Below are positions 1 to 64,000 of a DNA stretch of 64,000 bases, piece by piece; position 1 is the first letter of the stretch, and each line of letters starts with the position of its first letter. The stretch covers positions 73,316 to 137,315 of the forward strand of contig NZ_KB893559.1 in assembly GCF_000374085.1 (NCBI RefSeq), in the 5' to 3' direction. The notes beneath the pieces are model-generated. The model was not told where the DNA came from and searched no databases. It saw nothing but the letters and a program-made list of their open reading frames with translations. Made by a program: the position numbers and the translations under genes. The DNA comes from Spirosoma spitsbergense DSM 19989 (GTDB lineage Bacteria > Bacteroidota > Bacteroidia > Cytophagales > Spirosomataceae).

Positions 1-295
1 CCTGCCGATCCCCAATTCCTCCCTCTTTGAAGGGTATAGATCCGTTTGGCCGCAACAGATTGATGTTTACTTCGAATCGGGGCAGTACTACCAGGTTGAC
101 GAAGTAAATACTTTCTGAATTTCGCTTGTTAAACTTGATCGCGTAGTTAACAGGGTTGTATGTGTACCCCGCCGAAAAAGTCCCGTCTTCCAGCACTTCT
201 GCGGAGGGTATGTATAACAAACCCGCTTTTCCGGAAATATTCACCTGTGCCTGTAGTACAGTCGGATACGCTATACCGACCAATAAAAGCACCAT
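1..295 (-). CDS. YjbH-like outer-membrane protein, N-terminal fragment
   Basis: Partial gene running off the left edge; only the first 98 codons or so are visible. Translation gives a signal peptide (MVLLLVGIAYPTVLQAQ) and then a mature start with the motif NISGKAGLLYIPSAEVLEDG followed by FSAGYTYNP. This resembles the start of YjbH/DUF940-type outer-membrane proteins linked to exopolysaccharide export, whose N-terminus carries a similar G-x-I-x-x-P-T/S-A-x-x-x-x-D-G pattern. The ATG at 293-295 is preferred because the signal peptide follows directly; an in-frame GTG at 364 would add 23 residues with no signal-like character. Family assignment is by motif memory only. Confidence 0.55.
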   Translation of the reverse strand, partial: MVLLLVGIAYPTVLQAQVNISGKAGLLYIPSAEVLEDGTFSAGYTYNPVNYAIKFNKRNSESIYFVNLVVLPRFEVNINLLRPNGSIPFKEGGIGDRQ

Positions 296-431
296 CGTAA
301 AAACCTTGTAAACGGTCCTTACAACGCTGCCTTTATTGAACGGATATAGATATACGTTTATCACAAAAGTAGACTGATTACCAGATCGTATAGGACTGAC
401 TAAAAGGTGTGTACCTGATTAGCCTCTTTTT

Positions 432-1157
432 TTAGTTGAACTTTAACCGGAGAGAAAGACCGGCTTCCACCCCATTCAGGCTTACCTTCTCGGTCGTGCT
501 GGTCGTTTCCGTTTTCACCACCTGATTGTAGCTACCCAGGTGGTAACGTACATCGAGTGCTGCGTAAAGCATCTTCACCAGTTTCTTCTCGGCACCCACA
601 AACACCTGCACCCCGTAGTTGTTCCCCGACTGGGTCTCGTTCACCGAACCGGCTGCACCGGTCACCTGCCGGTCAAACTTGTTGGTGATGAAATAGCGGG
701 CCACGCTCACCCCGATGTAGGGCGTCAGGAACGGGCTTTTTGGCTTCTCGTCGGTATCACCCGTTTTGGCCGCTACGGCCGCCGGTTCGAACGTGTATTT
801 CAGGTCGAGGGCGACCGGGATTATCGATACCGTCAGCTTTTCGGTCCGGTCGATACCGGCAATAGTCAGCGGACTGGATGCCGAACCCTGCCAGTACCCC
901 ACCCGGCCACCAATGGACAGGCCCTTCACCAGCCCAACTTCCAGCGCGGCCGTCGGCATGATTTTACCCGAGAGTTTAGCACCCGTACCCTTGTTGTAAT
1001 CCACCAGGATGGATTTGTTATTCCAGTAATCCAGCGAAGGCTTCCAGTAGCTGGCACCGATACTGATACTTTTCAGATTGACCTGTGCCTGAGCGGTCCC
1101 GGCCATCAGGCCAGCCACCAGCGCCATGCAGGCAATAGCGATCGATTTTTTGTTCAT
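432..1157 (-). CDS. outer-membrane beta-barrel (porin-like) protein
   Basis: 241 residues with a clear Sec signal peptide (MNKKSIAIACMALVAGLMAG, cleavage after TAQA). The mature part alternates polar and aromatic residues in amphipathic strands (SIGASYWKPSLDY, GLSIGGRVGYW, PYIGVSVARYF, YGVQVFVGAEKK, YAALDVRYHLG) and ends in LSLRLKFN, a terminal strand with the C-terminal aromatic-x pattern of outer-membrane barrels. Likely an 8-strand barrel of the OmpA/OMP_b-brl type. It lies 58 bp downstream of an alanine-rich lipoprotein gene on the same strand, so the two may be co-transcribed and act together at the outer membrane. Specific function unknown. Confidence 0.75.
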   Translation of the reverse strand: MNKKSIAIACMALVAGLMAGTAQAQVNLKSISIGASYWKPSLDYWNNKSILVDYNKGTGAKLSGKIMPTAALEVGLVKGLSIGGRVGYWQGSASSPLTIAGIDRTEKLTVSIIPVALDLKYTFEPAAVAAKTGDTDEKPKSPFLTPYIGVSVARYFITNKFDRQVTGAAGSVNETQSGNNYGVQVFVGAEKKLVKMLYAALDVRYHLGSYNQVVKTETTSTTEKVSLNGVEAGLSLRLKFN

Positions 1158-1215
1158 GATAAGAGGCTATGATGCGTTTGAATGAATACTGACGGGAGCG
1201 GTGTCCGATTACCAA

Positions 1216-2271
1216 TCAACCCCCGTTACCCTGGTTGTGGCAGCTGGCAATGGCTTTGTCGCGGGCTGCCTCCAGGGCGGCACGGGCGGTATTGTACCCG
1301 TTATTGATCTTGCTCAAATCGGCATCGCGGGCGGCCTGGGCTTTAGCCAGTTTTGCCGCAGCGGTAGTATCACAGGCGGCCAGGTCGGCCTTTTGCAGGG
1401 TGTCAAAAATAGCGATGGTACGGGCGTAGACAACATACGTAAGTACAACCAGGATATTGTAGGCTCCACCCAGACGGGCTTTATTACTGTTAAGGGCGGC
1501 CAGGGTCTGATCAAGCTGTTGTTTGGCAGCTACTTTGTAAGCCGCATAGGTGGCAGGCACGCTGGCTTTGCAGGCTGTTGCATCAGCCTGGATGGGGGCC
1601 TGAAGGGCGGCAAACCGGGCGTTTACGGCATCCGTCTGGGTTGCTTTCTGGGCATCCAGCCTTGCAAGGGCCTTTGCTAAGGCCTCGGCAGCAGCCGCTT
1701 TGCAGGCATCGCCATCCAGCGTAGAAAAATTAACCGATACGGCATCCACCAGGGGTGTAGACCCCGCTGCGCCAACACGACCGCCAACGGCTTTCCCGTC
1801 AACAGTAGGTAAGGTGAAAGTGGGCATATACGCTGCCAGTGCCGGATTGTTGGCAATGGCATTTACGTCGGCCTGCAGGCTGGCAGGCAACGTGCCGGTT
1901 GTGGCCAGCGTATTGACAACGTCCGGCGTAAAAGCAGCGGTAATTTCAGCTGCCTTTGCATCCGGCACTACTTTACTGACATCGTCAGACGCTTTGGTTA
2001 CCGCAGCAGGAACCGGCCCCGTAGCCGACATAGTGGTCAGACCGGCACTAACCGCAGCTGCCGTTGTGGTCGTATTCACCGAAGAAGCCGTTACCGAAAC
2101 AGCCGCGGGAGCAGTGGCAGTTACCTCGGGCAGCTTGACATCGTCAATGCCCTTGAAGGTGTACGTGAAAGGCGTGAGCGAATCAACGTCCTTTGTTTTA
2201 CAATTGTACAGGACAGCCACCAGGCATACCCCGTAAAACAGCGTTTTGAAACTTGATCTGACTGGTCTCAT
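1216..2271 (-). CDS. alanine-rich putative lipoprotein
   Basis: 351 residues from the ATG at 2269-2271 (MRPVRSSFKTLFYGV). The reading frame is open further upstream, but this start puts a basic n-region, a hydrophobic core and the lipobox-like LYNC in register, so lipid anchoring is likely. Residues about 50-130 are rich in Ala, Thr, Val and Pro. The C-terminal half forms long Ala/Lys/Asp helices (AEALAKALARLDAQ, AAYKVAAKQQLDQTL, AKAQAARDADLSKINNGY) with cysteines in DGDACK, DATACK, LAACDT and ASCHN. I do not recognise a family. The composition suggests an extended helical stalk in the periplasm or at the surface. Followed by the barrel protein at 432-1157. Confidence 0.6.
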   Translation of the reverse strand: MRPVRSSFKTLFYGVCLVAVLYNCKTKDVDSLTPFTYTFKGIDDVKLPEVTATAPAAVSVTASSVNTTTTAAAVSAGLTTMSATGPVPAAVTKASDDVSKVVPDAKAAEITAAFTPDVVNTLATTGTLPASLQADVNAIANNPALAAYMPTFTLPTVDGKAVGGRVGAAGSTPLVDAVSVNFSTLDGDACKAAAAEALAKALARLDAQKATQTDAVNARFAALQAPIQADATACKASVPATYAAYKVAAKQQLDQTLAALNSNKARLGGAYNILVVLTYVVYARTIAIFDTLQKADLAACDTTAAAKLAKAQAARDADLSKINNGYNTARAALEAARDKAIASCHNQGNGG

Positions 2272-3179
2272 GTAAAAGTTTAATCTAAAGGTTGCGATAT
2301 GAAAATTGACTGGGAAAATTCTGAAAACACATGAGTACTGTATCCATGATGGGTGCATCAATACCATCGTGGGTATTCGTCAAGCGGCTTTTCGTGCGTA
2401 CATGAATTGGTTAAAAAGTAGCTGCTGTTTCTTCCTTAAGGGTCATATGAAGTGCTCGACAATACATACTTCATCCAATACATGTTGTCGTACAACAAGC
2501 CAATGGTATGTATTTTCATGGGTTAGCTAGACTGATTGACCGTAAACTTAATGTTACTATTTGTCAATAACAAGAAATTTCCGATAATTAAATCCAAAAA
2601 GAGAGATACTACGTATGTGGATTTAATTTTATGCGTTTCCCTTGTTTTTATGAGTTAGGGATTTACAGTCCTTTTTAATAGACGGGGGTAACTAACTGGT
2701 TACAAAAAAAAGGTGTCGATCGGATCATGATGTGTATGGATTAACGGGTAAGCAAAGCAGGGGAGGTTCCCAAACGCTTTCCGTGGCAAACATAATGAGA
2801 AATAGTTTATTCAATATCTGTTACCACTTTTTAATATAGTTATACAGGATGGAGACGAACTTTACTGTATATACACCTATTTACGATTGCCCTGTTTTTC
2901 TTTATTGAAAAATATCATTTATTCGAAAAGTTATACAGGGGCACTTGTTTACTAAAATTACTCTACAGAGTTGATTCAGTAAGGATGAAACAGTTGTTAA
3001 AATTTTAATTCTATTTTAATCTTTTTTTAATCTCATCCTCTCAGGAATCTTCAACAATTAGCTTCATTTTTAGATACAAGAGGTTACTTCCAGCCTGATT
3101 TCGGGGAAGATCAGTCGGCAGAAGCGATTCGTTTCAGCCTGATTACGGGCAAAACAGGTGCGTAAAATCCCCCCTTTGC
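2272..3179. other. AT-rich spacer, no gene recognised
   Basis: About 900 bases between the lipoprotein start and the esterase stop. Short ORFs here (for example 2306-2530 on the plus strand) have no coding character. The visible structure is an imperfect palindrome at 2462-2513 and two copies of AGTTATACAGG near 2838 and 2929. The part nearest 2272 must hold the promoter of the minus-strand lipoprotein gene, but I see no clear TAnnTTTG box close to it. Confidence 0.6.
2462..2513. repeat. imperfect palindrome in spacer
   Basis: Outer arms ATACATAC (2462-2469) and GTATGTAT (2506-2513) surround a central TGTTGT-CGT-ACAACA at 2483-2497. It could be an operator or an RNA hairpin about 200 bp upstream of the lipoprotein gene. 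No U-run follows on either strand, so it is not an obvious terminator. Confidence 0.45.
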
Positions 3180-3896
3180 TTACTTCATAAGGACCGGTTT
3201 CAGTGTTTTCCACACGGTATTGGCCACGAGTTTGTGCCCGGCGGGTGTTGGATGGATGCCATCCGATTGGTTCAGCGAAGCCACTCCGCCTACGCCTTCC
3301 AGTAAAAAAGGGATTAAAACAAGGTCATTTTTATCCGCCAATTCCGCAAAAAGCAAGCGAAACGCCTTCGTGTAGGTCGTTCCCATGTTGGGCGGAATCT
3401 GCATACCCGCCAGCACGATGGTTGCCTGCGGGCTTTTCTGCCGGACCGTATCGATGATTGCCTGCAGGTTTTGCCGGGTGGCCGCCAGGGGTAGCCCCCG
3501 AAGTCCGTCATTCCCCCCTAGCTCAAGCACGAATACGGCAACGGGCTGGCGCATGACCCAGCTAATCCGGCTTTTGCCGCCAGCGGTCGTTTCCCCACTA
3601 AGCCCGGCATTCACGACGGTATAGGTCAACCCGGCGGAGTCGATCTTCTGACCAACCAGGGCCGGAAAAGCCTGTGATGGCTCAACGCCGTAGCCAGCCG
3701 TCAGACTATTCCCGTAAAACAGGACAACCTTTTTCCGCGCTGTATCCGCTGGTTTTGTGGGGATTGAGGAGGTGGTGGGGCCTGCTTTTTCCGTATCGGT
3801 TTTTGAATCGGATGTACTACAGCCCCAGACCGTCAGGACGAGTAACAGGCCGCTTATCACAGAACCGGGGGTTTGACGATTTAAACAGAACTTCAT
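3180..3896 (-). CDS. tesA: SGNH-hydrolase lipoprotein, TesA-like arylesterase
   Basis: 238 residues from the ATG at 3894-3896. Signal peptide II with lipobox LTVWGC, so probably anchored in a periplasm-facing membrane. SGNH blocks are all present: block I FYGNSLTAGYG (GNSL where most relatives have GDSL, a common variant), block II VNAGLSGETTAGG, block III LELGGNDGLRG, and block V DGIHPTPAGH with the catalytic Asp and His. TesA-type enzymes hydrolyse acyl-CoA thioesters and aryl or lysophospholipid esters. The gene is divergent from an ATPase and an FtsX permease (4168-7590), as tesA is from ybbA-ybbP in E. coli, which supports the TesA assignment. A MITE-like element lies 13 bp upstream of the start codon, so the promoter has been displaced or supplied by the element. 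Confidence 0.85.
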   Translation of the reverse strand: MKFCLNRQTPGSVISGLLLVLTVWGCSTSDSKTDTEKAGPTTSSIPTKPADTARKKVVLFYGNSLTAGYGVEPSQAFPALVGQKIDSAGLTYTVVNAGLSGETTAGGKSRISWVMRQPVAVFVLELGGNDGLRGLPLAATRQNLQAIIDTVRQKSPQATIVLAGMQIPPNMGTTYTKAFRLLFAELADKNDLVLIPFLLEGVGGVASLNQSDGIHPTPAGHKLVANTVWKTLKPVLMK

Positions 3897-3909
3897 AAAC
3901 AGCACAGTA

Positions 3910-3921
3910 GTTAGTAGGTAC
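3910..3921. repeat. left direct repeat (candidate target-site duplication)
   Basis: GTTAGTAGGTAC, identical to 4114-4125. The bases on either side of the two copies differ (A/G at the left copy, T/A at the right), so the duplication is exactly 12 bp. Confidence 0.75.
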
Positions 3922-4113
3922 GGGGCTTTCTTATAAAAAACATAACCTCGTAGAGGTGGCATCTTTGTAGCAAATAATCCATTGAAACGCTCCTAAGAAC
4001 TCCGTAGGAGTGACACCTCCAACAAATTATGTCACTCCTACGGAGTTCTCGGAAAACTTAACAACATTTTCTACAAAGATTTCATGCCTACGGCATTTTT
4101 ATAAGAAAGCCCT
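3922..4113. mobile_element. 192-bp MITE-like palindromic element
   Basis: Terminal inverted repeats GGGCTTTCTTATAAAAA (3923-3939) and its complement (4096-4112) are perfect over 17 bp. Further in, ATCTTTGTAG at 3961-3970 pairs with CTACAAAGAT at 4071-4080. A perfect 20-bp inverted core occupies 3996-4015 and 4030-4049 around a 14-nt loop. There is no coding capacity. The whole element is flanked by the 12-bp direct repeats at 3910-3921 and 4114-4125, which is what a transposase-mobilised non-autonomous element leaves. Duplications of 10-12 bp are known from the IS4 group, but no parent transposase is visible here. It is inserted between the divergent tesA-like and ybbA-like genes. Confidence 0.75.
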
Positions 4114-4125
4114 GTTAGTAGGTAC
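4114..4125. repeat. right direct repeat (candidate target-site duplication)
   Basis: GTTAGTAGGTAC, the second copy of 3910-3921, directly abutting the right terminal inverted repeat. Confidence 0.75.
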
Positions 4126-4167
4126 AAGTACGATCAAAAGTAAAGAGAAGTCAACCGGTTTTTGTTT

Positions 4168-4872
4168 ATGTCAATTCTTCACGTCGAAAATCTCACCAAA
4201 CGATACACCAGTGGCGGTCGGGACCTAACGGTATTGCAGGGCGTTAATTTCACGCTGGAACCGGGCGATACGTTTGCCATCGTGGGGCCGTCGGGTAGCG
4301 GCAAAACAACCCTGCTGGGTTTATGCGCCGGGCTGGACCGGGCCTCATCGGGAAGCGTCTACCTGAACGACATCCGGCTGGATACCCTGACGGAAGATCA
4401 GCGGGCGGCTATCCGGAATCAGTACGTGGGATTTATTTTCCAGAACTTCCAGTTGCTGCCCACCCTCACCGCCCTCGAAAATGTGATGGTGCCGCTGGAG
4501 TTGCGGGGCGGGGAGAAGAACGTTGCCCAAACGGCGCAGGCGCTGCTGGAGCGGGTGGGGCTGGGTAACCGGGGTCATCATTACCCCACCCAGTTGTCGG
4601 GGGGTGAGCAGCAGCGGGTTTCGCTGGCCCGTGCGTTCATTAACCGGCCCAAACTGCTCTTCGCCGACGAACCGACCGGCAACCTCGATGCCGACACCAG
4701 TGCTACGGTGGTGGACCTGCTCTTTGAACTCAACCGCGAAGCCGGCACCACGCTGGTGCTGGTTACCCACGATCTGGAACTGGCCGCCCGTACCCAGCGC
4801 GTCATCCGCGTGAAAGGCGGCATCGTCATCGCCGACAGTAAAGAGCGAATCGGCGAAAGAGTGAAAGAGTGA
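4168..4872 (+). CDS. ybbA: ABC transporter ATP-binding protein, YbbA/LolD-type
   Basis: 234 residues from the ATG at 4168; an in-frame TTG six bases upstream is less likely. All ABC ATPase motifs are present: Walker A GPSGSGKTT (about residues 40-48), signature LSGGEQQRV, Walker B LLFADEPTGNLD and the H-loop VTHDLE. The sequence type matches the MacB/LolD/YbbA family that powers mechanotransmission FtsX-type permeases rather than substrate uptake. The next gene, 186 bp downstream, encodes exactly such a permease. The last codons (KERIGERVKE) are built from the same GAAAGAGTGA-like words that fill the following spacer, so the C-terminus may have been shaped by that repeat. Confidence 0.9.
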   Translation: MSILHVENLTKRYTSGGRDLTVLQGVNFTLEPGDTFAIVGPSGSGKTTLLGLCAGLDRASSGSVYLNDIRLDTLTEDQRAAIRNQYVGFIFQNFQLLPTLTALENVMVPLELRGGEKNVAQTAQALLERVGLGNRGHHYPTQLSGGEQQRVSLARAFINRPKLLFADEPTGNLDADTSATVVDLLFELNREAGTTLVLVTHDLELAARTQRVIRVKGGIVIADSKERIGERVKE

Positions 4873-4884
4873 TTTGTTGCCATG

Positions 4885-5055
4885 CCCCCCCTTTCACTCA
4901 TTCGCTCATTCGCCCTTTTACTCCGCTTCGGCGTTCCGATTCACTCCGGTTCGGCGTTCCGATTCGCTCCGGTTCGGCGTTCCGATTCACTCCCTTTCGC
5001 CCTTTCGCCCTTTCGCCCTTTCACTCTTTCGCTCATTCGCTCTTTCACTCATTAA
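4885..5055. repeat. degenerate tandem repeat array in ybbA-ybbP spacer
   Basis: The spacer is almost wholly repetitive. Three 23-bp copies beginning TTCGGCGTTCCGATTC lie at 4927-4949, 4950-4972 and 4973-4995. On both sides are 7-bp words (CTTTCGC, TTCACTC, ATTCGCT). TCACTCTTTC near 5024-5033 is complementary to GAAAGAGTGA in the last codons of the ATPase gene, so the transcript can fold across the junction. Confidence 0.8.
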
Positions 5056-5058
5056 ACC

Positions 5059-7590
5059 ATGTGGCTCTTTACAATGGCGTGGCGCGACAGCCGCCGAAGC
5101 CGACAACGACTACTGCTCTTTATGTCGGCCATTGTGCTGGGCATTGCCGCGTTAGTGGCCATCAACTCCTTTGGCGATAACCTGGCCCGCAGCATCGACG
5201 AACAGGCCCGCGAACTATTGGGGGCCGACCTGACGCTCTCCTGGACGCGTGCCCCTTCGGCAAAAACGCAGCAGTTACTCAAAACGATTGGCCGCGACCG
5301 GGCGTACGAAGTGTCCTTTGCGTCGCTGGTTTCCACGCCCAAAAACGGCGGGGTTCGGCTGGCGCAGGTGAAAGGCCTACAGGGAAATTTCCCGTTCTAC
5401 GGAACGTGGGAAGTGCAGCCCGCATCGGCTATTCAGACGTTCCGGCAGGCTGCCAGCCGGATAGCGCTGGTCGATGATGCCTTACTGATTCAGATGGGTG
5501 CTCAGCCGGGCGATTCGGTACGGGTTGGCAACCTGTCGTTTCTCATTGTGGGGCGGGTGACAAAAACACCGGGGCAGGCGGCCATTGCGGCTACGGTGGC
5601 TCCCACCGTTTTCATCCCCAATCGATTCCTGGCCAATACGGGCCTGCTACAGCGGGGTAGCCGCATCGCTTACAAATATTATTACCAGCTGGCACCGGAC
5701 AAATCGACCAATACGGTAGATGCCGATAAGTTCATCAAACCCCTGGCTGCCCGTCTGGATAAAGAAGGCATCAACTACGATACCGTTACCGAACGCAAAA
5801 ACCAGACGGGTCGCTCCTTCGCCGACCTGACGAAGTACCTGAGTCTGGTGGCTTTCGTGGCCCTGTTGCTGGGTTGCGTCGGCGTGGCCAGTGCCGTGCA
5901 GCTGTACGTAAAGGAGAAGGTAGCCTCGGTGGCTATTTTGCGGACGCTGGGTGCCAGTGGTCGGCAGGCGTTCCTGATTTATCTATACCAGACGACCCTG
6001 ATGGGGCTGATTGGGGCTACCGTCGGGGCTGTTTTGGGGTCGGTGGTGCAGTTGCTGCTTCCCCGCATCTTCGGGAATTTTCTGCCCATTACCGTCGATA
6101 CGGCACTTTCGGGCCCCGCCATTTTAGGGGGCATTGGCACGGGGTTACTGATCTCCGTGCTGTTCTCCCTGCTGCCACTGCTGGCTATCCGCAACGTTTC
6201 GCCCCTGCGTACCCTGCGCACCTCCTACGAGGCTGATTTGCGGAACCGCGATCCCCTGCGCTGGCTGGTTTATGGGCTCGTTGTCTGTTTCATCGTTGGT
6301 TTCGCCTACTGGCAGACCAGGAATCTGCTGTTATCCGTTGGCTTCACGGGTGGACTGGTCGTCGCCTTCGGTCTGTTGACGGCCATTGGTCTGGGCCTGA
6401 TCGGGCTGGTACGGCGTTTTTTTCCGGCTTCGTGGAGTTATACCTGGCGGCAAAGTCTGGCAAATCTATACCGCCCCAACAACCAGACCCTTATCCTGAT
6501 AACCTCCATTGGGCTGGGGGCTTTTCTGATCGCCACCCTGTACCTGACGCAGGGCCTGCTGCTGGGCCGGGTCGAACTATCGGGCAGCGGCAACCAACCC
6601 AACATGGTGCTGTTCGACATTCAGAACGAGCAGCTGGCGGGCGTCAAATCGCTGGTGAAGGCGCAGAAGCTACCGATATTACAGGAGGTGCCGGTAGTGA
6701 CGATGCGCCTGATGGATATCAATGGAAAAAACGGCGAAACAGTCCGAAAAGACACGACCCAGAAACCGCCGAAGTGGGCCTTTACCCGCGAATACCGGGT
6801 TACCTACCGCGACTCGCTGATTTCGTCGGAGAAGCTGGCTTCGGGCAGGGCTCCCTATCAGTCAGACGGGGTCAGTTACATTTCCATCGAGAAAGGATTT
6901 TTTGAGCGAATGCACCTGAAACTGGGCGATACCCTGAATTTCAACGTGCAGGGTGCCCCCATTCAAACCCTTGTTGGCGGTACGCGCGAGGTAGAATGGA
7001 ATCGGGTTCAGACCAATTTCGTGGTGGTTTTTCCGGCCGGTGTCCTGGAACAGGCACCCCAGTTTCACGTGCTGATGACACGGGTACCCGACAACCGAAC
7101 GTCGGCGGTCCTACAGCGTGGGCTGGTAAGCAGTTTTCCGAATGTGTCAGCCATCGACCTGGGCCTGATTCTGAAAACGATTGACGAGATTCTGGCCCAG
7201 ATTTCGTTCGTGATTCAGTTCATGGCCCTGTTCAGCATATTGACCGGTCTGTTGGTGCTGGCCAGTTCGGTCGTTATCAGCAAGTTTCAGCGGCTCCGCG
7301 AAAGTGTGCTGCTGCGTACGCTGGGGGCCAGCCGGAACCAGATTCTGGGCATTACGTTTCTGGAATACAGCCTGTTAGGATTCGTGGCGGCTCTGTCCGG
7401 CATTCTACTGTCGATAGCCGGTACGTGGGGGCTGGCCCGTTTCGTGTTCGAGGTACCGTACCGACCCGATGCCCTGCCTTTGCTCGTTATTACCGGGGTT
7501 GTAACGGGTTTAACCATCCTGATCGGGGTTTTCAACAGCCGTGATGTATTGGTAAAGCCACCCCTTGAGGTGCTGCGGGCGGAGGTGTAG
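5059..7590 (+). CDS. ybbP: ABC transporter permease with FtsX domains, YbbP-like
   Basis: 843 residues. A first transmembrane helix near residues 17-36 (LLLFMSAIVLGIAALVAI) is followed by a periplasmic MacB-PCD-like domain. The first FtsX unit is at about 255-380 (LVAFVALLLGCVGVASAVQL; VASVAILRTLGASGRQAF), central helices at about 405-510, a second periplasmic domain at 510-720 and a second FtsX unit at about 720-835 (ESVLLRTLGASRNQILG). Two copies of the LRTLGAS coupling-helix motif fit a monomeric double-FtsX permease of the YbbP type. With the upstream ATPase and the divergent TesA-like esterase it reproduces the tesA/ybbAP locus. The substrate is unknown; a role in moving lipids or releasing acyl products at the membrane is inferred from that neighbour. 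Confidence 0.88.
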   Translation: MWLFTMAWRDSRRSRQRLLLFMSAIVLGIAALVAINSFGDNLARSIDEQARELLGADLTLSWTRAPSAKTQQLLKTIGRDRAYEVSFASLVSTPKNGGVRLAQVKGLQGNFPFYGTWEVQPASAIQTFRQAASRIALVDDALLIQMGAQPGDSVRVGNLSFLIVGRVTKTPGQAAIAATVAPTVFIPNRFLANTGLLQRGSRIAYKYYYQLAPDKSTNTVDADKFIKPLAARLDKEGINYDTVTERKNQTGRSFADLTKYLSLVAFVALLLGCVGVASAVQLYVKEKVASVAILRTLGASGRQAFLIYLYQTTLMGLIGATVGAVLGSVVQLLLPRIFGNFLPITVDTALSGPAILGGIGTGLLISVLFSLLPLLAIRNVSPLRTLRTSYEADLRNRDPLRWLVYGLVVCFIVGFAYWQTRNLLLSVGFTGGLVVAFGLLTAIGLGLIGLVRRFFPASWSYTWRQSLANLYRPNNQTLILITSIGLGAFLIATLYLTQGLLLGRVELSGSGNQPNMVLFDIQNEQLAGVKSLVKAQKLPILQEVPVVTMRLMDINGKNGETVRKDTTQKPPKWAFTREYRVTYRDSLISSEKLASGRAPYQSDGVSYISIEKGFFERMHLKLGDTLNFNVQGAPIQTLVGGTREVEWNRVQTNFVVVFPAGVLEQAPQFHVLMTRVPDNRTSAVLQRGLVSSFPNVSAIDLGLILKTIDEILAQISFVIQFMALFSILTGLLVLASSVVISKFQRLRESVLLRTLGASRNQILGITFLEYSLLGFVAALSGILLSIAGTWGLARFVFEVPYRPDALPLLVITGVVTGLTILIGVFNSRDVLVKPPLEVLRAEV

Positions 7591-7680
7591 GTAGATAATC
7601 AACGATGGGGTGTAGGAGAAGTTTGCCAGCCCGCACCGGCGGCCAGCCTACTGCTTATTGATTTGTAGTAATTAACCGCT

Positions 7681-7787
7681 GTTTTACCACCCCCAACCCC
7701 CTCCTTGAAGAAAGGAGGGGGCTATGAAAGGGGGTCCCCTTTTTTAAGCCCCCTCCTGTTTTAGGAGGGGGTTGGGGGTGGTAAAAC
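7681..7787. terminator. long inverted repeat between ybbP and proC
   Basis: A perfect 25-bp inverted repeat: 7681-7705 (starting GTTTTACCACCCCC) and 7763-7787. Two further small G/C hairpins are nested between the arms, with a T-run at 7739-7745. It sits between convergent genes and could terminate transcription from both sides. The ATTATCC words at 7793-7808 continue the repetitive character. Confidence 0.65.
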
Positions 7788-7813
7788 GCGTTCATTATCC
7801 ATTATCCATTTAC

Positions 7814-8617
7814 CTACCCTTCCGACAACTCGGTAGCCCGAACCTGTGCCGCCTTGATACCGGCTATCAGGGTATCGGATAAGGCGCCGGTTTCAAACGT
7901 ACGCAGGGCGGCCTCCGTGGTGCCCCCTTTGGAAGCGACGGCTTTGATCAGTTCATCCAGCGATTTATCGGCGTTGTTGATCAGGTGGTACGAGCCGAGC
8001 ATCGTCTGCTTCACCAGCAGGGAAGCCACGGCATCGCTGAAGCCCATCTGCTTCCCGGCTTCGACCATGGCCTTCACCACGTAGTAAAAGTAAGCAGGGC
8101 CGCTGCCGCTTAGTGCCGTAACGGCATCGAGCATGGCTTCGTCCTCCACAAATATCGACCGCCCCGTGGCATTGATCAGGTTCTCCACCCGGCGCAGACT
8201 GGTAAAGCCAACTTCTTTGGCCGCCGTAAAGCCGGTGATACCCATGCCGAGCATGGCCGGAGTGTTGGGCATGGCCCGCACCACCAGCGGGTGAGCCAGC
8301 TTCTCCTGAATCTGCTTAATGGGAATGCCCGCCATAATAGACAGGATTACCTGATTGGGCTGGACCACCGCCCGCAACGACGCGTGAACACTGTTGAAAT
8401 CCTGCGGCTTCACCGACAAAATGATCAGGTCGACTTCGCCAACGTGCGGCCCAATAGTTTCTACGACTACGCCTGCCTTCTCGGCCTTTAACGTCTCCGA
8501 ACGGTCACTACTTTTTTCGATGAGGAGCAGGTCATCTTTTTTCACCAGATCATACTGTAAAAACGATTTGGCAAAGGCCATGCCCATATTACCGCAACCG
8601 ACGATAGCAATTTTCAT
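7814..8617 (-). CDS. proC: pyrroline-5-carboxylate reductase
   Basis: 267 residues from the ATG at 8615-8617; the frame is open upstream but this start begins directly with the Rossmann motif MKIAIVGCGNMG. Further family features are SVKPQ, MPNTPAMLGMG, and the C-terminal dimer and substrate region TALSGSGPAYFYYVVKAM, then VASKGGTTEAAL. Catalyses NAD(P)H-dependent reduction of 1-pyrroline-5-carboxylate to proline, the last step of proline synthesis, in the cytoplasm. It is third in a minus-strand row gatB, thioredoxin lipoprotein, proC, but a terminator-like hairpin at 8659-8682 separates it from the gene before. Confidence 0.95.
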   Translation of the reverse strand: MKIAIVGCGNMGMAFAKSFLQYDLVKKDDLLLIEKSSDRSETLKAEKAGVVVETIGPHVGEVDLIILSVKPQDFNSVHASLRAVVQPNQVILSIMAGIPIKQIQEKLAHPLVVRAMPNTPAMLGMGITGFTAAKEVGFTSLRRVENLINATGRSIFVEDEAMLDAVTALSGSGPAYFYYVVKAMVEAGKQMGFSDAVASLLVKQTMLGSYHLINNADKSLDELIKAVASKGGTTEAALRTFETGALSDTLIAGIKAAQVRATELSEG

Positions 8618-8649
8618 AGTTGTTTCATGGCTTCGGCCATGACAGAGAC

Positions 8650-8682
8650 AAAACAAAAAGGGTCAGGCTTCCGCCCGACCCT
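8650..8682 (-). terminator. rho-independent terminator of the thioredoxin lipoprotein gene
   Basis: Hairpin AGGGTC-x-GGC / GCC-x-GACCCT with loop TTCC at 8659-8682. Read on the minus strand it is followed by TTTTTGTTTT, so it should end transcription of 8708-9844 before proC. Confidence 0.75.
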
Positions 8683-8707
8683 GCAAAACTAATGACTTAC
8701 GGTCAAC

Positions 8708-9844
8708 TCACTGACCACCTTTGAGAACTTCTTCCAGTTTTTGCTCCAGCGCATCCCCCCGCAGGTTCTTGGCAATGATTTTACCATTTCTATCGAGCAG
8801 GAATGTAGCCGGAATGGCCTGAACACCGTATTGCTGGGCAGCCGCCGACTGCCAGAATTTCAGGTCCGACACGTGCGTCCAGGCCAGGTTATCGTTGCGG
8901 ATGGCTTTTGTCCAGCTGTCTTTGGCCTTGTCGAGCGAAACGCTGTAAATGGCAAAGCCCTTGTCCTTGAACTTGTTATACATCCGAACCACGTTCGGGT
9001 TTTCGGCCCGGCAGGGTCCACACCACGACGCCCAGAAGTCGACCAGTACGTACTTCCCCCGCAACGACGACAGCGGAACGGGTGTACCGGTGGTATCGCT
9101 CAGGGCGATTTCGGGAGCCGCTGCGCCTACCGATACGCCTTTGATACGGGCCACCCGACCAATCAGCGATTTGGCATGGGGGCTATTTGGGTTCTCTTTC
9201 TCGAAGCGCTGCGCCATTTCATCATAGACGGCAAAGTCCGTGTCGATGTTGATGAAGTTAAGCGCAAACAGTGACGCCAGCGACGTGCCCATGGCGGGTA
9301 ACATCGCTTTCACTTTATTGACAACTTCCTGTTCGGCCGTCTGGTACTCCTGTTCGATCTGGGCAATTTTTTTGTTGTCTTTCTTCTCGGTAGCAACCGC
9401 AATCTGCTTGTTCCAGTTGGTAACTTTCGCTTCCATCTCGGTCCGCAGGGCCATCAGCTTTTCGTAGTACTCCATGTTTTTGGAGCCGGTTACGATTGCT
9501 TTCCCCAGTTGGCCGGTTTTCCCATCCATCCGGTACCCGTCGGCCTGCACATTCAGCGTTTCGCCCCCTTCTGCCAGTAGGGCCATTTTCTGATCGCCAC
9601 CCACATTGAGGATAAAAACCTCCCCACCGTCAGCTACGTTACTGGTCAGGGTAAACGTATTGTCGGTATTTACTTTGGCCGAGTCAAGTTTGCGGGTTGG
9701 CTGGGCGTTGGTTTCCAGATACACATAACTGCCCGGCGTTGCCTTCGTTACTTTTCCGGTAACGGTAAACGTTTTCGGGGTTTGAGCACAGGCGGTAAAG
9801 CTGATGACCAGCAAACCGGCCAGACTAAAAATAAGGTTTCTCAT
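8708..9844 (-). CDS. TlpA-type thiol-disulfide oxidoreductase with N-terminal DUF4369-like domain
   Basis: 378 residues. N-terminal signal with candidate lipobox FTAC (Cys19), so probably a lipoprotein facing the periplasm. Residues 25-120 form a beta-rich domain like DUF4369 (FTVTGKVTKATPGSYVYLE). A helical linker follows at 125-225, then a thioredoxin fold from about 240 with the active site WASWCGPC (Cys275, Cys278) and the cis-Pro region AIPATF. Such Bacteroidota proteins reduce periplasmic disulfides or supply electrons for cytochrome maturation. The start lies only 5 bp after the gatB stop, so it is transcribed with gatB. Hairpin at 8659-8682 ends the unit. Confidence 0.88.
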   Translation of the reverse strand: MRNLIFSLAGLLVISFTACAQTPKTFTVTGKVTKATPGSYVYLETNAQPTRKLDSAKVNTDNTFTLTSNVADGGEVFILNVGGDQKMALLAEGGETLNVQADGYRMDGKTGQLGKAIVTGSKNMEYYEKLMALRTEMEAKVTNWNKQIAVATEKKDNKKIAQIEQEYQTAEQEVVNKVKAMLPAMGTSLASLFALNFINIDTDFAVYDEMAQRFEKENPNSPHAKSLIGRVARIKGVSVGAAAPEIALSDTTGTPVPLSSLRGKYVLVDFWASWCGPCRAENPNVVRMYNKFKDKGFAIYSVSLDKAKDSWTKAIRNDNLAWTHVSDLKFWQSAAAQQYGVQAIPATFLLDRNGKIIAKNLRGDALEQKLEEVLKGGQ

Positions 9845-9849
9845 CGTGT

Positions 9850-11331
9850 CTATAATGTCTTTGTTAATAACTCATTGACCAGTTTGGGATCGGCTGAGCC
9901 TTTCGATTTTTTCATCACCTCCCCCACAAACAGCCCGAACAGGTTTTTCTTACCTTTTCGATACTGGGCTACTTTATCGGGCCAGGTTGCCAGTACCTCT
10001 TCTACCAACGTTTGCAACGCATCGGTATTGCGGTTCTGAATGAGGCCACTCCGTTGAGCCAGCTCGACAGGTGACGCGCCCGGCTGGTCGACCATCAGAG
10101 TAAACACCTGCTGAGCAGCCGTCTGGCTCACGGTTCCTTCATCTATCAACGTAATCAACGAGGCCAGTCGTTCGGCTGAAACCGGAAATTGACGGTCGCG
10201 CAGCATTTTTTCGGTCAACTGTCCTTTCACCGGCCCCATTATCCAGTTCGATACCGCTTTGTAATTGGTCGTGTGCGCACAAACGGCTTCAAAATAATCG
10301 GCCAGTTCCCGCGCATCGGTCAGTACGGACGCATCGTAATCAGGCAGGTCATAGGTACGGGTAAACTGTTGGTACCGCGCTGCCGGAAGCAGGGGCATAG
10401 TGGCCCGAACGCTGGCCAGCCACTCGTCCGACACAACCACGGGGGTGAGGTCAGGATCAGGAAAGTAGCGGTAATCGTTCATGGTTTCTTTCTCGCGCAT
10501 GGCATAGCTAAGACCCGTGGCGGCATCGAAGGTGCGGGTTTCCTGCACGATACGTCCGCCCGTTTCCGTTAGCTGCACCTGCCGAAGAAATTCACCGTCA
10601 ACGGCCCGCATCACATTCCGGATCGAGTTCAGGTTCTTCACTTCAACCTTCGTGCCGAGATGTGTGGCTCCCTTGGGCCGGATAGAAACATTTACGTCGC
10701 AGCGCAGCGAACCTTCTTCCATGTTCCCATCGCAGATGTCCAGGTAACGAACCAGCCGCCTGACTTCGGTCAGGTACTGCCCGGCTTCGTCGGCGGTGCG
10801 GATACAGGGTTCCGTAACCATTTCGATGAGGGGTGTTCCCGCCCGGTTGTAGTCCAGTCGGGTAACCCACTCACTGCCATCGTGAATGGATTTACCGGCA
10901 TCTTCTTCCAGATGAATATGATGAAGCTGGATGGTAGTCTGATACGGTTTTCCGGTTTGCGGGTCTTTGGCGGTTATCAACACACCACCCCCTACGCAAA
11001 TCGGTCCTTTATCCTGCGACAGCTGGTAGCCTTTGGGCAGATCGGGGTAAAAATAATTTTTCCGGGCAAACACGTTATGGCGGGTAATTTCGCTACCACA
11101 GGCCAGCCCCATCCGGATGGCGTACTCGACGGCTTTCCGATTTAGTTTGGGTAACGTACCCGGATGCCCCAGGGTAATAACACTGATATGGGTATTCGGC
11201 TCAGCACCAAATGCATTGGCATCAGCCGCAAAAATTTTGCTTTCCGTAAGCAACTGACAGTGTATTTCCAGCCCGACAACAACTTCATAGTGGGAAAGAA
11301 TAGCTGACGAAAGGGTTGCTTCAACGACCAT
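9850..11331 (-). CDS. gatB: Asp-tRNA(Asn)/Glu-tRNA(Gln) amidotransferase subunit B
   Basis: 493 residues, the usual length. N-terminal hallmark EVVVGLEIHCQLLTESKIF, then LPKLNRKAVEYAIRMGLACG and KNYFYPDLPKGYQLSQ. The GatB catalytic cradle includes GTPLIEMVTEP and RCDVNVSIRPKG. The C-terminal GatB/YqeY helical domain (about 350-493) binds tRNA. GatB with GatA and GatC converts mischarged Glu-tRNA(Gln) or Asp-tRNA(Asn) to the correct form. gatA and gatC are not in this window. A -7 like box TATCTTTG lies on the minus strand at 11355-11362. Confidence 0.96.
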   Translation of the reverse strand: MVVEATLSSAILSHYEVVVGLEIHCQLLTESKIFAADANAFGAEPNTHISVITLGHPGTLPKLNRKAVEYAIRMGLACGSEITRHNVFARKNYFYPDLPKGYQLSQDKGPICVGGGVLITAKDPQTGKPYQTTIQLHHIHLEEDAGKSIHDGSEWVTRLDYNRAGTPLIEMVTEPCIRTADEAGQYLTEVRRLVRYLDICDGNMEEGSLRCDVNVSIRPKGATHLGTKVEVKNLNSIRNVMRAVDGEFLRQVQLTETGGRIVQETRTFDAATGLSYAMREKETMNDYRYFPDPDLTPVVVSDEWLASVRATMPLLPAARYQQFTRTYDLPDYDASVLTDARELADYFEAVCAHTTNYKAVSNWIMGPVKGQLTEKMLRDRQFPVSAERLASLITLIDEGTVSQTAAQQVFTLMVDQPGASPVELAQRSGLIQNRNTDALQTLVEEVLATWPDKVAQYRKGKKNLFGLFVGEVMKKSKGSADPKLVNELLTKTL

Positions 11332-11354
11332 TGGCAGAGTATACTAATTTTAAG

Positions 11355-11362
11355 CAAAGATA
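11355..11362 (-). promoter_or_regulatory. candidate -7 box for gatB
   Basis: TATCTTTG on the minus strand matches the Bacteroidota -7 consensus TAnnTTTG, 24 bp before the gatB start codon. I see no TTG at the expected -33 distance, so support is partial. Confidence 0.4.
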
Positions 11363-11519
11363 GGCAGAAATAAAACAGGGCCGGGTGCCGATGACTTTCC
11401 GGAAATATATAAACTGACCAAATAGTAAATACATAGTCTGTAAGGTGTCTACTTTTTAGCTATTCATCGTCTAAATCCTAATTCGTGTTGCTTTACGAAT
11501 ACTAACCCATCTACCGGAA

Positions 11520-12416
11520 ATGACTACCCAGACTGTTGAACTAGCCCGTGATAAGGGTATTGTGGTCGAAAAAAAGTACCACCTGAGTTATGAGGCCTTT
11601 AAGAAAGAGCATCTTTTTGGCAATTACCCCGTCGTGATTGGTGATGCCTGCGCCGACTGGTCAGCGAAGAATAAATTTACCCCTGCTTTTTTTAAGGAAA
11701 ACTATAGTGACCGGGAGGTGAGCATAGCCGGACAAACCTATACCCTGGGTGAATACATCGACTGGATGATGACGGGCACCGAAGCAAACCCGGCACCGTA
11801 CCCCTGCACCCTGCAAATGGAGAGCGATTACCCGGAACTGATGCCCGACGTGCTGCCCCGGCTCAAATACGCCCTCCCCGACCGCATCAAGAGCCCATTT
11901 CTACCGAATCGGTTATTGTCCGGGGCAAACACGCTGGAGATTTTTTTTGGCAGTCCGGGTGCGCAGTTTCCGTACGTGCATTACGATTACATGAGTCTGC
12001 ATGCGTACATCACCCAGTTGTACGGGCAGAAAGAATTCACCGTCATTCCACCGGATCAAACACCCTACCTTTACCCCAAACCAGACAATTTATGGGTGTC
12101 GGAGGTGAATGACATTCGTAATCCAGACCTGGAGAAATACCCGTTATTCGCGAAAACAACCCCCGTTACCTTCGTGGTTGGCCCCGGCGAAACCCTGTTT
12201 ATTCCCTGCGGCTGGTGGCATACGGCCCGCTCCCTTACGCCAACGATATCCGTCGCGCTGGACTGCCTGAATGCGTCCAACTGGAAGAATTTCATGCACG
12301 AAGTAGACATGAATATGCAGGAGCGTAAACCCAAACTGGCCAAAGCCGTTCAGGCGTATTTGTCGGTACTGGGTGGAGTACTGGGAACACTCGAAAAAGC
12401 AGGCGTGAGCGTCTAG
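11520..12416 (+). CDS. JmjC/cupin_8-like Fe(II) oxygenase
   Basis: 298 residues. The cupin/JmjC metal triad is visible: H154-x-D156 (VHYDY) and H234 (PCGWWHTARS). The cofactor strand LYGQKEFTVIPPDQ supplies a Lys (K171) in the position used for 2-oxoglutarate. The N-terminal motif FGNYPVVIGDACADWSA is typical of cupin-like proteins. Known relatives are 2-oxoglutarate-dependent hydroxylases of proteins or tRNA; the substrate here is unknown. It is convergent with crtB (15 bp gap) and monocistronic in appearance. Confidence 0.8.
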   Translation: MTTQTVELARDKGIVVEKKYHLSYEAFKKEHLFGNYPVVIGDACADWSAKNKFTPAFFKENYSDREVSIAGQTYTLGEYIDWMMTGTEANPAPYPCTLQMESDYPELMPDVLPRLKYALPDRIKSPFLPNRLLSGANTLEIFFGSPGAQFPYVHYDYMSLHAYITQLYGQKEFTVIPPDQTPYLYPKPDNLWVSEVNDIRNPDLEKYPLFAKTTPVTFVVGPGETLFIPCGWWHTARSLTPTISVALDCLNASNWKNFMHEVDMNMQERKPKLAKAVQAYLSVLGGVLGTLEKAGVSV

Positions 12417-12431
12417 GGAACAACCCGAACG

Positions 12432-13268
12432 TTAAAGTACATTCAGCCTGTACTTCACGTAGGTCTGGGCCAGGAGGGCGAATTTTTGCGGGTTCGGTAC
12501 GCGGATCCGCTCACTTTGAACGCGGGATGCCGGAAGGCGCTTTATTTTATTGAACAACGCCTGATAATATACGTAAGCCAGATAAACGCCCATTCGGGCA
12601 CCATGAGGCAAGTTCAGAATGCCAATGTAAGCCGCATCGAAGTCATGCTGGATATCCGTTTCAATTAGTTTCTTCGTATCGCCACCAAAGTCACTAAAAT
12701 CGACACCGGGGAAATAAGTACGTCCCCGGTCAACGAAATCACTCTTCATATCGCGCAGAAAATTCACCTTCTGGAAGGCGGCTCCCAGTTTTGAGGCAGC
12801 TCCCTTCAACCGGTCGAACTGAGTGCAATCGCCTTCACAGAATACCCGCAGGCACATCAGGCCCACTACTTCGGCCGAACCATAAATGTACTCCTGGTAC
12901 CCTTCCTTATCATAATCCTGGTTGTACAGGTCCATTTCCATACTTTTCAGGAAGGCCTCGATCAACGCATGCTCAATCTTGTATTCGTTAACGATTAATT
13001 GAAACGACTGCAGAATGGGATTCAAACTTATGCCTTCTTCGATAGACTGATACGTATCGTGCCGAAAGCGTTTGAGCAGGGTCTCTTTGTCAAACTCGTG
13101 GAACGTATCCACAATTTCGTCGGCGTATCGAACATACCCATAAATGGCGTATATAGGCAGGTGGAATTTACGATCCAGTGTTTTAATGCCTAATGTAAAC
13201 GACGTACTGTACCGTTCAGTAACTAATTTACTGCATTCCAGTGCTGTTTTATTGAATAACGCCATCAT
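12432..13268 (-). CDS. crtB: phytoene/squalene synthase family protein
   Basis: 278 residues starting at the double ATG 13265-13268. The open frame extends 35 codons upstream, but family members begin about 20 residues before the ERYSTSF motif seen here. The two aspartate-rich motifs that bind diphosphates through Mg are present: D50-EIV-D54 (YVRYADEIVD) and D173-MKS-D177 (NFLRDMKSDFVDRGR). Condenses two geranylgeranyl diphosphates to phytoene, the first committed carotenoid step. Directly downstream of crtI on the same strand (113 bp gap), so an operon crtI-crtB is likely. Confidence 0.88.
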   Translation of the reverse strand: MMALFNKTALECSKLVTERYSTSFTLGIKTLDRKFHLPIYAIYGYVRYADEIVDTFHEFDKETLLKRFRHDTYQSIEEGISLNPILQSFQLIVNEYKIEHALIEAFLKSMEMDLYNQDYDKEGYQEYIYGSAEVVGLMCLRVFCEGDCTQFDRLKGAASKLGAAFQKVNFLRDMKSDFVDRGRTYFPGVDFSDFGGDTKKLIETDIQHDFDAAYIGILNLPHGARMGVYLAYVYYQALFNKIKRLPASRVQSERIRVPNPQKFALLAQTYVKYRLNVL

Positions 13269-13381
13269 AAGGTTTAAGCTACGGTTTTTTTTCGAAACAC
13301 AGGAAAGATACAGCAGGAAACCAGATAAGCATAGGATAGCGATAAATCTACCCCGTCTTCCCTGCTCATTCAACTTGAAAA

Positions 13382-14854
13382 CTAACTAAATTCCTTGGCA
13401 ACTTCATCGGCCACCACCAGTCCCGATATCAGTGACGGGGGTACACCCGGTCCGGGTACCGTCAACTGACCGGTATAAAACAGGTTGCTGACAGCCTTAT
13501 TCTTCAAGGATGGCTTTAGTAAGGCCGTTTGCCGAAGCGTATTGGCAAGCCCGTAGGCATTTCCCCGAAAGGCATTATAGTCCTGCTGAAAATCATTGTG
13601 GGCGTAACTCCGTTTGAATACGATATGATCCCGTATGTTCTCACCGACATACGCTTCCAGGCGGGTCATAATCATATCGAAATAATGGTCGCGGGTAGCG
13701 TCATCGTCCGTAAGACCGGGAGCCACCGGAATGAGTAAAAACAGGTTTTCGCACCCCTGGGGTGCTACGCCAGGATCTGTTTTTGACGGAGCCGACGCGT
13801 AGAATAAGGGTTTGGAAGGCCAGCGTGGCGTCTCGTAGATCTCCTGCGCGTGGAGGTTGAAATCCTCATCGAAAAACAGGTTATGATGCAGCAAACGGGG
13901 TACCCGTTTGTTAACCCCCAGGTAGAATAACAGCGACGAAGGAGCCATAACCCGGCTTTTCCAATACGCATCGTCGTAATTCCGGTAAGCAGGGTCGACC
14001 AGACTGGTTTCAACGTGATTATAATCGGCCCCCGCTATGACCACATCTGCTTCGAAAATACCGGTGTCGGTAACGACCCGCTGCGCCTTCTTATCGACAA
14101 CCTCAATTTTCTGAACGGCCTGGTTCAGTAAAATCTTTACGCCTTTTTCCTGAGCCAGGCTAACCATAGCCTTCACAATTTCGTGCATTCCCCCCATCGG
14201 GTACCAGGTTCCCAATGCCATTTCGGCATAGTTCATCAGGCTATACATGGCGGGGGTATTCTCGGGCGTTGCCCCCAGGAACAATACCGGAAACTCGACA
14301 ATTTCGAGCAGACGGGGATGGGTAAAAAACTTGCGGGCGTGCGTGGCAAAAGACTGAAATACATCCAGACGGGTAACGTCGAACAGGAGCTTGAGGCTCA
14401 TAAATTCAGTAACCGAACGACTGGGTTTCCAGACAAATTTATTCATCCCTACCTCATATTTGTAGGAGGCCTGTTTGAGAAAGGAACGTAGTTGTAGCCC
14501 ACTGCCCGGTTCTATCTGTTCAAAAAGTACTTCCAGGTTATCGACACCGGCGGGCAGGTCAATGGCTTCGTCCGGCCCAAAAATAACAGAGTACGACGGA
14601 TCGAGTCGAACAAGATTATAGTAGTCGGATGGCTTTTTACCAAATCGGGCGAAGTAGGTTTCAAATACGTCGGGCATCCAATACCAGCTTGGCCCCATAT
14701 CGAATGTAAAGCCTTCAGCCTGGAAAACGCGTGCCCGGCCCCCGGGCATGTCGTTCTTTTCGAGAAGTGTAACGTCGTACCCTTTATCGGCAAGACTGGT
14801 AGCGGCCGCCAGTCCGGCAAACCCGGCCCCTATAACTAAGATACGCTGCGGCAT
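13382..14854 (-). CDS. crtI: phytoene desaturase
   Basis: 490 residues, the normal CrtI size. It begins with the FAD dinucleotide-binding motif VIGAGFAGLAAATSLADKGY (residues 6-25) and EKNDMPGGRARVF. The amine-oxidase middle region includes GPSWYWMPDVFE and YPMGGMHEIVKAM. The C-terminal FAD motif TVPGPGVPPSLISGLV is typical of bacterial CrtI enzymes. Introduces conjugated double bonds into phytoene, giving lycopene-type carotenoids. With crtB it forms a minimal pigment unit; no cyclase or ketolase is in the window. An ECF sigma factor lies upstream on the same strand, separated by a strong terminator. Confidence 0.93.
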   Translation of the reverse strand: MPQRILVIGAGFAGLAAATSLADKGYDVTLLEKNDMPGGRARVFQAEGFTFDMGPSWYWMPDVFETYFARFGKKPSDYYNLVRLDPSYSVIFGPDEAIDLPAGVDNLEVLFEQIEPGSGLQLRSFLKQASYKYEVGMNKFVWKPSRSVTEFMSLKLLFDVTRLDVFQSFATHARKFFTHPRLLEIVEFPVLFLGATPENTPAMYSLMNYAEMALGTWYPMGGMHEIVKAMVSLAQEKGVKILLNQAVQKIEVVDKKAQRVVTDTGIFEADVVIAGADYNHVETSLVDPAYRNYDDAYWKSRVMAPSSLLFYLGVNKRVPRLLHHNLFFDEDFNLHAQEIYETPRWPSKPLFYASAPSKTDPGVAPQGCENLFLLIPVAPGLTDDDATRDHYFDMIMTRLEAYVGENIRDHIVFKRSYAHNDFQQDYNAFRGNAYGLANTLRQTALLKPSLKNKAVSNLFYTGQLTVPGPGVPPSLISGLVVADEVAKEFS

Positions 14855-15058
14855 CAGTTTATACGTATTGATGTAGTCAACAGATAATTACCTGATGAAG
14901 CACTTTGTTTATATGAATGCATAGTAAAACGGCTGGTAAGATAGGCAGCCGGGAAGCAGAGAACAAAAATGGGGAGTGCAAAAGACAAACTCGTTCATCA
15001 TCACTATAGGTGGTACAACTATGAATAACTCACTGACTATAAAAAGTTCAGCACAAAA

Positions 15059-15092
15059 AAAAAGTTAAGTGGAATCCACTTAACTTTTTCGA
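15059..15092 (-). terminator. terminator after the ECF sigma factor gene
   Basis: Arms AAAAAGTTAAGTGGA and TCCACTTAACTTTTT (15059-15089), effectively a 3-nt loop, with a run of nine T on the minus strand and six on the plus strand. It lies in the 311-bp spacer between crtI and the sigma factor gene, so crtI must have its own promoter within 14855-15058, where I see no consensus box. Confidence 0.8.
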
Positions 15093-15165
15093 ACCTTCCT
15101 CTTTTTTAACCAAAAACTACTCAATTAATATAAATTAGACGCAGTAGTTCCTAAAAAGTATCACG

Positions 15166-15681
15166 TTATACATTAAAATAGGCATAAACTTTTAATTGAT
15201 CCTTCAATTCCTTCCGGGCTATGTGAATTCTGTTCTTCACCGTACCGATGGGAATATTCAGTTTAGCGGCTATCTCATGGTACTTAAAACCACGGAAGTG
15301 CATCATGAAAGGTGTTTTATAGGTGTCATCGAGGCCATTTACTGCCCGATTGATATCGTTCTGGGCGAATGACGAGTAAGCCAGGTTATTCGTGCTGCTC
15401 TCGATAGAGTTTATATAGTGCAAATTATCAGTCGTATCGATAAAGGTGTTCTTGCGCACCATACGCTGGTAATTGGTAATGAAGGTATTCTTCATAATTG
15501 TATATAACCAGGCCTTCAGATTCGTACCATCCGTGTATTTGTCGCGGTTGGTAAATGCTTTCAGTAGTGTGTCCTGCAGCAAATCGTTTGCATCTTCAAC
15601 ATCTTTCGTCAGGCGCAGGGCGAATGGGCGTAGTGATTTAGATACTTTGCCGATATGGTTTGTAAATTCGATGGCTGTCAT
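15166..15681 (-). CDS. ECF-type RNA polymerase sigma factor
   Basis: 171 residues. Region 2 is at about 10-80 (LTKDVEDANDLLQDTLLKAF, then NLKAWLYTIMKNTFITNYQR) and region 4 at about 115-165 (KYHEIAAKLNIPIGTVKNRI). The domain order and size are those of group 4 (ECF) sigma factors. No anti-sigma gene is adjacent, which is unusual for canonical ECF pairs but common in Bacteroidota. Similar sigma genes sit next to crtI-crtB in other Bacteroidota as far as I recall, so control of carotenoid synthesis is plausible (inference). The upstream spacer 15682-16029 is unusually palindromic. Confidence 0.9.
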   Translation of the reverse strand: MTAIEFTNHIGKVSKSLRPFALRLTKDVEDANDLLQDTLLKAFTNRDKYTDGTNLKAWLYTIMKNTFITNYQRMVRKNTFIDTTDNLHYINSIESSTNNLAYSSFAQNDINRAVNGLDDTYKTPFMMHFRGFKYHEIAAKLNIPIGTVKNRIHIARKELKDQLKVYAYFNV

Positions 15682-16029
15682 GGCTCCGTTGTTTTTCAGT
15701 TAGGCTCTTTTGCATACCCTAAGACAAAAAAACAACCACGATTTCCAGAAACACCCCCAGAATCGAAGTCAAAACAAACAACTACCTGTATATCAACAAT
15801 TTAACAACCATAATTTTATATGCCAAACTGATACGCAATTTTGTGTGGCCATGTGTGGTGTGGAATATTTCCCCCATTATGGGGAATCCACAGTGTGGAT
15901 TTTGTTTAAGTTTTCCACACATCTGTTCAACAAAATACCAAAATAGACAGTAGAAGGTGCGAGAAAGGGGACTGAAAGGGGTGAAAATGGGTTCGGGGAA
16001 GCTTAATTTCCGGGTAAAAAAAATATGGT
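15682..16029. other. spacer with palindromes and DnaA-box-like words
   Basis: 348 bp without a gene. The stretch 15840-15920 contains TGTGGAATA (15859), GAATCCACA (15884), TGTGGATTT (15894) and TTTTCCACA (15911). The last fits the relaxed DnaA box TTWTNCACA; the others have two mismatches to TTATCCACA or its complement. AATCCACA-G-TGTGGATT is a perfect 17-bp palindrome, and ATTTCCCC/GGGGAAT forms a second one beside it. It is AT-rich at 15770-15830. It also must carry the sigma factor promoter. Confidence 0.5.
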
Positions 16030-16998
16030 TTACACCAGGCCCTCTCTTAACAGGTCGTGCAGATGAATGAACCCGTGAACATGTCCTGCTTCTGCTACAA
16101 CAAGCTGGGTAATATCCCGCTCCTGCATCACCTGTAAAGCAGCTACTGCATATTCGTCAGGGCCAATGCAAACTGGCCCGGCGGTCATCACATCACGGGC
16201 ACAAAGCAGCCAGAAAGACTCATGTTCATAAGCCGTGCGCCGGATGTCGCCGTCCGTTACGATTCCGGCCAGCAAACCGGCTTCATTCACTACGGCTGTA
16301 GCGCCCAGTCGGTTAGCCGAAATGGTAAAGATTACTTCTTTAATCGACGTACGCGGTAAAACCTTCGGGCACTGATTGTGGGGAAAAATATCAGCAACTT
16401 TCAGGTACAGCTTTTTACCCAGCGAACCACCGGGATGATAGCGGGCAAAATCCTGCCGGGTAAACCCACGCAATTCCAGTAAACTTACTGCCAGGGCATC
16501 GCCCAGTGCCAGCGCTACAGTTGTACTGGTGGTAGGAGCCAGATTGAGCGGGTCGGCTTCGTATTCCGCGTACGCATGGAGTATATGATCGGCATGGCGG
16601 GCCAGGTACGAATCCCGTGCGCTGACCAGGGCAATCAATGTAACGCCCACCCGCTTCAGCAGCGGTAATAACACCTTAATTTCAGCCGTACTGCCGCTTT
16701 TGGAAATGATCAGAATGACGTCATTCGCCTGAATCATGCCCAGATCACCATGAATAGCATCGGCGGCATGCATAAACAGCGACGGCGTGCCGGTGGAGTT
16801 CATGGTAGCCACAATTTTCTGCCCGATCAGGGCACTTTTACCCACGCCCGTTACGACCAGACGACCCGTCATATGCAGCAACGTTTCGACCGCAGCGTCA
16901 AATTGATCGTCAAGCAAATCGATAGCGTTACGGATGGCATCTGCCTCGGCTAAAAGCACCGAACGCGCAATACTCGTAGGATTTTTTATTACTTTCAA
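16030..16998 (-). CDS. kdsD: arabinose-5-phosphate isomerase, KdsD/KpsF family
   Basis: 322 residues. SIS domain at about 30-180 with VVTGVGKSALIGQKIVATM, the substrate loop FMHAADAIHGDLGMI and ISKSGSTAEIKVLLPLLKR. Two CBS motifs follow at about 205-320. This is the standard KdsD/KpsF/GutQ architecture. Interconverts ribulose-5-phosphate and arabinose-5-phosphate for Kdo in lipopolysaccharide. The gene stands alone on the minus strand, divergent from recQ. A TATCTTTG box on the minus strand at 17055-17062 is a possible -7 element. Confidence 0.92.
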   Translation of the reverse strand: MKVIKNPTSIARSVLLAEADAIRNAIDLLDDQFDAAVETLLHMTGRLVVTGVGKSALIGQKIVATMNSTGTPSLFMHAADAIHGDLGMIQANDVILIISKSGSTAEIKVLLPLLKRVGVTLIALVSARDSYLARHADHILHAYAEYEADPLNLAPTTSTTVALALGDALAVSLLELRGFTRQDFARYHPGGSLGKKLYLKVADIFPHNQCPKVLPRTSIKEVIFTISANRLGATAVVNEAGLLAGIVTDGDIRRTAYEHESFWLLCARDVMTAGPVCIGPDEYAVAALQVMQERDITQLVVAEAGHVHGFIHLHDLLREGLV

Positions 16999-17054
16999 TG
17001 TCAGTTTTGATAATCAGGAATGGTTTGCGATGTATATTCGCTAACTTTATTAGG

Positions 17055-17062
17055 CAAAGATA
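17055..17062 (-). promoter_or_regulatory. candidate -7 box for kdsD
   Basis: TATCTTTG on the minus strand matches TAnnTTTG, 57 bp from the start codon. A matching -33 TTG is not evident. Confidence 0.4.
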
Positions 17063-17105
17063 CGGGAAGCAGATAGAGTAAAGTAACTTTTGTACGATTT
17101 GTAGA

Positions 17106-19316
17106 ATGATGCAGGTTGATGAGTCGGTCCATACAACACTAAGAGATCGACTGAAAGAAATTTTTGGATATGGTCAGTTCCGGGGCGAACAGGAAGCTAT
17201 TATATATAGTATCCTGGCCGGACGTAACACGTTCGTTATTATGCCTACCGGGGCCGGCAAGTCGCTGTGCTATCAACTGCCTGCCATTGTCAGCGATGGC
17301 ACAGCCGTGGTTATTTCGCCCCTTATTGCCCTGATGAAAAATCAGGTCGATCAGTTGAACGCTTTTGGCATCAACGCTCAATTCCTGAATTCGACGCTCT
17401 CCAAGGCCGAGATGAACAAGGTCAAGAGAGACACGCTGAATGGGTCACTCAAGTTATTATACATTGCCCCGGAATCCCTGACGAAAGAAGAGAATTTGGA
17501 CTTTTTAAAGAAAGCCAACATCTCCTTTGTCGCTATTGATGAAGCACATTGTATTTCGGAGTGGGGGCACGACTTCCGGCCGGAGTATCGAAAAATAAGA
17601 GGCATAGTCGATAATATTGGTAATCTGCCCGTTATTGCCCTGACCGCAACGGCTACCCCCAAAGTACAGCAGGACATACAGAAAAACCTCCAGATGGAGG
17701 ATGCCAACCTGTATAAAACGTCGTTCAACCGCAAGAATCTGTACTACGAAATAAAACCAAAGGTCGACGCCAAAAAGCAACTCATAAAATACGTTAAGCA
17801 GAACAAAGGAAAGTCGGGTATCATCTATTGCCTGAGCCGGAAAACGGTAGAGGAAATTGCCGAACTGCTGAGTGTAAATGACGTGAAGGCACTCCCCTAC
17901 CACGCTGGTCTGGACCCCCAAACCCGGATGCACAATCAGGATGCCTTCCTGAACGAAGATGCCGACGTTATCTGCGCCACGATTGCTTTCGGCATGGGAA
18001 TCGACAAGCCCGATGTGCGCTTTGTGATTCACTACGATGCTCCTAAATCACTCGAAGGATATTATCAGGAAACGGGTCGTGCCGGACGTGATGGCCTGGA
18101 GGGCAATTGCCTGATGTTCTACAGCTACGATGACATCGTTAAACTGGAGAAGTTTAACAAAGACAAACCCGTTACCGAACGCGACAATGCCCGGCATCTG
18201 CTGGCCGAAATGGTTTCGTACTCGAATCTGGGCGTTTGCCGCCGTCGGCAGTTACTGGGGTACTTCGGCGAGTTCATGGATAAGGACTGTGGTTTCTGCG
18301 ATAACTGCATGAAACCAACGGAGAAACTGAAAGTACAGCATGAGGTAGTGCTGGCCTTACAAACGGTTTTGCAAACCGATCAGCGTTTTGATGTCACTCA
18401 CCTGGCCGATGTATTGACCGCTACGCATAATCAGTACGTTACCAGCTATGAGCATGACCGGCTGGCCGTATATGGCAAGGGGCGCGAGTTTAGCGAGGAC
18501 GGCAATTACTGGTGCTCGCTCATCAAGCAGATTGCCATCTATGGATACCTCGAAAAAGATGTCGACAATTATGGAATCCTGAAAGTATCGCCGAAGGGGA
18601 TGAATTACATCGAAGACCCCTACCCGGTTACGCTGGCAAAAGACCATGACTATGCACAGCTCAGCGCCGATACGAAGGACGATGACGATAAAGATTCGAC
18701 ATCAAATGGCGGTGGCGTAGCCTATGACGAAGAGTTACTTGGCCTGCTGAAAGCCCTTCGCAAAAAGATTGCTAAAGAAAAGAACCTTCCTCCCTACGTA
18801 ATCTTCCAGGAAACATCCATGGAAGAGATGGCCACCACATACCCTACCACGCGCGAAGAAATGGCGCAGATCAACGGAGTGGGTATGGGTAAAGTTCAGA
18901 AATTTGGACGGCCATTTGTTGATCTGATTGCCAAGTATGTGGAGGATAATGAGATTGAAACGGCTCAGGACGTAGTCGTTAAATCGACCGTAAACAAATC
19001 GAAAGTCAAGATTTTTATCATCCAGCAGATCGATCGCAAAGTTGACTTAGATGAAATCGCCGAAGCGAAATCATTGTTGATGGAAGACCTGATGGAAGAG
19101 ATTGAACATATCTGTTATTCTGGCACACGGCTCAACCTTGATTACTACATCAATCAGGTGATGGACGAGGACCGGCAGGACGAGATTTTCGACTACTTTA
19201 TGCGGGCTGACAGTGACAATATCGCTATCGCTCTGCGCGAGTTCGGGGGCGACGATTTTACAGAACAGGATCTACGACTGATGCGTATCAAATTCCTGTC
19301 GGAAGTAGCTAATTAA
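17106..19316 (+). CDS. recQ: ATP-dependent DNA helicase RecQ
   Basis: 736 residues, with an alternative ATG three bases in. Motif 0 FGYGQFRGEQEAI, Walker A MPTGAGKSLCYQLP, Walker B/DExH IDEAHCISEWGHDFRPEYRK, motif III ALTATATP and motif VI QETGRAGRDG are all present. The RecQ-C zinc site CRRRQLLGYFGE...CGFCDNC is at about 378-400, followed by a winged helix, an acidic linker (DTKDDDDKDS) and an HRDC domain at about 540-620. The extra C-terminal 110 residues are longer than E. coli RecQ but usual in Bacteroidota. A 3'-5' helicase for recombination and fork repair. Confidence 0.95.
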   Translation: MMQVDESVHTTLRDRLKEIFGYGQFRGEQEAIIYSILAGRNTFVIMPTGAGKSLCYQLPAIVSDGTAVVISPLIALMKNQVDQLNAFGINAQFLNSTLSKAEMNKVKRDTLNGSLKLLYIAPESLTKEENLDFLKKANISFVAIDEAHCISEWGHDFRPEYRKIRGIVDNIGNLPVIALTATATPKVQQDIQKNLQMEDANLYKTSFNRKNLYYEIKPKVDAKKQLIKYVKQNKGKSGIIYCLSRKTVEEIAELLSVNDVKALPYHAGLDPQTRMHNQDAFLNEDADVICATIAFGMGIDKPDVRFVIHYDAPKSLEGYYQETGRAGRDGLEGNCLMFYSYDDIVKLEKFNKDKPVTERDNARHLLAEMVSYSNLGVCRRRQLLGYFGEFMDKDCGFCDNCMKPTEKLKVQHEVVLALQTVLQTDQRFDVTHLADVLTATHNQYVTSYEHDRLAVYGKGREFSEDGNYWCSLIKQIAIYGYLEKDVDNYGILKVSPKGMNYIEDPYPVTLAKDHDYAQLSADTKDDDDKDSTSNGGGVAYDEELLGLLKALRKKIAKEKNLPPYVIFQETSMEEMATTYPTTREEMAQINGVGMGKVQKFGRPFVDLIAKYVEDNEIETAQDVVVKSTVNKSKVKIFIIQQIDRKVDLDEIAEAKSLLMEDLMEEIEHICYSGTRLNLDYYINQVMDEDRQDEIFDYFMRADSDNIAIALREFGGDDFTEQDLRLMRIKFLSEVAN

Positions 19317-19317
19317 A

Positions 19318-19381
19318 AGGAGTGAGTAGTGAGGAGCCATCCGGCAAAAACAAACCGGATGGCTCCTCACTACTCACTCCT
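19318..19381. repeat. 27-bp perfect inverted repeat between recQ and purD
   Basis: Arms 19318-19344 and 19355-19381 are perfectly complementary over 27 bp (left arm starts AGGAGTGAGTAGTGAGGAGC) with a 10-nt A-rich loop. It lies just after the recQ stop and ends 8 nt before the purD ATG. No U-run follows. It can act as a transcript 3' end protector or weak terminator, and would also place the purD start right at the foot of a long stem. Confidence 0.85.
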
Positions 19382-19389
19382 CACTAAAG

Positions 19390-20676
19390 ATGAACATACT
19401 TATACTGGGGTCGGGTGGACGAGAACACGCCTTTGCGTGGAAACTAGCACAAAGCCCATTGTGTGACACGTTGTTTGTTGCGCCGGGCAATGCCGGCACA
19501 ACACAGGTAGCCACCAATTTGCCCATTTCCTACAATGACTATCCGGCAGTAGCGAAAGCCGTTCGGGATAAAAACATAGCGCTGCTGATTATTGGTCCGG
19601 AAGAGCCGCTAGTGAAAGGAATCGTCGATTTTCTGCGGCAACAACCTGATTTAGCCGACCTCCGCATCGTTGGGCCAAACGCACAGGGTGCGCAGCTGGA
19701 GGGCAGCAAGGATTTCTCCAAGCAGTTTATGCAGCGGCACGGCATACCGACGGCTGCCTCACGTACCTTTACCATAGACAGCCTGCAGGAAGGGCTGGAC
19801 TATCTGCAAACGCACGTGCTGCCGGTTGTACTGAAAGCAGATGGCCTGGCGGCCGGTAAGGGCGTTATCATTGCCGAAACGGTAGCAGAAGCCCAGGCAA
19901 CCCTGAATGACATGCTTGCCGGTCAGCGGTTTGGTGATGCGGGCAGCAAAGTCGTAATTGAGCAGTTCTTACGGGGTATCGAGCTATCCGTATTTGTGCT
20001 GACCGACGGGGTAAGCTATAAAATTCTCCCCGAAGCAAAAGATTACAAACGCATTGGCGAAGAAGATACCGGCCCCAATACCGGTGGTATGGGGGCGGTG
20101 TCGCCGGTTGTATTTGCCAGCCCTTCCTTCCTGCAAAAGGTAGAAGAGAAAGTGGTGAAGCCTACCTTGCTGGGCTTGCAGCAGGATGGTATTCACTACC
20201 AGGGTTTTATTTTCGTAGGCTTGATGAAGGTAAATGGTGAGCCGTTCGTTATCGAGTACAATACCCGTATGGGAGACCCGGAAACGGAGGTAGTCCTGCC
20301 CCGTATTCAAAATGATTTTGTTGAATTGATGGTGGCTACCGCCGATGGTGAACTCGACAAAATCCCCATGCGCATATCTCCCCAAACGGCCGTTACAACA
20401 GTACTGGTATCGGGCGGTTATCCCGGTGAATACGCTACGGGTAAAATCATTTCCGACCTGGAGCGTTTAGAGGATATAATGGTGTTCCACGGCGGAACGC
20501 TCAGTAAAAATGGACAGGTATTAACCAATGGTGGTCGGGTTATGGCCATAACGGCGCAGGCAAACTCGCTCGAAAATGCCGTCAGGAAGTCGCAGGAAGC
20601 GGCCCGGATGGTGCAATTTGAAGGAAAACAGTACCGTAAAGACATCGGGGTTGACCTGATTCGGTACGCAGACTAG
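19390..20676 (+). CDS. purD: phosphoribosylamine-glycine ligase
   Basis: 428 residues, standard PurD length. Starts MNILILGSGGREHAFAWKLA. ATP-grasp features are VLKADGLAAGKGVIIAET, GMGAVSPVVF, and the metal and substrate site FVIEYNTRMGDPETEVVLPR. Catalyses ATP-dependent joining of 5-phosphoribosylamine and glycine, the second step of de novo purine synthesis. Other purine genes here (PurF-like at 25832, purB at 53868) are not adjacent, so the pathway is scattered. The start codon lies 8 nt past a 27-bp hairpin. Confidence 0.96.
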   Translation: MNILILGSGGREHAFAWKLAQSPLCDTLFVAPGNAGTTQVATNLPISYNDYPAVAKAVRDKNIALLIIGPEEPLVKGIVDFLRQQPDLADLRIVGPNAQGAQLEGSKDFSKQFMQRHGIPTAASRTFTIDSLQEGLDYLQTHVLPVVLKADGLAAGKGVIIAETVAEAQATLNDMLAGQRFGDAGSKVVIEQFLRGIELSVFVLTDGVSYKILPEAKDYKRIGEEDTGPNTGGMGAVSPVVFASPSFLQKVEEKVVKPTLLGLQQDGIHYQGFIFVGLMKVNGEPFVIEYNTRMGDPETEVVLPRIQNDFVELMVATADGELDKIPMRISPQTAVTTVLVSGGYPGEYATGKIISDLERLEDIMVFHGGTLSKNGQVLTNGGRVMAITAQANSLENAVRKSQEAARMVQFEGKQYRKDIGVDLIRYAD

Positions 20677-20689
20677 ATTATGAGCTACG

Positions 20690-20771
20690 AGTTATGAAGG
20701 ATAACGAGCCGCCCATGCGGTACAACACCAGCGTACACTAATTCATAATTCATCACTCATAATTCATAACG
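20690..20771. repeat. spacer of 7-nt ATTCATA-type words
   Basis: Contains ATTCATA-ATTCATC-ACTCATA-ATTCATA at 20740-20768, a 7-nt period, and TATGAGCTACGAGTTATGAA at 20690-20710, which is complementary in type, so the RNA can fold. Lies between purD and the RicT gene. Confidence 0.65.
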
Positions 20772-20780
20772 ATAGAACTT

Positions 20781-21977
20781 ATGAGTTGTAAATCATGTGC
20801 CACCGGCGGATGTGGAACCCAGAAAGGGGCATCTGACGGGGAGAAAACGGCTACAGCCGGATGCGGAAGTGGTGGTTGTAGTACGGGGGGCTGTAATAAA
20901 TTGAATTCATTTGACTGGTTGAGCGACGTGGCTATGCCCGGCATGAACCGCTACGATGTCGTTGAAGTAAAGTTTAAGGGTGGTCGGAAAGAGTACTACC
21001 GGAACGTGCATCAGCTCGACCTGACTACGGGCGATTATGTGGTGGTAGAAATGCCCTCTGGTTTTCACATCGGGGCCGTATCGCTCCAGGGAGAACTGGT
21101 ACGACTGCAAGTGAAAAAGCGGGCGGTAAAAATTAATGACGATACAAAGGTCATCCATCGCATTGCGACCCAGAAGGACATGGACCGCCATGAACAGGCC
21201 GTTTTGCGTGACCTTCCTGCCCTTTACCGCTCCCGTGAAATCAGCCGTGAACTGAAACTGAACATGAAACTCTCCGACGTTGAGTTTCAGTCCGACAATA
21301 CCAAAGCCACGTTTTATTATTCGTCCGAAGAACGGGTCGATTTCCGGGAACTAATAAAGATGCTGGCCGGTGAGTTTAAGGCCCGGATCGAAATGCGGCA
21401 GATTAGTCTCCGTCAGGAGGCCGGTCGGTTGGGTGGTATTGGCTCCTGCGGGCGCGAACTGTGCTGCTCTACCTGGTTAACGGACTTCAAGAACATTGCC
21501 ACCTCGGCAGCCCGCTATCAAAACCTGTCCCTGAATCCGGCCAAACTATCCGGGCAGTGTGGCCGGCTGAAGTGCTGCCTGAACTACGAGCTTGATACGT
21601 ACATGGATGCCCTGCGCGACATCCCAACCATCGAGAAGCCACTGGAAACGCAGAAAGGGCGGGCTTACCTGCAAAAAACCGATATCTTTCGCAAGCAGAT
21701 GTGGTTTGGTTACGGGTCTGAAAGTACCTGGCATCCATTGCCAATTGCCCGCGTGCTTGAGATCGTCGATTTGAATAAAAGAGGTATCATCCCCGAGTCG
21801 TTTGACGTGTTGACGCCTATTGGCGAGAAGGAGCACCTTACAGCGGCAACGCTCAACAGTGACTTGCAGAAACTGGATGCCAAATACACATCCCGGTCAG
21901 GCAAGAAAAAGAAGAAGCCACGGGGTCCGGAGGGGGGTTCGCCCCGCCCCGCGCCTACCAGTAAGCCATCCTCTTAA
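20781..21977 (+). CDS. ricT: PSP1/RicT-family protein with Cys-rich N-terminus
   Basis: 398 residues. The first 40 residues are a Cys/Gly-rich tract (CKSCATGGCGTQ, GCGSGGCSTGGC). The conserved PSP1 core follows: DVVEVKFKGGRKEYYRN, FYYSSEERVDFRELIKML, IEMRQISLRQEAGRLGGIG, and the signature cysteines CGRELCCSTWL and CGRLKCCLNYE. It ends in a Lys-rich and Pro-rich tail. In Bacillus, RicT (YaaT) forms a complex with RicA and RicF that carries Fe-S clusters and affects RNase Y; the role in Bacteroidota is not established. The N-terminal Cys tract is longer than in Bacillus RicT and could bind metal. A terminator follows at 21983. Confidence 0.85.
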   Translation: MSCKSCATGGCGTQKGASDGEKTATAGCGSGGCSTGGCNKLNSFDWLSDVAMPGMNRYDVVEVKFKGGRKEYYRNVHQLDLTTGDYVVVEMPSGFHIGAVSLQGELVRLQVKKRAVKINDDTKVIHRIATQKDMDRHEQAVLRDLPALYRSREISRELKLNMKLSDVEFQSDNTKATFYYSSEERVDFRELIKMLAGEFKARIEMRQISLRQEAGRLGGIGSCGRELCCSTWLTDFKNIATSAARYQNLSLNPAKLSGQCGRLKCCLNYELDTYMDALRDIPTIEKPLETQKGRAYLQKTDIFRKQMWFGYGSESTWHPLPIARVLEIVDLNKRGIIPESFDVLTPIGEKEHLTAATLNSDLQKLDAKYTSRSGKKKKKPRGPEGGSPRPAPTSKPSS

Positions 21978-21982
21978 TAAAC

Positions 21983-22015
21983 AACCCCGGCCCTATAAGG
22001 TCGGGGTTTTGTTTT
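21983..22015 (+). terminator. rho-independent terminator of ricT
   Basis: AACCCCGGCC-CTATAA-GGTCGGGGTT (one G-T pair) followed by TTGTTTT. Confidence 0.85.
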
Positions 22016-22033
22016 ATCGTTTGCCTGCCCGTC

Positions 22034-23020
22034 TCAGAAATCGCCGGAGTAAAAGGGACTGAACACGTAGTAGGTGCTATCCCGTTTGGCCCGTTTGGGT
22101 GCCGTCTGGATATAGAGCACGTAACGGGCTTTTCGGTCGGGCCCATCGGCCCACTCATCGAAGGGCCGTTCGCGGGTATAGAGTTTGTCCACTTCCCGAA
22201 CGTGCATATCCGTTATCTGCTTTTCATCCACCCGAATACCATTAACGAATAGTTCAATGTCCTTCCGGTACTCGTCGTAAAGCCGCAGGTGTTCATTTTT
22301 TGTTCGCTCCACAAACGCCAGTTTGTTGTGGAAAAAAGTTGCTTCCAACAGTTTATTCATCGAAAACGTACCAGAGTGGCCTAGTGGAAAGTCAGATACG
22401 GCATTGGCCTGCATAAACTGTTTCCATCGCTCCCGCACGGCATCCTGCTCTTGTGTTTTATGCGTTGTGCTGATGAATACACGGTAAGTTTCTGGATAGG
22501 CTTCAGCGCCGGGCATGTCGGTCCATTTCTGGTAAATGAATAGATCAGCTACCTCCTCAAACGTCAGCGACGACAATGATTCAGCCGACGCAGGGCTACC
22601 ATTGATGAATAGTTTCGTCTGACCGACTTCGACCGCTTTGATTGACAGGTGGTTATTGCGGATACATAAAACTTCAGGATAGCGGCTTACTGACATAACC
22701 GTTACCTTCCGCCCGTTGATTAGCTGAGTTTTATCGAAGGTGGGTAACGAAGCCATTCGCCACCAGGGCTTATTCGGCTTCTCAAGTTCTGCCGCCAACA
22801 CACGGGTGGCGTTAGTAAGCGAGAAGGGAGGAATGTCACGCTTAACGAACTCACGATCATCGTCCGTTTGACTATGCCGACAGGCCATGGCCATAGCCCC
22901 CATCAACAACATCCATATTCCGTACCGCCAGCAGGCAAAAGAGCCGGAACGCTGCCCATTCATCATCCCCACGCGCTGACGAAGACCGGGGTCACTAAAC
23001 TGGTTGGTAAAGGCGTACAT
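22034..23020 (-). CDS. BlaR1-associated C-terminal fragment or split ORF, putative lipoprotein
   Basis: 328 residues. The first 25 residues (TNQFSDPGLRQRVGMMNGQR) match the juxtamembrane motif that normally ends the peptidase part of M56/BlaR1 proteins, and a membrane segment WRYGIWMLLMGAMAMAC follows, exactly as inside a full-length M56 protein. The remainder (residues 60-328) is a soluble region of unknown fold with short strand-rich stretches (LFINGSPASAESL, ELFVNGIRVDEKQI). The frame is closed by a TGA ten codons upstream of the ATG, 121 bp after the end of the M56 gene. It looks like the C-terminal half of an M56 protein separated from its peptidase half. Confidence 0.55.
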   Translation of the reverse strand: MYAFTNQFSDPGLRQRVGMMNGQRSGSFACWRYGIWMLLMGAMAMACRHSQTDDDREFVKRDIPPFSLTNATRVLAAELEKPNKPWWRMASLPTFDKTQLINGRKVTVMSVSRYPEVLCIRNNHLSIKAVEVGQTKLFINGSPASAESLSSLTFEEVADLFIYQKWTDMPGAEAYPETYRVFISTTHKTQEQDAVRERWKQFMQANAVSDFPLGHSGTFSMNKLLEATFFHNKLAFVERTKNEHLRLYDEYRKDIELFVNGIRVDEKQITDMHVREVDKLYTRERPFDEWADGPDRKARYVLYIQTAPKRAKRDSTYYVFSPFYSGDF

Positions 23021-23141
23021 AAGCTCAGTTATCTTCAGTGGTATAAATCAACAGTGCCGAAACAAACGATTCTTTTTTAGCCGGGTTGGTTGTACTGCAA
23101 TTTCTTAACAACAGTATACAGTTGGTTTACTTTTTTACGTC

Positions 23142-23996
23142 TCAGCATTTCTCACTTGCGGATTTATTGAGCATGCGGGAGTTCAGCTGCGACTTACTGA
23201 AATGATTGGTAACTGTCGATTGCCCGGCCGATAAACTTACTTTTACCAGATTGTATTGGTAGGCTCTGGCATCGACACCCTCGGCAAGTACGGTTTGATC
23301 GGCGCTGAACTCAAGCGTTTGGTGTAGCAGGTGACGAAACAGATAAGCCGCCGGGTTAAACCAGAAAAGAATACACACTAGCTCAGCCCCCAGCATATCC
23401 AGACTATGCTGCTCCCGAACGTGGACCCGTTCGTGCCGAAGAATCTGCTCCAGTTCATCGGATGTATGGCGGTCAGGATTGAGTACTACCCAGTTGAAAA
23501 ACGAGAAAGGCGAGGTTACGGCATCATTCCGTACCAGCGTAAAATCTTCGTACGGTTCATGCACCGACTGACGGATTAACCTTCCGAGTGAGATCAGTTG
23601 CACACCCAATCGAATGAACAGTACCAAACCAACCGCTGCGTACATCAGCAAAAATACCATTGGCCACGACCACTTGACAGTAGCAGCCTGATGTTGAAAA
23701 GCCGGGTAGGTACCCCGATTGGGAAATGTGATTGTTACCTCTGGTTTTGGCGTGTCTACATCCGAGAGGATTTTCGGTACGAATACCTGAGCTGTGCGGT
23801 GCATGACGGTTCGCACGGGCTGCGGTCGCCAGTCGGGCAGTTCGAGCAGGGGTAGCAGCAGGGTAGCCAGTATCCCCAGCCAAAGCACCAGCCGGTTGGT
23901 TCTGAAAAACGTTTCGCGCCGGAGTAACACGTAGTACGCGAAACTAATAACGGCCAACAGCGCATTGACCAAAACGACATAACGAAGCGTTTCCAT
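23142..23996 (-). CDS. M56-family (BlaR1/MecR1-like) membrane metallopeptidase
   Basis: 284 residues. Transmembrane helices at about 5-25, 37-52, 113-133 and near 200-220. The zinc peptidase motif HERVHVREQHSLD (HExxH) is followed by the distal Glu region LEFSADQTVL. In BlaR1-type systems this domain is activated by an external signal and leads to cleavage of the partner repressor BlaI, whose homologue is encoded next door. It ends abruptly after NHFSKSQLNSRMLNK, about where full-length members continue into another membrane helix and a sensor domain. That missing part appears as the next ORF (22034-23020). Downstream of blaI with 121 bp between. Confidence 0.8.
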   Translation of the reverse strand: METLRYVVLVNALLAVISFAYYVLLRRETFFRTNRLVLWLGILATLLLPLLELPDWRPQPVRTVMHRTAQVFVPKILSDVDTPKPEVTITFPNRGTYPAFQHQAATVKWSWPMVFLLMYAAVGLVLFIRLGVQLISLGRLIRQSVHEPYEDFTLVRNDAVTSPFSFFNWVVLNPDRHTSDELEQILRHERVHVREQHSLDMLGAELVCILFWFNPAAYLFRHLLHQTLEFSADQTVLAEGVDARAYQYNLVKVSLSAGQSTVTNHFSKSQLNSRMLNKSASEKC

Positions 23997-24038
23997 TTTA
24001 CAAAAAAGTCATTAGTGATCACCAGGTAGCCATTCGAT

Positions 24039-24087
24039 GGTCATTGATAGTCATTGATAATTGAACGAAAAACGACTATCAATGACC
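24039..24087. repeat. inverted repeat of TCATTGATAG words in blaI-blaR spacer
   Basis: GGTCATTGATAGT (24039-24051) is perfectly complementary to ACTATCAATGACC (24075-24087). TCATTGATAG/TCATTGATAA repeats in tandem at 24041-24060. It sits inside the presumed blaI-blaR transcript. The same words recur upstream of purB (55262-55311). Confidence 0.75.
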
Positions 24088-24117
24088 GTTAAATAACCAA
24101 CAATGACTACTGAATGA

Positions 24118-24477
24118 CTACTTTTTCTCAATCATAGCCAGGATTTCCCGAAGCTCTTCGGCCGAAATTTTCTCGTTCTGAGCGAAATAACTCACCAGGT
24201 TTTTATACGAGTTATCGAAATACTCGTCGACCACTTTTTTCAGCACAAACTTGTTCTGGTAGGCTTCCTTACTGATAATGGGGTAATACTCGTGCGTGTT
24301 TCCGTACGCCTTGTGGCCGATGTACCCTTTTTCTTCGAGGTTACGGACAATGGTGGAGACGGTATTATAGTGCAGCGGAGGATTGGTAAACTGCGGAACC
24401 ATATCTTTTACGTAGCCCTGTTCCATCTTCCAGAGCACCTGCATTACTTCTTCTTCTTTGGCGGTTAGTTTTTCCAT
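24118..24477 (-). CDS. blaI: BlaI/MecI/CopY-family repressor
   Basis: 119 residues, typical size. Winged helix at about 1-70 (KLTAKEEEVMQVLWKMEQGY, HYNTVSTIVRNLEEKGYIGH) and a C-terminal dimerisation helix region (LVSYFAQNEKISAEELREI). Represses its own unit and is normally inactivated by the M56 protease encoded next. A good promoter (24482-24511, minus strand) overlaps a GTTTGCAAAC palindrome and an AAACTA-N6-TAGTTT inverted repeat, both candidate operators. The regulon in Bacteroidota is rarely known; beta-lactam resistance should not be assumed because no beta-lactamase is nearby. Confidence 0.9.
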   Translation of the reverse strand: MEKLTAKEEEVMQVLWKMEQGYVKDMVPQFTNPPLHYNTVSTIVRNLEEKGYIGHKAYGNTHEYYPIISKEAYQNKFVLKKVVDEYFDNSYKNLVSYFAQNEKISAEELREILAMIEKK

Positions 24478-24481
24478 AAAA

Positions 24482-24511
24482 CAAATCTAAAACTATTTAT
24501 ATCGTTTGCAA
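24482..24511 (-). promoter_or_regulatory. blaI promoter (Bacteroidota type)
   Basis: Minus strand: TTG at 24511-24509, 19-nt spacer, TAGATTTG at 24489-24482, which fits TTG-N19-21-TAnnTTTG. It leaves only a few bases before the blaI ATG (24477), so the transcript may be leaderless or nearly so. Confidence 0.6.
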
Positions 24512-24527
24512 ACTATTTGAGTAGTTT
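24504..24527. promoter_or_regulatory. candidate BlaI operator
   Basis: GTTTGCAAAC (24504-24513) is a perfect palindrome, overlapped by AAACTA-TTTGAG-TAGTTT (24510-24527). A further AAACTATTT lies at 24491-24499. The cluster covers the -33 region of blaI and lies just upstream of the gldH promoter. Confidence 0.5.
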
Positions 24528-24535
24528 TTTAGCAT

Positions 24536-24566
24536 TTGAAAAGCCAACCGCCCCGTCGTAGCTTTG
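24536..24566 (+). promoter_or_regulatory. gldH promoter (Bacteroidota type)
   Basis: TTG at 24536-24538, 20-nt spacer, TAGCTTTG at 24559-24566, an exact match to the Bacteroidota sigma-A consensus. The gldH ATG is at 24591. Confidence 0.7.
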
Positions 24567-24590
24567 TGTCTAAATTTGTGGGGGATGTTT

Positions 24591-25067
24591 ATGAAACAGC
24601 TGGCACTCGTAATACTATTGGCATTGGCAATCGTCGGTTGCGACACAAACGCGGTTTATAAAGAGTATACGGACATAGAGGATGGGAAGTGGTACATCAA
24701 AAATGCACCATCGTTCACCTTTGACATCAAAGACGCGTCAATCCCCTACAATATTTATTATAACCTCCGCAACAGCCTGTCTTACGGGTATTATAATCTC
24801 TATCTGACCCGGTATCTGCGTGATTCTACGGGCAGAGAGCTGGAATCCCGGCTGGATGAGCTGATCCTGATGGACCCCAAAACGGGGAAGCCAAACGGCG
24901 ATGGTATCGGTGATATTTTCGACCATAAGTTTCTGATGAAACGCAATTACCGTTTCCCGAAACCCGGTCAGTATACCATGCAGATTCGTCAATATATGCG
25001 ACAGGACCCGTTGCTCAATGTCCTTAGCGTGGGAATTACCGTAGAAAAAGCGGGTACAGCCAATTAA
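24591..25067 (+). CDS. gldH: gliding motility lipoprotein GldH
   Basis: 158 residues from the ATG at 24591, chosen because it starts the signal peptide MKQLALVILLALAIVGC, whose lipobox AIVGC directs lipidation. The mature sequence (YTDIEDGKWYIKNAPSFTFD; YNIYYNLRNSLSYGYYNLYL; then MDPKTGKPNGDGIGDIFDHK) matches the GldH family. GldH is required for gliding and type IX secretion in Flavobacterium johnsoniae and is thought to sit with GldI and GldJ at the outer membrane or periplasm. It is followed 13 bp later by a PAP2 phosphatase gene, probably co-transcribed. Divergent from blaI. Confidence 0.9.
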   Translation: MKQLALVILLALAIVGCDTNAVYKEYTDIEDGKWYIKNAPSFTFDIKDASIPYNIYYNLRNSLSYGYYNLYLTRYLRDSTGRELESRLDELILMDPKTGKPNGDGIGDIFDHKFLMKRNYRFPKPGQYTMQIRQYMRQDPLLNVLSVGITVEKAGTAN

Positions 25068-25080
25068 TCCGATCAAGAAA

Positions 25081-25725
25081 TTGCCCCCGCTTTTCGATTT
25101 ATTCCGCAAGAATCGTTTGTTTTTTTTCGGCTATGGTCTGATGCTGCTCATTGTGGGCATCCTGCAATTTACTTATACACAGGAGCAGTTAATGCAATGG
25201 GTCAACATTCGCAATACTCCGGCAGCCGATTTGCTTTTCCCCTACATTACCTATCTGGGCGATGGTGCATTCTTTGTCTTCGTCTGCCTTATCGTACTGG
25301 TTTATAATCGTCGTATCGGCCTGATGACTTTGGCGAGTTTCGCCTTATCCTCCCTGGCATCGTTGTTTCTGAAAACAATCGCATTTCCCAACTCACCCCG
25401 GCCGCTGCTTTATTTTGAGCACTCAACCTATCAATACCATATCATAAAAGGCCTGGAGATTCACAGCTATAATAGTTTTCCGTCCGGTCATACCACAACG
25501 GCTTTTGCGCTATTCAGCCTGTTTGCTTTTCTGGACGAGCGGAAAAGCAGGAGTCTTTTTTTTCTCCTCCTGGCTTTTTTGACAGGCTATTCACGGGTGT
25601 ATCTGTTTCAGCACTTTGTGGAAGATACCTACGCTGGATCATTGATAGGCACTATTTCCTCCATTATTGTGTATACAGCCCTTCATTCCTGGGCCCTCAA
25701 GAAAAGACAAACGGACGAAAACTAG
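25081..25725 (+). CDS. PAP2-family membrane phosphatase
   Basis: 214 residues with a TTG start at 25081. The next in-frame ATG (25141) would remove the start of the first membrane helix, so TTG is preferred. Five to six transmembrane helices. The three catalytic PAP2 motifs are present: KTIAFPNSPRP, FPSGHTT, and SRVYLFQHFVED with the active-site His. Family members dephosphorylate phosphatidic acid, undecaprenyl diphosphate or lipid A at the membrane; the substrate cannot be told from sequence. Likely the second gene of the gldH transcript. Confidence 0.85.
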   Translation: MPPLFDLFRKNRLFFFGYGLMLLIVGILQFTYTQEQLMQWVNIRNTPAADLLFPYITYLGDGAFFVFVCLIVLVYNRRIGLMTLASFALSSLASLFLKTIAFPNSPRPLLYFEHSTYQYHIIKGLEIHSYNSFPSGHTTTAFALFSLFAFLDERKSRSLFFLLLAFLTGYSRVYLFQHFVEDTYAGSLIGTISSIIVYTALHSWALKKRQTDEN

Positions 25726-25831
25726 ATGCTCGTTTGCCTATATTTGCCTGAGGCTTCGCCGAACCATTGCCAAAGCGGAGCCGTTACTTCGTTATTGAAT
25801 ACAAACAACGCGCTTCGACAAATTCTCTCTC

Positions 25832-27724
25832 ATGAGTGACGCTATCAAACATGAGTGCGGCATAGCCCTGATTCGGCTCCGCAAACCTTACCAATATTAC
25901 ATCGATAAGTACGGCACGGCGCTCTACGGTGCCAACAAGCTCTACCTGCTCATGGAAAAGCAGGTGAACCGGGGGCAGGATGGTGCAGGTATCGCCAACA
26001 TCAAACTGGACGTTCCGGCCGGCCGTCGCTACATCAGCCGCTACCGCTCCGTCGACCAGCGACCTGTAACGGACATCTTTGAGAAAGTCAACAAGAAATT
26101 CCGGAAGGCACTCAAAGGCAACAAAGAAAAAGCAAAAGATGCCCAATGGCTCCAGGAAAACATTGCCTTTACGGGCGAGGTCTGGATGGGTCACCTGCGG
26201 TATGGCACGCACGGCGCCAACGAGATTGAGAATTGCCATCCTATGCTTCGGCAGAGTAACTGGCGCAGTCGGAATTTAGTGGTAGCCGGAAACTTCAACA
26301 TGACTAATGTTGACGAACTGTTCGGCAAACTCGTTTCACTGGGTCAGCATCCGAAGGATAAGGTTGACACCGTGACGGTGATGGAGAAAATAGGCCACTT
26401 CCTGGACGAAGAAAACCAGCGCGTTTTCGAGCGATTCAAGGGAATCTACGAAAACCCCGAATTATCGGATATCATTGAAGACAACGTGAATCTTCAGCGC
26501 GTGCTGCACCGCTCCTGCCGAGATTTCGACGGAGGCTACGCAATGGTAGGTATGACTGGCTACGGGGCGGCTTTCGTAGCCCGCGACCCGGCCGGTATTC
26601 GCCCGGCTTACTACTATGCCGACGATGAAGTGGTAGTAGTGGCTTCGGAAAAACCAGCCATCAAAGCCGCCTTCAACGCTGAATACAGTGAGATCAAAGA
26701 AGTAAAACCCGGCCATGCACTCATCGTTGATAAATATGGTGAGTACCGGGAGCAGGAATTTGTCCGACCAATCGAGAAGAAGTCGTGCAGTTTTGAGCGC
26801 ATCTACTTCTCAAGGGCTACCGATCCTGACATTTACAACGAGCGCAAGACACTGGGGAAATTACTAATTCCACAGATTCTCAAAGAAATCGACTACGATC
26901 TCGAAAATACCGTCTTCTCCTACATCCCCAACACCGCCGAAACGGCTTTCTTTGGCATGGTGGAAGGATTGGAAGAGTACCTCTATAAACAGCGAAAGAA
27001 AGCGATTATGGAAGGCATTCTGTTTGAGGAAGAACTGGATAGGGTACTTTCATTCCGCCCGCGTATCGAAAAACTGGTTGCTAAAGACGTAAAATTACGG
27101 ACATTCATCGCCGATGATGCCCAGCGCGACGACATGGTAGCCCATGTGTACGATACCACCTTTGAGGTTATCAAAAAGGGGACAGACACGATAGTCGTTG
27201 TCGATGATTCAATCGTACGCGGTACTACCCTGGAAAAAAGTATTCTGCGAATGCTGGACCGGTTAGGCCCCAAGAAAATCGTTATTGTCTCTTCTGCTCC
27301 CCAAATTCGCTTCCCGGACTGTTATGGCATCGACATGTCGAAGTTCAAAGAGTTTATTGGATTTCGGGCAGCACTGGAACTGATTCGCGAGCGGGGAATG
27401 GATAGCTTACTCGACGAGGTATACGCACTATGCGTAGCCGCTATTGAGTCGGGCAATGCCAGTCAGGAGAATTACGTGAAGGCACTGTTCGATCCCTTTA
27501 CACACGAAGAACTATCCAAAAAGGTAGCGCAGATCATTACCCCTGCTGATCTGAACGCCGAAGTAGCGGTGGTGTATCAAACCGTTGACAATCTGCACGT
27601 TGCCTGCCCAAATCATACCGGCGACTGGTATTTCACCGGCGATTATCCAACCCCCGGCGGTAATAACGTCGTCAACAAAGCGTTCGTAAACTTCATGGAA
27701 GGCAAGTTGGTACGAGCCTACTGA
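25832..27724 (+). CDS. purF: long-form PurF-like amidophosphoribosyltransferase
   Basis: 630 residues, over 100 longer than E. coli PurF, in the Bacteroidota long form. The N-terminal glutaminase domain begins MSDAIKHECGIALIRL; the nucleophile would be Cys9, so either a short propeptide is removed or the enzyme is atypical. Glutaminase motifs are NRGQDGAGIANIK, GHLRYGTHG and CRDFDGGYAMVGM. The phosphoribosyltransferase domain has the PRPP loop VVVDDSIVRGTTL. Predicted to make 5-phosphoribosylamine, feeding purD. A separate short PurF may exist elsewhere, as in other Bacteroidota, in which case this copy could have a different role. Confidence 0.82.
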   Translation: MSDAIKHECGIALIRLRKPYQYYIDKYGTALYGANKLYLLMEKQVNRGQDGAGIANIKLDVPAGRRYISRYRSVDQRPVTDIFEKVNKKFRKALKGNKEKAKDAQWLQENIAFTGEVWMGHLRYGTHGANEIENCHPMLRQSNWRSRNLVVAGNFNMTNVDELFGKLVSLGQHPKDKVDTVTVMEKIGHFLDEENQRVFERFKGIYENPELSDIIEDNVNLQRVLHRSCRDFDGGYAMVGMTGYGAAFVARDPAGIRPAYYYADDEVVVVASEKPAIKAAFNAEYSEIKEVKPGHALIVDKYGEYREQEFVRPIEKKSCSFERIYFSRATDPDIYNERKTLGKLLIPQILKEIDYDLENTVFSYIPNTAETAFFGMVEGLEEYLYKQRKKAIMEGILFEEELDRVLSFRPRIEKLVAKDVKLRTFIADDAQRDDMVAHVYDTTFEVIKKGTDTIVVVDDSIVRGTTLEKSILRMLDRLGPKKIVIVSSAPQIRFPDCYGIDMSKFKEFIGFRAALELIRERGMDSLLDEVYALCVAAIESGNASQENYVKALFDPFTHEELSKKVAQIITPADLNAEVAVVYQTVDNLHVACPNHTGDWYFTGDYPTPGGNNVVNKAFVNFMEGKLVRAY

Positions 27725-27739
27725 TTTTGAGGAGTGAGA

Positions 27740-27804
27740 AGCGAGGAGTGAGTAATAGGAGAATGAACGGGTACTGCCCGTCTTCTTATTACTCACTCCT
27801 CGCT
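27740..27804. terminator. inverted repeat between convergent purF-like and haloperoxidase genes
   Basis: AGCGAGGAGTGAGTAATA (27740-27757) is perfectly complementary to 27787-27804, and an inner ACGGG/CCCGT pair (27767-27771, 27777-27781) extends the stem. No U-run, but the position between convergent genes suggests a bidirectional transcript end. Shares GAGTGAG words with 19318 and 60410. Confidence 0.7.
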
Positions 27805-27811
27805 CCTATTA

Positions 27812-29236
27812 CTACCTGCTCCATTGCAGCGCATTCACGTTAGCACCAATTTTCCTGCCTTCGGTCAATCCAGTCTCGTTGTCCTGCCGGGTATGAATAT
27901 TTCCATAGAAGCGTGAATCTGCCGATTCCTGAGCAGATTGTGCGAATGAAGTAAAGGACCTGGCCTTGAATGCTACATTACGCATTGGGTCATTGATTCG
28001 GCCAACGTGCGAATCGTCCACGAAAGCAAAATTTTCGCCATATAAAGTGGTCAGTACAGTAGCGGCCGATGCGGACTGGGTAGCATGCCCCGATGGATAA
28101 CCGGGAAAGGGAGGAGCGGGCCAAAAAGGAGTCCAGTTGGGGTCAATAGCCAGCCGAACGTACGTGTAAGGGCGTAAATTATTATAGGTAAACTTACACC
28201 GCCAGCACAGCACAAAGGCATCGGCAATCGAAATGCCCGTACGCGCAAAGGTTTCGGCAGCTTTAGCCAGATCTGCTTTGGACGTTAGGATAGCGATTAG
28301 GCCCAGATTATAGGAATGGCCGGGAGGAGTAAACGAATCGCCGGGATTATCAGACCACCAAAGGGCTATCTCCTTTTCGGTCTGGGTCAGACTTTTCGAC
28401 TTTGTGTATACATCCAGATACTGGCTGAAAATTTCTGATTTGGTATCGGTTGAGTACGGTAATGGTTTGGGCATCGGCAATTCATTATTTGTCTTTACAA
28501 ACGTCCTGACCGTACCCCAGTAGGGTTGCATGGGAATCCGGATACCATTTTCGGTAGGTTGCCACATACCCGCCCCCGTTGCCACTACGTAACTTGTGGG
28601 AAAGTTACGGTTGTACCCGGCATCACCGCCATCGGTCTTCGACCATTCATATAGTGTACGGGCAATACTTTTGCCAAAGGCCACCGACCGTTCATTCACT
28701 GTCTCGTCAGCCTCTTTAAAGGCAATGCGAACTGCCGTTTCGAGGGAGTCGACCGTAGCGTTAGAGGCTGCACTCATGTTCAAATAGAGACTGCGTAGGA
28801 TTTCGGCCTGCGCGGCATTGGCGCTCAAGGCCCAATTATACACTTTGCCTGCTTCGGGCTTAGGCAGTGCTGATAGCCCCTGTAATTGCCCCGCTAGTGA
28901 TTTACGGGTAGTAATGCCAGGCACTACCGATTCATACATCGTCAATCCGGCATAGCCAAAAGCGCGGGCAGCCACTGGAGGAGTGAAACCATCTGTTATT
29001 TTAGTGAGTTTTAACTGCAACGCAGCCCATTTGACGGCCACATCGTTCGTGTACTGATCGGTAGTTTTACCACCTGGCAACGCAGGTTGAACATCGTCGA
29101 CAGGTTGCACCTGACAAGCTTGCAACAAGAATACAAAGAGGAGGGTAATAAACTCCCTCCAGTGGTTGCGGCTGCTTCGGCAAAAGACGAACCGTTTTAA
29201 CAGATTTACAGAAAAAGGATGGAAACTTTTTTTCAT
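27812..29236 (-). CDS. vanadium-haloperoxidase-like PAP2 lipoprotein
   Basis: 474 residues. An N-terminal membrane segment ends in LLFVFLLQAC, a lipobox, after a rather long basic lead (about 30 residues). A helical N-terminal domain occupies about 50-330. The C-terminal PAP2/VHPO catalytic set is K-x6-RP in CKFTYNNLRPYTYVR, FPGYPSGHATQS, and SRFYGNIHTRQDN with the catalytic His and Asp. Bacterial relatives are either vanadate-dependent haloperoxidases or acid phosphatases; the halide-specific residues cannot be assigned by eye. Monocistronic on the minus strand, divergent from dnaG. Confidence 0.8.
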   Translation of the reverse strand: MKKSFHPFSVNLLKRFVFCRSSRNHWREFITLLFVFLLQACQVQPVDDVQPALPGGKTTDQYTNDVAVKWAALQLKLTKITDGFTPPVAARAFGYAGLTMYESVVPGITTRKSLAGQLQGLSALPKPEAGKVYNWALSANAAQAEILRSLYLNMSAASNATVDSLETAVRIAFKEADETVNERSVAFGKSIARTLYEWSKTDGGDAGYNRNFPTSYVVATGAGMWQPTENGIRIPMQPYWGTVRTFVKTNNELPMPKPLPYSTDTKSEIFSQYLDVYTKSKSLTQTEKEIALWWSDNPGDSFTPPGHSYNLGLIAILTSKADLAKAAETFARTGISIADAFVLCWRCKFTYNNLRPYTYVRLAIDPNWTPFWPAPPFPGYPSGHATQSASAATVLTTLYGENFAFVDDSHVGRINDPMRNVAFKARSFTSFAQSAQESADSRFYGNIHTRQDNETGLTEGRKIGANVNALQWSR

Positions 29237-29406
29237 GGTGTATGTAGTGAAATAGGATAAAGAGTTTTTCTATATGACTCAAAACCAATGACAAAGTAGC
29301 AAAAACATTGCCAGATTAATTGAAGAGCACCAGGCTGCTTACGGCCAGATTATTATCGGGCTGACTTTCGCTGTACATTTGATAACCAAAGAACTATAGT
29401 TTAACG

Positions 29407-31503
29407 ATGCGTATTCCCGAAGAAACAGTTGAACGAATTCGTCAGTCTGTCGACATTCTGGAGGTGATAAATGACTTTGTTTCCCTCAAGAAACGAGGTA
29501 GTAATTATATAGCCTGCTGTCCGTTTCACAATGAGAAGTCACCATCATTCAACGTAAACCCAACCCGGCAGATATACAAATGCTTTGGTTGTGGCAAAGC
29601 GGGTGATGCCGTTCGCTTTGTGATGGACATTGAAAATGTCGGGTATGGAGAAGCGCTCCGGTATCTGGCAAAAAAGTACGGTATAGAAATTGAGGAACAG
29701 GAGCAGACTCCGGAAGACCTCCTGCGGCAGAACGAACGGGAAAGTTTGTTGATCGTTCTGAACTTTGCCAAAACATTTTTTCAGGAAACGCTGCTTACCA
29801 CGGAGGAGGGGAAAAGTATTGGCTTGAGTTATTTTCGGGAACGGGGATTCACTAACCCTACTATCGAAGCATTTGAATTAGGCTATACCCTCGATCAGTG
29901 GGATGCTTTGCTGCAAGAGGGACTGCGCAAAGGGCACAGCCGCGATTTACTCGAGAAAGCCGGCCTTATTCTAACCAAAGATGGAACATCGGGTAACGAC
30001 CGCAAACAGTTCGATCGGTTTCGGGGGCGCGTTATGTTTCCCATTCATAATGTATCGGGTCGGGTAATAGCCTTTGGAGCGCGGATTCTGAAAGCAGACA
30101 AGAACCAGCCAAAATATCTAAACTCACCCGAAACACCGGTATACCATAAAAGTCAGGTTTTATATGGCATCTTCCAGGCAAAACAGGCTATTCGACAGGA
30201 GGATGTCTGCTACCTCACAGAAGGCTACACGGATGTCATTTCGCTGCACCAGGCGGGTATAAAAAACGTAGTTGCTTCTTCCGGTACCTCACTCACGACT
30301 GAGCAAATCAGACTCATTTCCCGCTTCACACCAAACGTTACCATTCTTTACGATGGCGATGCCGCCGGGATTAAAGCGGCCCTGCGTGGACTTGATATGG
30401 TGCTTGAGGAAGGTCTTAACCTGAGGCTACTGTTACTACCTGACGGCGAGGATCCTGATAGTTACGTTCATAAAATTGGTGCCGATGCGTTCAGAGCCTA
30501 TATCAATGAACATTCCCAGGATTTCATTGACTTCAAAGCGAGCCGGTGGCTGACCGAAGCGGGTGACAATCCACTAAGGCGGGCCGAGGGCATTTCGGAT
30601 GTGTGTAGCAGTATCACCAAAATACCGGACCCGCTCAAGCGTCAGACATTATCGCAGCGTGTCGCTCAGTTGTTTCATGTTAGCGAACAGTCCGTTATTT
30701 CTGAAATTAACCGCCTGCTCCGAAAACAGCAGGATCAAAACAAGAAAGATGTCGAGCGGCATCAGCGAACTGCGGGCTTAAACAAGCAACCGACTACCTC
30801 AAGTAATACTTTAAGTTCAGTCGATCCGTCCCTCGATGATATAAACTCACTCTTGGAGGGATTAAGCATTGAGGCACACGTAAGCGACGACCCCAGGCCG
30901 CCGGCTGAGTTTATTACTCAGACACACCAACCGCCAGAAAAGTCGGTTAGAACACCTATATCGTATCAGGAGGAAGAATGCGTGAGGTTGTTGATGAATT
31001 ATGGCAGTCGGGAACTGGAGCAGGGTATAACCCTGTGTCAATACGTGTTGAGTGAACTGCACGACATTGAGTTTCAAACATCCCCTTTCTCCATTATTCT
31101 TGCTCTATATAGGGAAGCGTATAACAAGGGTACTATTCTGACAGCCAGTGATTTTCTGAATTACCCGTCACATAGTACTGAACAGCTTAACGAGAATGAA
31201 CTTCAGCATCAGGCCATTCACCTGACTACTCCTCGCTACGAAATCAGTGATGGCTGGCAAAAGCACGAAATCTTTGTGCCATCGGAAGCAGAAATTGGCA
31301 TTCTGGCGGATGCGGCTTATCGAAATATTTTGCGGATCAAGAAGATGCTTGCCGAGCAGCGGATGACTGTTCTACAGCAGTTAATCCGTGAATCAGGTAA
31401 TAGAAAGCCCGAAGAGACTGATCAGCTCTTGACAGAGTTTATGCACTTTAAACGGATAGATATCGAAATTTCGAGCCTTCTGGGAACTGTCATCTCAGGA
31501 TGA
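29407..31503 (+). CDS. dnaG: DNA primase
   Basis: 698 residues. The N-terminal zinc-binding domain has CCPFHNEKSPSF and IYKCFGCGKAGD (about 38-65). The RNA polymerase/Toprim core is at about 230-370, with the metal-binding TEGYTDVISLHQAG and LYDGDAAGIKAALR, and the DnaB-interacting C-terminal domain is at about 500-698. Synthesises RNA primers for lagging-strand replication. It stands alone: rpoD and rpsU, its classical neighbours, are absent. A Gln/Ser/Thr-rich linker at about 455-490 joins core and C-terminal domain. Confidence 0.96.
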   Translation: MRIPEETVERIRQSVDILEVINDFVSLKKRGSNYIACCPFHNEKSPSFNVNPTRQIYKCFGCGKAGDAVRFVMDIENVGYGEALRYLAKKYGIEIEEQEQTPEDLLRQNERESLLIVLNFAKTFFQETLLTTEEGKSIGLSYFRERGFTNPTIEAFELGYTLDQWDALLQEGLRKGHSRDLLEKAGLILTKDGTSGNDRKQFDRFRGRVMFPIHNVSGRVIAFGARILKADKNQPKYLNSPETPVYHKSQVLYGIFQAKQAIRQEDVCYLTEGYTDVISLHQAGIKNVVASSGTSLTTEQIRLISRFTPNVTILYDGDAAGIKAALRGLDMVLEEGLNLRLLLLPDGEDPDSYVHKIGADAFRAYINEHSQDFIDFKASRWLTEAGDNPLRRAEGISDVCSSITKIPDPLKRQTLSQRVAQLFHVSEQSVISEINRLLRKQQDQNKKDVERHQRTAGLNKQPTTSSNTLSSVDPSLDDINSLLEGLSIEAHVSDDPRPPAEFITQTHQPPEKSVRTPISYQEEECVRLLMNYGSRELEQGITLCQYVLSELHDIEFQTSPFSIILALYREAYNKGTILTASDFLNYPSHSTEQLNENELQHQAIHLTTPRYEISDGWQKHEIFVPSEAEIGILADAAYRNILRIKKMLAEQRMTVLQQLIRESGNRKPEETDQLLTEFMHFKRIDIEISSLLGTVISG

Positions 31504-31574
31504 AGTACCCAGCAAAGGACAAGTCCCAGTATCACCGGCAGGAACTTACCTCTATCAGGAAAGAAAAATGAACA

Positions 31575-31967
31575 CTATGCCTGGGCCACTGTTGTAAAGC
31601 TAATCAATTCAACATCGATTTTTCGGTTCATCTCATCAAGTAGACTAACATGAGAATGAAGCTGACCAGATTTAGAAGGCTGTAAAGAACGGCCAGGCTT
31701 TTTGCCTGACATGTCCAGTAGCAACGTCATTAGAATGTCACTCATCTGGTCACGTAACTCCATAAGTTTGCGTAACCTAACCCGGTTAGCCGTAGCAGCG
31801 GGCTGCTGACGAGCCGCAGTGTGTAATGAATTGATAACTTGATTCAGTTTGGCATAACGACGATGAAATGCTTCTGTTACAGTTGCCCACTCCGTAACTA
31901 CCTTTTGAATTTCTTCAACTGAGGCTTCGTAGCCAGAGATTATTGCTGATTCTTGTTGATTCATCAC
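31575..31967 (-). CDS. hypothetical helical protein
   Basis: 130 residues (an ATG three bases in gives 129). No family recognised. Predicted almost all helical: EASVEEIQKVVTEWATVTEA and RRYAKLNQVINSLHTAARQQ look coiled-coil, then RLRKLMELRDQMSDILMTLL, a basic Ser/Lys linker (GKKPGRSLQPSKSGQ) and a last helix SLLDEMNRKIDVEL. No signal peptide and no membrane segment. Divergent from the LuxR-type regulator at 32261, with a 293-bp spacer containing strong palindromes, so the two may be regulated together. Convergent with dnaG. Confidence 0.6.
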   Translation of the reverse strand: MMNQQESAIISGYEASVEEIQKVVTEWATVTEAFHRRYAKLNQVINSLHTAARQQPAATANRVRLRKLMELRDQMSDILMTLLLDMSGKKPGRSLQPSKSGQLHSHVSLLDEMNRKIDVELISFTTVAQA

Positions 31968-32047
31968 CCTGATTATTAAATAAACTATTTTTCGTTTGAG
32001 TCAATCAAAAATATCATACTCTTAGAGGTTAAAGCAAATCACTTTGC

Positions 32048-32086
32048 GTGAAATCACTCATTTTAGGTGTGAAATCACCTAAAATG
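32048..32086. promoter_or_regulatory. paired GTGAAATCAC sites and 11-bp palindrome
   Basis: GTGAAATCAC occurs at 32048-32057 and again at 32069-32078, 21 bp apart (two helical turns). CATTTTAGGTG-TGAAAT-CACCTAAAATG is a perfect 11-bp inverted repeat (32059-32069 and 32076-32086). It lies 81-119 bp upstream of the hypothetical gene (start 31967) and about 175 bp upstream of the regulator (start 32261). A related pair occurs at 33421-33451. Confidence 0.6.
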
Positions 32087-32205
32087 CCTGAAATAACCAC
32101 GAGTCGGGTACTCAAACAATCTTTTTTTATTCAAGCTGGGGTCGTCTATTCAAGAAGAGATTCTTATTCCTCATCAAAAAGACAGGAATTTTATTTATCT
32201 AGTGT

Positions 32206-32227
32206 TACCAAAATTGTCGTTTTGGTA
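32206..32227. promoter_or_regulatory. palindrome upstream of the LuxR-type regulator
   Basis: TACCAAAA-TTGTCG-TTTTGGTA, perfect 8-bp arms with a 6-nt centre, ends 33 bp before the ATG at 32261. The shape suits a dimeric regulator, perhaps autoregulation by the LuxR-type protein. Confidence 0.5.
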
Positions 32228-32260
32228 TTACTTTCATGCACCCATAATATGTAAACCATC

Positions 32261-32944
32261 ATGAATCCATCTACCAGTGTCCAGGAGGGCGCTAGACAAT
32301 TTGCTATTCGCCGTAGGGACTTTTCAATCCTTGTCGCCCAATCTGAAATCTTCAACTGTGAAGTGTTGAGTCAACTCTTGAAAGAGCAAGGCTACAACGT
32401 AGTTGGCCGGGCTGTTGAGTTAGAAGACACCCTCCAGCAGATAAGAGTGAAGCGCCCTAACTGTGTCATTCTGGAATCAGACCTTTCGGATGAACATAGC
32501 TTTGACATTGTCGAGCAGATGCAAGCAACAAAGTTTATCCTTTACACACGCAAGCCTGACTTTAGGATGGTGGCAAAGGCTATGCAAAAAGGCTTCTTCG
32601 GATTTCTATATGCTACCGATGGACTGGATGAATTATACCAGTGCTTTCAAACGGTTAGTAACGGAGGTTGCTACTATAGCAATGGATTCATGAATTTACT
32701 TCGAAATTTTGGTGTCGATGTGATTTCAGAGTCTACACGTGAAGAACTGAAGCGGTTATCGGAACGGGAACGGGAAGTGCTACGAATGATTGCCAGCGGA
32801 TTTACGTCCGGCGAAATCGCTGATAAATTAAATATCAGCTACCGGACAGCCGTAAACCATAAGGCTAACATAGCCCACAAGCTAAATTTAGAAAGCTGTC
32901 GGCAGTTGCCGCGTTATAGCATTTCTGTAAAGAACTACCTGTAG
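32261..32944 (+). CDS. orphan LuxR/NarL-type regulator with degenerate receiver
   Basis: 227 residues. N-terminal receiver-like domain at about 20-145 and a LuxR/GerE helix-turn-helix at about 160-220 (LKRLSEREREVLRMIASGFT, SGEIADKLNISYRTAVNHKA), which is a good DNA-binding domain. The receiver lacks the usual chemistry: the acidic pair is replaced (ILVAQSEIF, A26-Q27), the phosphoacceptor position reads ILESDLS so that Glu72 aligns where Asp is expected, and the conserved Lys is not seen in FGFLYATD. It is therefore probably not switched by phosphorylation, or locked in an active-like state. No histidine kinase is adjacent. Followed by a 39-aa ORF and a terminator at 33194. Confidence 0.85.
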   Translation: MNPSTSVQEGARQFAIRRRDFSILVAQSEIFNCEVLSQLLKEQGYNVVGRAVELEDTLQQIRVKRPNCVILESDLSDEHSFDIVEQMQATKFILYTRKPDFRMVAKAMQKGFFGFLYATDGLDELYQCFQTVSNGGCYYSNGFMNLLRNFGVDVISESTREELKRLSEREREVLRMIASGFTSGEIADKLNISYRTAVNHKANIAHKLNLESCRQLPRYSISVKNYL

Positions 32945-32971
32945 TATATACAGTGATAGTTAATCTTCCGG

Positions 32972-33091
32972 ATGAAGCCGTCACCGAATTTACTGCGTCA
33001 GGGTTTTAAATATGGGGTATTGGGCGATGAGCTTAATCCTATATTTCCTTTTCCTGGCGCGAATAACCTGGTACAGCTTATAATTTACTGA
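32972..33091 (+). CDS. possible 39-residue peptide
   Basis: ATG at 32972 to TGA at 33089-33091, 27 bp after the LuxR-type regulator and before its terminator, so it would be on the same transcript. The sequence starts MKPSPNLLRQGFKYGVLGDE and ends PFPGANNLVQLIIY; no signal peptide and no Cys. No family recognised. The evidence is only position and an uninterrupted frame, so it may be chance. Confidence 0.25.
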   Translation: MKPSPNLLRQGFKYGVLGDELNPIFPFPGANNLVQLIIY

Positions 33092-33193
33092 TCAACAAGC
33101 TTTTACCCACTCTTTTCCGGACTTTTCGATATCTTCTTTTTTTGCACTGTGTGTAAATAGCATGAAAGAGGATATTGATGAAGTTTAATCCGT

Positions 33194-33233
33194 AGCACTC
33201 TTCTTATTCAATAGAAGAGTGCTATTGTTTTTT
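33194..33233 (+). terminator. rho-independent terminator after the LuxR-type regulator
   Basis: AGCACTCTTCT-TATTCAAT-AGAAGAGTGCT, perfect 11-bp stem at 33194-33223, followed by ATTGTTTTTT. Confidence 0.88.
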
Positions 33234-33420
33234 CCGAGCAATGGATGGGCTTTCTATGAGGAAAAATGTTGCAGATGGTTGAGGTCCAGAGTTGACTTAT
33301 ATCGGCAGTACGGGCATTTATAGCGCTAAAAAGAGAGAATGCGAAAGCACAGATTAACTCCCTGCATCTGAAATAACCGTCTCATCAAACAAAATCAACA
33401 ATAAACTTCCACCAAAATAG

Positions 33421-33451
33421 GTGAAATCACACACAAAATGGGTGATTTCAA
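33421..33451. promoter_or_regulatory. second GTGAwwTCAC pair
   Basis: GTGAAATCAC at 33421-33430 and GTGATTTCAA (near-inverse of the same word) at 33442-33451, again 21 bp apart as at 32048/32069. It is not in front of any gene I can recognise. Confidence 0.5.
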
Positions 33452-33586
33452 ACAGAAGCTATTTTATAAAGTGAACCAACACATGATATTCGTCTGGAAA
33501 AGCACAGATGGTTAATTTACTGTCATTGTGGGAAACGGTCCTGCCATTAGCGTGGAGGGAAATGTACACGTTGGTGGCACCAGGAG

Positions 33587-34588
33587 TTAGACTAAGTTGG
33601 CAGGCTCTGTCTTACTGGCATCACGTCCCTGTAGCCATTCCCTGAACTCATGCATCCGAACACGGGGAACAATTATTTCATGTTGGTCAGGCGTGTTCAG
33701 ATTGACGATGTACTTGCCATTTTCCCAATAGGAGTAATGTAATACCGCCTGTCGGTTAACGATATAATCGCGTTTGATCCGAAAGAATTGGGTAGGATCC
33801 AGTTCTGTTTCGAGTTCATTCAGCGTCTTACTGACCATGTACCGCTCTTTCAGGGATTCGGCATAATAAAACCGATCTTCGACGGTGAAGTAATAAACCT
33901 CGTTAACTGGGAAGTCCAGTTCCCCCGTAGCGCTCTTACCTTTCAGATAAGCCAGGTGGGGCGAGGAAACGGTCGGTTTTGGTGAGAATGTTTCAGATAG
34001 TGCCAATACTTTTTGAGACGCTTCCGCGGCTTCGGCTTCGGCTTTTTCCTGCGCTTCCCGTCGCTGTTTCAAATAGTCCTGAAAAAACGAAATATTGAGC
34101 GCGACATAACCAATGAGCAAAACAGGGAACAGATACACAAAATAAAAGTGCCATGTAAATGTTTTCAGCATGTAGTTACCCCAATAGTCACCGAATGAGT
34201 AAGCCGGATATTGCTCCAATAGGTACCGTACACTTTGGGTAACAGGGTTGAAAACCAGAAATGAAAAAGTGAGAACCGGTAAAAACTTTAGTTCATATCG
34301 TCCAATAGATTCCCATTTATACTTGACAGTTCTCAGTTTTAACCACGTATGAGTCTTATTAAGAAGAAATACAACGATGAACAACGTACATAATTCAGGG
34401 AGAAGCATTTCCCGGCTAACACGCCCAATGTACTTCAAGAAGCCACCTGCTTCCTGTACTCGAGCGACTTTAATATCTGAGCCTATAGTCCAGGATGCAG
34501 CTTCTAACAGCAAATAGATGACCAGCAGTATATACACGCTGTTCACCGGATTGCGTAGAAAACTCTTGGTCAGGCGAATCTCTTTCAT
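33587..34588 (-). CDS. membrane-bound LytTR-family regulator
   Basis: 333 residues. Four hydrophobic segments in the N-terminal half: about 16-34 (VYILLVIYLLLEAASW), 62-80 (LCTLFIVVFLLN), 100-118 (FLPVLTFSFLVFNPV) and 148-172 (YFVYLFPVLLIGYVALNISF). A charged Ala/Glu coiled coil follows (QRREAQEKAEAEAAEASQKV), then a LytTR DNA-binding domain at about 220-322 (VNEVYYFTVEDRFYYAESL, RIKRDYIVNRQAVLHY). It has no receiver and no kinase domain, so it is a one-component membrane sensor-regulator. It is divergent from the 54-aa peptide gene and its acyltransferase, making those its most likely targets and the modified peptide a possible ligand (inference). Confidence 0.85.
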   Translation of the reverse strand: MKEIRLTKSFLRNPVNSVYILLVIYLLLEAASWTIGSDIKVARVQEAGGFLKYIGRVSREMLLPELCTLFIVVFLLNKTHTWLKLRTVKYKWESIGRYELKFLPVLTFSFLVFNPVTQSVRYLLEQYPAYSFGDYWGNYMLKTFTWHFYFVYLFPVLLIGYVALNISFFQDYLKQRREAQEKAEAEAAEASQKVLALSETFSPKPTVSSPHLAYLKGKSATGELDFPVNEVYYFTVEDRFYYAESLKERYMVSKTLNELETELDPTQFFRIKRDYIVNRQAVLHYSYWENGKYIVNLNTPDQHEIIVPRVRMHEFREWLQGRDASKTEPANLV

Positions 34589-34668
34589 TGGCTACCTTAC
34601 TAAAATCTAAGACTAATATAGTGGTAAAATTTAACTAAACACAACTGTTCAATGTGACTTTTTTGTGA

Positions 34669-34699
34669 TTGATGCCCTTTAGACTGGCTGGTAGCTTTG
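34669..34699 (+). promoter_or_regulatory. promoter of the peptide-acyltransferase operon
   Basis: TTG at 34669-34671, 20-nt spacer, TAGCTTTG at 34692-34699, an exact Bacteroidota consensus identical in its -7 box to the gldH promoter. It leaves a leader of roughly 60 nt before the peptide ATG at 34769. The 180-bp region 34589-34768 is shared with the divergent LytTR gene. Confidence 0.7.
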
Positions 34700-34768
34700 T
34701 ATCAACAAAAAGGTAGGCAGTGCCACCTTGATAAATCAAGCAATCAAATCATTCTAATTAATCATATC

Positions 34769-34933
34769 ATGAAAAATCAATTCAGCATCAAGCCAGCCGA
34801 GTCACTGAAAAAAATCAAATCTTCAGTAGCTAAAAAAGAATCTAACAGTATCCTGAAATTTTCACTTCTTTCAGAATGCTGCGCAATGGGACCAGACCTT
34901 AACCGCTTCTCAACTCCCGTTTTCTCCCTTTAA
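34769..34933 (+). CDS. 54-aa RiPP-like precursor peptide
   Basis: 54 residues from the ATG at 34769; the open frame extends further upstream, but that part overlaps the promoter. The first 26 residues, starting MKNQFSIKPAESLKKIKSSV, are Lys-rich and look like the amphipathic leader of Bacteroidota natural-product precursors (MK...F-x-L/I-K...). The second half is Ser/Thr/Cys-rich and hydrophobic: ILKFSLLSECCAMGPD, then LNRFSTPVFSL, with adjacent Cys37-Cys38. No signal peptide and no double-glycine site. The stop is 12 bp from the start of an acyltransferase with a PqqD-like tail, so the two are one operon. The precursor reading is inference from size, composition and neighbour; no known RiPP class matches. 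Confidence 0.6.
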   Translation: MKNQFSIKPAESLKKIKSSVAKKESNSILKFSLLSECCAMGPDLNRFSTPVFSL

Positions 34934-34945
34934 CCAGCAAGAACC

Positions 34946-36061
34946 ATGCTAACCATACGGCAACTTTATGACCAGGAGTTAGCTCGTTGTCGTGAACACT
35001 TCGAAAAGGTAGACCTGCAAAGAGAGCGGGGATACCTAATGAAGTTCACTACTTTCTCCGCTAATGTTGAAAATATTCTGCCCTCAGTACCCCGTGAGGA
35101 CCATGAAGATCTTTTTAGGGAGTTACTACTACAGCAAATATATACAACATTCGATCAGCAGTGCCTTACGGCTGCTGAGCTGATAAAGACCCGGGGTAAT
35201 CATGATTTACTGAAAAAAGAGGCCGGTCCCAAAATTTACTGCACCTACCACCTCGGTTCTTACCGTTTATTGACAAGTGTGCTCTTTAGAAACGGTGTTG
35301 ACTGTGTGCTTCTTGTGGGAAGTGGCATGAATCGCCAGCAGGGCGATGGTATGGCCGAGCACATTGAAGGACTGCGGCAAAAACATGGACTGACCAATCT
35401 TTTCCGAGTCGTAGAAGCGGGTAGCCCATCGGCTGGGTTAACCGTAATGCGGGAATTGAAAGCAGGCAGATCGTTGATTGTTTATGTTGATGGCAGTCCT
35501 GAAACAGGACCGCAGGAGGGAGAAGAATCGCAGTTTTTGTCGGTTCGCTTTGGTTCCCGACGGCTGCTTACCCGAAAAGGGGTTGGTTATTTATCGCACG
35601 CAACGAATGTACCTATCGTACCGGTCGTAAATTATCGGGAGGCTAATATGACAAATGTGTTACATTGCCTCAAGCCGATTCGTCCCATTGCCAAAAGTGA
35701 TCGGGAGATGTACTGCCAGGAGGTTATGCAACAGCTTTACGATGCTTTTTGGTCATACCTCAAGCGGTATCCTGGCCAATGGGAAGGCTGGAATTACATT
35801 CATTTGTTCCTACAGCCGGAAGTCACTAAAAATACCTTCTTCGGCTATCACAGCGAGCGTCCTACTTTCAATGAAAAGCGCTATACTCTGTGTGACTTTG
35901 AGCAGGCCCCCGTTTTGTTCGACCGGCAGCTTTACCAGACGTTCGAGATTACGGAAGACCTGAAGGATTTACTCCTGAACATCCATACACTAGACTCGGT
36001 CGAAGAAGTAGTGGGTGAACAAGTATTTACTGAATTAGTAAGCATGGGAATAATTCATTGA
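34946..36061 (+). CDS. LpxL/HtrB-like acyltransferase with PqqD/RRE-like C-terminal domain
   Basis: 371 residues. Residues about 95-290 resemble the LPLAT fold of lipid A acyltransferases: YCTYHLGSYRLL (His102, in the position of the catalytic HLGNWE of HtrB but with Arg107 in place of the acidic residue), LIVYVDGSPETG and NVPIVPVVNYRE. There is no N-terminal membrane anchor. Residues about 325-371 (LYQTFEITEDLKDLLLNIHT, then VEEVVGEQVFTELVSMGIIH) have the pattern of PqqD-type RiPP recognition elements. Twelve bp behind the 54-aa peptide gene. I infer an enzyme that binds the peptide leader with its C-terminus and attaches an acyl group. The alternative is an ordinary lysophospholipid acyltransferase beside an unrelated peptide. 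Confidence 0.72.
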   Translation: MLTIRQLYDQELARCREHFEKVDLQRERGYLMKFTTFSANVENILPSVPREDHEDLFRELLLQQIYTTFDQQCLTAAELIKTRGNHDLLKKEAGPKIYCTYHLGSYRLLTSVLFRNGVDCVLLVGSGMNRQQGDGMAEHIEGLRQKHGLTNLFRVVEAGSPSAGLTVMRELKAGRSLIVYVDGSPETGPQEGEESQFLSVRFGSRRLLTRKGVGYLSHATNVPIVPVVNYREANMTNVLHCLKPIRPIAKSDREMYCQEVMQQLYDAFWSYLKRYPGQWEGWNYIHLFLQPEVTKNTFFGYHSERPTFNEKRYTLCDFEQAPVLFDRQLYQTFEITEDLKDLLLNIHTLDSVEEVVGEQVFTELVSMGIIH

Positions 36062-36080
36062 TTATTTCACATCATATACA

Positions 36081-36126
36081 TAAAACAGCGGGCCTGATTT
36101 ACTGGTAAATCAGGCCCGCTGTTTTA
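36081..36126. terminator. bidirectional terminator between acyltransferase and RNase E/G genes
   Basis: TAAAACAGCGGGCCTGATTTA with CTGG tetraloop and its perfect complement (36081-36101 and 36106-36126), flanked by A and T runs, between convergent genes. Confidence 0.9.
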
Positions 36127-36159
36127 TCATGAACGGCATAGTAAATTTTTACTACACAA

Positions 36160-37722
36160 TCAGGTATTACTACTTACTTCAATATCGTCGCCCGATTTGT
36201 TGAAGAACTTGAAATTAACCATCCCCAGAGAACTATCTCTGATCAGTTTGATCCAGGTCTTATACTTAACGTACCACTGTATCTGCTTGGAGTAAATACC
36301 TTTGGTGTAGTACGCATACAGAAACGGGTTCATTGAAATAGAGATACCCCGCTCATTCTGCTTGGTCAAAATATAATCGAGGTTGTTCTCAATAATATCC
36401 GTAACCAGAACACTGGCCTGTATAGTCCCCGTACCGCCACAAGTTGGACATACTTCACGGGTAACGATGTTCATTTCGGGCCGGACGCGCTGACGGGTAA
36501 TCTGCATCAGGCCAAATTTAGTAAGGGGTAGAATCGTAAACTTCGAGCGTTCCGGTTTCATTTCATCACGCATGATATCCTGCAGTAGCTTTTTATTCTC
36601 TGCTTTCTTCATATCGATAAAATCGACCACTATAATCCCCCCCATGTCGCGCAACCGAAGTTGCCGCGCAATTTCTTTCGCAGCCTCACGATTTACGCTG
36701 ATGGCCGTTGCTTCCTGATCTTCCTCAGAATTTGATTTATTACCGCTATTGACATCAATAACGTGTAAGGCTTCTGTATGCTCGATAATAAGATACCCAC
36801 CACCAGGCAAACTCACTGATCGGCCAAACAACGATTTCAGTTGTTTTTCGAGACCTAACGCTTCAAAAACCTTCGATTTGCCGTTATAGAGCTTTACAAT
36901 TTTCTCTTTGTCGGGGGCAATGGTATGAATGAAATCTCTAATTTCATCGAAGGACTCCTTTGTATCAACCGTAATGCTCTCAAACGACTCATTGAGCATG
37001 TCGCGCAGAATAGACGATGCCCGGTTCATTTCGCCCAACACCCGGTCCCGGGGTTTAGCATCGGCCAATGATTGTATGGCCTGATCCCATTTGGCGAGTG
37101 AGTTTTGCAGATCGCGGTCAAGTTCTTCTACGTCTTTGTCCTGTGCTACGGTTCGAACGATAACACCGAAATTCTGCGGTTTTAACGACGACATCAGGCG
37201 TATAAGACGCGAGCGCTCAGCGCGATCAGTAATTTTCTTGGAAAGGTTTACACCGTCAGAAAAGGGAACCAGTACCAAGTAGCGGCCCGCTATTGAAATG
37301 TCGCAGGAAAGGCGTGGACCTTTGGTTGAGATGGGTTCTTTAACCACCTGAACCAGAATAGGCGCGTTTTTAGTCAGCACTTTATCGATTTTGCCTATTT
37401 TCTCGATGGGTGGTTCCAGATTCATACCACTGATCCGCCCTGTGCTGACTCGCTTGGCAATTACATCTTTAACAAGCTTGTTGAGCGAATTGATATTCGG
37501 CCCCAAGTCCTGATAGTGAAGGAAACCGTCTTTCTCGTGACCCACATCTACGAAAGCAGCGTTGAGTCCCGATGATAATTTTTTGACTGTCCCTAAGTAT
37601 AGATCGCCAACGGTAAAGCTGCTGTCTAACTCTTCTTCGTGATACTCCAGCAATCTCTTGTTTTGCAAGAGCGCAATCCGATCACCTTTCTGAGTCGAAC
37701 TGATAACTAATTCATTACTCAC
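36160..37722 (-). CDS. rng: ribonuclease E/G family protein
   Basis: 520 residues, RNase G-like in size without the RNase E C-terminal scaffold. N-terminal S1 domain at about 38-115 (VGDLYLGTVKKLSSGLNAAF, VDVGHEKDGFLHYQDL). Catalytic DNase I-like core with DVNSGNK and VVDFIDMKKAENKKL, where the metal-binding aspartates lie. Zn-link CPTCGGTGT near residue 435. Endoribonuclease of mRNA decay and rRNA processing. The 29-aa ribosomal gene at 37883 lies just upstream on the same strand, separated by a long hairpin (37817-37876). Confidence 0.92.
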   Translation of the reverse strand: MSNELVISSTQKGDRIALLQNKRLLEYHEEELDSSFTVGDLYLGTVKKLSSGLNAAFVDVGHEKDGFLHYQDLGPNINSLNKLVKDVIAKRVSTGRISGMNLEPPIEKIGKIDKVLTKNAPILVQVVKEPISTKGPRLSCDISIAGRYLVLVPFSDGVNLSKKITDRAERSRLIRLMSSLKPQNFGVIVRTVAQDKDVEELDRDLQNSLAKWDQAIQSLADAKPRDRVLGEMNRASSILRDMLNESFESITVDTKESFDEIRDFIHTIAPDKEKIVKLYNGKSKVFEALGLEKQLKSLFGRSVSLPGGGYLIIEHTEALHVIDVNSGNKSNSEEDQEATAISVNREAAKEIARQLRLRDMGGIIVVDFIDMKKAENKKLLQDIMRDEMKPERSKFTILPLTKFGLMQITRQRVRPEMNIVTREVCPTCGGTGTIQASVLVTDIIENNLDYILTKQNERGISISMNPFLYAYYTKGIYSKQIQWYVKYKTWIKLIRDSSLGMVNFKFFNKSGDDIEVSSNT

Positions 37723-37816
37723 AAGATGAATGTACGGTTAAGAATGGCTATATAAAAAGAAAGAAGCCACGTTCGGGCTTTACAGACCGGCCGAAGCTTC
37801 CGCGAGCAAGTTTACG

Positions 37817-37876
37817 GTTTGTGGTGCATAGTTTATAGTTGGCTTGCGCGGAAACTATAACCCATACACCACAAAC
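37817..37876. repeat. near-perfect inverted repeat between rng and the COX24-type gene
   Basis: GTTTGTGGTG (37817-37826) pairs with CACCACAAAC (37867-37876), and the pairing continues inward with few mismatches (ATAGTTTATAGTT against AACTATAACCCAT). Outside it, TTCCGCGAGCAAG (37798-37810) pairs with CTTGCGCGGAA (37843-37853). It lies on the minus-strand transcript after the 29-aa gene. Confidence 0.7.
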
Positions 37877-37882
37877 TAAGAA

Positions 37883-37972
37883 CTATTTCTTCTTATGCCG
37901 ATTTTTTCTTAGCCGTTTTTTCCGCTTGTGCGTGGCAATCTTGTGCCGTTTCCGTTTTTTACCGCAAGGCAT
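37883..37972 (-). CDS. 29-aa AURKAIP1/COX24-domain ribosomal protein
   Basis: ATG at 37970-37972 and TAG at 37883-37885, 29 residues, more than half Lys, Arg or His (MPCGKKRKRHKIATHKRKKR, then LRKNRHKKK). It matches the tiny AURKAIP1/COX24-domain proteins annotated throughout Bacteroidota, related to mitochondrial small-subunit protein mS38. The charge and size fit a peptide buried in rRNA. It lies between a TPR gene and rng on the same strand. The match is from memory of the family. Confidence 0.85.
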   Translation of the reverse strand: MPCGKKRKRHKIATHKRKKRLRKNRHKKK

Positions 37973-38083
37973 AGTATACTAATATTTAATGGTTGAAATA
38001 CGTGTCGGCCCCACCACCCGGCAAGACCCTTTCTACTTTTTCGCTTATCGGTAGCTGTACGCTACACAATGAACGGTTGAAAC

Positions 38084-38938
38084 TTACTTTAGCCGCTCTT
38101 CGTACTCGCGCACTGCGGCAAGAATTTGCGGATCTTTTTCCTGTTTTTTCACCTGAGCGAGTACCTGCCTTGCTTCCTCTTTCTGGCCAGCTTCAGCTAA
38201 ACTTATACCCAGATAAAACTGCGCTTTCCGGCTCGACGGGTTATTCACCAAAATTTGCCGGAATCGCTCAACTGCTTTTTCATGTTGATTGGAACGCATG
38301 GCCAGCAATCCTAAATTAAAGAGGGCCAACTCGTTGGTTGGATCCTGCTTAATCACCTCACGCAACAGCATGATTCCCTGCATCGGGTTATCTGTGTTTA
38401 CGTACGTCATTGCCATATTAGCCTTTGCCGATAACAGGTCTGGATTTTTGGTCAGCGCCTGGCCATAGAAGTCCCGCGTTTTCTCGCCCAAAAATGCTGT
38501 TTTCTTAGCGTCAACTGCGAACGTGTAGGCTTCAAAATAATTATCTCCAGCCCGCAGTAAGTTTCGCTCCGTTGGCTGCGCCTGTGCCAGTACATCGGCG
38601 TAATAGGCCGCACTGTCGTACCGCGTTACGTCCCGCAATAGGGTAATTAGTTTTTCACCAACACTTTCCTTCTGGGCTGAATTAGCTTTGGCAAACTCAG
38701 ACTGTAGCGTTGCCAACTGCTTTTGTTGTTCTGGCAACAGCGGCTTTTCGTGAGCTGGTGAACCGCTACCAGCTACTTCGGATGCATCAGGACCAGCCTG
38801 ACTTGATCCAGGCGTTTGTGTAGCATGCCCTCCTTCGATTTGTTTATTTTCGTTTTGCACCACCACCGTTGGCAGGGTATACAATCCCACCGTCAGAGAC
38901 GCAGCCAAAAGAACAACAAGCAACACGAATTTATTCAT
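38084..38938 (-). CDS. TPR-repeat protein, membrane-anchored
   Basis: 284 residues from the ATG at 38936-38938. An N-terminal hydrophobic segment (FVLLVVLLAASLTVGLYTL) serves as signal or anchor, then a Gly/Ser/Pro-rich linker to about 65. From about 110 onward there are TPR-type helices: AAYYADVLAQAQPTERNLLR, LLSAKANMAMTYVNTDNPMQ, ELALFNLGLLAMRSNQHEKA and RKAQFYLGISLAEAGQKEEA. A protein-protein scaffold, probably facing the periplasm. It follows hupB-like HU with a 53-bp gap and may share its transcript. Confidence 0.85.
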   Translation of the reverse strand: MNKFVLLVVLLAASLTVGLYTLPTVVVQNENKQIEGGHATQTPGSSQAGPDASEVAGSGSPAHEKPLLPEQQKQLATLQSEFAKANSAQKESVGEKLITLLRDVTRYDSAAYYADVLAQAQPTERNLLRAGDNYFEAYTFAVDAKKTAFLGEKTRDFYGQALTKNPDLLSAKANMAMTYVNTDNPMQGIMLLREVIKQDPTNELALFNLGLLAMRSNQHEKAVERFRQILVNNPSSRKAQFYLGISLAEAGQKEEARQVLAQVKKQEKDPQILAAVREYEERLK

Positions 38939-38991
38939 AGCGGGCAATAACTAACAGCAAACGCCTGGCTTCACAGTTCTAACAGATTTGG

Positions 38992-39294
38992 TTATTCAGC
39001 AGCTACTTTAGCTTTGTCGCTGGTTTTGACCTGCTCTACAAAAACTTTCGCTGGTTTGAAGCTGGGAATGAAATGTTCTTCGATTACCATAGCGGTATTC
39101 TTGGAAATGTTCCTGGCAACTTTCTGAGCGCGTTTCTTATTGATGAAACTGCCGAACCCCCTCACGTAAATATTCTCTCCCTCGGCCAATGAGTCCTTAA
39201 CTACTGAAAAGAAAGTCTCTAGGGTGTTTGTTACTTCTGCCTTATCAATGCCGGTCTTATCGGCGATCTCGGCAATTACATCTGCTTTCGTCAC
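38992..39294 (-). CDS. hup: HU-family DNA-binding protein
   Basis: 100 residues. Standard HU/IHF fold: MTKADVIAEIADKTGIDKAE, then FFSVVKDSLAEGENIYVRGF, GSFINKKRAQKVARN and the DNA-arm region IPSFKPAKVF. The short acidic/alanine tail TSDKAKVAAE is an addition to the core. Binds and bends DNA non-specifically and organises the nucleoid. Divergent from mutY. A -7 box TACCTTTG is visible on the minus strand at 39355-39362. Confidence 0.93.
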   Translation of the reverse strand: MTKADVIAEIADKTGIDKAEVTNTLETFFSVVKDSLAEGENIYVRGFGSFINKKRAQKVARNISKNTAMVIEEHFIPSFKPAKVFVEQVKTSDKAKVAAE

Positions 39295-39354
39295 GACTTC
39301 TTAAACTTTAACGTTTACTGTGTTGTTGAAAATTTGGGTCTCAAAATGGGAGCA

Positions 39355-39362
39355 CAAAGGTA
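39355..39362 (-). promoter_or_regulatory. candidate -7 box for the HU gene
   Basis: TACCTTTG on the minus strand matches TAnnTTTG, 60 bp before the HU start. The -33 position reads TTT rather than TTG. Confidence 0.45.
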
Positions 39363-39431
39363 TGGCTTTCCCCTAACTTTAAAAATTCTGACTTACGTTT
39401 TTCCGGCTATTGGCCTTTTTTTTCTTTTATT

Positions 39432-40532
39432 TTGAATTGGCAATCAGACCTTAACGACATCGAAACTACGTTTGCCCCTACTCTTGAGCTGTGGTATTCT
39501 ATTCATAAACGAAATCTTCCCTGGCGTCATACAACAGACCCCTATCGTATCTGGTTGTCGGAAGTAATCTTACAACAAACGCGCGTAGCCCAGGGAAAAC
39601 CGTATTACGAGCGCTTTGTAGATGCGTATCCAACCGTTGCCCACATGGCTCAGGCGGATGAGCGCGAATTACTCCGTTTATGGCAGGGGCTGGGTTACTA
39701 TTCCCGCGCCCGAAACCTGCATCAGACTGCTCGATTTGTAACCACAAATTTAGGGGGAAAGTTTCCTACAAACTACCATGACTTACTGAAAATGAAGGGT
39801 ATAGGCGTATACACGGCCGCAGCCATTGCTTCTTTTGCTTTTGGTGAGCGAGTACCGGTTGTCGATGGAAACGTTTATAGGGTGCTGGCACGGGTATATG
39901 GTATTGACGAAGACATTACCACTACTATCGCGAAAAAAACATTTGCTGCTTTGGCCACGCGTCTGATTCAGTCGGCTACCGATCCGGCTATCTATAATCA
40001 GGCCATCATGGAGTTTGGTGCTATCCAGTGTACACCTACTGGCCCCGATTGCTTACTCTGCCCATTACAGCAGGCGTGCGTTGCCTATCTAACTGGAAGC
40101 CAGCATCGTTTGCCCGTCAAATCGAAAAAATCACCTGTGCGTCAGCGATTCTTCACGTACCTTGTTTTCAGGCACAACGGAAAGCTCGCACTTCGGGAAC
40201 GAACGGCCCGCGATGTATGGCAAAATCTGTATGATTTTTACCTGATTGAGCATGAGTTCGACACCCCTGAAGTCGTAAACACTGACGACCTTCTGAGAGA
40301 TATACTTTCGTCTGATCCAGTTTACGCGTTAGTGCAACAGGGTGGTTTGGCAGCTTTACCCATAGAAGCGGTTCAGTTGTTATCACACCAGCGAATCCAT
40401 GCCCGACTTTACCTTATCGACGTACCAACCGGAAGTTTACCACCTGATTTGCAGTGGTATAGTCGTGATGACATTAACCAACTCCCCAAGCCAGTAATCA
40501 TCACAAACTATTTGGAAACGCTGTTTGGATAA
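39432..40532 (+). CDS. mutY: A/G-specific adenine glycosylase
   Basis: 366 residues with a TTG start at 39432; no ATG occurs before the conserved N-terminus. Catalytic Glu44 in WLSEVILQQTRV, helix-hairpin-helix LKMKGIGVYTAAAIASFAFG followed by the catalytic Asp in VVDGNVYRVLAR, and a [4Fe-4S] cluster motif C-x6-C-x2-C-x5-C (CTPTGPDCLLCPLQQAC). C-terminal NUDIX-like domain (about 235-366) recognises 8-oxoguanine. Removes adenine mispaired with 8-oxoG. First gene of a Bacteroidota-typical block mutY-ssb-gldE. Confidence 0.95.
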   Translation: MNWQSDLNDIETTFAPTLELWYSIHKRNLPWRHTTDPYRIWLSEVILQQTRVAQGKPYYERFVDAYPTVAHMAQADERELLRLWQGLGYYSRARNLHQTARFVTTNLGGKFPTNYHDLLKMKGIGVYTAAAIASFAFGERVPVVDGNVYRVLARVYGIDEDITTTIAKKTFAALATRLIQSATDPAIYNQAIMEFGAIQCTPTGPDCLLCPLQQACVAYLTGSQHRLPVKSKKSPVRQRFFTYLVFRHNGKLALRERTARDVWQNLYDFYLIEHEFDTPEVVNTDDLLRDILSSDPVYALVQQGGLAALPIEAVQLLSHQRIHARLYLIDVPTGSLPPDLQWYSRDDINQLPKPVIITNYLETLFG

Positions 40533-40605
40533 GTCGGTATATTTCAGTATCTTTAATCTTCTTAAACACTACAATTTTCTCCGTAATTATTCAATAGAAA
40601 AGTAT

Positions 40606-41121
40606 ATGGCCAGTCTTAACAAAATGACAATAATCGGCAACTTGGGTGCCGATCCTGAAGTACGGTATCTGGATGGAGGGGCTGTAGTAGCCACCTTCAA
40701 CGTGGCTACTACCGAAAAATATACCAGCCGAAGCGGGGAGAAAGTTGAGCAGACAGAATGGTTTCGGGTCGAATTATGGAATGAGCAGGCCAAAGTGGCT
40801 GAGAAATTTTTAAAGAAAGGCAATTCCGTTTATGTCGAAGGTCGGCTTCGGACGGAGTTATGGACGGATAAGGAAGGAAAAGAGCGGACATCGCTGCGCG
40901 TTCGGGCTAATACCATGCAACTGCTGGGAAGCCCTAATGAGCGTTCAGATGAACCTTCTTATGAAGCTCCCCGACAGCAGGCGGCCCCGGCTCAGTCTGC
41001 ACCCGCACCTCAACAGCCTCGCCAGCAACCCGCTGCTGCCCCCAAGCAACAGCCTGCCAGAAGGGAACCGGAACCGGTACAGTTTGAGAGCAACAGTGGC
41101 GATGATGATTTACCTTTCTAA
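40606..41121 (+). CDS. ssb: single-stranded DNA-binding protein
   Basis: 171 residues from the ATG at 40606 (MASLNKMTIIGNLGADPEVR), chosen over an upstream in-frame start because the OB fold begins here. OB fold at 1-105 (VATFNVATTEKYTS, WFRVELWNEQAK, GNSVYVEGRLRTELW), then a Gln/Pro/Ala-rich linker and the acidic protein-interaction tip DDDLPF. Covers single-stranded DNA in replication and repair and recruits partners through the tip. 73 bp after mutY. Confidence 0.96.
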   Translation: MASLNKMTIIGNLGADPEVRYLDGGAVVATFNVATTEKYTSRSGEKVEQTEWFRVELWNEQAKVAEKFLKKGNSVYVEGRLRTELWTDKEGKERTSLRVRANTMQLLGSPNERSDEPSYEAPRQQAAPAQSAPAPQQPRQQPAAAPKQQPARREPEPVQFESNSGDDDLPF

Positions 41122-41162
41122 TCCATCCGACGCTTACTATTGTTGAACGAGATTTGATATAC

Positions 41163-42503
41163 ATGGATCCTGGTGACCCCCTTCCTCGACAGGTGCTCCA
41201 AGCCACTGATGGCTTGAGCACCTATTTTGATTTATACGGCCCCTACACGGCGTTGGTCCTCCTGCTGGTAACAGTAGCCGGTTTGATATCAGCCTCAGAA
41301 GCCGCTTTTTTTTCGCTCTCACCCGACGACCGGGCTGCATGCCGGGATAGTAGTCAGACCGCCGACCAGCGTATTGCCACACTGCTGGAACGCCCCAAGC
41401 GTCTGCTGGCTTCGCTGGTCATTTTCAATAATTTATTAAATATTGCCATTGTTGTCATTGTCACCTACCTCACGTGGGAGTTCTCTCAGCTATCGCGAGG
41501 GTCGGGTTGGATACTTACTGCCATGACAGTGGCAATAACAATAGCGATCGTGTTATTTGGCGAAATAATACCAAAGGTATACGCCAGTCAGAATAATCTG
41601 ATCGTGGCCCGCCGAACAGCCCGACTGGCCCAGATTGGACTAGCTGTCTTTCGTCCACTGGCTATATTGCTGGTTAATCTGAGCAATCAGATTGACAAAC
41701 GAATTCAGCGACGCGGTTATAAACTATCCGTGGAAGAACTAAGTCAGGCCGTCGAGTTAACAGGGGCCAGTGCCACAGATGAAGAAAAAGAAATTCTAAA
41801 AGGTATTGTTAACTTCAGTAATCTGACAGCCCGACAGGTAATGCGGGCAAGGCTGGATATATCGGCAGTGGCCGATAATCTGGCATTTAGTGAGCTATTG
41901 GCTCAGATCAATGCATCGGGCTACTCACGTGTGCCGGTTTACGGCGAATCACTGGATCAGATTGAAGGCGTTCTTTACATAAAAGACCTGTTACCCCATA
42001 TTTACCAGGATGATTCGTTTCAATGGGAATCATTGTTACGCCCTGCCTTTTTTATTCCTGAAAACAAAAAAGTAGATGATTTACTTCAGGACTTTCAAAA
42101 ACGGCGTGTTCACATGGCTATTGTGGTTGATGAATACGGTGGAACGCGTGGTCTGGTGACGCTGGAAGATATTATTGAAGAGATTTTTGGCGATATCAAT
42201 GATGAATTTGACGATGACACAGCCGTTGGTTACCGACGTGAGGATGCCCGTACTGTGGTATTTGAAGGAAAAATGTCGATATCTGACGTATGCAGGGTCC
42301 TTAATGTAGAAGCTACCACCTTCGAAGCAGTACAGGGAGATAGTGAATCGCTCGGTGGTCTGCTACTCGAACTATTCAAAAAACTCCCCCAGGCTGGTGA
42401 AGAAACTAATTACGAAGGCTTTATTTTTCAGGTATTGTCGGCCGATGACAAGCGGATCAACGAAGTGCGGGTCAGAAAGAACGACCTGGTTGAGCAAACC
42501 TAG
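41163..42503 (+). CDS. gldE: gliding motility-associated protein GldE
   Basis: 446 residues from the ATG at 41163; a TTG nine bases upstream is less likely. CNNM/DUF21 membrane domain at about 20-190 (LVLLLVTVAGLISASEAAFF, LIFNN-type helix LLASLVIFNNLLN, VLFGEIIPKVYASQN), two CBS motifs at about 215-330 (DEYGGTRGLVTLEDIIEEIF) and a C-terminal CorC/HlyC domain (about 355-446). Domain order equals GldE, which supports gliding with GldD in F. johnsoniae. gldD usually follows gldE, but here the next gene is on the other strand, so the pair is broken at this locus. Confidence 0.9.
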   Translation: MDPGDPLPRQVLQATDGLSTYFDLYGPYTALVLLLVTVAGLISASEAAFFSLSPDDRAACRDSSQTADQRIATLLERPKRLLASLVIFNNLLNIAIVVIVTYLTWEFSQLSRGSGWILTAMTVAITIAIVLFGEIIPKVYASQNNLIVARRTARLAQIGLAVFRPLAILLVNLSNQIDKRIQRRGYKLSVEELSQAVELTGASATDEEKEILKGIVNFSNLTARQVMRARLDISAVADNLAFSELLAQINASGYSRVPVYGESLDQIEGVLYIKDLLPHIYQDDSFQWESLLRPAFFIPENKKVDDLLQDFQKRRVHMAIVVDEYGGTRGLVTLEDIIEEIFGDINDEFDDDTAVGYRREDARTVVFEGKMSISDVCRVLNVEATTFEAVQGDSESLGGLLLELFKKLPQAGEETNYEGFIFQVLSADDKRINEVRVRKNDLVEQT

Positions 42504-42521
42504 CCGATTGGATTACGCTAC

Positions 42522-43631
42522 TCAAACCCATAACCCTCTCCCCTGATTATAATCGGTGCTGATACGCTGAATTTCACTGGCCGAATAAGTCAGAAACCCT
42601 TTTTGCCGCAACGTCCGCAAACGCCTTTTTTCAACCCACGATAATCGACCGTCGACTAAGGAGGCAAAAACAACGAGTCGTTCCAGACTACGGCGTACAG
42701 GAAGAGGTAATGTAATTAACTGTTCGGTAAAGTGCCCTCCCGGCGGCACATCGGCCGAAAGGCCAAATCGGTCTACAATCGTTTCAGTTAACAGGAAGTG
42801 GGCATAACTAACAGGACCTTTCAGAATAGATGTATACAGCAGTGCTTCCATGATTATTGGAAAGAACTGATCATTCTTGCCCCATTCTTCGTGCAGTTCA
42901 TGGACAAACTCCCGGATTGTAGTAGGGGCCATTACCCTGATCTGTGCTTCGTGTAGCACCTGCCACGCTGCCCAGCCATTCCAGAACGCGTAAATGGGTA
43001 CGGACAATAACCCAACGGTCTGACGCAGGGTATACTCGTCCAAAAACTGCCCCAGCACAAGCTGTATGACCAGCATAATGAAGCTCGCTTTCAGGATATT
43101 GAGCAGAAAGAAAATAGGTAGTCCCCATCGGGGCATTGTTAGGTAGGGATCAAGCCCTAAACGAAAAAGACCTGCCCGTGACTTAGTGGGGGTTTCATCG
43201 GCCAGTGCCTGTATGTGGCGTTCATACTGGGCATCGTGCGCACGGGGAAACTGGCATACCTCCATAATCATCTTCACTCCCCAGCCACCCAGCCACAATA
43301 AAACATTTACTTCCAGGTAAACCAATAATAGCGCGTAGAGTGAGTTGACAAGGGCTAGTTCGTAAGACTGGCCAAGAATAGCAACAGACGTAGTGCTGAA
43401 CGTGTCGGGCCATTTTTGCTGCGGTAGAAAAAAGGCCAAAACTCCTAACGCACCCAGCAAAGCTGACAAGGTCAGAACAAAATTTTTCGTACGACGAACA
43501 ACCCGACTTTCGAACTCATTCAACACATACGGCTCATCAGTCGGGTGAGGCATCTCGAGTGCCTGCCGCAGATAGCGCATTGACAGATGGTCGAGTGGAC
43601 CGGTGTTATTGTCAGGTGGCCGGGTAGACAT
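42522..43631 (-). CDS. multi-pass membrane protein, LBF_2804-like
   Basis: 369 residues. Hydrophobic segments at about 52-70 (FVLTLSALLGALGVLAFFL), 93-118 (ALVNSLYALLLVYLEVNVLL), 172-200 (LPIFFLLNILKASFIMLVIQ) and 210-232 (LLSVPIYAFWNGWAAW). The soluble C-terminal third (RRSLERLVVFASLVDGRLSW, VEKRRLRTLRQKGFL) resembles a TerB/DjlA-type helical domain. I believe relatives are annotated as the LBF_2804 family, of unknown function, in Cytophagales. Convergent with gldE (18 bp), filling the place where gldD normally lies. Confidence 0.6.
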   Translation of the reverse strand: MSTRPPDNNTGPLDHLSMRYLRQALEMPHPTDEPYVLNEFESRVVRRTKNFVLTLSALLGALGVLAFFLPQQKWPDTFSTTSVAILGQSYELALVNSLYALLLVYLEVNVLLWLGGWGVKMIMEVCQFPRAHDAQYERHIQALADETPTKSRAGLFRLGLDPYLTMPRWGLPIFFLLNILKASFIMLVIQLVLGQFLDEYTLRQTVGLLSVPIYAFWNGWAAWQVLHEAQIRVMAPTTIREFVHELHEEWGKNDQFFPIIMEALLYTSILKGPVSYAHFLLTETIVDRFGLSADVPPGGHFTEQLITLPLPVRRSLERLVVFASLVDGRLSWVEKRRLRTLRQKGFLTYSASEIQRISTDYNQGRGLWV

Positions 43632-43808
43632 AGTTTCTATTCAAGGTGGTGGCTCACCTAGTTAAACTACTAAAGCCCTGATGTTGTTGGCAAACAGCCT
43701 GATATAATAAATCATGCACTGTCGAACAAGTAGCTTTTGCTTTAGGGATAAATAGGTAAATGCAGCATTTGAGATACTTTACAGGATAGTGCATAAACCA
43801 GTTCTCTC

Positions 43809-44927
43809 ATGAAGTACATTTTTTTATTTTGCAGTTGCCTGTTGGCCAGTCAGTTTACCCTGCCAGCGATTGGGCAGGTAGCCCCTTCACCCGCCCAGAA
43901 ACGGGTAAAAGATGAAATGCTGGACGCGGTAATGGCATTTATGACCAAGCTCACACCTGAGCAAAAGAAGCAGGCCACCTATCCCCTAAACGATGAGGAG
44001 CGGTTCAACTGGCACTTCGTTCCCCGGGAGCGTAAGGGACTGCCACTCAAACAAATGACGAAGGAACAACAAAGCGCGGCAATGGCGATGCTCAAAACGG
44101 GATTGAGTCAGCAGGGATACGATAAAGTTACCTCAATCATGGATAACGAAAACGTACTTCGCGTAATTGACAATCGGCCGCCCAATGATACCTACCGTGA
44201 CCCCGAAAACTATTCGTTCACTATATTCGGAAATCCAGATAATAAAGACCCGTGGAGCTGGCGAATTGAAGGCCATCACCTGTCGCTGCATTTTTTATCT
44301 CAGACCGGTAAGGTAATTGCTCAGACACCTACTTTCTTCGGTACCAATCCGGCTATCCTGGCCTTTGATTCCAGCATGGCCGACAAACGAATGCAAAACC
44401 CACGCATCGTCGATTTACCGCAGAAAGGCCGACAAATTATGAGGCAGGAAACCGATAAAGCGTTCGCCCTGCTGAAATCACTCAATCAGGATCAGCTTAA
44501 GCAGGCTATAGTAAATGCCGTTGCTTATCCCGAAATTGTGACCAGTAACAAACGAAAAGCGTCAATGGAGCGAATGGATGGGGTAAAAATGGCCGATATG
44601 AAGCCGGAACAACGCACCTTATTCATGGATCTGCTCCAGGTATATCTAAAAAACTACCATGTTACCCTGGCTAAGCAACAGCTAGACAAGCTTAAGAAAA
44701 CAGGTCTGGATGAGCTTCGTTTTGCCTGGGCCGGCGACCTGACTCCAGAACTGGGCGAAGGAAAAGGCTGGTACTACCGCATTCATGGCCCCACGATTCT
44801 GATTGAGTATGATAACACCCAAACGAATGCCAACCATATTCATACAGTTGTGCGCGATTTGACCAACGATTTTGGGGAAGATCTATTGCAGGAGCATTAC
44901 AAGAACGTAACGCACGATAAACCCTAG
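43809..44927 (+). CDS. secreted DUF3500 protein
   Basis: 372 residues with a signal peptide (MKYIFLFCSCLLASQFTLPA, cleavage near AIGQ). The DUF3500 pattern is clear: YPLNDEERFNWHFVPRERKG, LLKTGLS-type helix AMAMLKTGLSQQGYDK, DPWSWRIEGHHLSLHF, TPTFFGTNPA and GWYYRIHGPTILIEYDN. Function of the family is not established; the conserved His pairs (EGHHLSLH, and NANHIHTVVRD near the end) could bind a metal. Upstream of the subtilase at 45001 by 73 bp, possibly co-transcribed. Confidence 0.85.
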   Translation: MKYIFLFCSCLLASQFTLPAIGQVAPSPAQKRVKDEMLDAVMAFMTKLTPEQKKQATYPLNDEERFNWHFVPRERKGLPLKQMTKEQQSAAMAMLKTGLSQQGYDKVTSIMDNENVLRVIDNRPPNDTYRDPENYSFTIFGNPDNKDPWSWRIEGHHLSLHFLSQTGKVIAQTPTFFGTNPAILAFDSSMADKRMQNPRIVDLPQKGRQIMRQETDKAFALLKSLNQDQLKQAIVNAVAYPEIVTSNKRKASMERMDGVKMADMKPEQRTLFMDLLQVYLKNYHVTLAKQQLDKLKKTGLDELRFAWAGDLTPELGEGKGWYYRIHGPTILIEYDNTQTNANHIHTVVRDLTNDFGEDLLQEHYKNVTHDKP

Positions 44928-45000
44928 GCCGTTTAACAACTTTTAACCAAAAATTCCGATCGTTTCTTCTTAATTTGCCCAGATTTTTTGTTCCAAATTC

Positions 45001-46611
45001 ATGAAGAAACACCTTATCAGCGCGTCGATCTGCCTGCTTTCGATGGCAGCATCCGCGCAGCAAACGCAGTGGTACCTACAGGATAAAACCGATAAAACAG
45101 CTGGTATCAGCGTTGAACGGACGTATCGCGAATTGCTTAAAGACCGTAAACCAACTCCCGTTGTGGTGGCGGTTATCGATGGCGGCATTGACACCACCCA
45201 CGAAGACCTCCGCCGGGTGCTATGGGTAAACCCGAAAGAGATTGCCGGAAACGGCAAAGACGATGATAAAAATGGCTACGTAGATGACATACACGGCTGG
45301 AATTTTATCGGGGGCAAAGACGGTCGTAACGTCGATCATGAAACAGCCGAGGTAACCCGGCTGTATGTGCAACTCAAGCCTGCCTACGAAGGAAAAGACC
45401 GTAAATCGCTGAAGCCTGACCAGCAGAAAGAGTACGATCTGTATACGAAAGTGAAGGCTGAGGTCGAGAAGAATCAGGCGCAGTACAAAGCACAGTATCA
45501 GGGGATTGGCCAGTTTTACACGCAGTTTTCAACAGCGGTCGATAACCTGAAACAAGTATTGAACGTTACCAAACTCGATACGCTAACCTTGAGCAGAGCG
45601 GCCGACACCCTATCGGATGCCGCAATGAAACGGCCAGTGCAGGGCATATTGCGCCTGCTGCGCCAGCAGGGAGCCGCCGACACCGATGTGGTCATGGCCG
45701 AACTTGAAAAAGCGAATGAACAGCTTAAATCCCGCGCCGAGTACAACTACAATCCTGATTTCGACGGGCGTTCGGTGGTAGGTGACAACCCGGACGATAT
45801 GAACCAGCGCGATTATGGTAACGCTGATATTTCCGGCGCGAATCCCGATCATGGTACGCACGTTTCGGGCATCATTGGCGCCGACCGGACGAATAATCTG
45901 GGTATAATGGGCATAGCAGATGCCGTGCAGATTATGGGGGTTCGGGCCGTTCCCGACGGCGATGAACGGGATAAAGACGTAGCCAATGCCATTCGGTACG
46001 CCGTTGATAATGGTGCCCAGATCATCAACATGAGTTTCGGAAAGGATTATTCGCCCCAGCGCAAAACCGTAGAAGATGCCGAGCGGTATGCGCTCACCAA
46101 AGGGGTTCTGATGATTCATGCCGCCGGGAATGATGGCAAGGATATAGACACAGCGGCCAACTACCCATCGCCCCGGTTTATTGATGGTTCAGCCATTCCC
46201 AATGTGATTACGGTGGGAGCCAGTGCCGAGCCGAACACCGGCGATTTGATTGCCAGTTTTTCCAATTACGGCAAGCAAAACGTAGATGTGTTTGCTCCGG
46301 GCAAGGATATTTATTCGACTGTTCCGGGCAGCAAATATGAAAACAACAGCGGCACCAGCATGGCATCGCCCGTGGTAGCGGGTGTGGCGGCTGTGCTGAA
46401 ATCATACTTTCCTAAGTTGACCTATGCCGACATTAAACGGATCATTATGCAATCGGCAACGTCTTACGTAACAAAAGTAACCCGCCCTGAATCGACGGAC
46501 GAAGTCTCTTTCAACACCCTGTCGAAATCGGGGGGTATTGTCAACCTATACGATGCAGTAAAAATGGCCATTGCCCAGGAAGCAGGCACGGGTACGAGTA
46601 AAGTGAAGTAA
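45001..46611 (+). CDS. secreted S8 (subtilisin-like) serine peptidase
   Basis: 536 residues, signal peptide MKKHLISASICLLSMAASAQ. Catalytic triad: Asp in VVAVIDGGIDTTHEDL (about residue 60), His in NPDHGTHVSGIIG (about 285) and Ser in NNSGTSMASPVVAG (about 455). Between Asp and His there is a long insertion (about 120-270, charged and helical: YDLYTKVKAEVEKNQAQYK). This is common in Bacteroidota S8 proteins of this type. There is no C-terminal T9SS sorting domain (ends GTGTSKVK), so it is probably periplasmic or exported by another route. Confidence 0.93.
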   Translation: MKKHLISASICLLSMAASAQQTQWYLQDKTDKTAGISVERTYRELLKDRKPTPVVVAVIDGGIDTTHEDLRRVLWVNPKEIAGNGKDDDKNGYVDDIHGWNFIGGKDGRNVDHETAEVTRLYVQLKPAYEGKDRKSLKPDQQKEYDLYTKVKAEVEKNQAQYKAQYQGIGQFYTQFSTAVDNLKQVLNVTKLDTLTLSRAADTLSDAAMKRPVQGILRLLRQQGAADTDVVMAELEKANEQLKSRAEYNYNPDFDGRSVVGDNPDDMNQRDYGNADISGANPDHGTHVSGIIGADRTNNLGIMGIADAVQIMGVRAVPDGDERDKDVANAIRYAVDNGAQIINMSFGKDYSPQRKTVEDAERYALTKGVLMIHAAGNDGKDIDTAANYPSPRFIDGSAIPNVITVGASAEPNTGDLIASFSNYGKQNVDVFAPGKDIYSTVPGSKYENNSGTSMASPVVAGVAAVLKSYFPKLTYADIKRIIMQSATSYVTKVTRPESTDEVSFNTLSKSGGIVNLYDAVKMAIAQEAGTGTSKVK

Positions 46612-46660
46612 TGAACTGCCTGGAGAACAGGAGATGAAAATTCTGTTTACAGGGCTACAA

Positions 46661-46713
46661 AAGCCGGGAGTTGCTATCGTACAAAAAAGATAGTCGACTC
46701 CCGGCTTAATTTT
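46661..46713 (+). terminator. terminator between convergent S8 genes
   Basis: AAGCCGGGAGT with CTATC/GATAG inner stem and ACTCCCGGCTT, then AATTTTT (46661-46713). Overlaps the stop codon of the minus-strand gene at 46706. Confidence 0.8.
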
Positions 46714-49492
46714 TCAGGAACCGTTCCGTTTGTGTCGTGTCCCCCTCCGAAAGATGAAGCATATAGATTCCGGAGGGTAAGTGCTGGATGGTAATAGTCC
46801 CCTGGGTTTCTCCCTGCTGGTTTTTCAGCAGGAAGGGGGTATTCCATACTCGCCCCTGCAAATCAACTACCTGAATGTGAACCTGCTTTGCCAACGGATT
46901 TGCGTAACGCACGTACAGCGTAGTTTGTGCTGGATTGGGATAAATCCAAAAATACCCGGTTGGGTCAGGGGAAGTAGCGGTTAAAACAGTTGTTAATATG
47001 GTTCGCTCGGTCGACCAGCCCACGCAGGTATGTTGTGTTACCCTCACCTTGTATGTACCCGCCTGAGAAACCAGTAATGAATAACCCCGAGCGTTCGTTA
47101 GCGAGTCATTATTGCGATACCATTGATACCGGTAAGACGTATCCTGTGGAGCTTTCAGCGTTATCGTAGCTCCCTGAGGAAGCCTGAATTCTGATCCTGC
47201 CGGAACCAGATCAAGGTTGTTGACTGAAGAGGGAAGAATCGCTTTTTCGCCAGACAGTACCTGACATGCCCTGTAAACAACCCTCACCCGATACCGGCCG
47301 GATTGGGTGACACTGAGTATACTGTCGTTTGCGTGAGGAATAACCGTATTATTCAGCAACCAGCTAAACGTTGCACCAGGCATGCCTACACCATTTACGG
47401 GAATAGCTTTCATCCGGACAGGCTCGTCCGGATTACAGAGCCATTGATTACCAACCGGGCTAAGGTCGATGGCGGCAGTCTTTACCTTTACCGGCTGCGA
47501 TGTGGCTGAGCAACCATTTTTGTTCGTTATCCGCAGAATATACGTCCCCCCTTTTGTTGCCTGATAAACGGAAGCAGTCGTTGCCGCATCGATAGTACCG
47601 TCACGTAGCCATTGATAACTAACATTGGCGGATTCAGTGGATGAACGCAGTGGCAGTACGGTTCCGTCGCAGATAACCGTATCTTTTGCCGGTTGAATAG
47701 AAACGGCTAACTGGCAGTTCACTCGCTTCTGACCACTGATAATAAGCGAAAAGGGTTGACCCGCGTACTGCATAGTCCCCTTGTGCGAAACAGTGATCGT
47801 ATAGGTTTTTCCCGGAACAGGATTAGTCAGGTAAATCTGCTCAAGATTATCACGGAAATTATCTTTTTGAACGGCCGCCCTGTCGGGATAAGCAGGATCG
47901 AGCGCGAAGGGGAAGGTTGTACGCACACCGTCACTCAGCCGAACGTCGAGGTCGTTGATAAGTTTAGGAGCGCGGTTATTTAACGCACCCGCGCCAATAG
48001 GTGTAGGTATTCCTTCTGGATCGGTCCAGCTTAAGGTGATCACCAGTGGTTCATTTCCCTGAGCAACAACACTACGGGAAATCGTTTTACCAGCGGCTAA
48101 ACTTTGTTCCAGTACCAGGTGGGCCTGATTTTCGTTCAGCAACAGCCGGGCGGCTGCTTCGGTATTCAGTAAGCCCCAACCCTGCCTGTAATCTGGCCCG
48201 GCGGCCGGATTAGGCCGGTCGGCGGTATGAAGAACAAGCCCCTTCAGCGTAGCAGCCCGCATAAACTGCCCCGTCTGCGGTAACCCGGCCGCCCGTTGAC
48301 GGGCGTATAATTCCTGTAGCAGAAACAAAGTACCCGACACGTTGGCTGATGCCATCGATGTGCCACTGTATGTACCGTACGCTGTGTTATCTGTTGCTAT
48401 CGACGATACTACGTCCGAGCCAATACCCAGTAAATCGGGCTTGATTCGGCCATCATCCGTAGGCCCCCAGCCACTAAATGCCGTTGACCCGACCAGAACA
48501 GGCTGATTCTGGCTGGTATAACTCACCTCGGCCGCGCCAACCGTCAGTACGTTTTTCGCCGTAGCGTCGGCCGGAATTACGTCATAATCGGCGTTTCTGT
48601 TACGGACAATAGTGCTTTTACTATCTGAATCCTTCAGAAAATAAGGTTTTCCAGCGGGTGGACCAGTTTCTGCCCGTTTGTTATCCGCTGACCGAACCAT
48701 CAGAAAAAACGGATTATTATACCCCAGCCGATCCAAATCCTGAACAGTAGTGTTGTAAAACCCGAACAGGTAATCGTCTGTGGTACTAATGGTAGTATTT
48801 CCCCACCACTCCCATTTCAGGTCCGGGTTGGTACCGGGGCGAGACGCGTTGTATAACCAGCCCGCTACGGGACCATAAGCATGATTCGAGACGAGTAGAT
48901 TGGGGGCCGCAATAGCCAGTTCAGCCAAATCATTCGTATAGTCCCAAACAGATAACTGGGCTTCATTCGCCATTCCCTTCGCCTGCGGATCAATACCTCG
49001 CCCAATAAGCGTACCCGCCAGGTGAGTTGCGTGATTGTTTACAGCAGCTCCGTTGTCTTTTTGGCGTATTCTTGACTTGCCAGCATCATCACCAAACTCC
49101 CGGTGGGATTCCAGCACGCGCCCGCCATCCCACAAACCCAGTCGGCCCGCCAGGCTGGGTAAATTTCCCGAAACGTTGATGGGTAACGTCCCCCCACGCT
49201 GCAAAGCAAGGGTTCGTGTTCCACGGGCCGCTTCCACATTATGGAGTGTATAATAAATTGGCTGGCCAAGTGGATCAACTCCCTGAAGTTGCAGAATACG
49301 TTGATTGGAATAGTTTTTGCGGAGTTCCCACTTATGTCGCTGCGCCAAGCGAAGCGTCTGTTTCCGTGACTGGCTGTACCGATTGACAATCTCCGTTTGC
49401 CACAGCAAAGGCTCATTAGCAGGCATAGCCTGCCCCTGAACGGGGTTATCGACACCGTTAACGAACGCCAGAATCAGGCCAGGCAATAGCAA
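46706..49492 (-). CDS. S8 peptidase with T9SS type A sorting domain
   Basis: About 928 residues. Triad: Asp in LGLWDGGRVLESH, His in NNHATHLAGTLIG and Ser in YSGTSMASANVSGTLFLLQE; the inhibitor-like N-terminal part precedes it. The catalytic domain is followed by a jelly-roll (LINDLDVRLSDGVRTTFPFA), two Ig/PKD-like modules (VSYQWLRDGTID, YQWYRNNDSL) and a C-terminal domain IYPNPAQTTLYVRYANPL...SGIYMLHLS typical for T9SS cargo. The start is unclear: the annotated TTG (49492) cuts the n-region. The frame reads LYRHRWLFLLLPG just upstream, a better signal peptide, but with only CTG (49516) or ATT as start. Confidence 0.85.
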   Translation of the reverse strand: MLLPGLILAFVNGVDNPVQGQAMPANEPLLWQTEIVNRYSQSRKQTLRLAQRHKWELRKNYSNQRILQLQGVDPLGQPIYYTLHNVEAARGTRTLALQRGGTLPINVSGNLPSLAGRLGLWDGGRVLESHREFGDDAGKSRIRQKDNGAAVNNHATHLAGTLIGRGIDPQAKGMANEAQLSVWDYTNDLAELAIAAPNLLVSNHAYGPVAGWLYNASRPGTNPDLKWEWWGNTTISTTDDYLFGFYNTTVQDLDRLGYNNPFFLMVRSADNKRAETGPPAGKPYFLKDSDSKSTIVRNRNADYDVIPADATAKNVLTVGAAEVSYTSQNQPVLVGSTAFSGWGPTDDGRIKPDLLGIGSDVVSSIATDNTAYGTYSGTSMASANVSGTLFLLQELYARQRAAGLPQTGQFMRAATLKGLVLHTADRPNPAAGPDYRQGWGLLNTEAAARLLLNENQAHLVLEQSLAAGKTISRSVVAQGNEPLVITLSWTDPEGIPTPIGAGALNNRAPKLINDLDVRLSDGVRTTFPFALDPAYPDRAAVQKDNFRDNLEQIYLTNPVPGKTYTITVSHKGTMQYAGQPFSLIISGQKRVNCQLAVSIQPAKDTVICDGTVLPLRSSTESANVSYQWLRDGTIDAATTASVYQATKGGTYILRITNKNGCSATSQPVKVKTAAIDLSPVGNQWLCNPDEPVRMKAIPVNGVGMPGATFSWLLNNTVIPHANDSILSVTQSGRYRVRVVYRACQVLSGEKAILPSSVNNLDLVPAGSEFRLPQGATITLKAPQDTSYRYQWYRNNDSLTNARGYSLLVSQAGTYKVRVTQHTCVGWSTERTILTTVLTATSPDPTGYFWIYPNPAQTTLYVRYANPLAKQVHIQVVDLQGRVWNTPFLLKNQQGETQGTITIQHLPSGIYMLHLSEGDTTQTERFLKN

Positions 49493-49573
49493 AAAGAGCC
49501 ATCTATGCCTATACAGCGCCTTATTCTGGCCAATTGGGCCAGGTAGATAAATATGGGTCAGAAGCAGCGATGG

Positions 49574-52500
49574 TTAGTGTTTGTACATTCGTTTGACCCG
49601 GATATTTTGCATCCGTTCATCCGCTACAACCACAAAAAACGTACCGCCCGGCAGGCTGCTCACATCAACTACCACGGAATAAATTTTCCCGGCCCGCTCC
49701 AGCGTAGCCGTATAAAGCGTACTGCCGTTCAAATCGGTTAGCCGGACCGTAGGCAGTTGCAGTAAGGGTGTGGTAATGGGTACAGAAATGGTCAGTAGCT
49801 TCGTAGCCGGGTTTGGATAAACAGTTATATCCTCGTCGCTCGTGGTGGGTTCAGTTGCCAGAATCGTCAGGACCACTTCGCTGGAAATAGCCACTCCACA
49901 TCCGTTCACATTTCCCTGCACCGAATACCGACCTGATTGCACAACGGCGTATGTAGCACCCGTAGCGCCCGGAATGGGAACGCCATTCATAAGCCATTGA
50001 GTAGATGAAATAGCATTGGTCATCAGCGTAAAACCATTGGCCGTTACCATGGGCGTTTGGGGCGAATTTACGGACACGACCAATGCCGATGAACGAACAG
50101 GGGCGCAGGTATTGGCTACCTGCACAGCATAACTGCCCGCCGTAACGGCCGAAAAACTAGCCCCGGTGGCTCCGGCAATGGCTTGCCCATTGAGGAACCA
50201 CTGGTATGTTAGCCCGGTGCCCGTGTTGGCCTGTAAAGCCAAACTCGCCCCCTGACAGATACTAGTCGACCCGCCCGGTGTAATCGTGGCTGTTGCGGCC
50301 GTACTGGTCGTCGAACTAACGGGAGTTCGTTGCGGACTGGCGCAGTCGAGCGACCTGATTTTCATATTGTAGAAATAGTACCAGGCTGTTTTCAGCGTAT
50401 CGGTCGTCGTACCGGTGTTGAATAGTGACCCCTTAATCGTAACGACAGGTTGCTCCGTCTGTGTTTTCAACTGATACGGAAAACCATTTACACCCGCATT
50501 GCTCCGGAAAATTGAAGCTCCCCCCGCATAGTCAATGGTTATTTTATAGTCTCCAGCTGCGGGTATTTTCAAATTCAACGCATACACCGCCCCCTGATCA
50601 TCAGGATCATCGACCAACTGACTGTTCGTGGTGGCGGTAAGGCTCTGATTCCGGGTGGGGTTCACATCCAGCGTTACGCTTGAGATAGCGGTGTTATCGT
50701 ATTTGCGTACTGTAAATGTCAACTGACCGGGCGTACCAATGTAGAGCCGGGCACTCTGAATAACAATGGGTACGGTGGTTGAGATAAGCGGAGCCGGTCC
50801 AAAGTTCCCACTGTACGTCCCCCCCGTAAACACGGTTTTGCCAACCGGACCAATAACTCCCGATAAATCATTCAGCGCGGCATAAAACTGACCGGTGGCG
50901 GGTGAGGCCTTTACCGAAACCCTGTTGCCTGCTGCCAGCAGGCTTCCCCCCGTTGGCGTATCGTACCAGAAAGCGGTTCCACCGCCCATATTCAGCAATG
51001 AAAAAACTGAGTCTGAGCCACAGCGGGTAGCGGAGAAAATACCGTTATTCGCAACAGGTGCACTCGTACGGGTTTCGGTAATACTGTTATTGGCAGCATT
51101 TTGATCGGTAGACAACCCGGTTGCTATAATGAATTTATATGTCTGGCCGGGGGCCAACGCAACCGTTGCCGGCAGGTTTAGTGCCAGCAAACCGTCCCGA
51201 AAAGCCAGCAGGTTAGGCAGTACACCCGTTAGTGTCGTTAACGGAATGTTGTTGGCATCGGTAATGGTCAGGCTAACCGGTACGTTGGTCTGACTGGCAG
51301 CTCCATAATTATGGATACGCACCGAAATAGCCACATCGCTGTTCGTTTGCCCACAGAAACTGGCTTCGGGCGAAAGGAGTGCCGAAGCCCCCACATCATT
51401 ACTTGTTTGGACTACATCAATTACATAATCCTGCGTTTCGCCGTTGCCATAACTACCGCAGGCTACCACATCAGCGGCATTAGCGGTCTCAACAGCTACG
51501 ACCCTAAACCGAACAATTTGTCCATTCTGGACGCTGGCCGGGATAGCAACCGTTGTTGAGAAAACCCCTGCATTGGTCAAGACGCCCGATATAGCCACGG
51601 TTTCACCGGCATCATCGAAACTGCCATTCAAGTTCCAGTCGGCAAACGCTTTAACGACAACGTTTTTGGCGGCTCCACAAGTACCCAGCGTAACTGTCAA
51701 TGGAATCTGCTGACTGGACTGAACAGTCGTTGTTTCCGTGAAACTAGTGTACGATGTGCAGCCAGATGCTCCAGCCCGGTCGATGCTACCGAACTGCAAC
51801 CGGTTTATTTTCGTATCGGCCGTTGAGGCTGGTGCTGAAGCGCAATAAGCGGTACCACCGATGCCACTCATCAACAAAGCATAATCCTGTTTGGCACCAC
51901 TCAGGGTACCTTTATGCGTAACTGTCACCGTATAGGTTTTTCCCGGAACGGGTGTGGCCAGGAGTACCTGCTCTACATTGTCGCGAATATTATCGCCCCT
52001 TGTGGCGGCATTGGCCGGATTGGCCGGATCGAGTATCCAGGGTAGCGCAGTCGCTGTACCGTCGCTGATACGAATATCGAGGTCGTTAACGAGTTTGGGC
52101 GTTCTGTCATTGAGTGTTGTACTGGCCGTACCGGCGGGATCAGTCCAGCAAATGGTTGATACGAGCGGGCCCCGCCCAGAAGCTACCACAGTGAACGAAT
52201 AGGGTTGCCCCTGCGTGAGCGTTCGTTCATTGAGCAAATAGTTGTTATCCGTATTCAGAATGACCCGCCCGGCCCGTTCCATGTTCAGCAAACCAAAGCC
52301 ATTCTGATAGTCGGGACCGGGTGCCGAACCAGCCTCATCGGCGGTGTGAAGTGCCAGTCCTTTCAGCGTGGAAGAACGCAGGTATTGCCCGTTATTTCGT
52401 TGCGAAAACAGTTCCTGGAGTAACAGCAATGACCCCGCTACATTGGGCGATGACATGGACGTGCCGCTGTACACCACATAAGCACTATCACTCTCCGAAC

Positions 52501-53626
52501 TGGACGATAAAACGCTAACCCCTATACCTGCTAAATCAGGCTTGATTCGGCCATCATCAGTAGGCCCCCAACTGGTAAAACCACTCAAAACAACATCGGA
52601 AGGCTGATTATACCCATAATTCAGGTTGCTTATGGCGGATACGGTCAGAATATTTTTAGCATTACCGTAAGTGGGAATCTGGTCGTACCCATTTTGATTG
52701 GCGCGGGCATCAGTACTGGTTTTGTTACTACTGCCAAGGTAATAAGGCTGCCCGGCTGCTGGCCCGTTGGAGCCGTGATCATTACCCGACGATTTCACAA
52801 TGAGGTAGTAAGGGGCATTTTGAGCAATCTGGTCCCAGGTAACGGCCGAACTATTGTACAGGCCGAACTTATAATCCTCTGTTTTACTGATCAACGTGTC
52901 ACCCCACCATTCCCATTGTATAGCCCCCGTACGGGTATCGCTGAATACCCACCCTGCATTCGAGCCGTAGGAGTGGTTAGAAACCAGAAGGTTAGGCGCA
53001 GCCGCGCTCATTTCGGTAACGTCATTACTGAAATCGTACGCCCGAAGATTGGTACCGAAAGCCATACCTTTTACCAGCGGGTTCACACCAGCCGCCATCA
53101 TGATACCCGAAACGTGCGTGGCGTGGCTGGATAAGGTAGTGGCGTTATCAATCTGGGCAACGCGGCTGGCGGCTGTACCATTGCTAAACTCAACGTGCGT
53201 TGTGCGTACCTTACCCCCATCCCAAATACCCAGTTTGTCCTTCAACGTACTGCCAGAGAGTGAAACACCTAGGCTACCTCCGGCATACAACGAAGTGGTA
53301 CGGGTACTGATGGCAGCCTGCGTTGTGCTATAGGTAGCATCATACAGTAGCTCGCCCGTAGGGGTAATACCGCGCAGCATCATAACCCTGCCCGTTGGCG
53401 ACCGTTGTTCGAGCGGGCGGTTTAGCCGCTGTGCTTCCGTTATTGCCTTCTGGTAATTTTGGGTCTGGATTTGCTCAATGGATTGTTGCAAACCCTTCTG
53501 TATTGCTTGTTGCCGGGCACTGTACTGGGGTAAAGGCTGGGGTTGAGCAAGCAAACAAGTACTGATGAGGAGTAGAAAAAGAGTACTCTGTATCCAGGGC
53601 TTAAACAACCGAAAACGTTTACACAT
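49574..53626 (-). CDS. large S8 peptidase with GEVED-type module and T9SS sorting domain
   Basis: 1350 residues, signal peptide MCKRFRLFKPWIQSTLFLLL ending near LLAQ. Triad: Asp in LGIWDGGKVRTTHVEF, His in SSHATHVSGIMMAAG and Ser in YSGTSMSSPNVAGSLLLLQ. Jelly-roll domain (LVNDLDIRISDGTATALPW), then a GEVED-like module (VVKAFADWNLNGSFDDAGE), CARDB-like and Ig-like modules (YQWFLNGQAIAGATG, TQWLMNGVPIPGATG), and a type A sorting domain (VYPNPATKLLTISV). Secreted through T9SS and attached or released at the surface. Tandem paralogue of 46706-49492, with the same catalytic architecture but longer adhesion region. Confidence 0.92.
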   Translation of the reverse strand: MCKRFRLFKPWIQSTLFLLLISTCLLAQPQPLPQYSARQQAIQKGLQQSIEQIQTQNYQKAITEAQRLNRPLEQRSPTGRVMMLRGITPTGELLYDATYSTTQAAISTRTTSLYAGGSLGVSLSGSTLKDKLGIWDGGKVRTTHVEFSNGTAASRVAQIDNATTLSSHATHVSGIMMAAGVNPLVKGMAFGTNLRAYDFSNDVTEMSAAAPNLLVSNHSYGSNAGWVFSDTRTGAIQWEWWGDTLISKTEDYKFGLYNSSAVTWDQIAQNAPYYLIVKSSGNDHGSNGPAAGQPYYLGSSNKTSTDARANQNGYDQIPTYGNAKNILTVSAISNLNYGYNQPSDVVLSGFTSWGPTDDGRIKPDLAGIGVSVLSSSSESDSAYVVYSGTSMSSPNVAGSLLLLQELFSQRNNGQYLRSSTLKGLALHTADEAGSAPGPDYQNGFGLLNMERAGRVILNTDNNYLLNERTLTQGQPYSFTVVASGRGPLVSTICWTDPAGTASTTLNDRTPKLVNDLDIRISDGTATALPWILDPANPANAATRGDNIRDNVEQVLLATPVPGKTYTVTVTHKGTLSGAKQDYALLMSGIGGTAYCASAPASTADTKINRLQFGSIDRAGASGCTSYTSFTETTTVQSSQQIPLTVTLGTCGAAKNVVVKAFADWNLNGSFDDAGETVAISGVLTNAGVFSTTVAIPASVQNGQIVRFRVVAVETANAADVVACGSYGNGETQDYVIDVVQTSNDVGASALLSPEASFCGQTNSDVAISVRIHNYGAASQTNVPVSLTITDANNIPLTTLTGVLPNLLAFRDGLLALNLPATVALAPGQTYKFIIATGLSTDQNAANNSITETRTSAPVANNGIFSATRCGSDSVFSLLNMGGGTAFWYDTPTGGSLLAAGNRVSVKASPATGQFYAALNDLSGVIGPVGKTVFTGGTYSGNFGPAPLISTTVPIVIQSARLYIGTPGQLTFTVRKYDNTAISSVTLDVNPTRNQSLTATTNSQLVDDPDDQGAVYALNLKIPAAGDYKITIDYAGGASIFRSNAGVNGFPYQLKTQTEQPVVTIKGSLFNTGTTTDTLKTAWYYFYNMKIRSLDCASPQRTPVSSTTSTAATATITPGGSTSICQGASLALQANTGTGLTYQWFLNGQAIAGATGASFSAVTAGSYAVQVANTCAPVRSSALVVSVNSPQTPMVTANGFTLMTNAISSTQWLMNGVPIPGATGATYAVVQSGRYSVQGNVNGCGVAISSEVVLTILATEPTTSDEDITVYPNPATKLLTISVPITTPLLQLPTVRLTDLNGSTLYTATLERAGKIYSVVVDVSSLPGGTFFVVVADERMQNIRVKRMYKH

Positions 53627-53867
53627 AGCAAAAAAGTACCTGACGGCCTCCAGTCAATTATATACAATACATACGGGAAAGGAGTGGTTCCCGTTGCGCC
53701 AGAACGGGATATTGACAATCATTAATGAATTTTTAATTAACCGAATCACCCGATTTATCCACCTCCTGTCGTACCAAAATCAATACATCCAGATAAATCA
53801 ATTTGTTTTACAATACGGGTCGAAATAAGGAACGGGCCAATCAATAATGGAAGAAAACACCGGGCCA

Positions 53868-55208
53868 TTACAGGCCCGTGTAGCTAAACGGCGTGATGGC
53901 TCTAAGTTCCGTTTTGACGGCATTCGACACGTTTAGCTCATCAATAAATTGCCGGATTGTATCCGCCGTAATTTTCTGATTGGTACGGGTTAACGCTTTC
54001 AGGGCCTCGTAGGGTTGCGGATAGCCTTCGCGCCGAAGAACAGTCTGGATTCCTTCGGCCACCACTGCCCAGTTATCTTCGAGGTCAGCGTTCAGGGCGG
54101 CAACGTTCAGCTCCAGTTTATCCAGACCTTTCAGGAGCGATTTCAACGCAATAACCGAATGCGCGAAAGGGATGCCGATGTTGCGCAAAACGGTCGAGTC
54201 GGTCAGGTCGCGCTGAAGCCGGGAGATAGGTAGTTTTGCCGACAGGTGTTCAAACAGCGCATTGGCAATGCCCAGATTTCCCTCCGAATTTTCAAAGTCA
54301 ATCGGATTCACTTTGTGCGGCATGGCCGATGAGCCAACCTCCCCTTCTTTCAGCTTCTGCTTGAAATAATTCATGGACACGTAGGTCCACATATCGCGGT
54401 CGAGGTCAATCAGGATGGTGTTTAGCCGCTTGAACGCATCGAGTGCAGCGGCCAGCATATCGTAGTGTTCAATCTGAGTCGTAAACTGACTGCGAACCAT
54501 ACCCAGGCTTTCCACAAACTTATCCCCAAACCGTTTCCAGTCCTCATTGGGGTACGCTACATGATGGGCGTTGAAATTTCCGGTTGCTCCACCAAACTTG
54601 GCCGCCGTCGGAATAGCAGCCAGTAAATGCAACTGCTTCTCAATCCGTTCCACAAACACGGAAATCTCCTTACCCAATCGCGTTGGCGAAGCGGGCTGAC
54701 CGTGCGTGCGGGCCAGCATAGGGATGTTTTCCCACTGTTCGGCCAGCGTTTGCAGCCGCATAAACACCTGTCGATAGAGGGGTTCAATTTCGGTATCGAG
54801 CGCATCGCGCAACAGCAGTGGGATAGCCGTGTTGTTGATGTCCTGTGAGGTCAGACCGAAGTGAACAAACTCCAGAAAAGGTTCTACCGGTGAGCCTTTC
54901 AGCTTTTCTTTAATAAAATACTCAACTGCTTTTACGTCGTGGTTGGTCGTTTTCTCAATTTCTTTGATCCGCAGCGCATCCCCTTCGGTAAAGTTTTCAT
55001 ATAGCGCCCGCAGGGACGGAAACTCAGCCGGGTCCACACCCGTCAGTTGCGGAACGGGCCACTCCCGCAGCGCAATAAAGTATTCAATTTCAATACGTAC
55101 GCGGTAGCGGATTAAGCCTAATTCCGAAAAATAGGGAGCAAGGGCGTTAACCTGAGACCGGTAACGACCGTCGACCGGCGAGATAGCCGTTAATGGAGAG
55201 AGCGTCAT
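53868..55208 (-). CDS. purB: adenylosuccinate lyase
   Basis: 446 residues from the ATG at 55206-55208 (MTLSPLTAISPVDGRYRSQV); 13 further upstream codons are open but non-conserved. Superfamily motifs: TSQDINNTAIPLLLRDAL, MLARTHGQPASPTRLGKE, and the signature loop GSSAMPHKVNPIDFENSEGN. The PurB group with the N-terminal SPVDGRY belongs to the E. coli type. Catalyses two steps: SAICAR to AICAR and adenylosuccinate to AMP, each releasing fumarate. TCATTGA-type repeat words fill the 62 bp upstream. Confidence 0.96.
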   Translation of the reverse strand: MTLSPLTAISPVDGRYRSQVNALAPYFSELGLIRYRVRIEIEYFIALREWPVPQLTGVDPAEFPSLRALYENFTEGDALRIKEIEKTTNHDVKAVEYFIKEKLKGSPVEPFLEFVHFGLTSQDINNTAIPLLLRDALDTEIEPLYRQVFMRLQTLAEQWENIPMLARTHGQPASPTRLGKEISVFVERIEKQLHLLAAIPTAAKFGGATGNFNAHHVAYPNEDWKRFGDKFVESLGMVRSQFTTQIEHYDMLAAALDAFKRLNTILIDLDRDMWTYVSMNYFKQKLKEGEVGSSAMPHKVNPIDFENSEGNLGIANALFEHLSAKLPISRLQRDLTDSTVLRNIGIPFAHSVIALKSLLKGLDKLELNVAALNADLEDNWAVVAEGIQTVLRREGYPQPYEALKALTRTNQKITADTIRQFIDELNVSNAVKTELRAITPFSYTGL

Positions 55209-55311
55209 TTCTACAGTTCTTATCATTTGATGGGCATTCTTAGTCATTTGCTGTCGGAAGGGGTACTATCAATGACAATACATGACTATTAATGACCGCG
55301 AATGACAGGTT

Positions 55312-56643
55312 TCAAAAAGGATTCAGGTACAGGCCAATCCCCATCCAGGAGGTTTGCTGTTGTTCAAACTGGCTATAGGGCCGGAATCCGGAGTAGCCTT
55401 CGAGCATAAAAGTCAGGTTATTCTGCGTCCGGCCCAACTCGAAGCCAATCCCTCCGTGAATACCGGGTCTGAAATCGGTTTGCTGCCAGAATTTCACATC
55501 AACGCCCCCCACTAGTCGAGTTGCTTTCGTAGATGGCCTTTTATAGAACGTGCCGAGTTGCGCACTTAGGAGCTTTCGCTCCTCCGATTTTCGCAGCACT
55601 ATACCGGCTCCACCGTACAGCCGCCAGTTATTTACAGTGCGGCTATAGGTAAAGTCCAGCAATTCATAATTAACCGAATTGGGCGAGGGAGCCGTTATTT
55701 TATTCCGATAGATGTAATCATCACCCAGGTGCGACGACAGGTGATAAACCCGGATGCGGTAGTTGTTTTCGTTTCGCCGGATGTTGTAAATGATACTGAC
55801 TTTATAATCCGTATTGACGATGCGCCGGGCGGCTTTGTTAGTTACGTCATCACGAAAGGCTTCAAACTGGGTAAAGGAAGCCAAATCCAGCACCCATTCT
55901 TCCGAGTGGCCGGGCTGGGTAGTACGACGGTAGAAAGGCTTGGCAAAGCCAAAGGCAAACGGCACAAAACTACCCTTATATTTCTGGCCTTCTATCCAGT
56001 AACCAGGCAGGAAACTTCCGTACGTCTGGGCCTCCAGCGGGTCCAGTATTATTGGCTCGAACAGGTGCCCTTTCGGCAGAAATTCCCCCTGCGCCCGTAC
56101 AACGGCCGGTGCAACCGCAACGGCTGTTCCCGGCTCCATACTTCGGGGGTCAACCGACTTACGGGCGGCCTTCTTCTCCCGCCGAACCCGGCGTACCTCT
56201 TCTGCTTCAGCCGGTTTCTCCGTCGTGATGGCAGGCGTATCAACCGGAGTGGGGGTCGGAGTTACTTCGGCTGGGGCTGGTTCGGGTGTTTTCTCTTTTT
56301 TACGCTTTACCTTTTTCTCCTTCTCTACCGGTTCTGCCGGGGTATTTACCACAGCATCCGGTTGGCTAACGGGCGGTGTATTAACAACTGGTTCGGCAGC
56401 AGGTTGCGGCTGATTTCCTTCCTTAGCCGCTTTTTTAGCCTGTCGCTGACGTTCCTTTTCGGCCTGTTTAGCTTCGTAATCCCGCTGCTTTTGAGCCATT
56501 TCAGCCTTAATTTTTTGTTGTCGCTGAATTTCTTCCGCTATTTTTTCTTTTTGTCGCTGCTGGGCGGGGGTTAAGGCTTGTTGCGCCGAAGCCCAGCTTA
56601 CGGCAAAAAAACTAAGGAAAAGGACCAATACAGTTTTTTTCAT
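55312..56643 (-). CDS. hypothetical exported protein: coiled coil, Pro-rich linker, beta domain
   Basis: 443 residues, signal peptide MKKTVLVLFLSFFAVSWASA. Residues about 22-75 form a highly charged helix (KIAEEIQRQQKIKAEMAQKQ, RDYEAKQAEKERQRQAKKAA). Residues 75-160 are a low-complexity Pro/Glu/Lys linker (PAPAEVTPTPTPVDTPAI). From about 185 to the end it is beta-rich and aromatic (HLFEPIILDPLEAQTYGSFL, YKVSIIYNIRRNENNYRIRV, GIHGGIGFELGRTQ, ending GIGLYLNPF), probably an outer-membrane barrel. I do not recognise the family. A periplasm-spanning coiled coil fused to a barrel would tether the outer membrane. Follows the M20 gene by 49 bp. Confidence 0.65.
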   Translation of the reverse strand: MKKTVLVLFLSFFAVSWASAQQALTPAQQRQKEKIAEEIQRQQKIKAEMAQKQRDYEAKQAEKERQRQAKKAAKEGNQPQPAAEPVVNTPPVSQPDAVVNTPAEPVEKEKKVKRKKEKTPEPAPAEVTPTPTPVDTPAITTEKPAEAEEVRRVRREKKAARKSVDPRSMEPGTAVAVAPAVVRAQGEFLPKGHLFEPIILDPLEAQTYGSFLPGYWIEGQKYKGSFVPFAFGFAKPFYRRTTQPGHSEEWVLDLASFTQFEAFRDDVTNKAARRIVNTDYKVSIIYNIRRNENNYRIRVYHLSSHLGDDYIYRNKITAPSPNSVNYELLDFTYSRTVNNWRLYGGAGIVLRKSEERKLLSAQLGTFYKRPSTKATRLVGGVDVKFWQQTDFRPGIHGGIGFELGRTQNNLTFMLEGYSGFRPYSQFEQQQTSWMGIGLYLNPF

Positions 56644-56692
56644 GGAGAAAACAGGGGGTCTTACGCCAGTTTTTGTGCGGTTTTTGCAAAAA

Positions 56693-58054
56693 TCACTGTT
56701 TCAGGGCTGCGTAATGTTTATAGAAATAGGGAATAGTTTCGATGCCTTTATAGAAATTGAACAGACCGTAACTTTCATTCGGCGAGTGCAACGCATCGCT
56801 ATCCAGACCAAAACCCATCAGGATAGATTTGATACCCAGCTCTTTCTCAAATAACGCCGTAATGGGAATACTCCCCCCACCCCGCGTCGGAATGGGCTTT
56901 TTACCCCAGGCATCTTCAAATGCTTTACTGGCTGCTTCAAACTCAACCGAATCAACAGGCGTTACGTACGGCATACCGCCGTGGTGGGGCGTTACCGTTA
57001 CGCTGACTCCAGCGGGTGCAATGGACAAAAAATGGGTCGTGAACAGTTCTGTGATTTGGTCGGGTGTCTGATTCGGTACTAACCGCATACTGATTTTGGC
57101 CGATGCCGTAGAGGGCAGCACGGTTTTGGCCCCTTCGCCCGTGTAGCCTCCCCAAATGCCGTTTACATCGAGGGTTGGCCGGATGGACGTACGTTCGTTG
57201 GTCGAATAACCGGACTCTCCCATCACATCGCCGATGGCCAGATCGCGTTTGTATTCCTCCAGATCGAACGGAGCCTTGGCTAATTCGGCCCGCTCGTCGT
57301 CACTCAAATCAGTCACTTTATCGTAAAAACCAGGCAGGGTGATACGCCCCTCTTCATCATGTAGGGAAGCAATCATTTCGCATAATACGTTGATTGGGTT
57401 CGCTACTCCCCCACCGTACACGCCGGAATGTAAATCACGATTGGGACCAGTAACTTTCACCTCCACGTATGATAAACCACGCAACCCGGTTTCGAGCGAT
57501 GGGGTTTCGTTGGATATAATACTCGTATCCGAAATCAGAATCACATCTCCCCGGAGCATTTCCTTATGCTCCTTCACAAATTCTCCCAAATGGTCGGAGC
57601 CAACTTCCTCCTCCCCTTCAATCATTACCTTTACATTACAGGGTAAGCCATCCGTAGCCACCATTGCTTCAATGGCTTTGATATGCATGTAAAATTGCCC
57701 TTTGTCGTCGCACGCTCCCCGTGCGTAAATCCGTTCGTTGCGAATGGTAGGTTCAAAAGGGGGCGTTTTCCAAAGCTCATACGGATCGGCGGGTTGTACA
57801 TCATAATGCCCATACACCAGAACTGTTGGTTTGCTGGCATCCACTATTTTTTCGGCGTATACGATGGGGTGGCCCGGTGTCTCGTAGAGCTTTGCTCCAT
57901 CCAGGCCGGCAGCCGTCAGTTTATCTTTCACAAACTCGGCGGCCCGGCGCACATCGGCTTTGAATGTTGAATCAGCGGAAACCGACGGGATTCGAAGTAA
58001 ATCAAGCAATTCATCCAGGAATCGCTGCTTGTTCTGTTCAAGGTAGTTAGTCAT
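56693..58054 (-). CDS. M20-family dipeptidase
   Basis: 453 residues from the ATG at 58052-58054 (MTNYLEQNKQRFLDELLDLL); the upstream extension is not conserved-looking. Zinc ligands and catalytic residues: VLVYGHYDVQPADPYELW (His, and catalytic Asp), YARGACDDKGQFYMHIKA (bridging Asp), MIEGEEEVGSDHL (Glu base and ligand) and LHSPNESYGLFNFYKG (last His ligand). A bacterial dimerisation lid is inserted at about 190-360. Matches the cytosolic nonspecific dipeptidase/CNDP-like subgroup, which splits dipeptides in the cytoplasm. Probably co-transcribed with 55312-56643. Confidence 0.92.
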   Translation of the reverse strand: MTNYLEQNKQRFLDELLDLLRIPSVSADSTFKADVRRAAEFVKDKLTAAGLDGAKLYETPGHPIVYAEKIVDASKPTVLVYGHYDVQPADPYELWKTPPFEPTIRNERIYARGACDDKGQFYMHIKAIEAMVATDGLPCNVKVMIEGEEEVGSDHLGEFVKEHKEMLRGDVILISDTSIISNETPSLETGLRGLSYVEVKVTGPNRDLHSGVYGGGVANPINVLCEMIASLHDEEGRITLPGFYDKVTDLSDDERAELAKAPFDLEEYKRDLAIGDVMGESGYSTNERTSIRPTLDVNGIWGGYTGEGAKTVLPSTASAKISMRLVPNQTPDQITELFTTHFLSIAPAGVSVTVTPHHGGMPYVTPVDSVEFEAASKAFEDAWGKKPIPTRGGGSIPITALFEKELGIKSILMGFGLDSDALHSPNESYGLFNFYKGIETIPYFYKHYAALKQ

Positions 58055-58295
58055 ATCTGGGCTTACAATAGCGGGCTGGCCAGGCTTGTTTGGGGTGTTA
58101 TAGTCGTTCAGCGTTGAAAAGATGTAAGAGAAAAGACTTACCACATTACCGTTCGTCTTCTCTGTCTCTTCTCACCGTTTCCTCTATAAAATCGGCCTTA
58201 TCGGCCCCAGGTCGGTCATCCATCAAAAAGTTCGCCCCGAAGTTACGCCTTTTTCGCGCAACGACGGGGCGTTGATTTCTATCAAACCAGGGAAT

Positions 58296-58952
58296 TTATT
58301 CCCCTTCTTTTTTACGAAAGCGGAAAAGTATCGTACGGCTTTCTTCACCACGCAGCAATCGGGCAATATTTTTCTGGTGAGTCAGTACAACCAGCAAAAA
58401 GACCACAAAGCCAAAAACGATTAACAGCGGGCTTTCCTGCTGGCCAAAAATTCGGAGTAACAACAGAACCGGGAAAGCCAGGGCAGCAATGATTGACCCC
58501 AGCGAAACATACTGCGAGGCAATAACCACCAGCAGAAAAACCCCGATACAGACCGCAGCCATCTCGGGGTGTGTAGCCAGCATCATACCCAATAAGGTAG
58601 CCACGCCTTTACCCCCTTTGAAATTGGCAAAAACGGGGTATAAATGCCCTATTACGGCGACAAGACCAAAAATGATCTTGAACGTCAGGATCTCTGTTTC
58701 GGAAATAATATTGACATGCCAGAGCAGGGTTGCCAAAATAGCAGCCGTGTACCCTTTCAGAACATCTACCAGCATAACGATAGTACCGGCTCGTTTTCCT
58801 AATACCCGGAAGGTATTGGTGGCCCCCGCATTACCACTTCCGTACTTACGAATATCCAGATTAAAAAATCCCTGACCATACCAAACGGCAGTCGGGATTG
58901 AACCCAATAGGTAAGCTACTACAATCGTGATACTAATTAATAGAACGTTCAT
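58296..58952 (-). CDS. plsY: acyl-phosphate glycerol-3-phosphate acyltransferase
   Basis: 218 residues, five membrane helices. PlsY motifs: motif 1 GSIPTAVWYGQGFFNLDIRK, glycerol-3-phosphate and phosphate loops YGSGNAGATNTFRVLGKRAG and GHLYPVFANFKGGKGVATLL. Transfers the acyl group from acyl-phosphate to glycerol-3-phosphate at the inner membrane, the first step of phospholipid synthesis. The C-terminal tail RGEESRTILFRFRKKEGE is basic and cytosolic. Single gene; plsX is not nearby. Confidence 0.95.
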   Translation of the reverse strand: MNVLLISITIVVAYLLGSIPTAVWYGQGFFNLDIRKYGSGNAGATNTFRVLGKRAGTIVMLVDVLKGYTAAILATLLWHVNIISETEILTFKIIFGLVAVIGHLYPVFANFKGGKGVATLLGMMLATHPEMAAVCIGVFLLVVIASQYVSLGSIIAALAFPVLLLLRIFGQQESPLLIVFGFVVFLLVVLTHQKNIARLLRGEESRTILFRFRKKEGE

Positions 58953-59119
58953 TAATTGGGTTCAGGCAAAGAGTGACATGACAAAAACCATGTGATTCGA
59001 GCGAATCTTTACGTATATGAGAAGAATGTAACCCCAAAATTAAGCGATTGTTACCAAACAGCCAACCTTTTTTGTCTTGTACTTTACTGTCCTTGTTTTC
59101 AGATTAATTGCCGGTTTTG

Positions 59120-60400
59120 CTATTTACCACCAACAACAACTTCATCCAGGCTACCAGTTTTCAGGTATCGATTAGCCATTTCCATGATGTCGGCAGACGA
59201 AATAGCCCGAATTTTCTGAATGTACGTAGTCAAAAAATCGGCGGGCAACTGATCCAGTAAAATCACTTTATATCGGTCAGCGATTTCGAAGGGTGTGTTG
59301 AGGGCACCTACAAACTCTCCTGCCATGTAGTTTTTCACGGTTTCTAGTTCATCTTCCAATACAGGAACCGTTTGCAGGATGCGAATCTCCTTCTGGATCT
59401 CATCCAGCGTTTGCTGTGTATTTTCTTTGTTTACATCCGTTCCAATCAGAAAATATCCATCCTGCCGAAACGAAGGCATATTCGATGAAATGCCATAGGT
59501 AAAGCCTTTTTCTTCGCGGATGTTCTTCATCAGGCGCGAGCCAAAGTACCCCCCGAATATTTCATTCATGACCAGCATCTTGAAATAATCAGGATGGGAA
59601 CGGGTAAAAAGCCGACGGCCCAGGCGTATGGATGACTGGCTGCTATCCGGCTTTTCGGCAAGGGTAATGGCATTATTTTCTGTTACTATGGGGGCAGAGT
59701 AGCCGGGTAAGGTATCCGTTCTGACGGGTAATTGGCCCAGCACTCGGTTGATCAGTAAGACATCATTTTCTGTCGCATGCCCGGCCAGGATGAGCTGAAA
59801 AGGCCGGTTTCGGATAACCCGTTCGTAAAATTCGACGACATTGGCCTGCGTAAGCTGCTCTATGGCTTCGGGTTTCTGACTGCGGCCATACGGGTGTTCA
59901 CGACCAAATAGTTTTTCTCGAAACAGTACACCAGCCAGATACGCGTTCTTTTCGTAATTAACCCGCAGATTTTGCAGGGTAATATTCCGAAGGTCGTCCA
60001 GCTCTTTTTCGGGGAAGGTGGGTTCGTTCAGAAGTTCCTGTATCAGGGGCAGAACATCGGGCAGAAACTTAGTCAGGCAATAAATGACAAGGCTGGCCCG
60101 GTCTGGCCCGCTGTTCAATTCAATAAATGCCCCGTACCGGTCTATGTATTCACTTATCTGGGCCGATGAATGGGATGCTGTTCCCTCTACCAGCATTTTC
60201 ATGGCGAAGAAGGCGCTTCCCGGTACGTACTCATGCCAGGTTCCGGCATCGAAAACGCACTCCAGACGCAGCACTGGCTGTTGCGCTACCCTGATCATGT
60301 GCAGTGGGATACCGTTATCCAGGCGGTTCGACTCTACGAGGGGTAGCTGTATTTCGTGGATGGCCTGAAACGCTGGCGGCTGAGTTCTATTGAGGTTCAT
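59120..60400 (-). CDS. M16-family peptidase homologue without the zinc motif
   Basis: 426 residues from the ATG at 60398-60400 (MNLNRTQPPAFQAIHE). Two M16 lobes are recognisable: VESNRLDNGIPLHMIRVAQQ, PVLRLECVFDAGTWHEY, YEKNAYLAGVLFREKLFG, GFTYGISSNMPSF and the substrate-binding arginine/tyrosine region in the C-terminal lobe. Where active enzymes have HxxEH, this protein reads SAFFAMKMLVEGT, so zinc cannot be bound. It should be the non-catalytic partner (beta type) of an M16 pair, but no catalytic M16 gene is next to it. Between plsY and porV on the same strand. Confidence 0.88.
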   Translation of the reverse strand: MNLNRTQPPAFQAIHEIQLPLVESNRLDNGIPLHMIRVAQQPVLRLECVFDAGTWHEYVPGSAFFAMKMLVEGTASHSSAQISEYIDRYGAFIELNSGPDRASLVIYCLTKFLPDVLPLIQELLNEPTFPEKELDDLRNITLQNLRVNYEKNAYLAGVLFREKLFGREHPYGRSQKPEAIEQLTQANVVEFYERVIRNRPFQLILAGHATENDVLLINRVLGQLPVRTDTLPGYSAPIVTENNAITLAEKPDSSQSSIRLGRRLFTRSHPDYFKMLVMNEIFGGYFGSRLMKNIREEKGFTYGISSNMPSFRQDGYFLIGTDVNKENTQQTLDEIQKEIRILQTVPVLEDELETVKNYMAGEFVGALNTPFEIADRYKVILLDQLPADFLTTYIQKIRAISSADIMEMANRYLKTGSLDEVVVGGK

Positions 60401-60409
60401 ATAAGCGAA

Positions 60410-60472
60410 AGAGTGAGCGAGTGCAGGCACGAATGAACCGAATGGTTTTTCGTACCTGCACTCGCTCACTCT
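60410..60472. repeat. 24-bp inverted repeat between porV and the M16 gene
   Basis: Left arm 60410-60433 (starts AGAGTGAGCGAGTGCAGG), right arm 60449-60472, one mismatched pair out of 24. Located on the minus-strand transcript between the porV stop and the M16 start; no U-run. Confidence 0.85.
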
Positions 60473-60482
60473 CTGGTATTAA

Positions 60483-61664
60483 TTAAAAATCGTCGTTTGT
60501 CAATTCATCATCTCCACCAACCCGGTTGGCGCCGGTCAGGTTCAGCAGCAACGAGATACGAAACGTATCCGCCAGTGGATTACCCTGCTTTACCGGAATC
60601 AGGTACGAGAAATCGACCCCGAACCGTTGCTGAAGCCGCAACCCTATACCGGCAGTCACATATTTGCGACCTCCTTTTTCATTCGACTCGTTGAAGTAAC
60701 CAACGCGGGCCGCAAATTGGTCGTTGTACCAGTATTCAACGCCCGATGAGATGGTAATTTCTTTCAGCTCTTCACTAAAGCCCCCGGGCGCATCGGCAAA
60801 CGAACCAAAGACCGAACTGAAGTAATCTTTGTTGGCATTCAGGTTAACGCCATTAACAATATTAGGCGTTGGCACCATCAGTTTGTTGGCATCTACCACA
60901 AAATTGAACTTGTTGTATTGATCGGAGAAGATGGTAAGCCGGGTTCCAAGACGAAGATTCGTAGGAATGAAGTAACTCTGGGTACCGCCGTAATTAATAC
61001 GACCACCGAGGTTTGAGATCATACCACCAAAAGCCCAGCCAATTCCTTTCCCCGTAGCATTGTCACGGGATTCGTTTTGGTAATAGGCACTAATGTCGGC
61101 TGCTGCCGTAGCCCCTGGCTTCAGGCCCGGATTGCTGCTACCGGCCGCCAGATTGGAGTTCAGGTATTTAAGATCGACAGCCAGAGAGAAGTTTTGCGAA
61201 AGCTTTTGGGCAAACGAAGCCGTAATGGCGTATTCACGGGAATTGAACGTACCGGCGGCAACGCCCGTTGCCGTCGTAAAATCAACCGTTCCCAGATCGA
61301 AGTATAGCAGTGAACCCGCTATAACCGAATTCTTACCCACTTTCGAGTAACCACTCAGGTAGGTGTAGTACATATCGCCAATCAGGTTGCGTAACCAGGG
61401 CGTGTACGACAGTGAAGCACCTTTGTCCTGCTTGGCAAAGACAAGCTTCGATGGGTTCCAGTAAACGGCATTCGCATCAGGGTCGCCCAACGCCACCCCC
61501 GCATCCCCTAACGCTCCTGAGCGGGCATCGGGCGTGAAATTCAAAAAAGGCACCGATGATGTGGGAATATTTAGCGGTGTGCCGTTAAGCGTGGTTTGGG
61601 CCGATACTGCAAGGGGGAGGAAGGTGCAAACGCCCAGAAGAACACGAAGAAAATGGTGCTTCAT
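60483..61664 (-). CDS. porV: type IX secretion outer-membrane protein PorV
   Basis: 393 residues from the ATG at 61662-61664 (MKHHFLRVLLGVCTFLPLAV, signal peptide to SAQ). PorV/LptO features: VPFLNFTPDARSGALGDAGV, DANAVYWNPSKLVFA, WLRNLIGDMYYTYLSGYSKV, and a FadL-like barrel ending FRISLLLNLTGANRVGGDDE. PorV shuttles T9SS cargo from the translocon to the attachment complex and binds PorU. It follows porU by 118 bp on the same strand. A TAATTTTG box on the minus strand at 61725-61732 could give it an extra promoter. Confidence 0.93.
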   Translation of the reverse strand: MKHHFLRVLLGVCTFLPLAVSAQTTLNGTPLNIPTSSVPFLNFTPDARSGALGDAGVALGDPDANAVYWNPSKLVFAKQDKGASLSYTPWLRNLIGDMYYTYLSGYSKVGKNSVIAGSLLYFDLGTVDFTTATGVAAGTFNSREYAITASFAQKLSQNFSLAVDLKYLNSNLAAGSSNPGLKPGATAAADISAYYQNESRDNATGKGIGWAFGGMISNLGGRINYGGTQSYFIPTNLRLGTRLTIFSDQYNKFNFVVDANKLMVPTPNIVNGVNLNANKDYFSSVFGSFADAPGGFSEELKEITISSGVEYWYNDQFAARVGYFNESNEKGGRKYVTAGIGLRLQQRFGVDFSYLIPVKQGNPLADTFRISLLLNLTGANRVGGDDELTNDDF

Positions 61665-61724
61665 ACAATAAGTGTTGGTCAACAACAGCGGTTAATTATG
61701 GTGAGTATGGCCGTGCTGTGCGGC

Positions 61725-61732
61725 CAAAATTA
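61725..61732 (-). promoter_or_regulatory. candidate -7 box for porV
   Basis: TAATTTTG on the minus strand matches TAnnTTTG, 61 bp before the porV ATG. No -33 TTG at the expected spacing. Confidence 0.35.
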
Positions 61733-61782
61733 CAAGTAAACGTTGGATTAGAAAAAACGCGACCGTTTTAAGTCGCTTTAAT

Positions 61783-64000
61783 TTACTTTGTTAATACAAT
61801 TCGTCCGGTGCCGGTAGCCACTGACCCATCCACTGCCGACCGAATGTCGATCCGAACGATGTACAGGCCATTCGCCAATGGCTGCCCTCCCTCCGTCAGA
61901 CCGTTCCATTCGCCAACGGTTACGGTCGATTCACAATTAATGCACTGCCCCGTTTGCTGGTTGAGCAACCGGCTGTTCAGGTCGTAAACACCCACTGTCC
62001 AGTCAAGCGGTTCGCCCGAACGGTTGAGTTCGACCGTCAGTGCGGTTTGAGTTACAACCGGGTTTGGACTGGCTTTGAGTGCCCGTAATGCTAACCCCGG
62101 CCGCTCAGAAACTACTATGGTCAACGTGCCCTCAGTTGAATTATTGTTGATATCCCAGGCTTTGACCCGAATCGTATACGTACCCGGAAGCACTTGTCTA
62201 AACCGGTACTGTACCACCCCCTGCCGACCGCTGGAGCCGCTTGCCACGTAATACTCATTGAGTATGACTACCGGCAGATTACCCAACCGGGCGATCAGCT
62301 CATGGCCTATGCCAGACCGCGCAATATTGATACCCTGATTATCAGACAAATCAATACGCAGCGTTACATCAGGCCCGGAAACCTGCACGATACCTTTATT
62401 AACAGTACCACCAACAATGGAAAGGGCCACTGCGGGCGGCTCGGTGTCAATACTGTCAGCAAAAACACTACCACCTATTCGTAAGCTATCATCGCTCCCT
62501 GTTGCATCCTGCAAACTATCTGCCCGCACAGCATATAAATACAATTTCCCTTTACCTACGGTGTAATCAATATCTTTGGGCATGGTGAAGCGGGCTGTAA
62601 ACCGGCCCTGCTGTACCGCTACCTGACCCGTAAAAATCGGGTTACGAAACGCCTGGTAGGTCATTTTAGGGCTTGCGGCATCGAGGCCAAGTGTTGTGTG
62701 GTTTGTTGCTTTGTCGTACAATGACAGTTGCGCCGTTCCCGTAAAATCAGTGAGCCGCTGGCCTTGCTGCCGAATTTCCCCTTTCAATTCAACTGTTTGC
62801 AGGGCATGTAACGTGTCGAGCGTATTGGACGTTATCGTTCTGCCGTTTACCTGCGTCAGGATGGCCTGGGCCTTTGGGTAAGCCAGCCGCAGAGAAGGGT
62901 CGCCCAACAGGGCAAAATTTCGATTGACGGGTCCGCTCAAACTATTGTTTTTTGTGGCTTGCATTACCTCACCCAGGCGAGGCATCTGGCCATTTATCGG
63001 GGTGAAAACGGCGTTATAAAATGCCTGATTCAGGAGCAGGTTGGTATTGGCATATACGGGGCGCGTTGTGGTGAGCAGGCCAATACCGCCCCCCGTTCGG
63101 CTCAACAACGTTAGTTCGGCCCCGGAAATAACGCTAGGGTCATCATATCGCCCAAACTGGCAGGTGGCCGTCACGAACAGCGGTAAGCGCGCATTTTTCC
63201 AGGAGAGTATATCCTGAAGCGTCACTACCTGCTCGTCGGCCAATCCTATTATTCCCCCGTGACCACTGTAATTGATAATTAATCGCCCATCGGCCACCGC
63301 CTGATTGATGAGTTGATTGATAACCGGTGCTTTTTGTCCATTGGCCGTATTCTCCTGCGGATAGTCGTCCAGAAAAATGCGCTCAGGCCGATAAGCAGGC
63401 GCTGTTTTCTCCACGAGTTTGGCCATTTGGTCGGCATCCTGCTGATGAATGTTATAATCACCATCATCAGCCACCAGCATCACCCGCGTTTGCCAGTCAC
63501 CGGTAATCGACGCATCCGAACTGTACCGGATAAGTTTATCGACCATCGTTCGGGCCTCGTCGGTTGATTTTACCGGCAATCGCCCTACGCCAATATCCAG
63601 TTGGTAATCGCCCAGGTTATTTTCCGGCCACTCGCCCTCATCGGTATCCATGAAGCCAAAATAATCGTCGGATGAGTAACTCAGAACCGGATGCAGTGAT
63701 TCACGACTTTCGTATACCGGAACCATGTTGTCCAGCTGCGTAGCGTTGACTTGTCCTGACAGGTTTCGATAATCGTATGTAGCGTCGCCAAATAGCAGCA
63801 GATAGCGCAGTTTATCGGGCTGTTTCTGGTAAAAATACCGGGCCATATCCCGAATGGCGGTTGGGTCGGGCTGGCCCGATCCAAACTCATTATAGACTTG
63901 CTGTGTGGTAACGACTAAAACAGTAAGCTGGTCGTTATCGCGCCGAAATTTAGCCAGTCGTTCGGCCTGATCCCGCCAGGCAGCGGGCGTAACAAGTATA
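61783..64000 (-). CDS. porU: type IX secretion sortase PorU, C-terminal part
   Basis: Runs off the right edge; the frame is open from 64000 to the stop at 61783, 739 codons seen. Peptidase C25 (gingipain-like) core: LLLFGDATYDYRN, the catalytic His in INYSGHGGIIGL and Cys in FVTATCQFGRYDDP, then LTTTRPVYA and FALLGDPSLRLAYP. An Ig-like region follows, then a T9SS-type C-terminal domain (ANGLYIVRIDIRS). PorU removes the sorting domain of T9SS cargo and joins it to anionic lipopolysaccharide. The porU-porV order is conserved in Bacteroidota. Confidence 0.95.
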   Translation of the reverse strand, partial: ILVTPAAWRDQAERLAKFRRDNDQLTVLVVTTQQVYNEFGSGQPDPTAIRDMARYFYQKQPDKLRYLLLFGDATYDYRNLSGQVNATQLDNMVPVYESRESLHPVLSYSSDDYFGFMDTDEGEWPENNLGDYQLDIGVGRLPVKSTDEARTMVDKLIRYSSDASITGDWQTRVMLVADDGDYNIHQQDADQMAKLVEKTAPAYRPERIFLDDYPQENTANGQKAPVINQLINQAVADGRLIINYSGHGGIIGLADEQVVTLQDILSWKNARLPLFVTATCQFGRYDDPSVISGAELTLLSRTGGGIGLLTTTRPVYANTNLLLNQAFYNAVFTPINGQMPRLGEVMQATKNNSLSGPVNRNFALLGDPSLRLAYPKAQAILTQVNGRTITSNTLDTLHALQTVELKGEIRQQGQRLTDFTGTAQLSLYDKATNHTTLGLDAASPKMTYQAFRNPIFTGQVAVQQGRFTARFTMPKDIDYTVGKGKLYLYAVRADSLQDATGSDDSLRIGGSVFADSIDTEPPAVALSIVGGTVNKGIVQVSGPDVTLRIDLSDNQGINIARSGIGHELIARLGNLPVVILNEYYVASGSSGRQGVVQYRFRQVLPGTYTIRVKAWDINNNSTEGTLTIVVSERPGLALRALKASPNPVVTQTALTVELNRSGEPLDWTVGVYDLNSRLLNQQTGQCINCESTVTVGEWNGLTEGGQPLANGLYIVRIDIRSAVDGSVATGTGRIVLTK

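Follow-up and report, generated by a model that had tools for sequence, protein, structure and literature searches.

Downstream of a short peptide gene in Spirosoma spitsbergense DSM 19989 (GCF_000374085.1, contig NZ_KB893559.1) lies an acyltransferase gene, and the question raised by this locus is whether the two form a system for lipidating a RiPP. The window, i.e., the whole stretch of 64,000 nt that was analysed (contig positions 73,316-137,315), holds the features collected in Table 1. Peptide and acyltransferase genes share a strand and are separated by 12 bp, and the gene of a LytTR protein runs opposite to both, all exactly where the sequence-only reading had placed them. The interpretation given there, an acylated RiPP that a membrane regulator may sense, is partly supported. 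The pair probably constitutes a minimal two-gene RiPP system, in which an LPLAT guided by a RiPP recognition element (RRE) acylates the peptide and the neighbouring genes exert control, whereas we infer the product, the acyl site, export and sensing. Further support for the earlier interpretation comes from the RiPP-type genes that neighbour distant relatives of the enzyme and from the co-inheritance of the LytTR gene.

Table 1. Features of the locus, in window positions
Feature	Position	Strand	Detail or basis
NarL-type response regulator, co-inherited	32261..32944	+	Receiver domain: Glu replaces the phospho-acceptor Asp
Membrane LytTR regulator	33587..34588	-	Membrane part 34019-34588; LytTR DNA-binding domain about 33632-33910
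Conserved putative operator ACTAATATAGTGGTAAAATTTAACTAA	34612..34638	.	Single copy in own genome (up to 3 mismatches)
Putative Bacteroidota-type promoter of the peptide operon	34669..34699	+	TTG (34669-34671), N20, TAGCTTTG (34692-34699)
Precursor-like peptide, 54 aa	34769..34933	+	Leader MKNQFSIKPAESLKKIKSSVAKKESN, core with Cys37-Cys38, C-terminus FSL; leader/core border guessed
Cys37-Cys38 codons	34877..34882	+	Alignment and peptide census
Acyltransferase, 371 aa, LPLAT fold with predicted C-terminal RRE	34946..36061	+	Sequence and structural model
Active-site motif C99-T-Y-H102-L-G-S-Y-R107 (CxxHX4R replacing HX4D/E)	35240..35266	+	Family alignment
Predicted RRE, residues 308-371, strand-strand-strand-helix-helix-helix	35867..36058	+	Model, hhalign, Foldseek, profile

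The peptide gene is genuine and not a chance open reading frame. A conserved small ORF beside homologues of the acyltransferase, a check set in advance, was found 3-26 bp 5' of the acyltransferase gene in all 35 Spirosoma loci and 5' of it in 17/17 loci beyond the genus (Fibrisoma = 2; Larkinella = 7; Runella = 7; Rhabdobacter = 1), with one further genus (locus L181) carrying the peptide beside the enzyme and some loci carrying tandem copies. The gene is under purifying selection (median dN/dS = 0.25; 100 pairs passing a filter of 50-97% identity and dS < 2). Its homologues follow the pattern of a leader MKKxFxIK...AKxE and then Cys-Cys or Ser-Cys; Cys38 is the sole invariant core residue in a 27-row alignment from five genera, and Lys22 and Glu24 are likewise conserved. 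Thus, a short precursor gene with a conserved leader and a distinct core adjoins a putative maturase, as is characteristic of RiPPs. The peptide had been called Ser/Thr/Cys-ended, which proved loose: FSL is the commonest ending (30/52), and Cys occurs only as CC (48 peptides) or singly after Ser (the other 4). No signal peptide with a lipobox was found in these 52 peptides, the first 29 residues of which lack a strongly hydrophobic stretch (15-residue mean hydropathy, median = 0.51, maximum = 1.33). A search of 23 Spirosoma genomes with the peptide profile gave no additional match better than E = 0.27.

The consensus promoter proposed for the peptide does not stand for the sigma-70 type, none of which was found on the peptide strand, but does for the Bacteroidota type (TTG-N20-TAGCTTTG, which we take to be the consensus), with a TANNTTTG box kept within 330 nt 5' of the peptide in 33/35 loci. 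In the putative operator block, the ACTAA repeats of Spirosoma are spaced by about 22 bp (32/35 loci aligned), whereas Larkinella and Runella mainly have a TAGT...ACTA dyad; a plain LytTR direct-repeat operator was therefore set aside. The LytTR gene was divergent at 58/58 orthologue loci, and each of 13 LytTR proteins had 3-6 hydropathy windows in its membrane part, a hydropathy result compatible with the four helices predicted earlier. Both the LytTR protein and the response regulator accompanied the peptide/acyltransferase pair in 10/10 genomes, compared with 0/24 family genomes without an orthologue among the matches listed. We also found the orthologue in 35/36 Spirosoma genomes (own genome included), and a neighbour-family scan of 64 loci (58 being orthologue loci, and several representing one genome under two names) revealed surroundings kept across Spirosoma and Fibrisoma, unlike those of a mobile cluster. 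Plasmid records gave no match, and no Rfam family reached the gathering score at the locus. By eye, no protease, exporter or immunity gene was recognised among the ORFs at 29-41 kb of the window (five proteins family-scanned), nor any protease or exporter among the conserved neighbours of orthologue loci; genes for these functions may lie elsewhere in the genome.

Near-universal inheritance within the genus and co-inherited regulators suit a house function, and together with the lack of a recognised immunity or export gene at 29-41 kb they argue against a product that is a lipopeptide bacteriocin or surfactant and not a signal. We consider such a product rather unlikely, though it would be compatible with the leader-binding and acylation steps, and antimicrobial activity does occur among lipidated RiPPs: a reference title within PMC13060382 terms lipolanthines antistaphylococcal, and an excerpt of that paper describes nostolysamide activity as unchanged by acylation.

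The LPLAT-type assignment of the enzyme was borne out by the structural model, which matched solved LPLAT structures, with PatA (E = 3e-10) and LpxM (E = 7e-10) nearest, and did not have the GNAT fold. The window enzyme matched no Pfam family at E up to 1 and did not reach the PF03279 (LpxL/HtrB) cut-off, which in its curated form some distant relatives do pass; among PDB sequences, the full enzyme profile matched a single designed protein (E = 0.065). RiPP-maturase markers were present near distant relatives at 15/26 loci, which vary in length from 3.5 to 19 kb and are non-independent (four Lant_dehydr_N loci come from Spirosoma), versus 0/13 canonical LpxL loci (one match per genome). Seven of these 15 (L031, L032, L037, L038, L102, L110, and L203 through L183) supplied the markers and are positive by construction, though backed by family scans; with them left out, 8/19 distant loci were still positive, including one weak case (L204, radical SAM, E = 2e-18). 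Three duplicates (L103, L106, L111 = L206, L034, L033) had been excluded beforehand. No marker was found in the remaining 11/26 distant loci or within the 64-kb window. A ketosynthase was matched at 13/26 distant loci, possibly a sign that acyl groups are supplied there by a route of their own.

PatA and LpxM acylate glycolipids. Their closeness in fold, the lack of a recognised exporter or protease and the conserved, non-mobile surroundings would all suit an enzyme that acylates a lipid or envelope component, with the peptide as a regulator docking on the RRE-like domain as an on/off switch. We regard this as unlikely, given that the genome holds a separate canonical LpxL with HX4E (HQCNWE), that many distant relatives lie near RiPP-type genes, with tandem precursor-like ORFs at L037, L101 and L107, and that an invariant Cys38 would be needless in a peptide that merely docks.

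The H-x4-R motif read earlier was confirmed as HLGSYR and forms part of a family motif, CxxHX4(R/S/Q/P/N), where HX4(D/E) is expected. Cys occupied H-3 in 28/29 members and D/E occupied H+5 in none of the 29, a set made up of the window and 28 loci, six of which (L100, L101, L102, L104, L105, L110) came from the motif scan; with contigs scanned for I[YF]CT[YF]HLG, motif conservation was judged on this separate 29-member set. The lost His-acid dyad could also mean a dead or a repurposed enzyme. Eight residues (C99, H102, G104, D182, G183, Q278, W279 and W282) were invariant in 31 members down to ~21-29% identity, and because of this invariance the active-site pocket is under selection. Such selection, like the possible acyl supply by ketosynthases at half of the distant loci, speaks against a pseudo-acyltransferase or an enzyme that performs another reaction on the peptide bound by its leader (e.g., one at C99 that forms a thioester or a disulfide), readings which the missing acidic residue would fit but which we judge improbable.

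The C-terminus had been described as PqqD-like, and this holds for the fold, with similarity to an RRE, likewise a check set in advance, found by both structure and profile comparison, but not for the Pfam and NCBIfam PqqD models. The last 64 residues of the model have the three strands and then three helices of the PqqD/RRE fold, and their nearest solved folds, at moderate scores, were lasso B1 proteins. The first six PDB chains in Foldseek were lasso B1 proteins whose structures had been solved together with a leader peptide (best E = 0.09). VIA gave Z = 6.4, 6.2 and 6.0 for lasso B1, 5.9 for TigE and 5.0 for PqqD; by the scale of the tool a value of about 6 falls short of telling, and chains of unrelated proteins reached 4.4. 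In hhalign, comparison of the domain with the N-terminal parts of 30 radical-SAM maturases (from L031 and 29 of 30 loci) gave a score of 30.6 (probability 80.6%; 100 column shuffles ≤ 15.5, five other segments ≤ 10.2), and a radical-SAM maturase model weakly matched 3/31 members (best E = 0.01). The enzyme profile matched three stand-alone proteins that lie above the PqqD cut-off in lasso-type clusters. PF05402 (PqqD) was absent from the 11 families matched by residues 303-371 of the 31 members at E up to 10, and NCBIfam PqqD models left the domain unmatched. Against eight Spirosoma PqqD proteins, a thin set that did not match the radical-SAM set either and omitted three further PqqD loci, hhalign scored 12.1 versus up to 18.5 for shuffles (n = 60). 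These fold and remote-homology results suggest that the acyltransferase carries an RRE predicted to bind the leader. It is very improbable that the domain is an ordinary DNA-binding winged helix without peptide binding, although the topology is common to both and an excerpt of PMC7470986 names helix-turn-helix proteins among the main false positives of RRE-Finder, given that the top structural matches are peptide-binding RREs, that PhoP, the sole response-regulator DNA-binding domain listed, reached only Z = 2.4, and that the domain-only matches of the profile are PqqD proteins.

For the RRE-guided acylation that we favour, sequence and fold suggest that the C-terminal RRE would bind the conserved leader, most simply as an added beta strand, and that the LPLAT domain would load the core with a fatty acyl group, the donor being acyl-ACP or acyl-CoA. 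As acceptor we favour the Cys38 thiol; this would suit both the absence, throughout the family, of an acidic partner for the catalytic His and the presence, three residues before that His, of a Cys that could carry the acyl group; since Lys22 and Glu24 are conserved too, Cys as the acyl site is a choice and not a result. Once made, the lipopeptide may work at the membrane of the cell. There the membrane LytTR protein, perhaps along with the response regulator that cannot be phosphorylated, would detect it and in turn control the divergent region that the genes share, and the lipopeptide would serve as a signal or as a report on the acyl pool. Only tentatively, and with more doubt than confidence, do we suggest that RRE-fused LPLATs are an undescribed class of RiPP-lipidating enzymes that S-acylate Cys via CxxH without a His-acid dyad, and that Spirosoma and its kin hold a fixed minimal circuit in which a membrane-embedded LytTR factor directly reads the lipidated peptide as a Gram-negative lipopeptide signal.

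Compared with known systems, the window enzyme has its fold and active-site His in common with LpxL/HtrB/LpxM and PatA, but differs in the Cys at H-3, the predicted C-terminal RRE, the upstream peptide gene, and the lack of D/E at H+5 and of a Pfam match. Residues 308-371 share fold and remote sequence similarity with lasso-peptide B1/PqqD and radical-SAM RREs; unlike these, the domain is fused to the C-terminus of an acyltransferase and is not recognised by PF05402. ComX/ComQ, Agr and other modified-peptide quorum systems likewise combine a small peptide gene, a dedicated modifying enzyme and a regulator per locus, a likeness of working only, whereas here a putative fatty-acyl transferase replaces the prenyltransferase or membrane protease, and a one-piece membrane LytTR protein replaces the histidine kinase pair. 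As described in an excerpt of PMC13060382, GNAT-lipidated RiPPs (lipolanthines such as microvionin, goadvionins, lipoavitides, selidamides and nostolysamides) also pair a ribosomal precursor with a cluster-encoded acyltransferase, but their enzymes have the GNAT fold, modify the N-terminus or the side chain of Orn/Lys and are encoded mostly in lanthipeptide clusters, whereas the Spirosoma enzyme has an LPLAT fold with a predicted RRE of its own, and its locus in the window yielded no further maturase. The DAG-RiPPs of Bacteroidota (DybA/ChrH type) are ribosomal peptides whose conserved Cys carries the lipid, by way of a signal peptide, lipobox and the Lgt/LspA/Lnt pathway (excerpt of PMC12636315), and thus contrast with Spirosoma-type peptides in their N-terminus. 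Lipidated RiPPs described in these excerpts are made by GNAT enzymes or via the lipoprotein pathway (PMC13060382, PMC12636315), and we found no LPLAT-type RiPP enzyme among the matches listed in the literature searched, supplements aside. If our reading is true, an LPLAT with its own leader-binding domain would offer another, compact lipidation route of one enzyme and one peptide that could serve lipopeptide production and genome mining, and the co-inherited four-gene unit would be a testable candidate for peptide signalling in Bacteroidota. For such mining, the distant relatives lead to hybrid clusters that contain Lant_dehydr_N, radical-SAM, grasp-with-spasm-like and fatty-acid/aryl-polyene-like genes.

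Homologues of the 54-aa peptide (MKNQFSIKPAESLKKIKSSVAKKESNSILKFSLLSECCAMGPDLNRFSTPVFSL) lie 3-26 bp 5' of the enzyme in all 35 Spirosoma loci, the source genome counted, and occur in two or three tandem copies at some of them; in the source genome, 12 bp separate the peptide stop codon from the acyltransferase start. Fibrisoma, Larkinella, Runella, and Rhabdobacter also have homologues, at 17/17 of their loci, as does one additional genus (L181). The Cys content of 52 peptides was restricted to CC (48) or a single Cys following Ser (4), and none had a strongly hydrophobic N-terminus. M1, F5, E24, and C38 are invariant and K2, K3, I7, and K22 almost invariant (27-row alignment), with a median dN/dS of 0.25 (100 filtered pairs). 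Across 23 Spirosoma genomes, the peptide profile matched this locus only (next matches, E 0.27 or worse). Judged from these comparative sequence data, the peptide is a real gene. The positions of the peptide, acyltransferase, and LytTR genes agree with those of the sequence-only reading.

Coordinates of features in the window and in loci of relatives (L-numbers)
Sequence	Coordinates	Strand	Feature
Window	31575-31967		130-aa hypothetical protein, between dnaG and response regulator
Window	32261-32944	+	NarL-type response regulator
Window	33587-34588	-	LytTR membrane regulator
Window	34612-34638		conserved block in control region common to divergent genes (32 loci aligned)
Window	34769-34933	+	peptide, 54 aa
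Window	34946-36061	+	acyltransferase, 371 aa
L036	8950-10151 (script's orientation)		RRE-LPLAT split over two overlapping frames
L037	about 5900-10017		tandem precursor-like ORFs, HExxH protease, RRE-LPLAT
L101	9651-10508		tandem small ORFs
L106	4163-15318		hybrid cluster
L107	9833-10664		tandem small ORFs
L211	4977-5531		solitary LytTR sensor membrane part
L212	5005-5535		solitary LytTR sensor membrane part

Protein search detected an orthologue of the acyltransferase in 34 of the 35 other Spirosoma genomes (88% identity in S. luteum, the nearest named locus), the sole exception being a genome that is 71% complete. The enzyme had no match in a Pfam scan and a weak NCBIfam match to lauroyl acyltransferase (residues 69-279, E 8e-6, far below the curated cut-off), and its predicted structure (mean pLDDT 88) most closely resembled PatA and LpxM. 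D or E occupies position His+5 in 0/29 aligned family members, while Cys is found at His-3 in 28/29; invariant columns of a 31-member alignment include C99, H102, G104, D182, G183, Q278, W279, and W282. A separate canonical LpxL with HX4E is also encoded in the genome.

By remote homology and fold, we identify the C-terminal domain of the enzyme (residues 308-371) as a RiPP recognition element (RRE) type, because profile alignment to maturases, structural matches, and the PqqD matches of the enzyme profile agree. In hhalign, 63 columns aligned with the N-terminal part of 30 radical-SAM/SPASM maturases (probability 80.6%, score 30.6); scores reached at most 15.5 in 100 column shuffles and 10.2 for five segments taken from elsewhere in the enzyme. 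The predicted fold comprises three strands and three helices, and a model of the isolated domain (pLDDT 92) retrieved lasso-peptide B1 chains at Foldseek places 1-6, modest matches with a best E of 0.09 (probability 0.97). In VIA-align, lasso B1 chains scored Z 6.4, 6.2, and 6.0, TigE 5.9, and PqqD 5.0, against 2.4 for the DNA-binding domain of a response regulator (PhoP); by the tool's own warning, Z <8 can reflect a common arrangement, and an unrelated chain reaches 4.4. A search of 390 genomes of the order with the enzyme profile also yielded, via its C-terminal end, three stand-alone proteins (90-99 residues; E 2e-6 to 2e-4, with a stop codon inside one of the matches). All three exceed the Pfam PqqD cut-off and lie in lasso-type neighbourhoods, with a lasso B2 protein confirmed at one. 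The PqqD models of Pfam and NCBIfam did not recognise the domain, and a PqqD profile built from a thin Spirosoma set aligned neither with it nor with the radical-SAM maturase set.

In distant homologues (about 21-34% identity), the LPLAT portion and the C-terminal portion are both retained. RiPP maturase markers (Lant_dehydr_N, radical-SAM, HExxH protease, or grasp-with-spasm type) were present in 15/26 of their loci, or 8/19 after excluding the seven maturase-positive loci that had supplied the markers, and a ketosynthase marker in 13/26; canonical LpxL loci from 13 genomes gave 0/13, and the window itself contained no maturase marker. In family scans, Lant_dehydr_N scored above cut-off in L032, L106, and L110, whereas the radical-SAM/SPASM maturase and daptide-type protease of L031 each fell below curated NCBIfam cut-offs, and grasp-with-spasm enzymes in L183, L185, and L102 were strong, yet below theirs. 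The scans further assigned an aromatic amino-acid lyase to L185 and, to L106, fatty-acid-type enzymes alongside an AMP ligase, a phosphopantetheinyl transferase, and a thioesterase.

The hybrid cluster of L106 (Spirosoma terrae) combines these last three enzymes and its Lant_dehydr_N protein with a short-chain dehydrogenase, two ketosynthases, a FabA/ApeI-like dehydratase, and an LPLAT-fold enzyme with an RRE-type C-terminal domain (RRE-LPLAT). It can be read as a fatty-acid/aryl-polyene-like assembly coupled to a RiPP-type dehydratase, and L032 and L034-L036 hold similar clusters; the split RRE-LPLAT of L036 (126 + 279 aa) is likely a broken copy or sequencing error. In L037, at least four tandem precursor-like ORFs (SLTEGLYVVALEERLETVELAAEAAYTSC...) precede an HExxH protease and an RRE-LPLAT, accompanied by grasp-with-spasm and aromatic-lyase markers. 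Tandem small ORFs in L101 and L107 (a Saprospiraceae and a Chitinophagales MAG) follow two consecutive LPLAT-like genes; they share an (S/N)IEELEARQELSV-type leader and have one or a few Cys. L177-L179, from the same family as the window, are lasso-type clusters in which a gene judged by eye to be sulfotransferase-like adjoins a PqqD protein.

We further focused on the regulators. The LytTR protein, in which a membrane part precedes the C-terminal LytTR domain, is divergent from the peptide and was present at 58/58 orthologue loci scanned. At 55/58, a NarL-type response regulator lay no more than 5 kb 5' of the peptide, on the + strand; of the other three loci, one has it at 7.8 kb, one gave no convincing match, and one lies at a contig end. 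Several of these loci represent one genome under two names. Among 34 family genomes, both regulators adjoined the enzyme as strong matches in 10/10 with an orthologue (four genera) and 0/24 without, two of the latter having a weaker LytTR membrane match (E about 1e-16). In the 13 aligned sequences, the receiver of the response regulator carries Glu at the position where Asp would be the expected phospho-acceptor. The conserved block between the divergent genes occurs once in the source genome at ≤3 mismatches, a related dyad was seen in other genera, and the control region contains a putative Bacteroidota-type promoter.

The anatomy of the lipopeptide RiPP system proposed in the sequence-only reading, namely the peptide, enzyme, and LytTR genes, the C-terminal RRE similarity, and the conserved adjoining small ORF, is thus supported. 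Sequence and structural models suggest that the enzyme probably uses its RRE to bind the peptide, which it then modifies. With slightly less confidence, fatty acylation is the probable modification; Cys38 is a tentative candidate for the site, and, more tentatively still, the LytTR protein might sense the product. For lipidated RiPPs, synthesis by GNATs (PMC13060382) and via the lipoprotein pathway (PMC12636315) has been described, and the word "acyltransferase" is absent from the main text of RRE-Finder (PMC7470986). Among the papers listed in literature searches, none was on an LPLAT-type RiPP enzyme; its novelty is likely but unproven, because subscription papers and supplements were outside the scope of that search.

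Conservation of the remaining neighbours is confined to Spirosoma and Fibrisoma, except for dnaG upstream in Larkinella. The 130-aa hypothetical protein is matched at almost every Spirosoma and Fibrisoma locus scanned, but not in Larkinella, Runella, or Rhabdobacter. Solitary proteins of 176-184 residues in L211 and L212 are counterparts of the LytTR sensor's membrane part alone (44-46% identity) and lack the DNA-binding domain; their genomes (G687 and G644) also carry the full locus.
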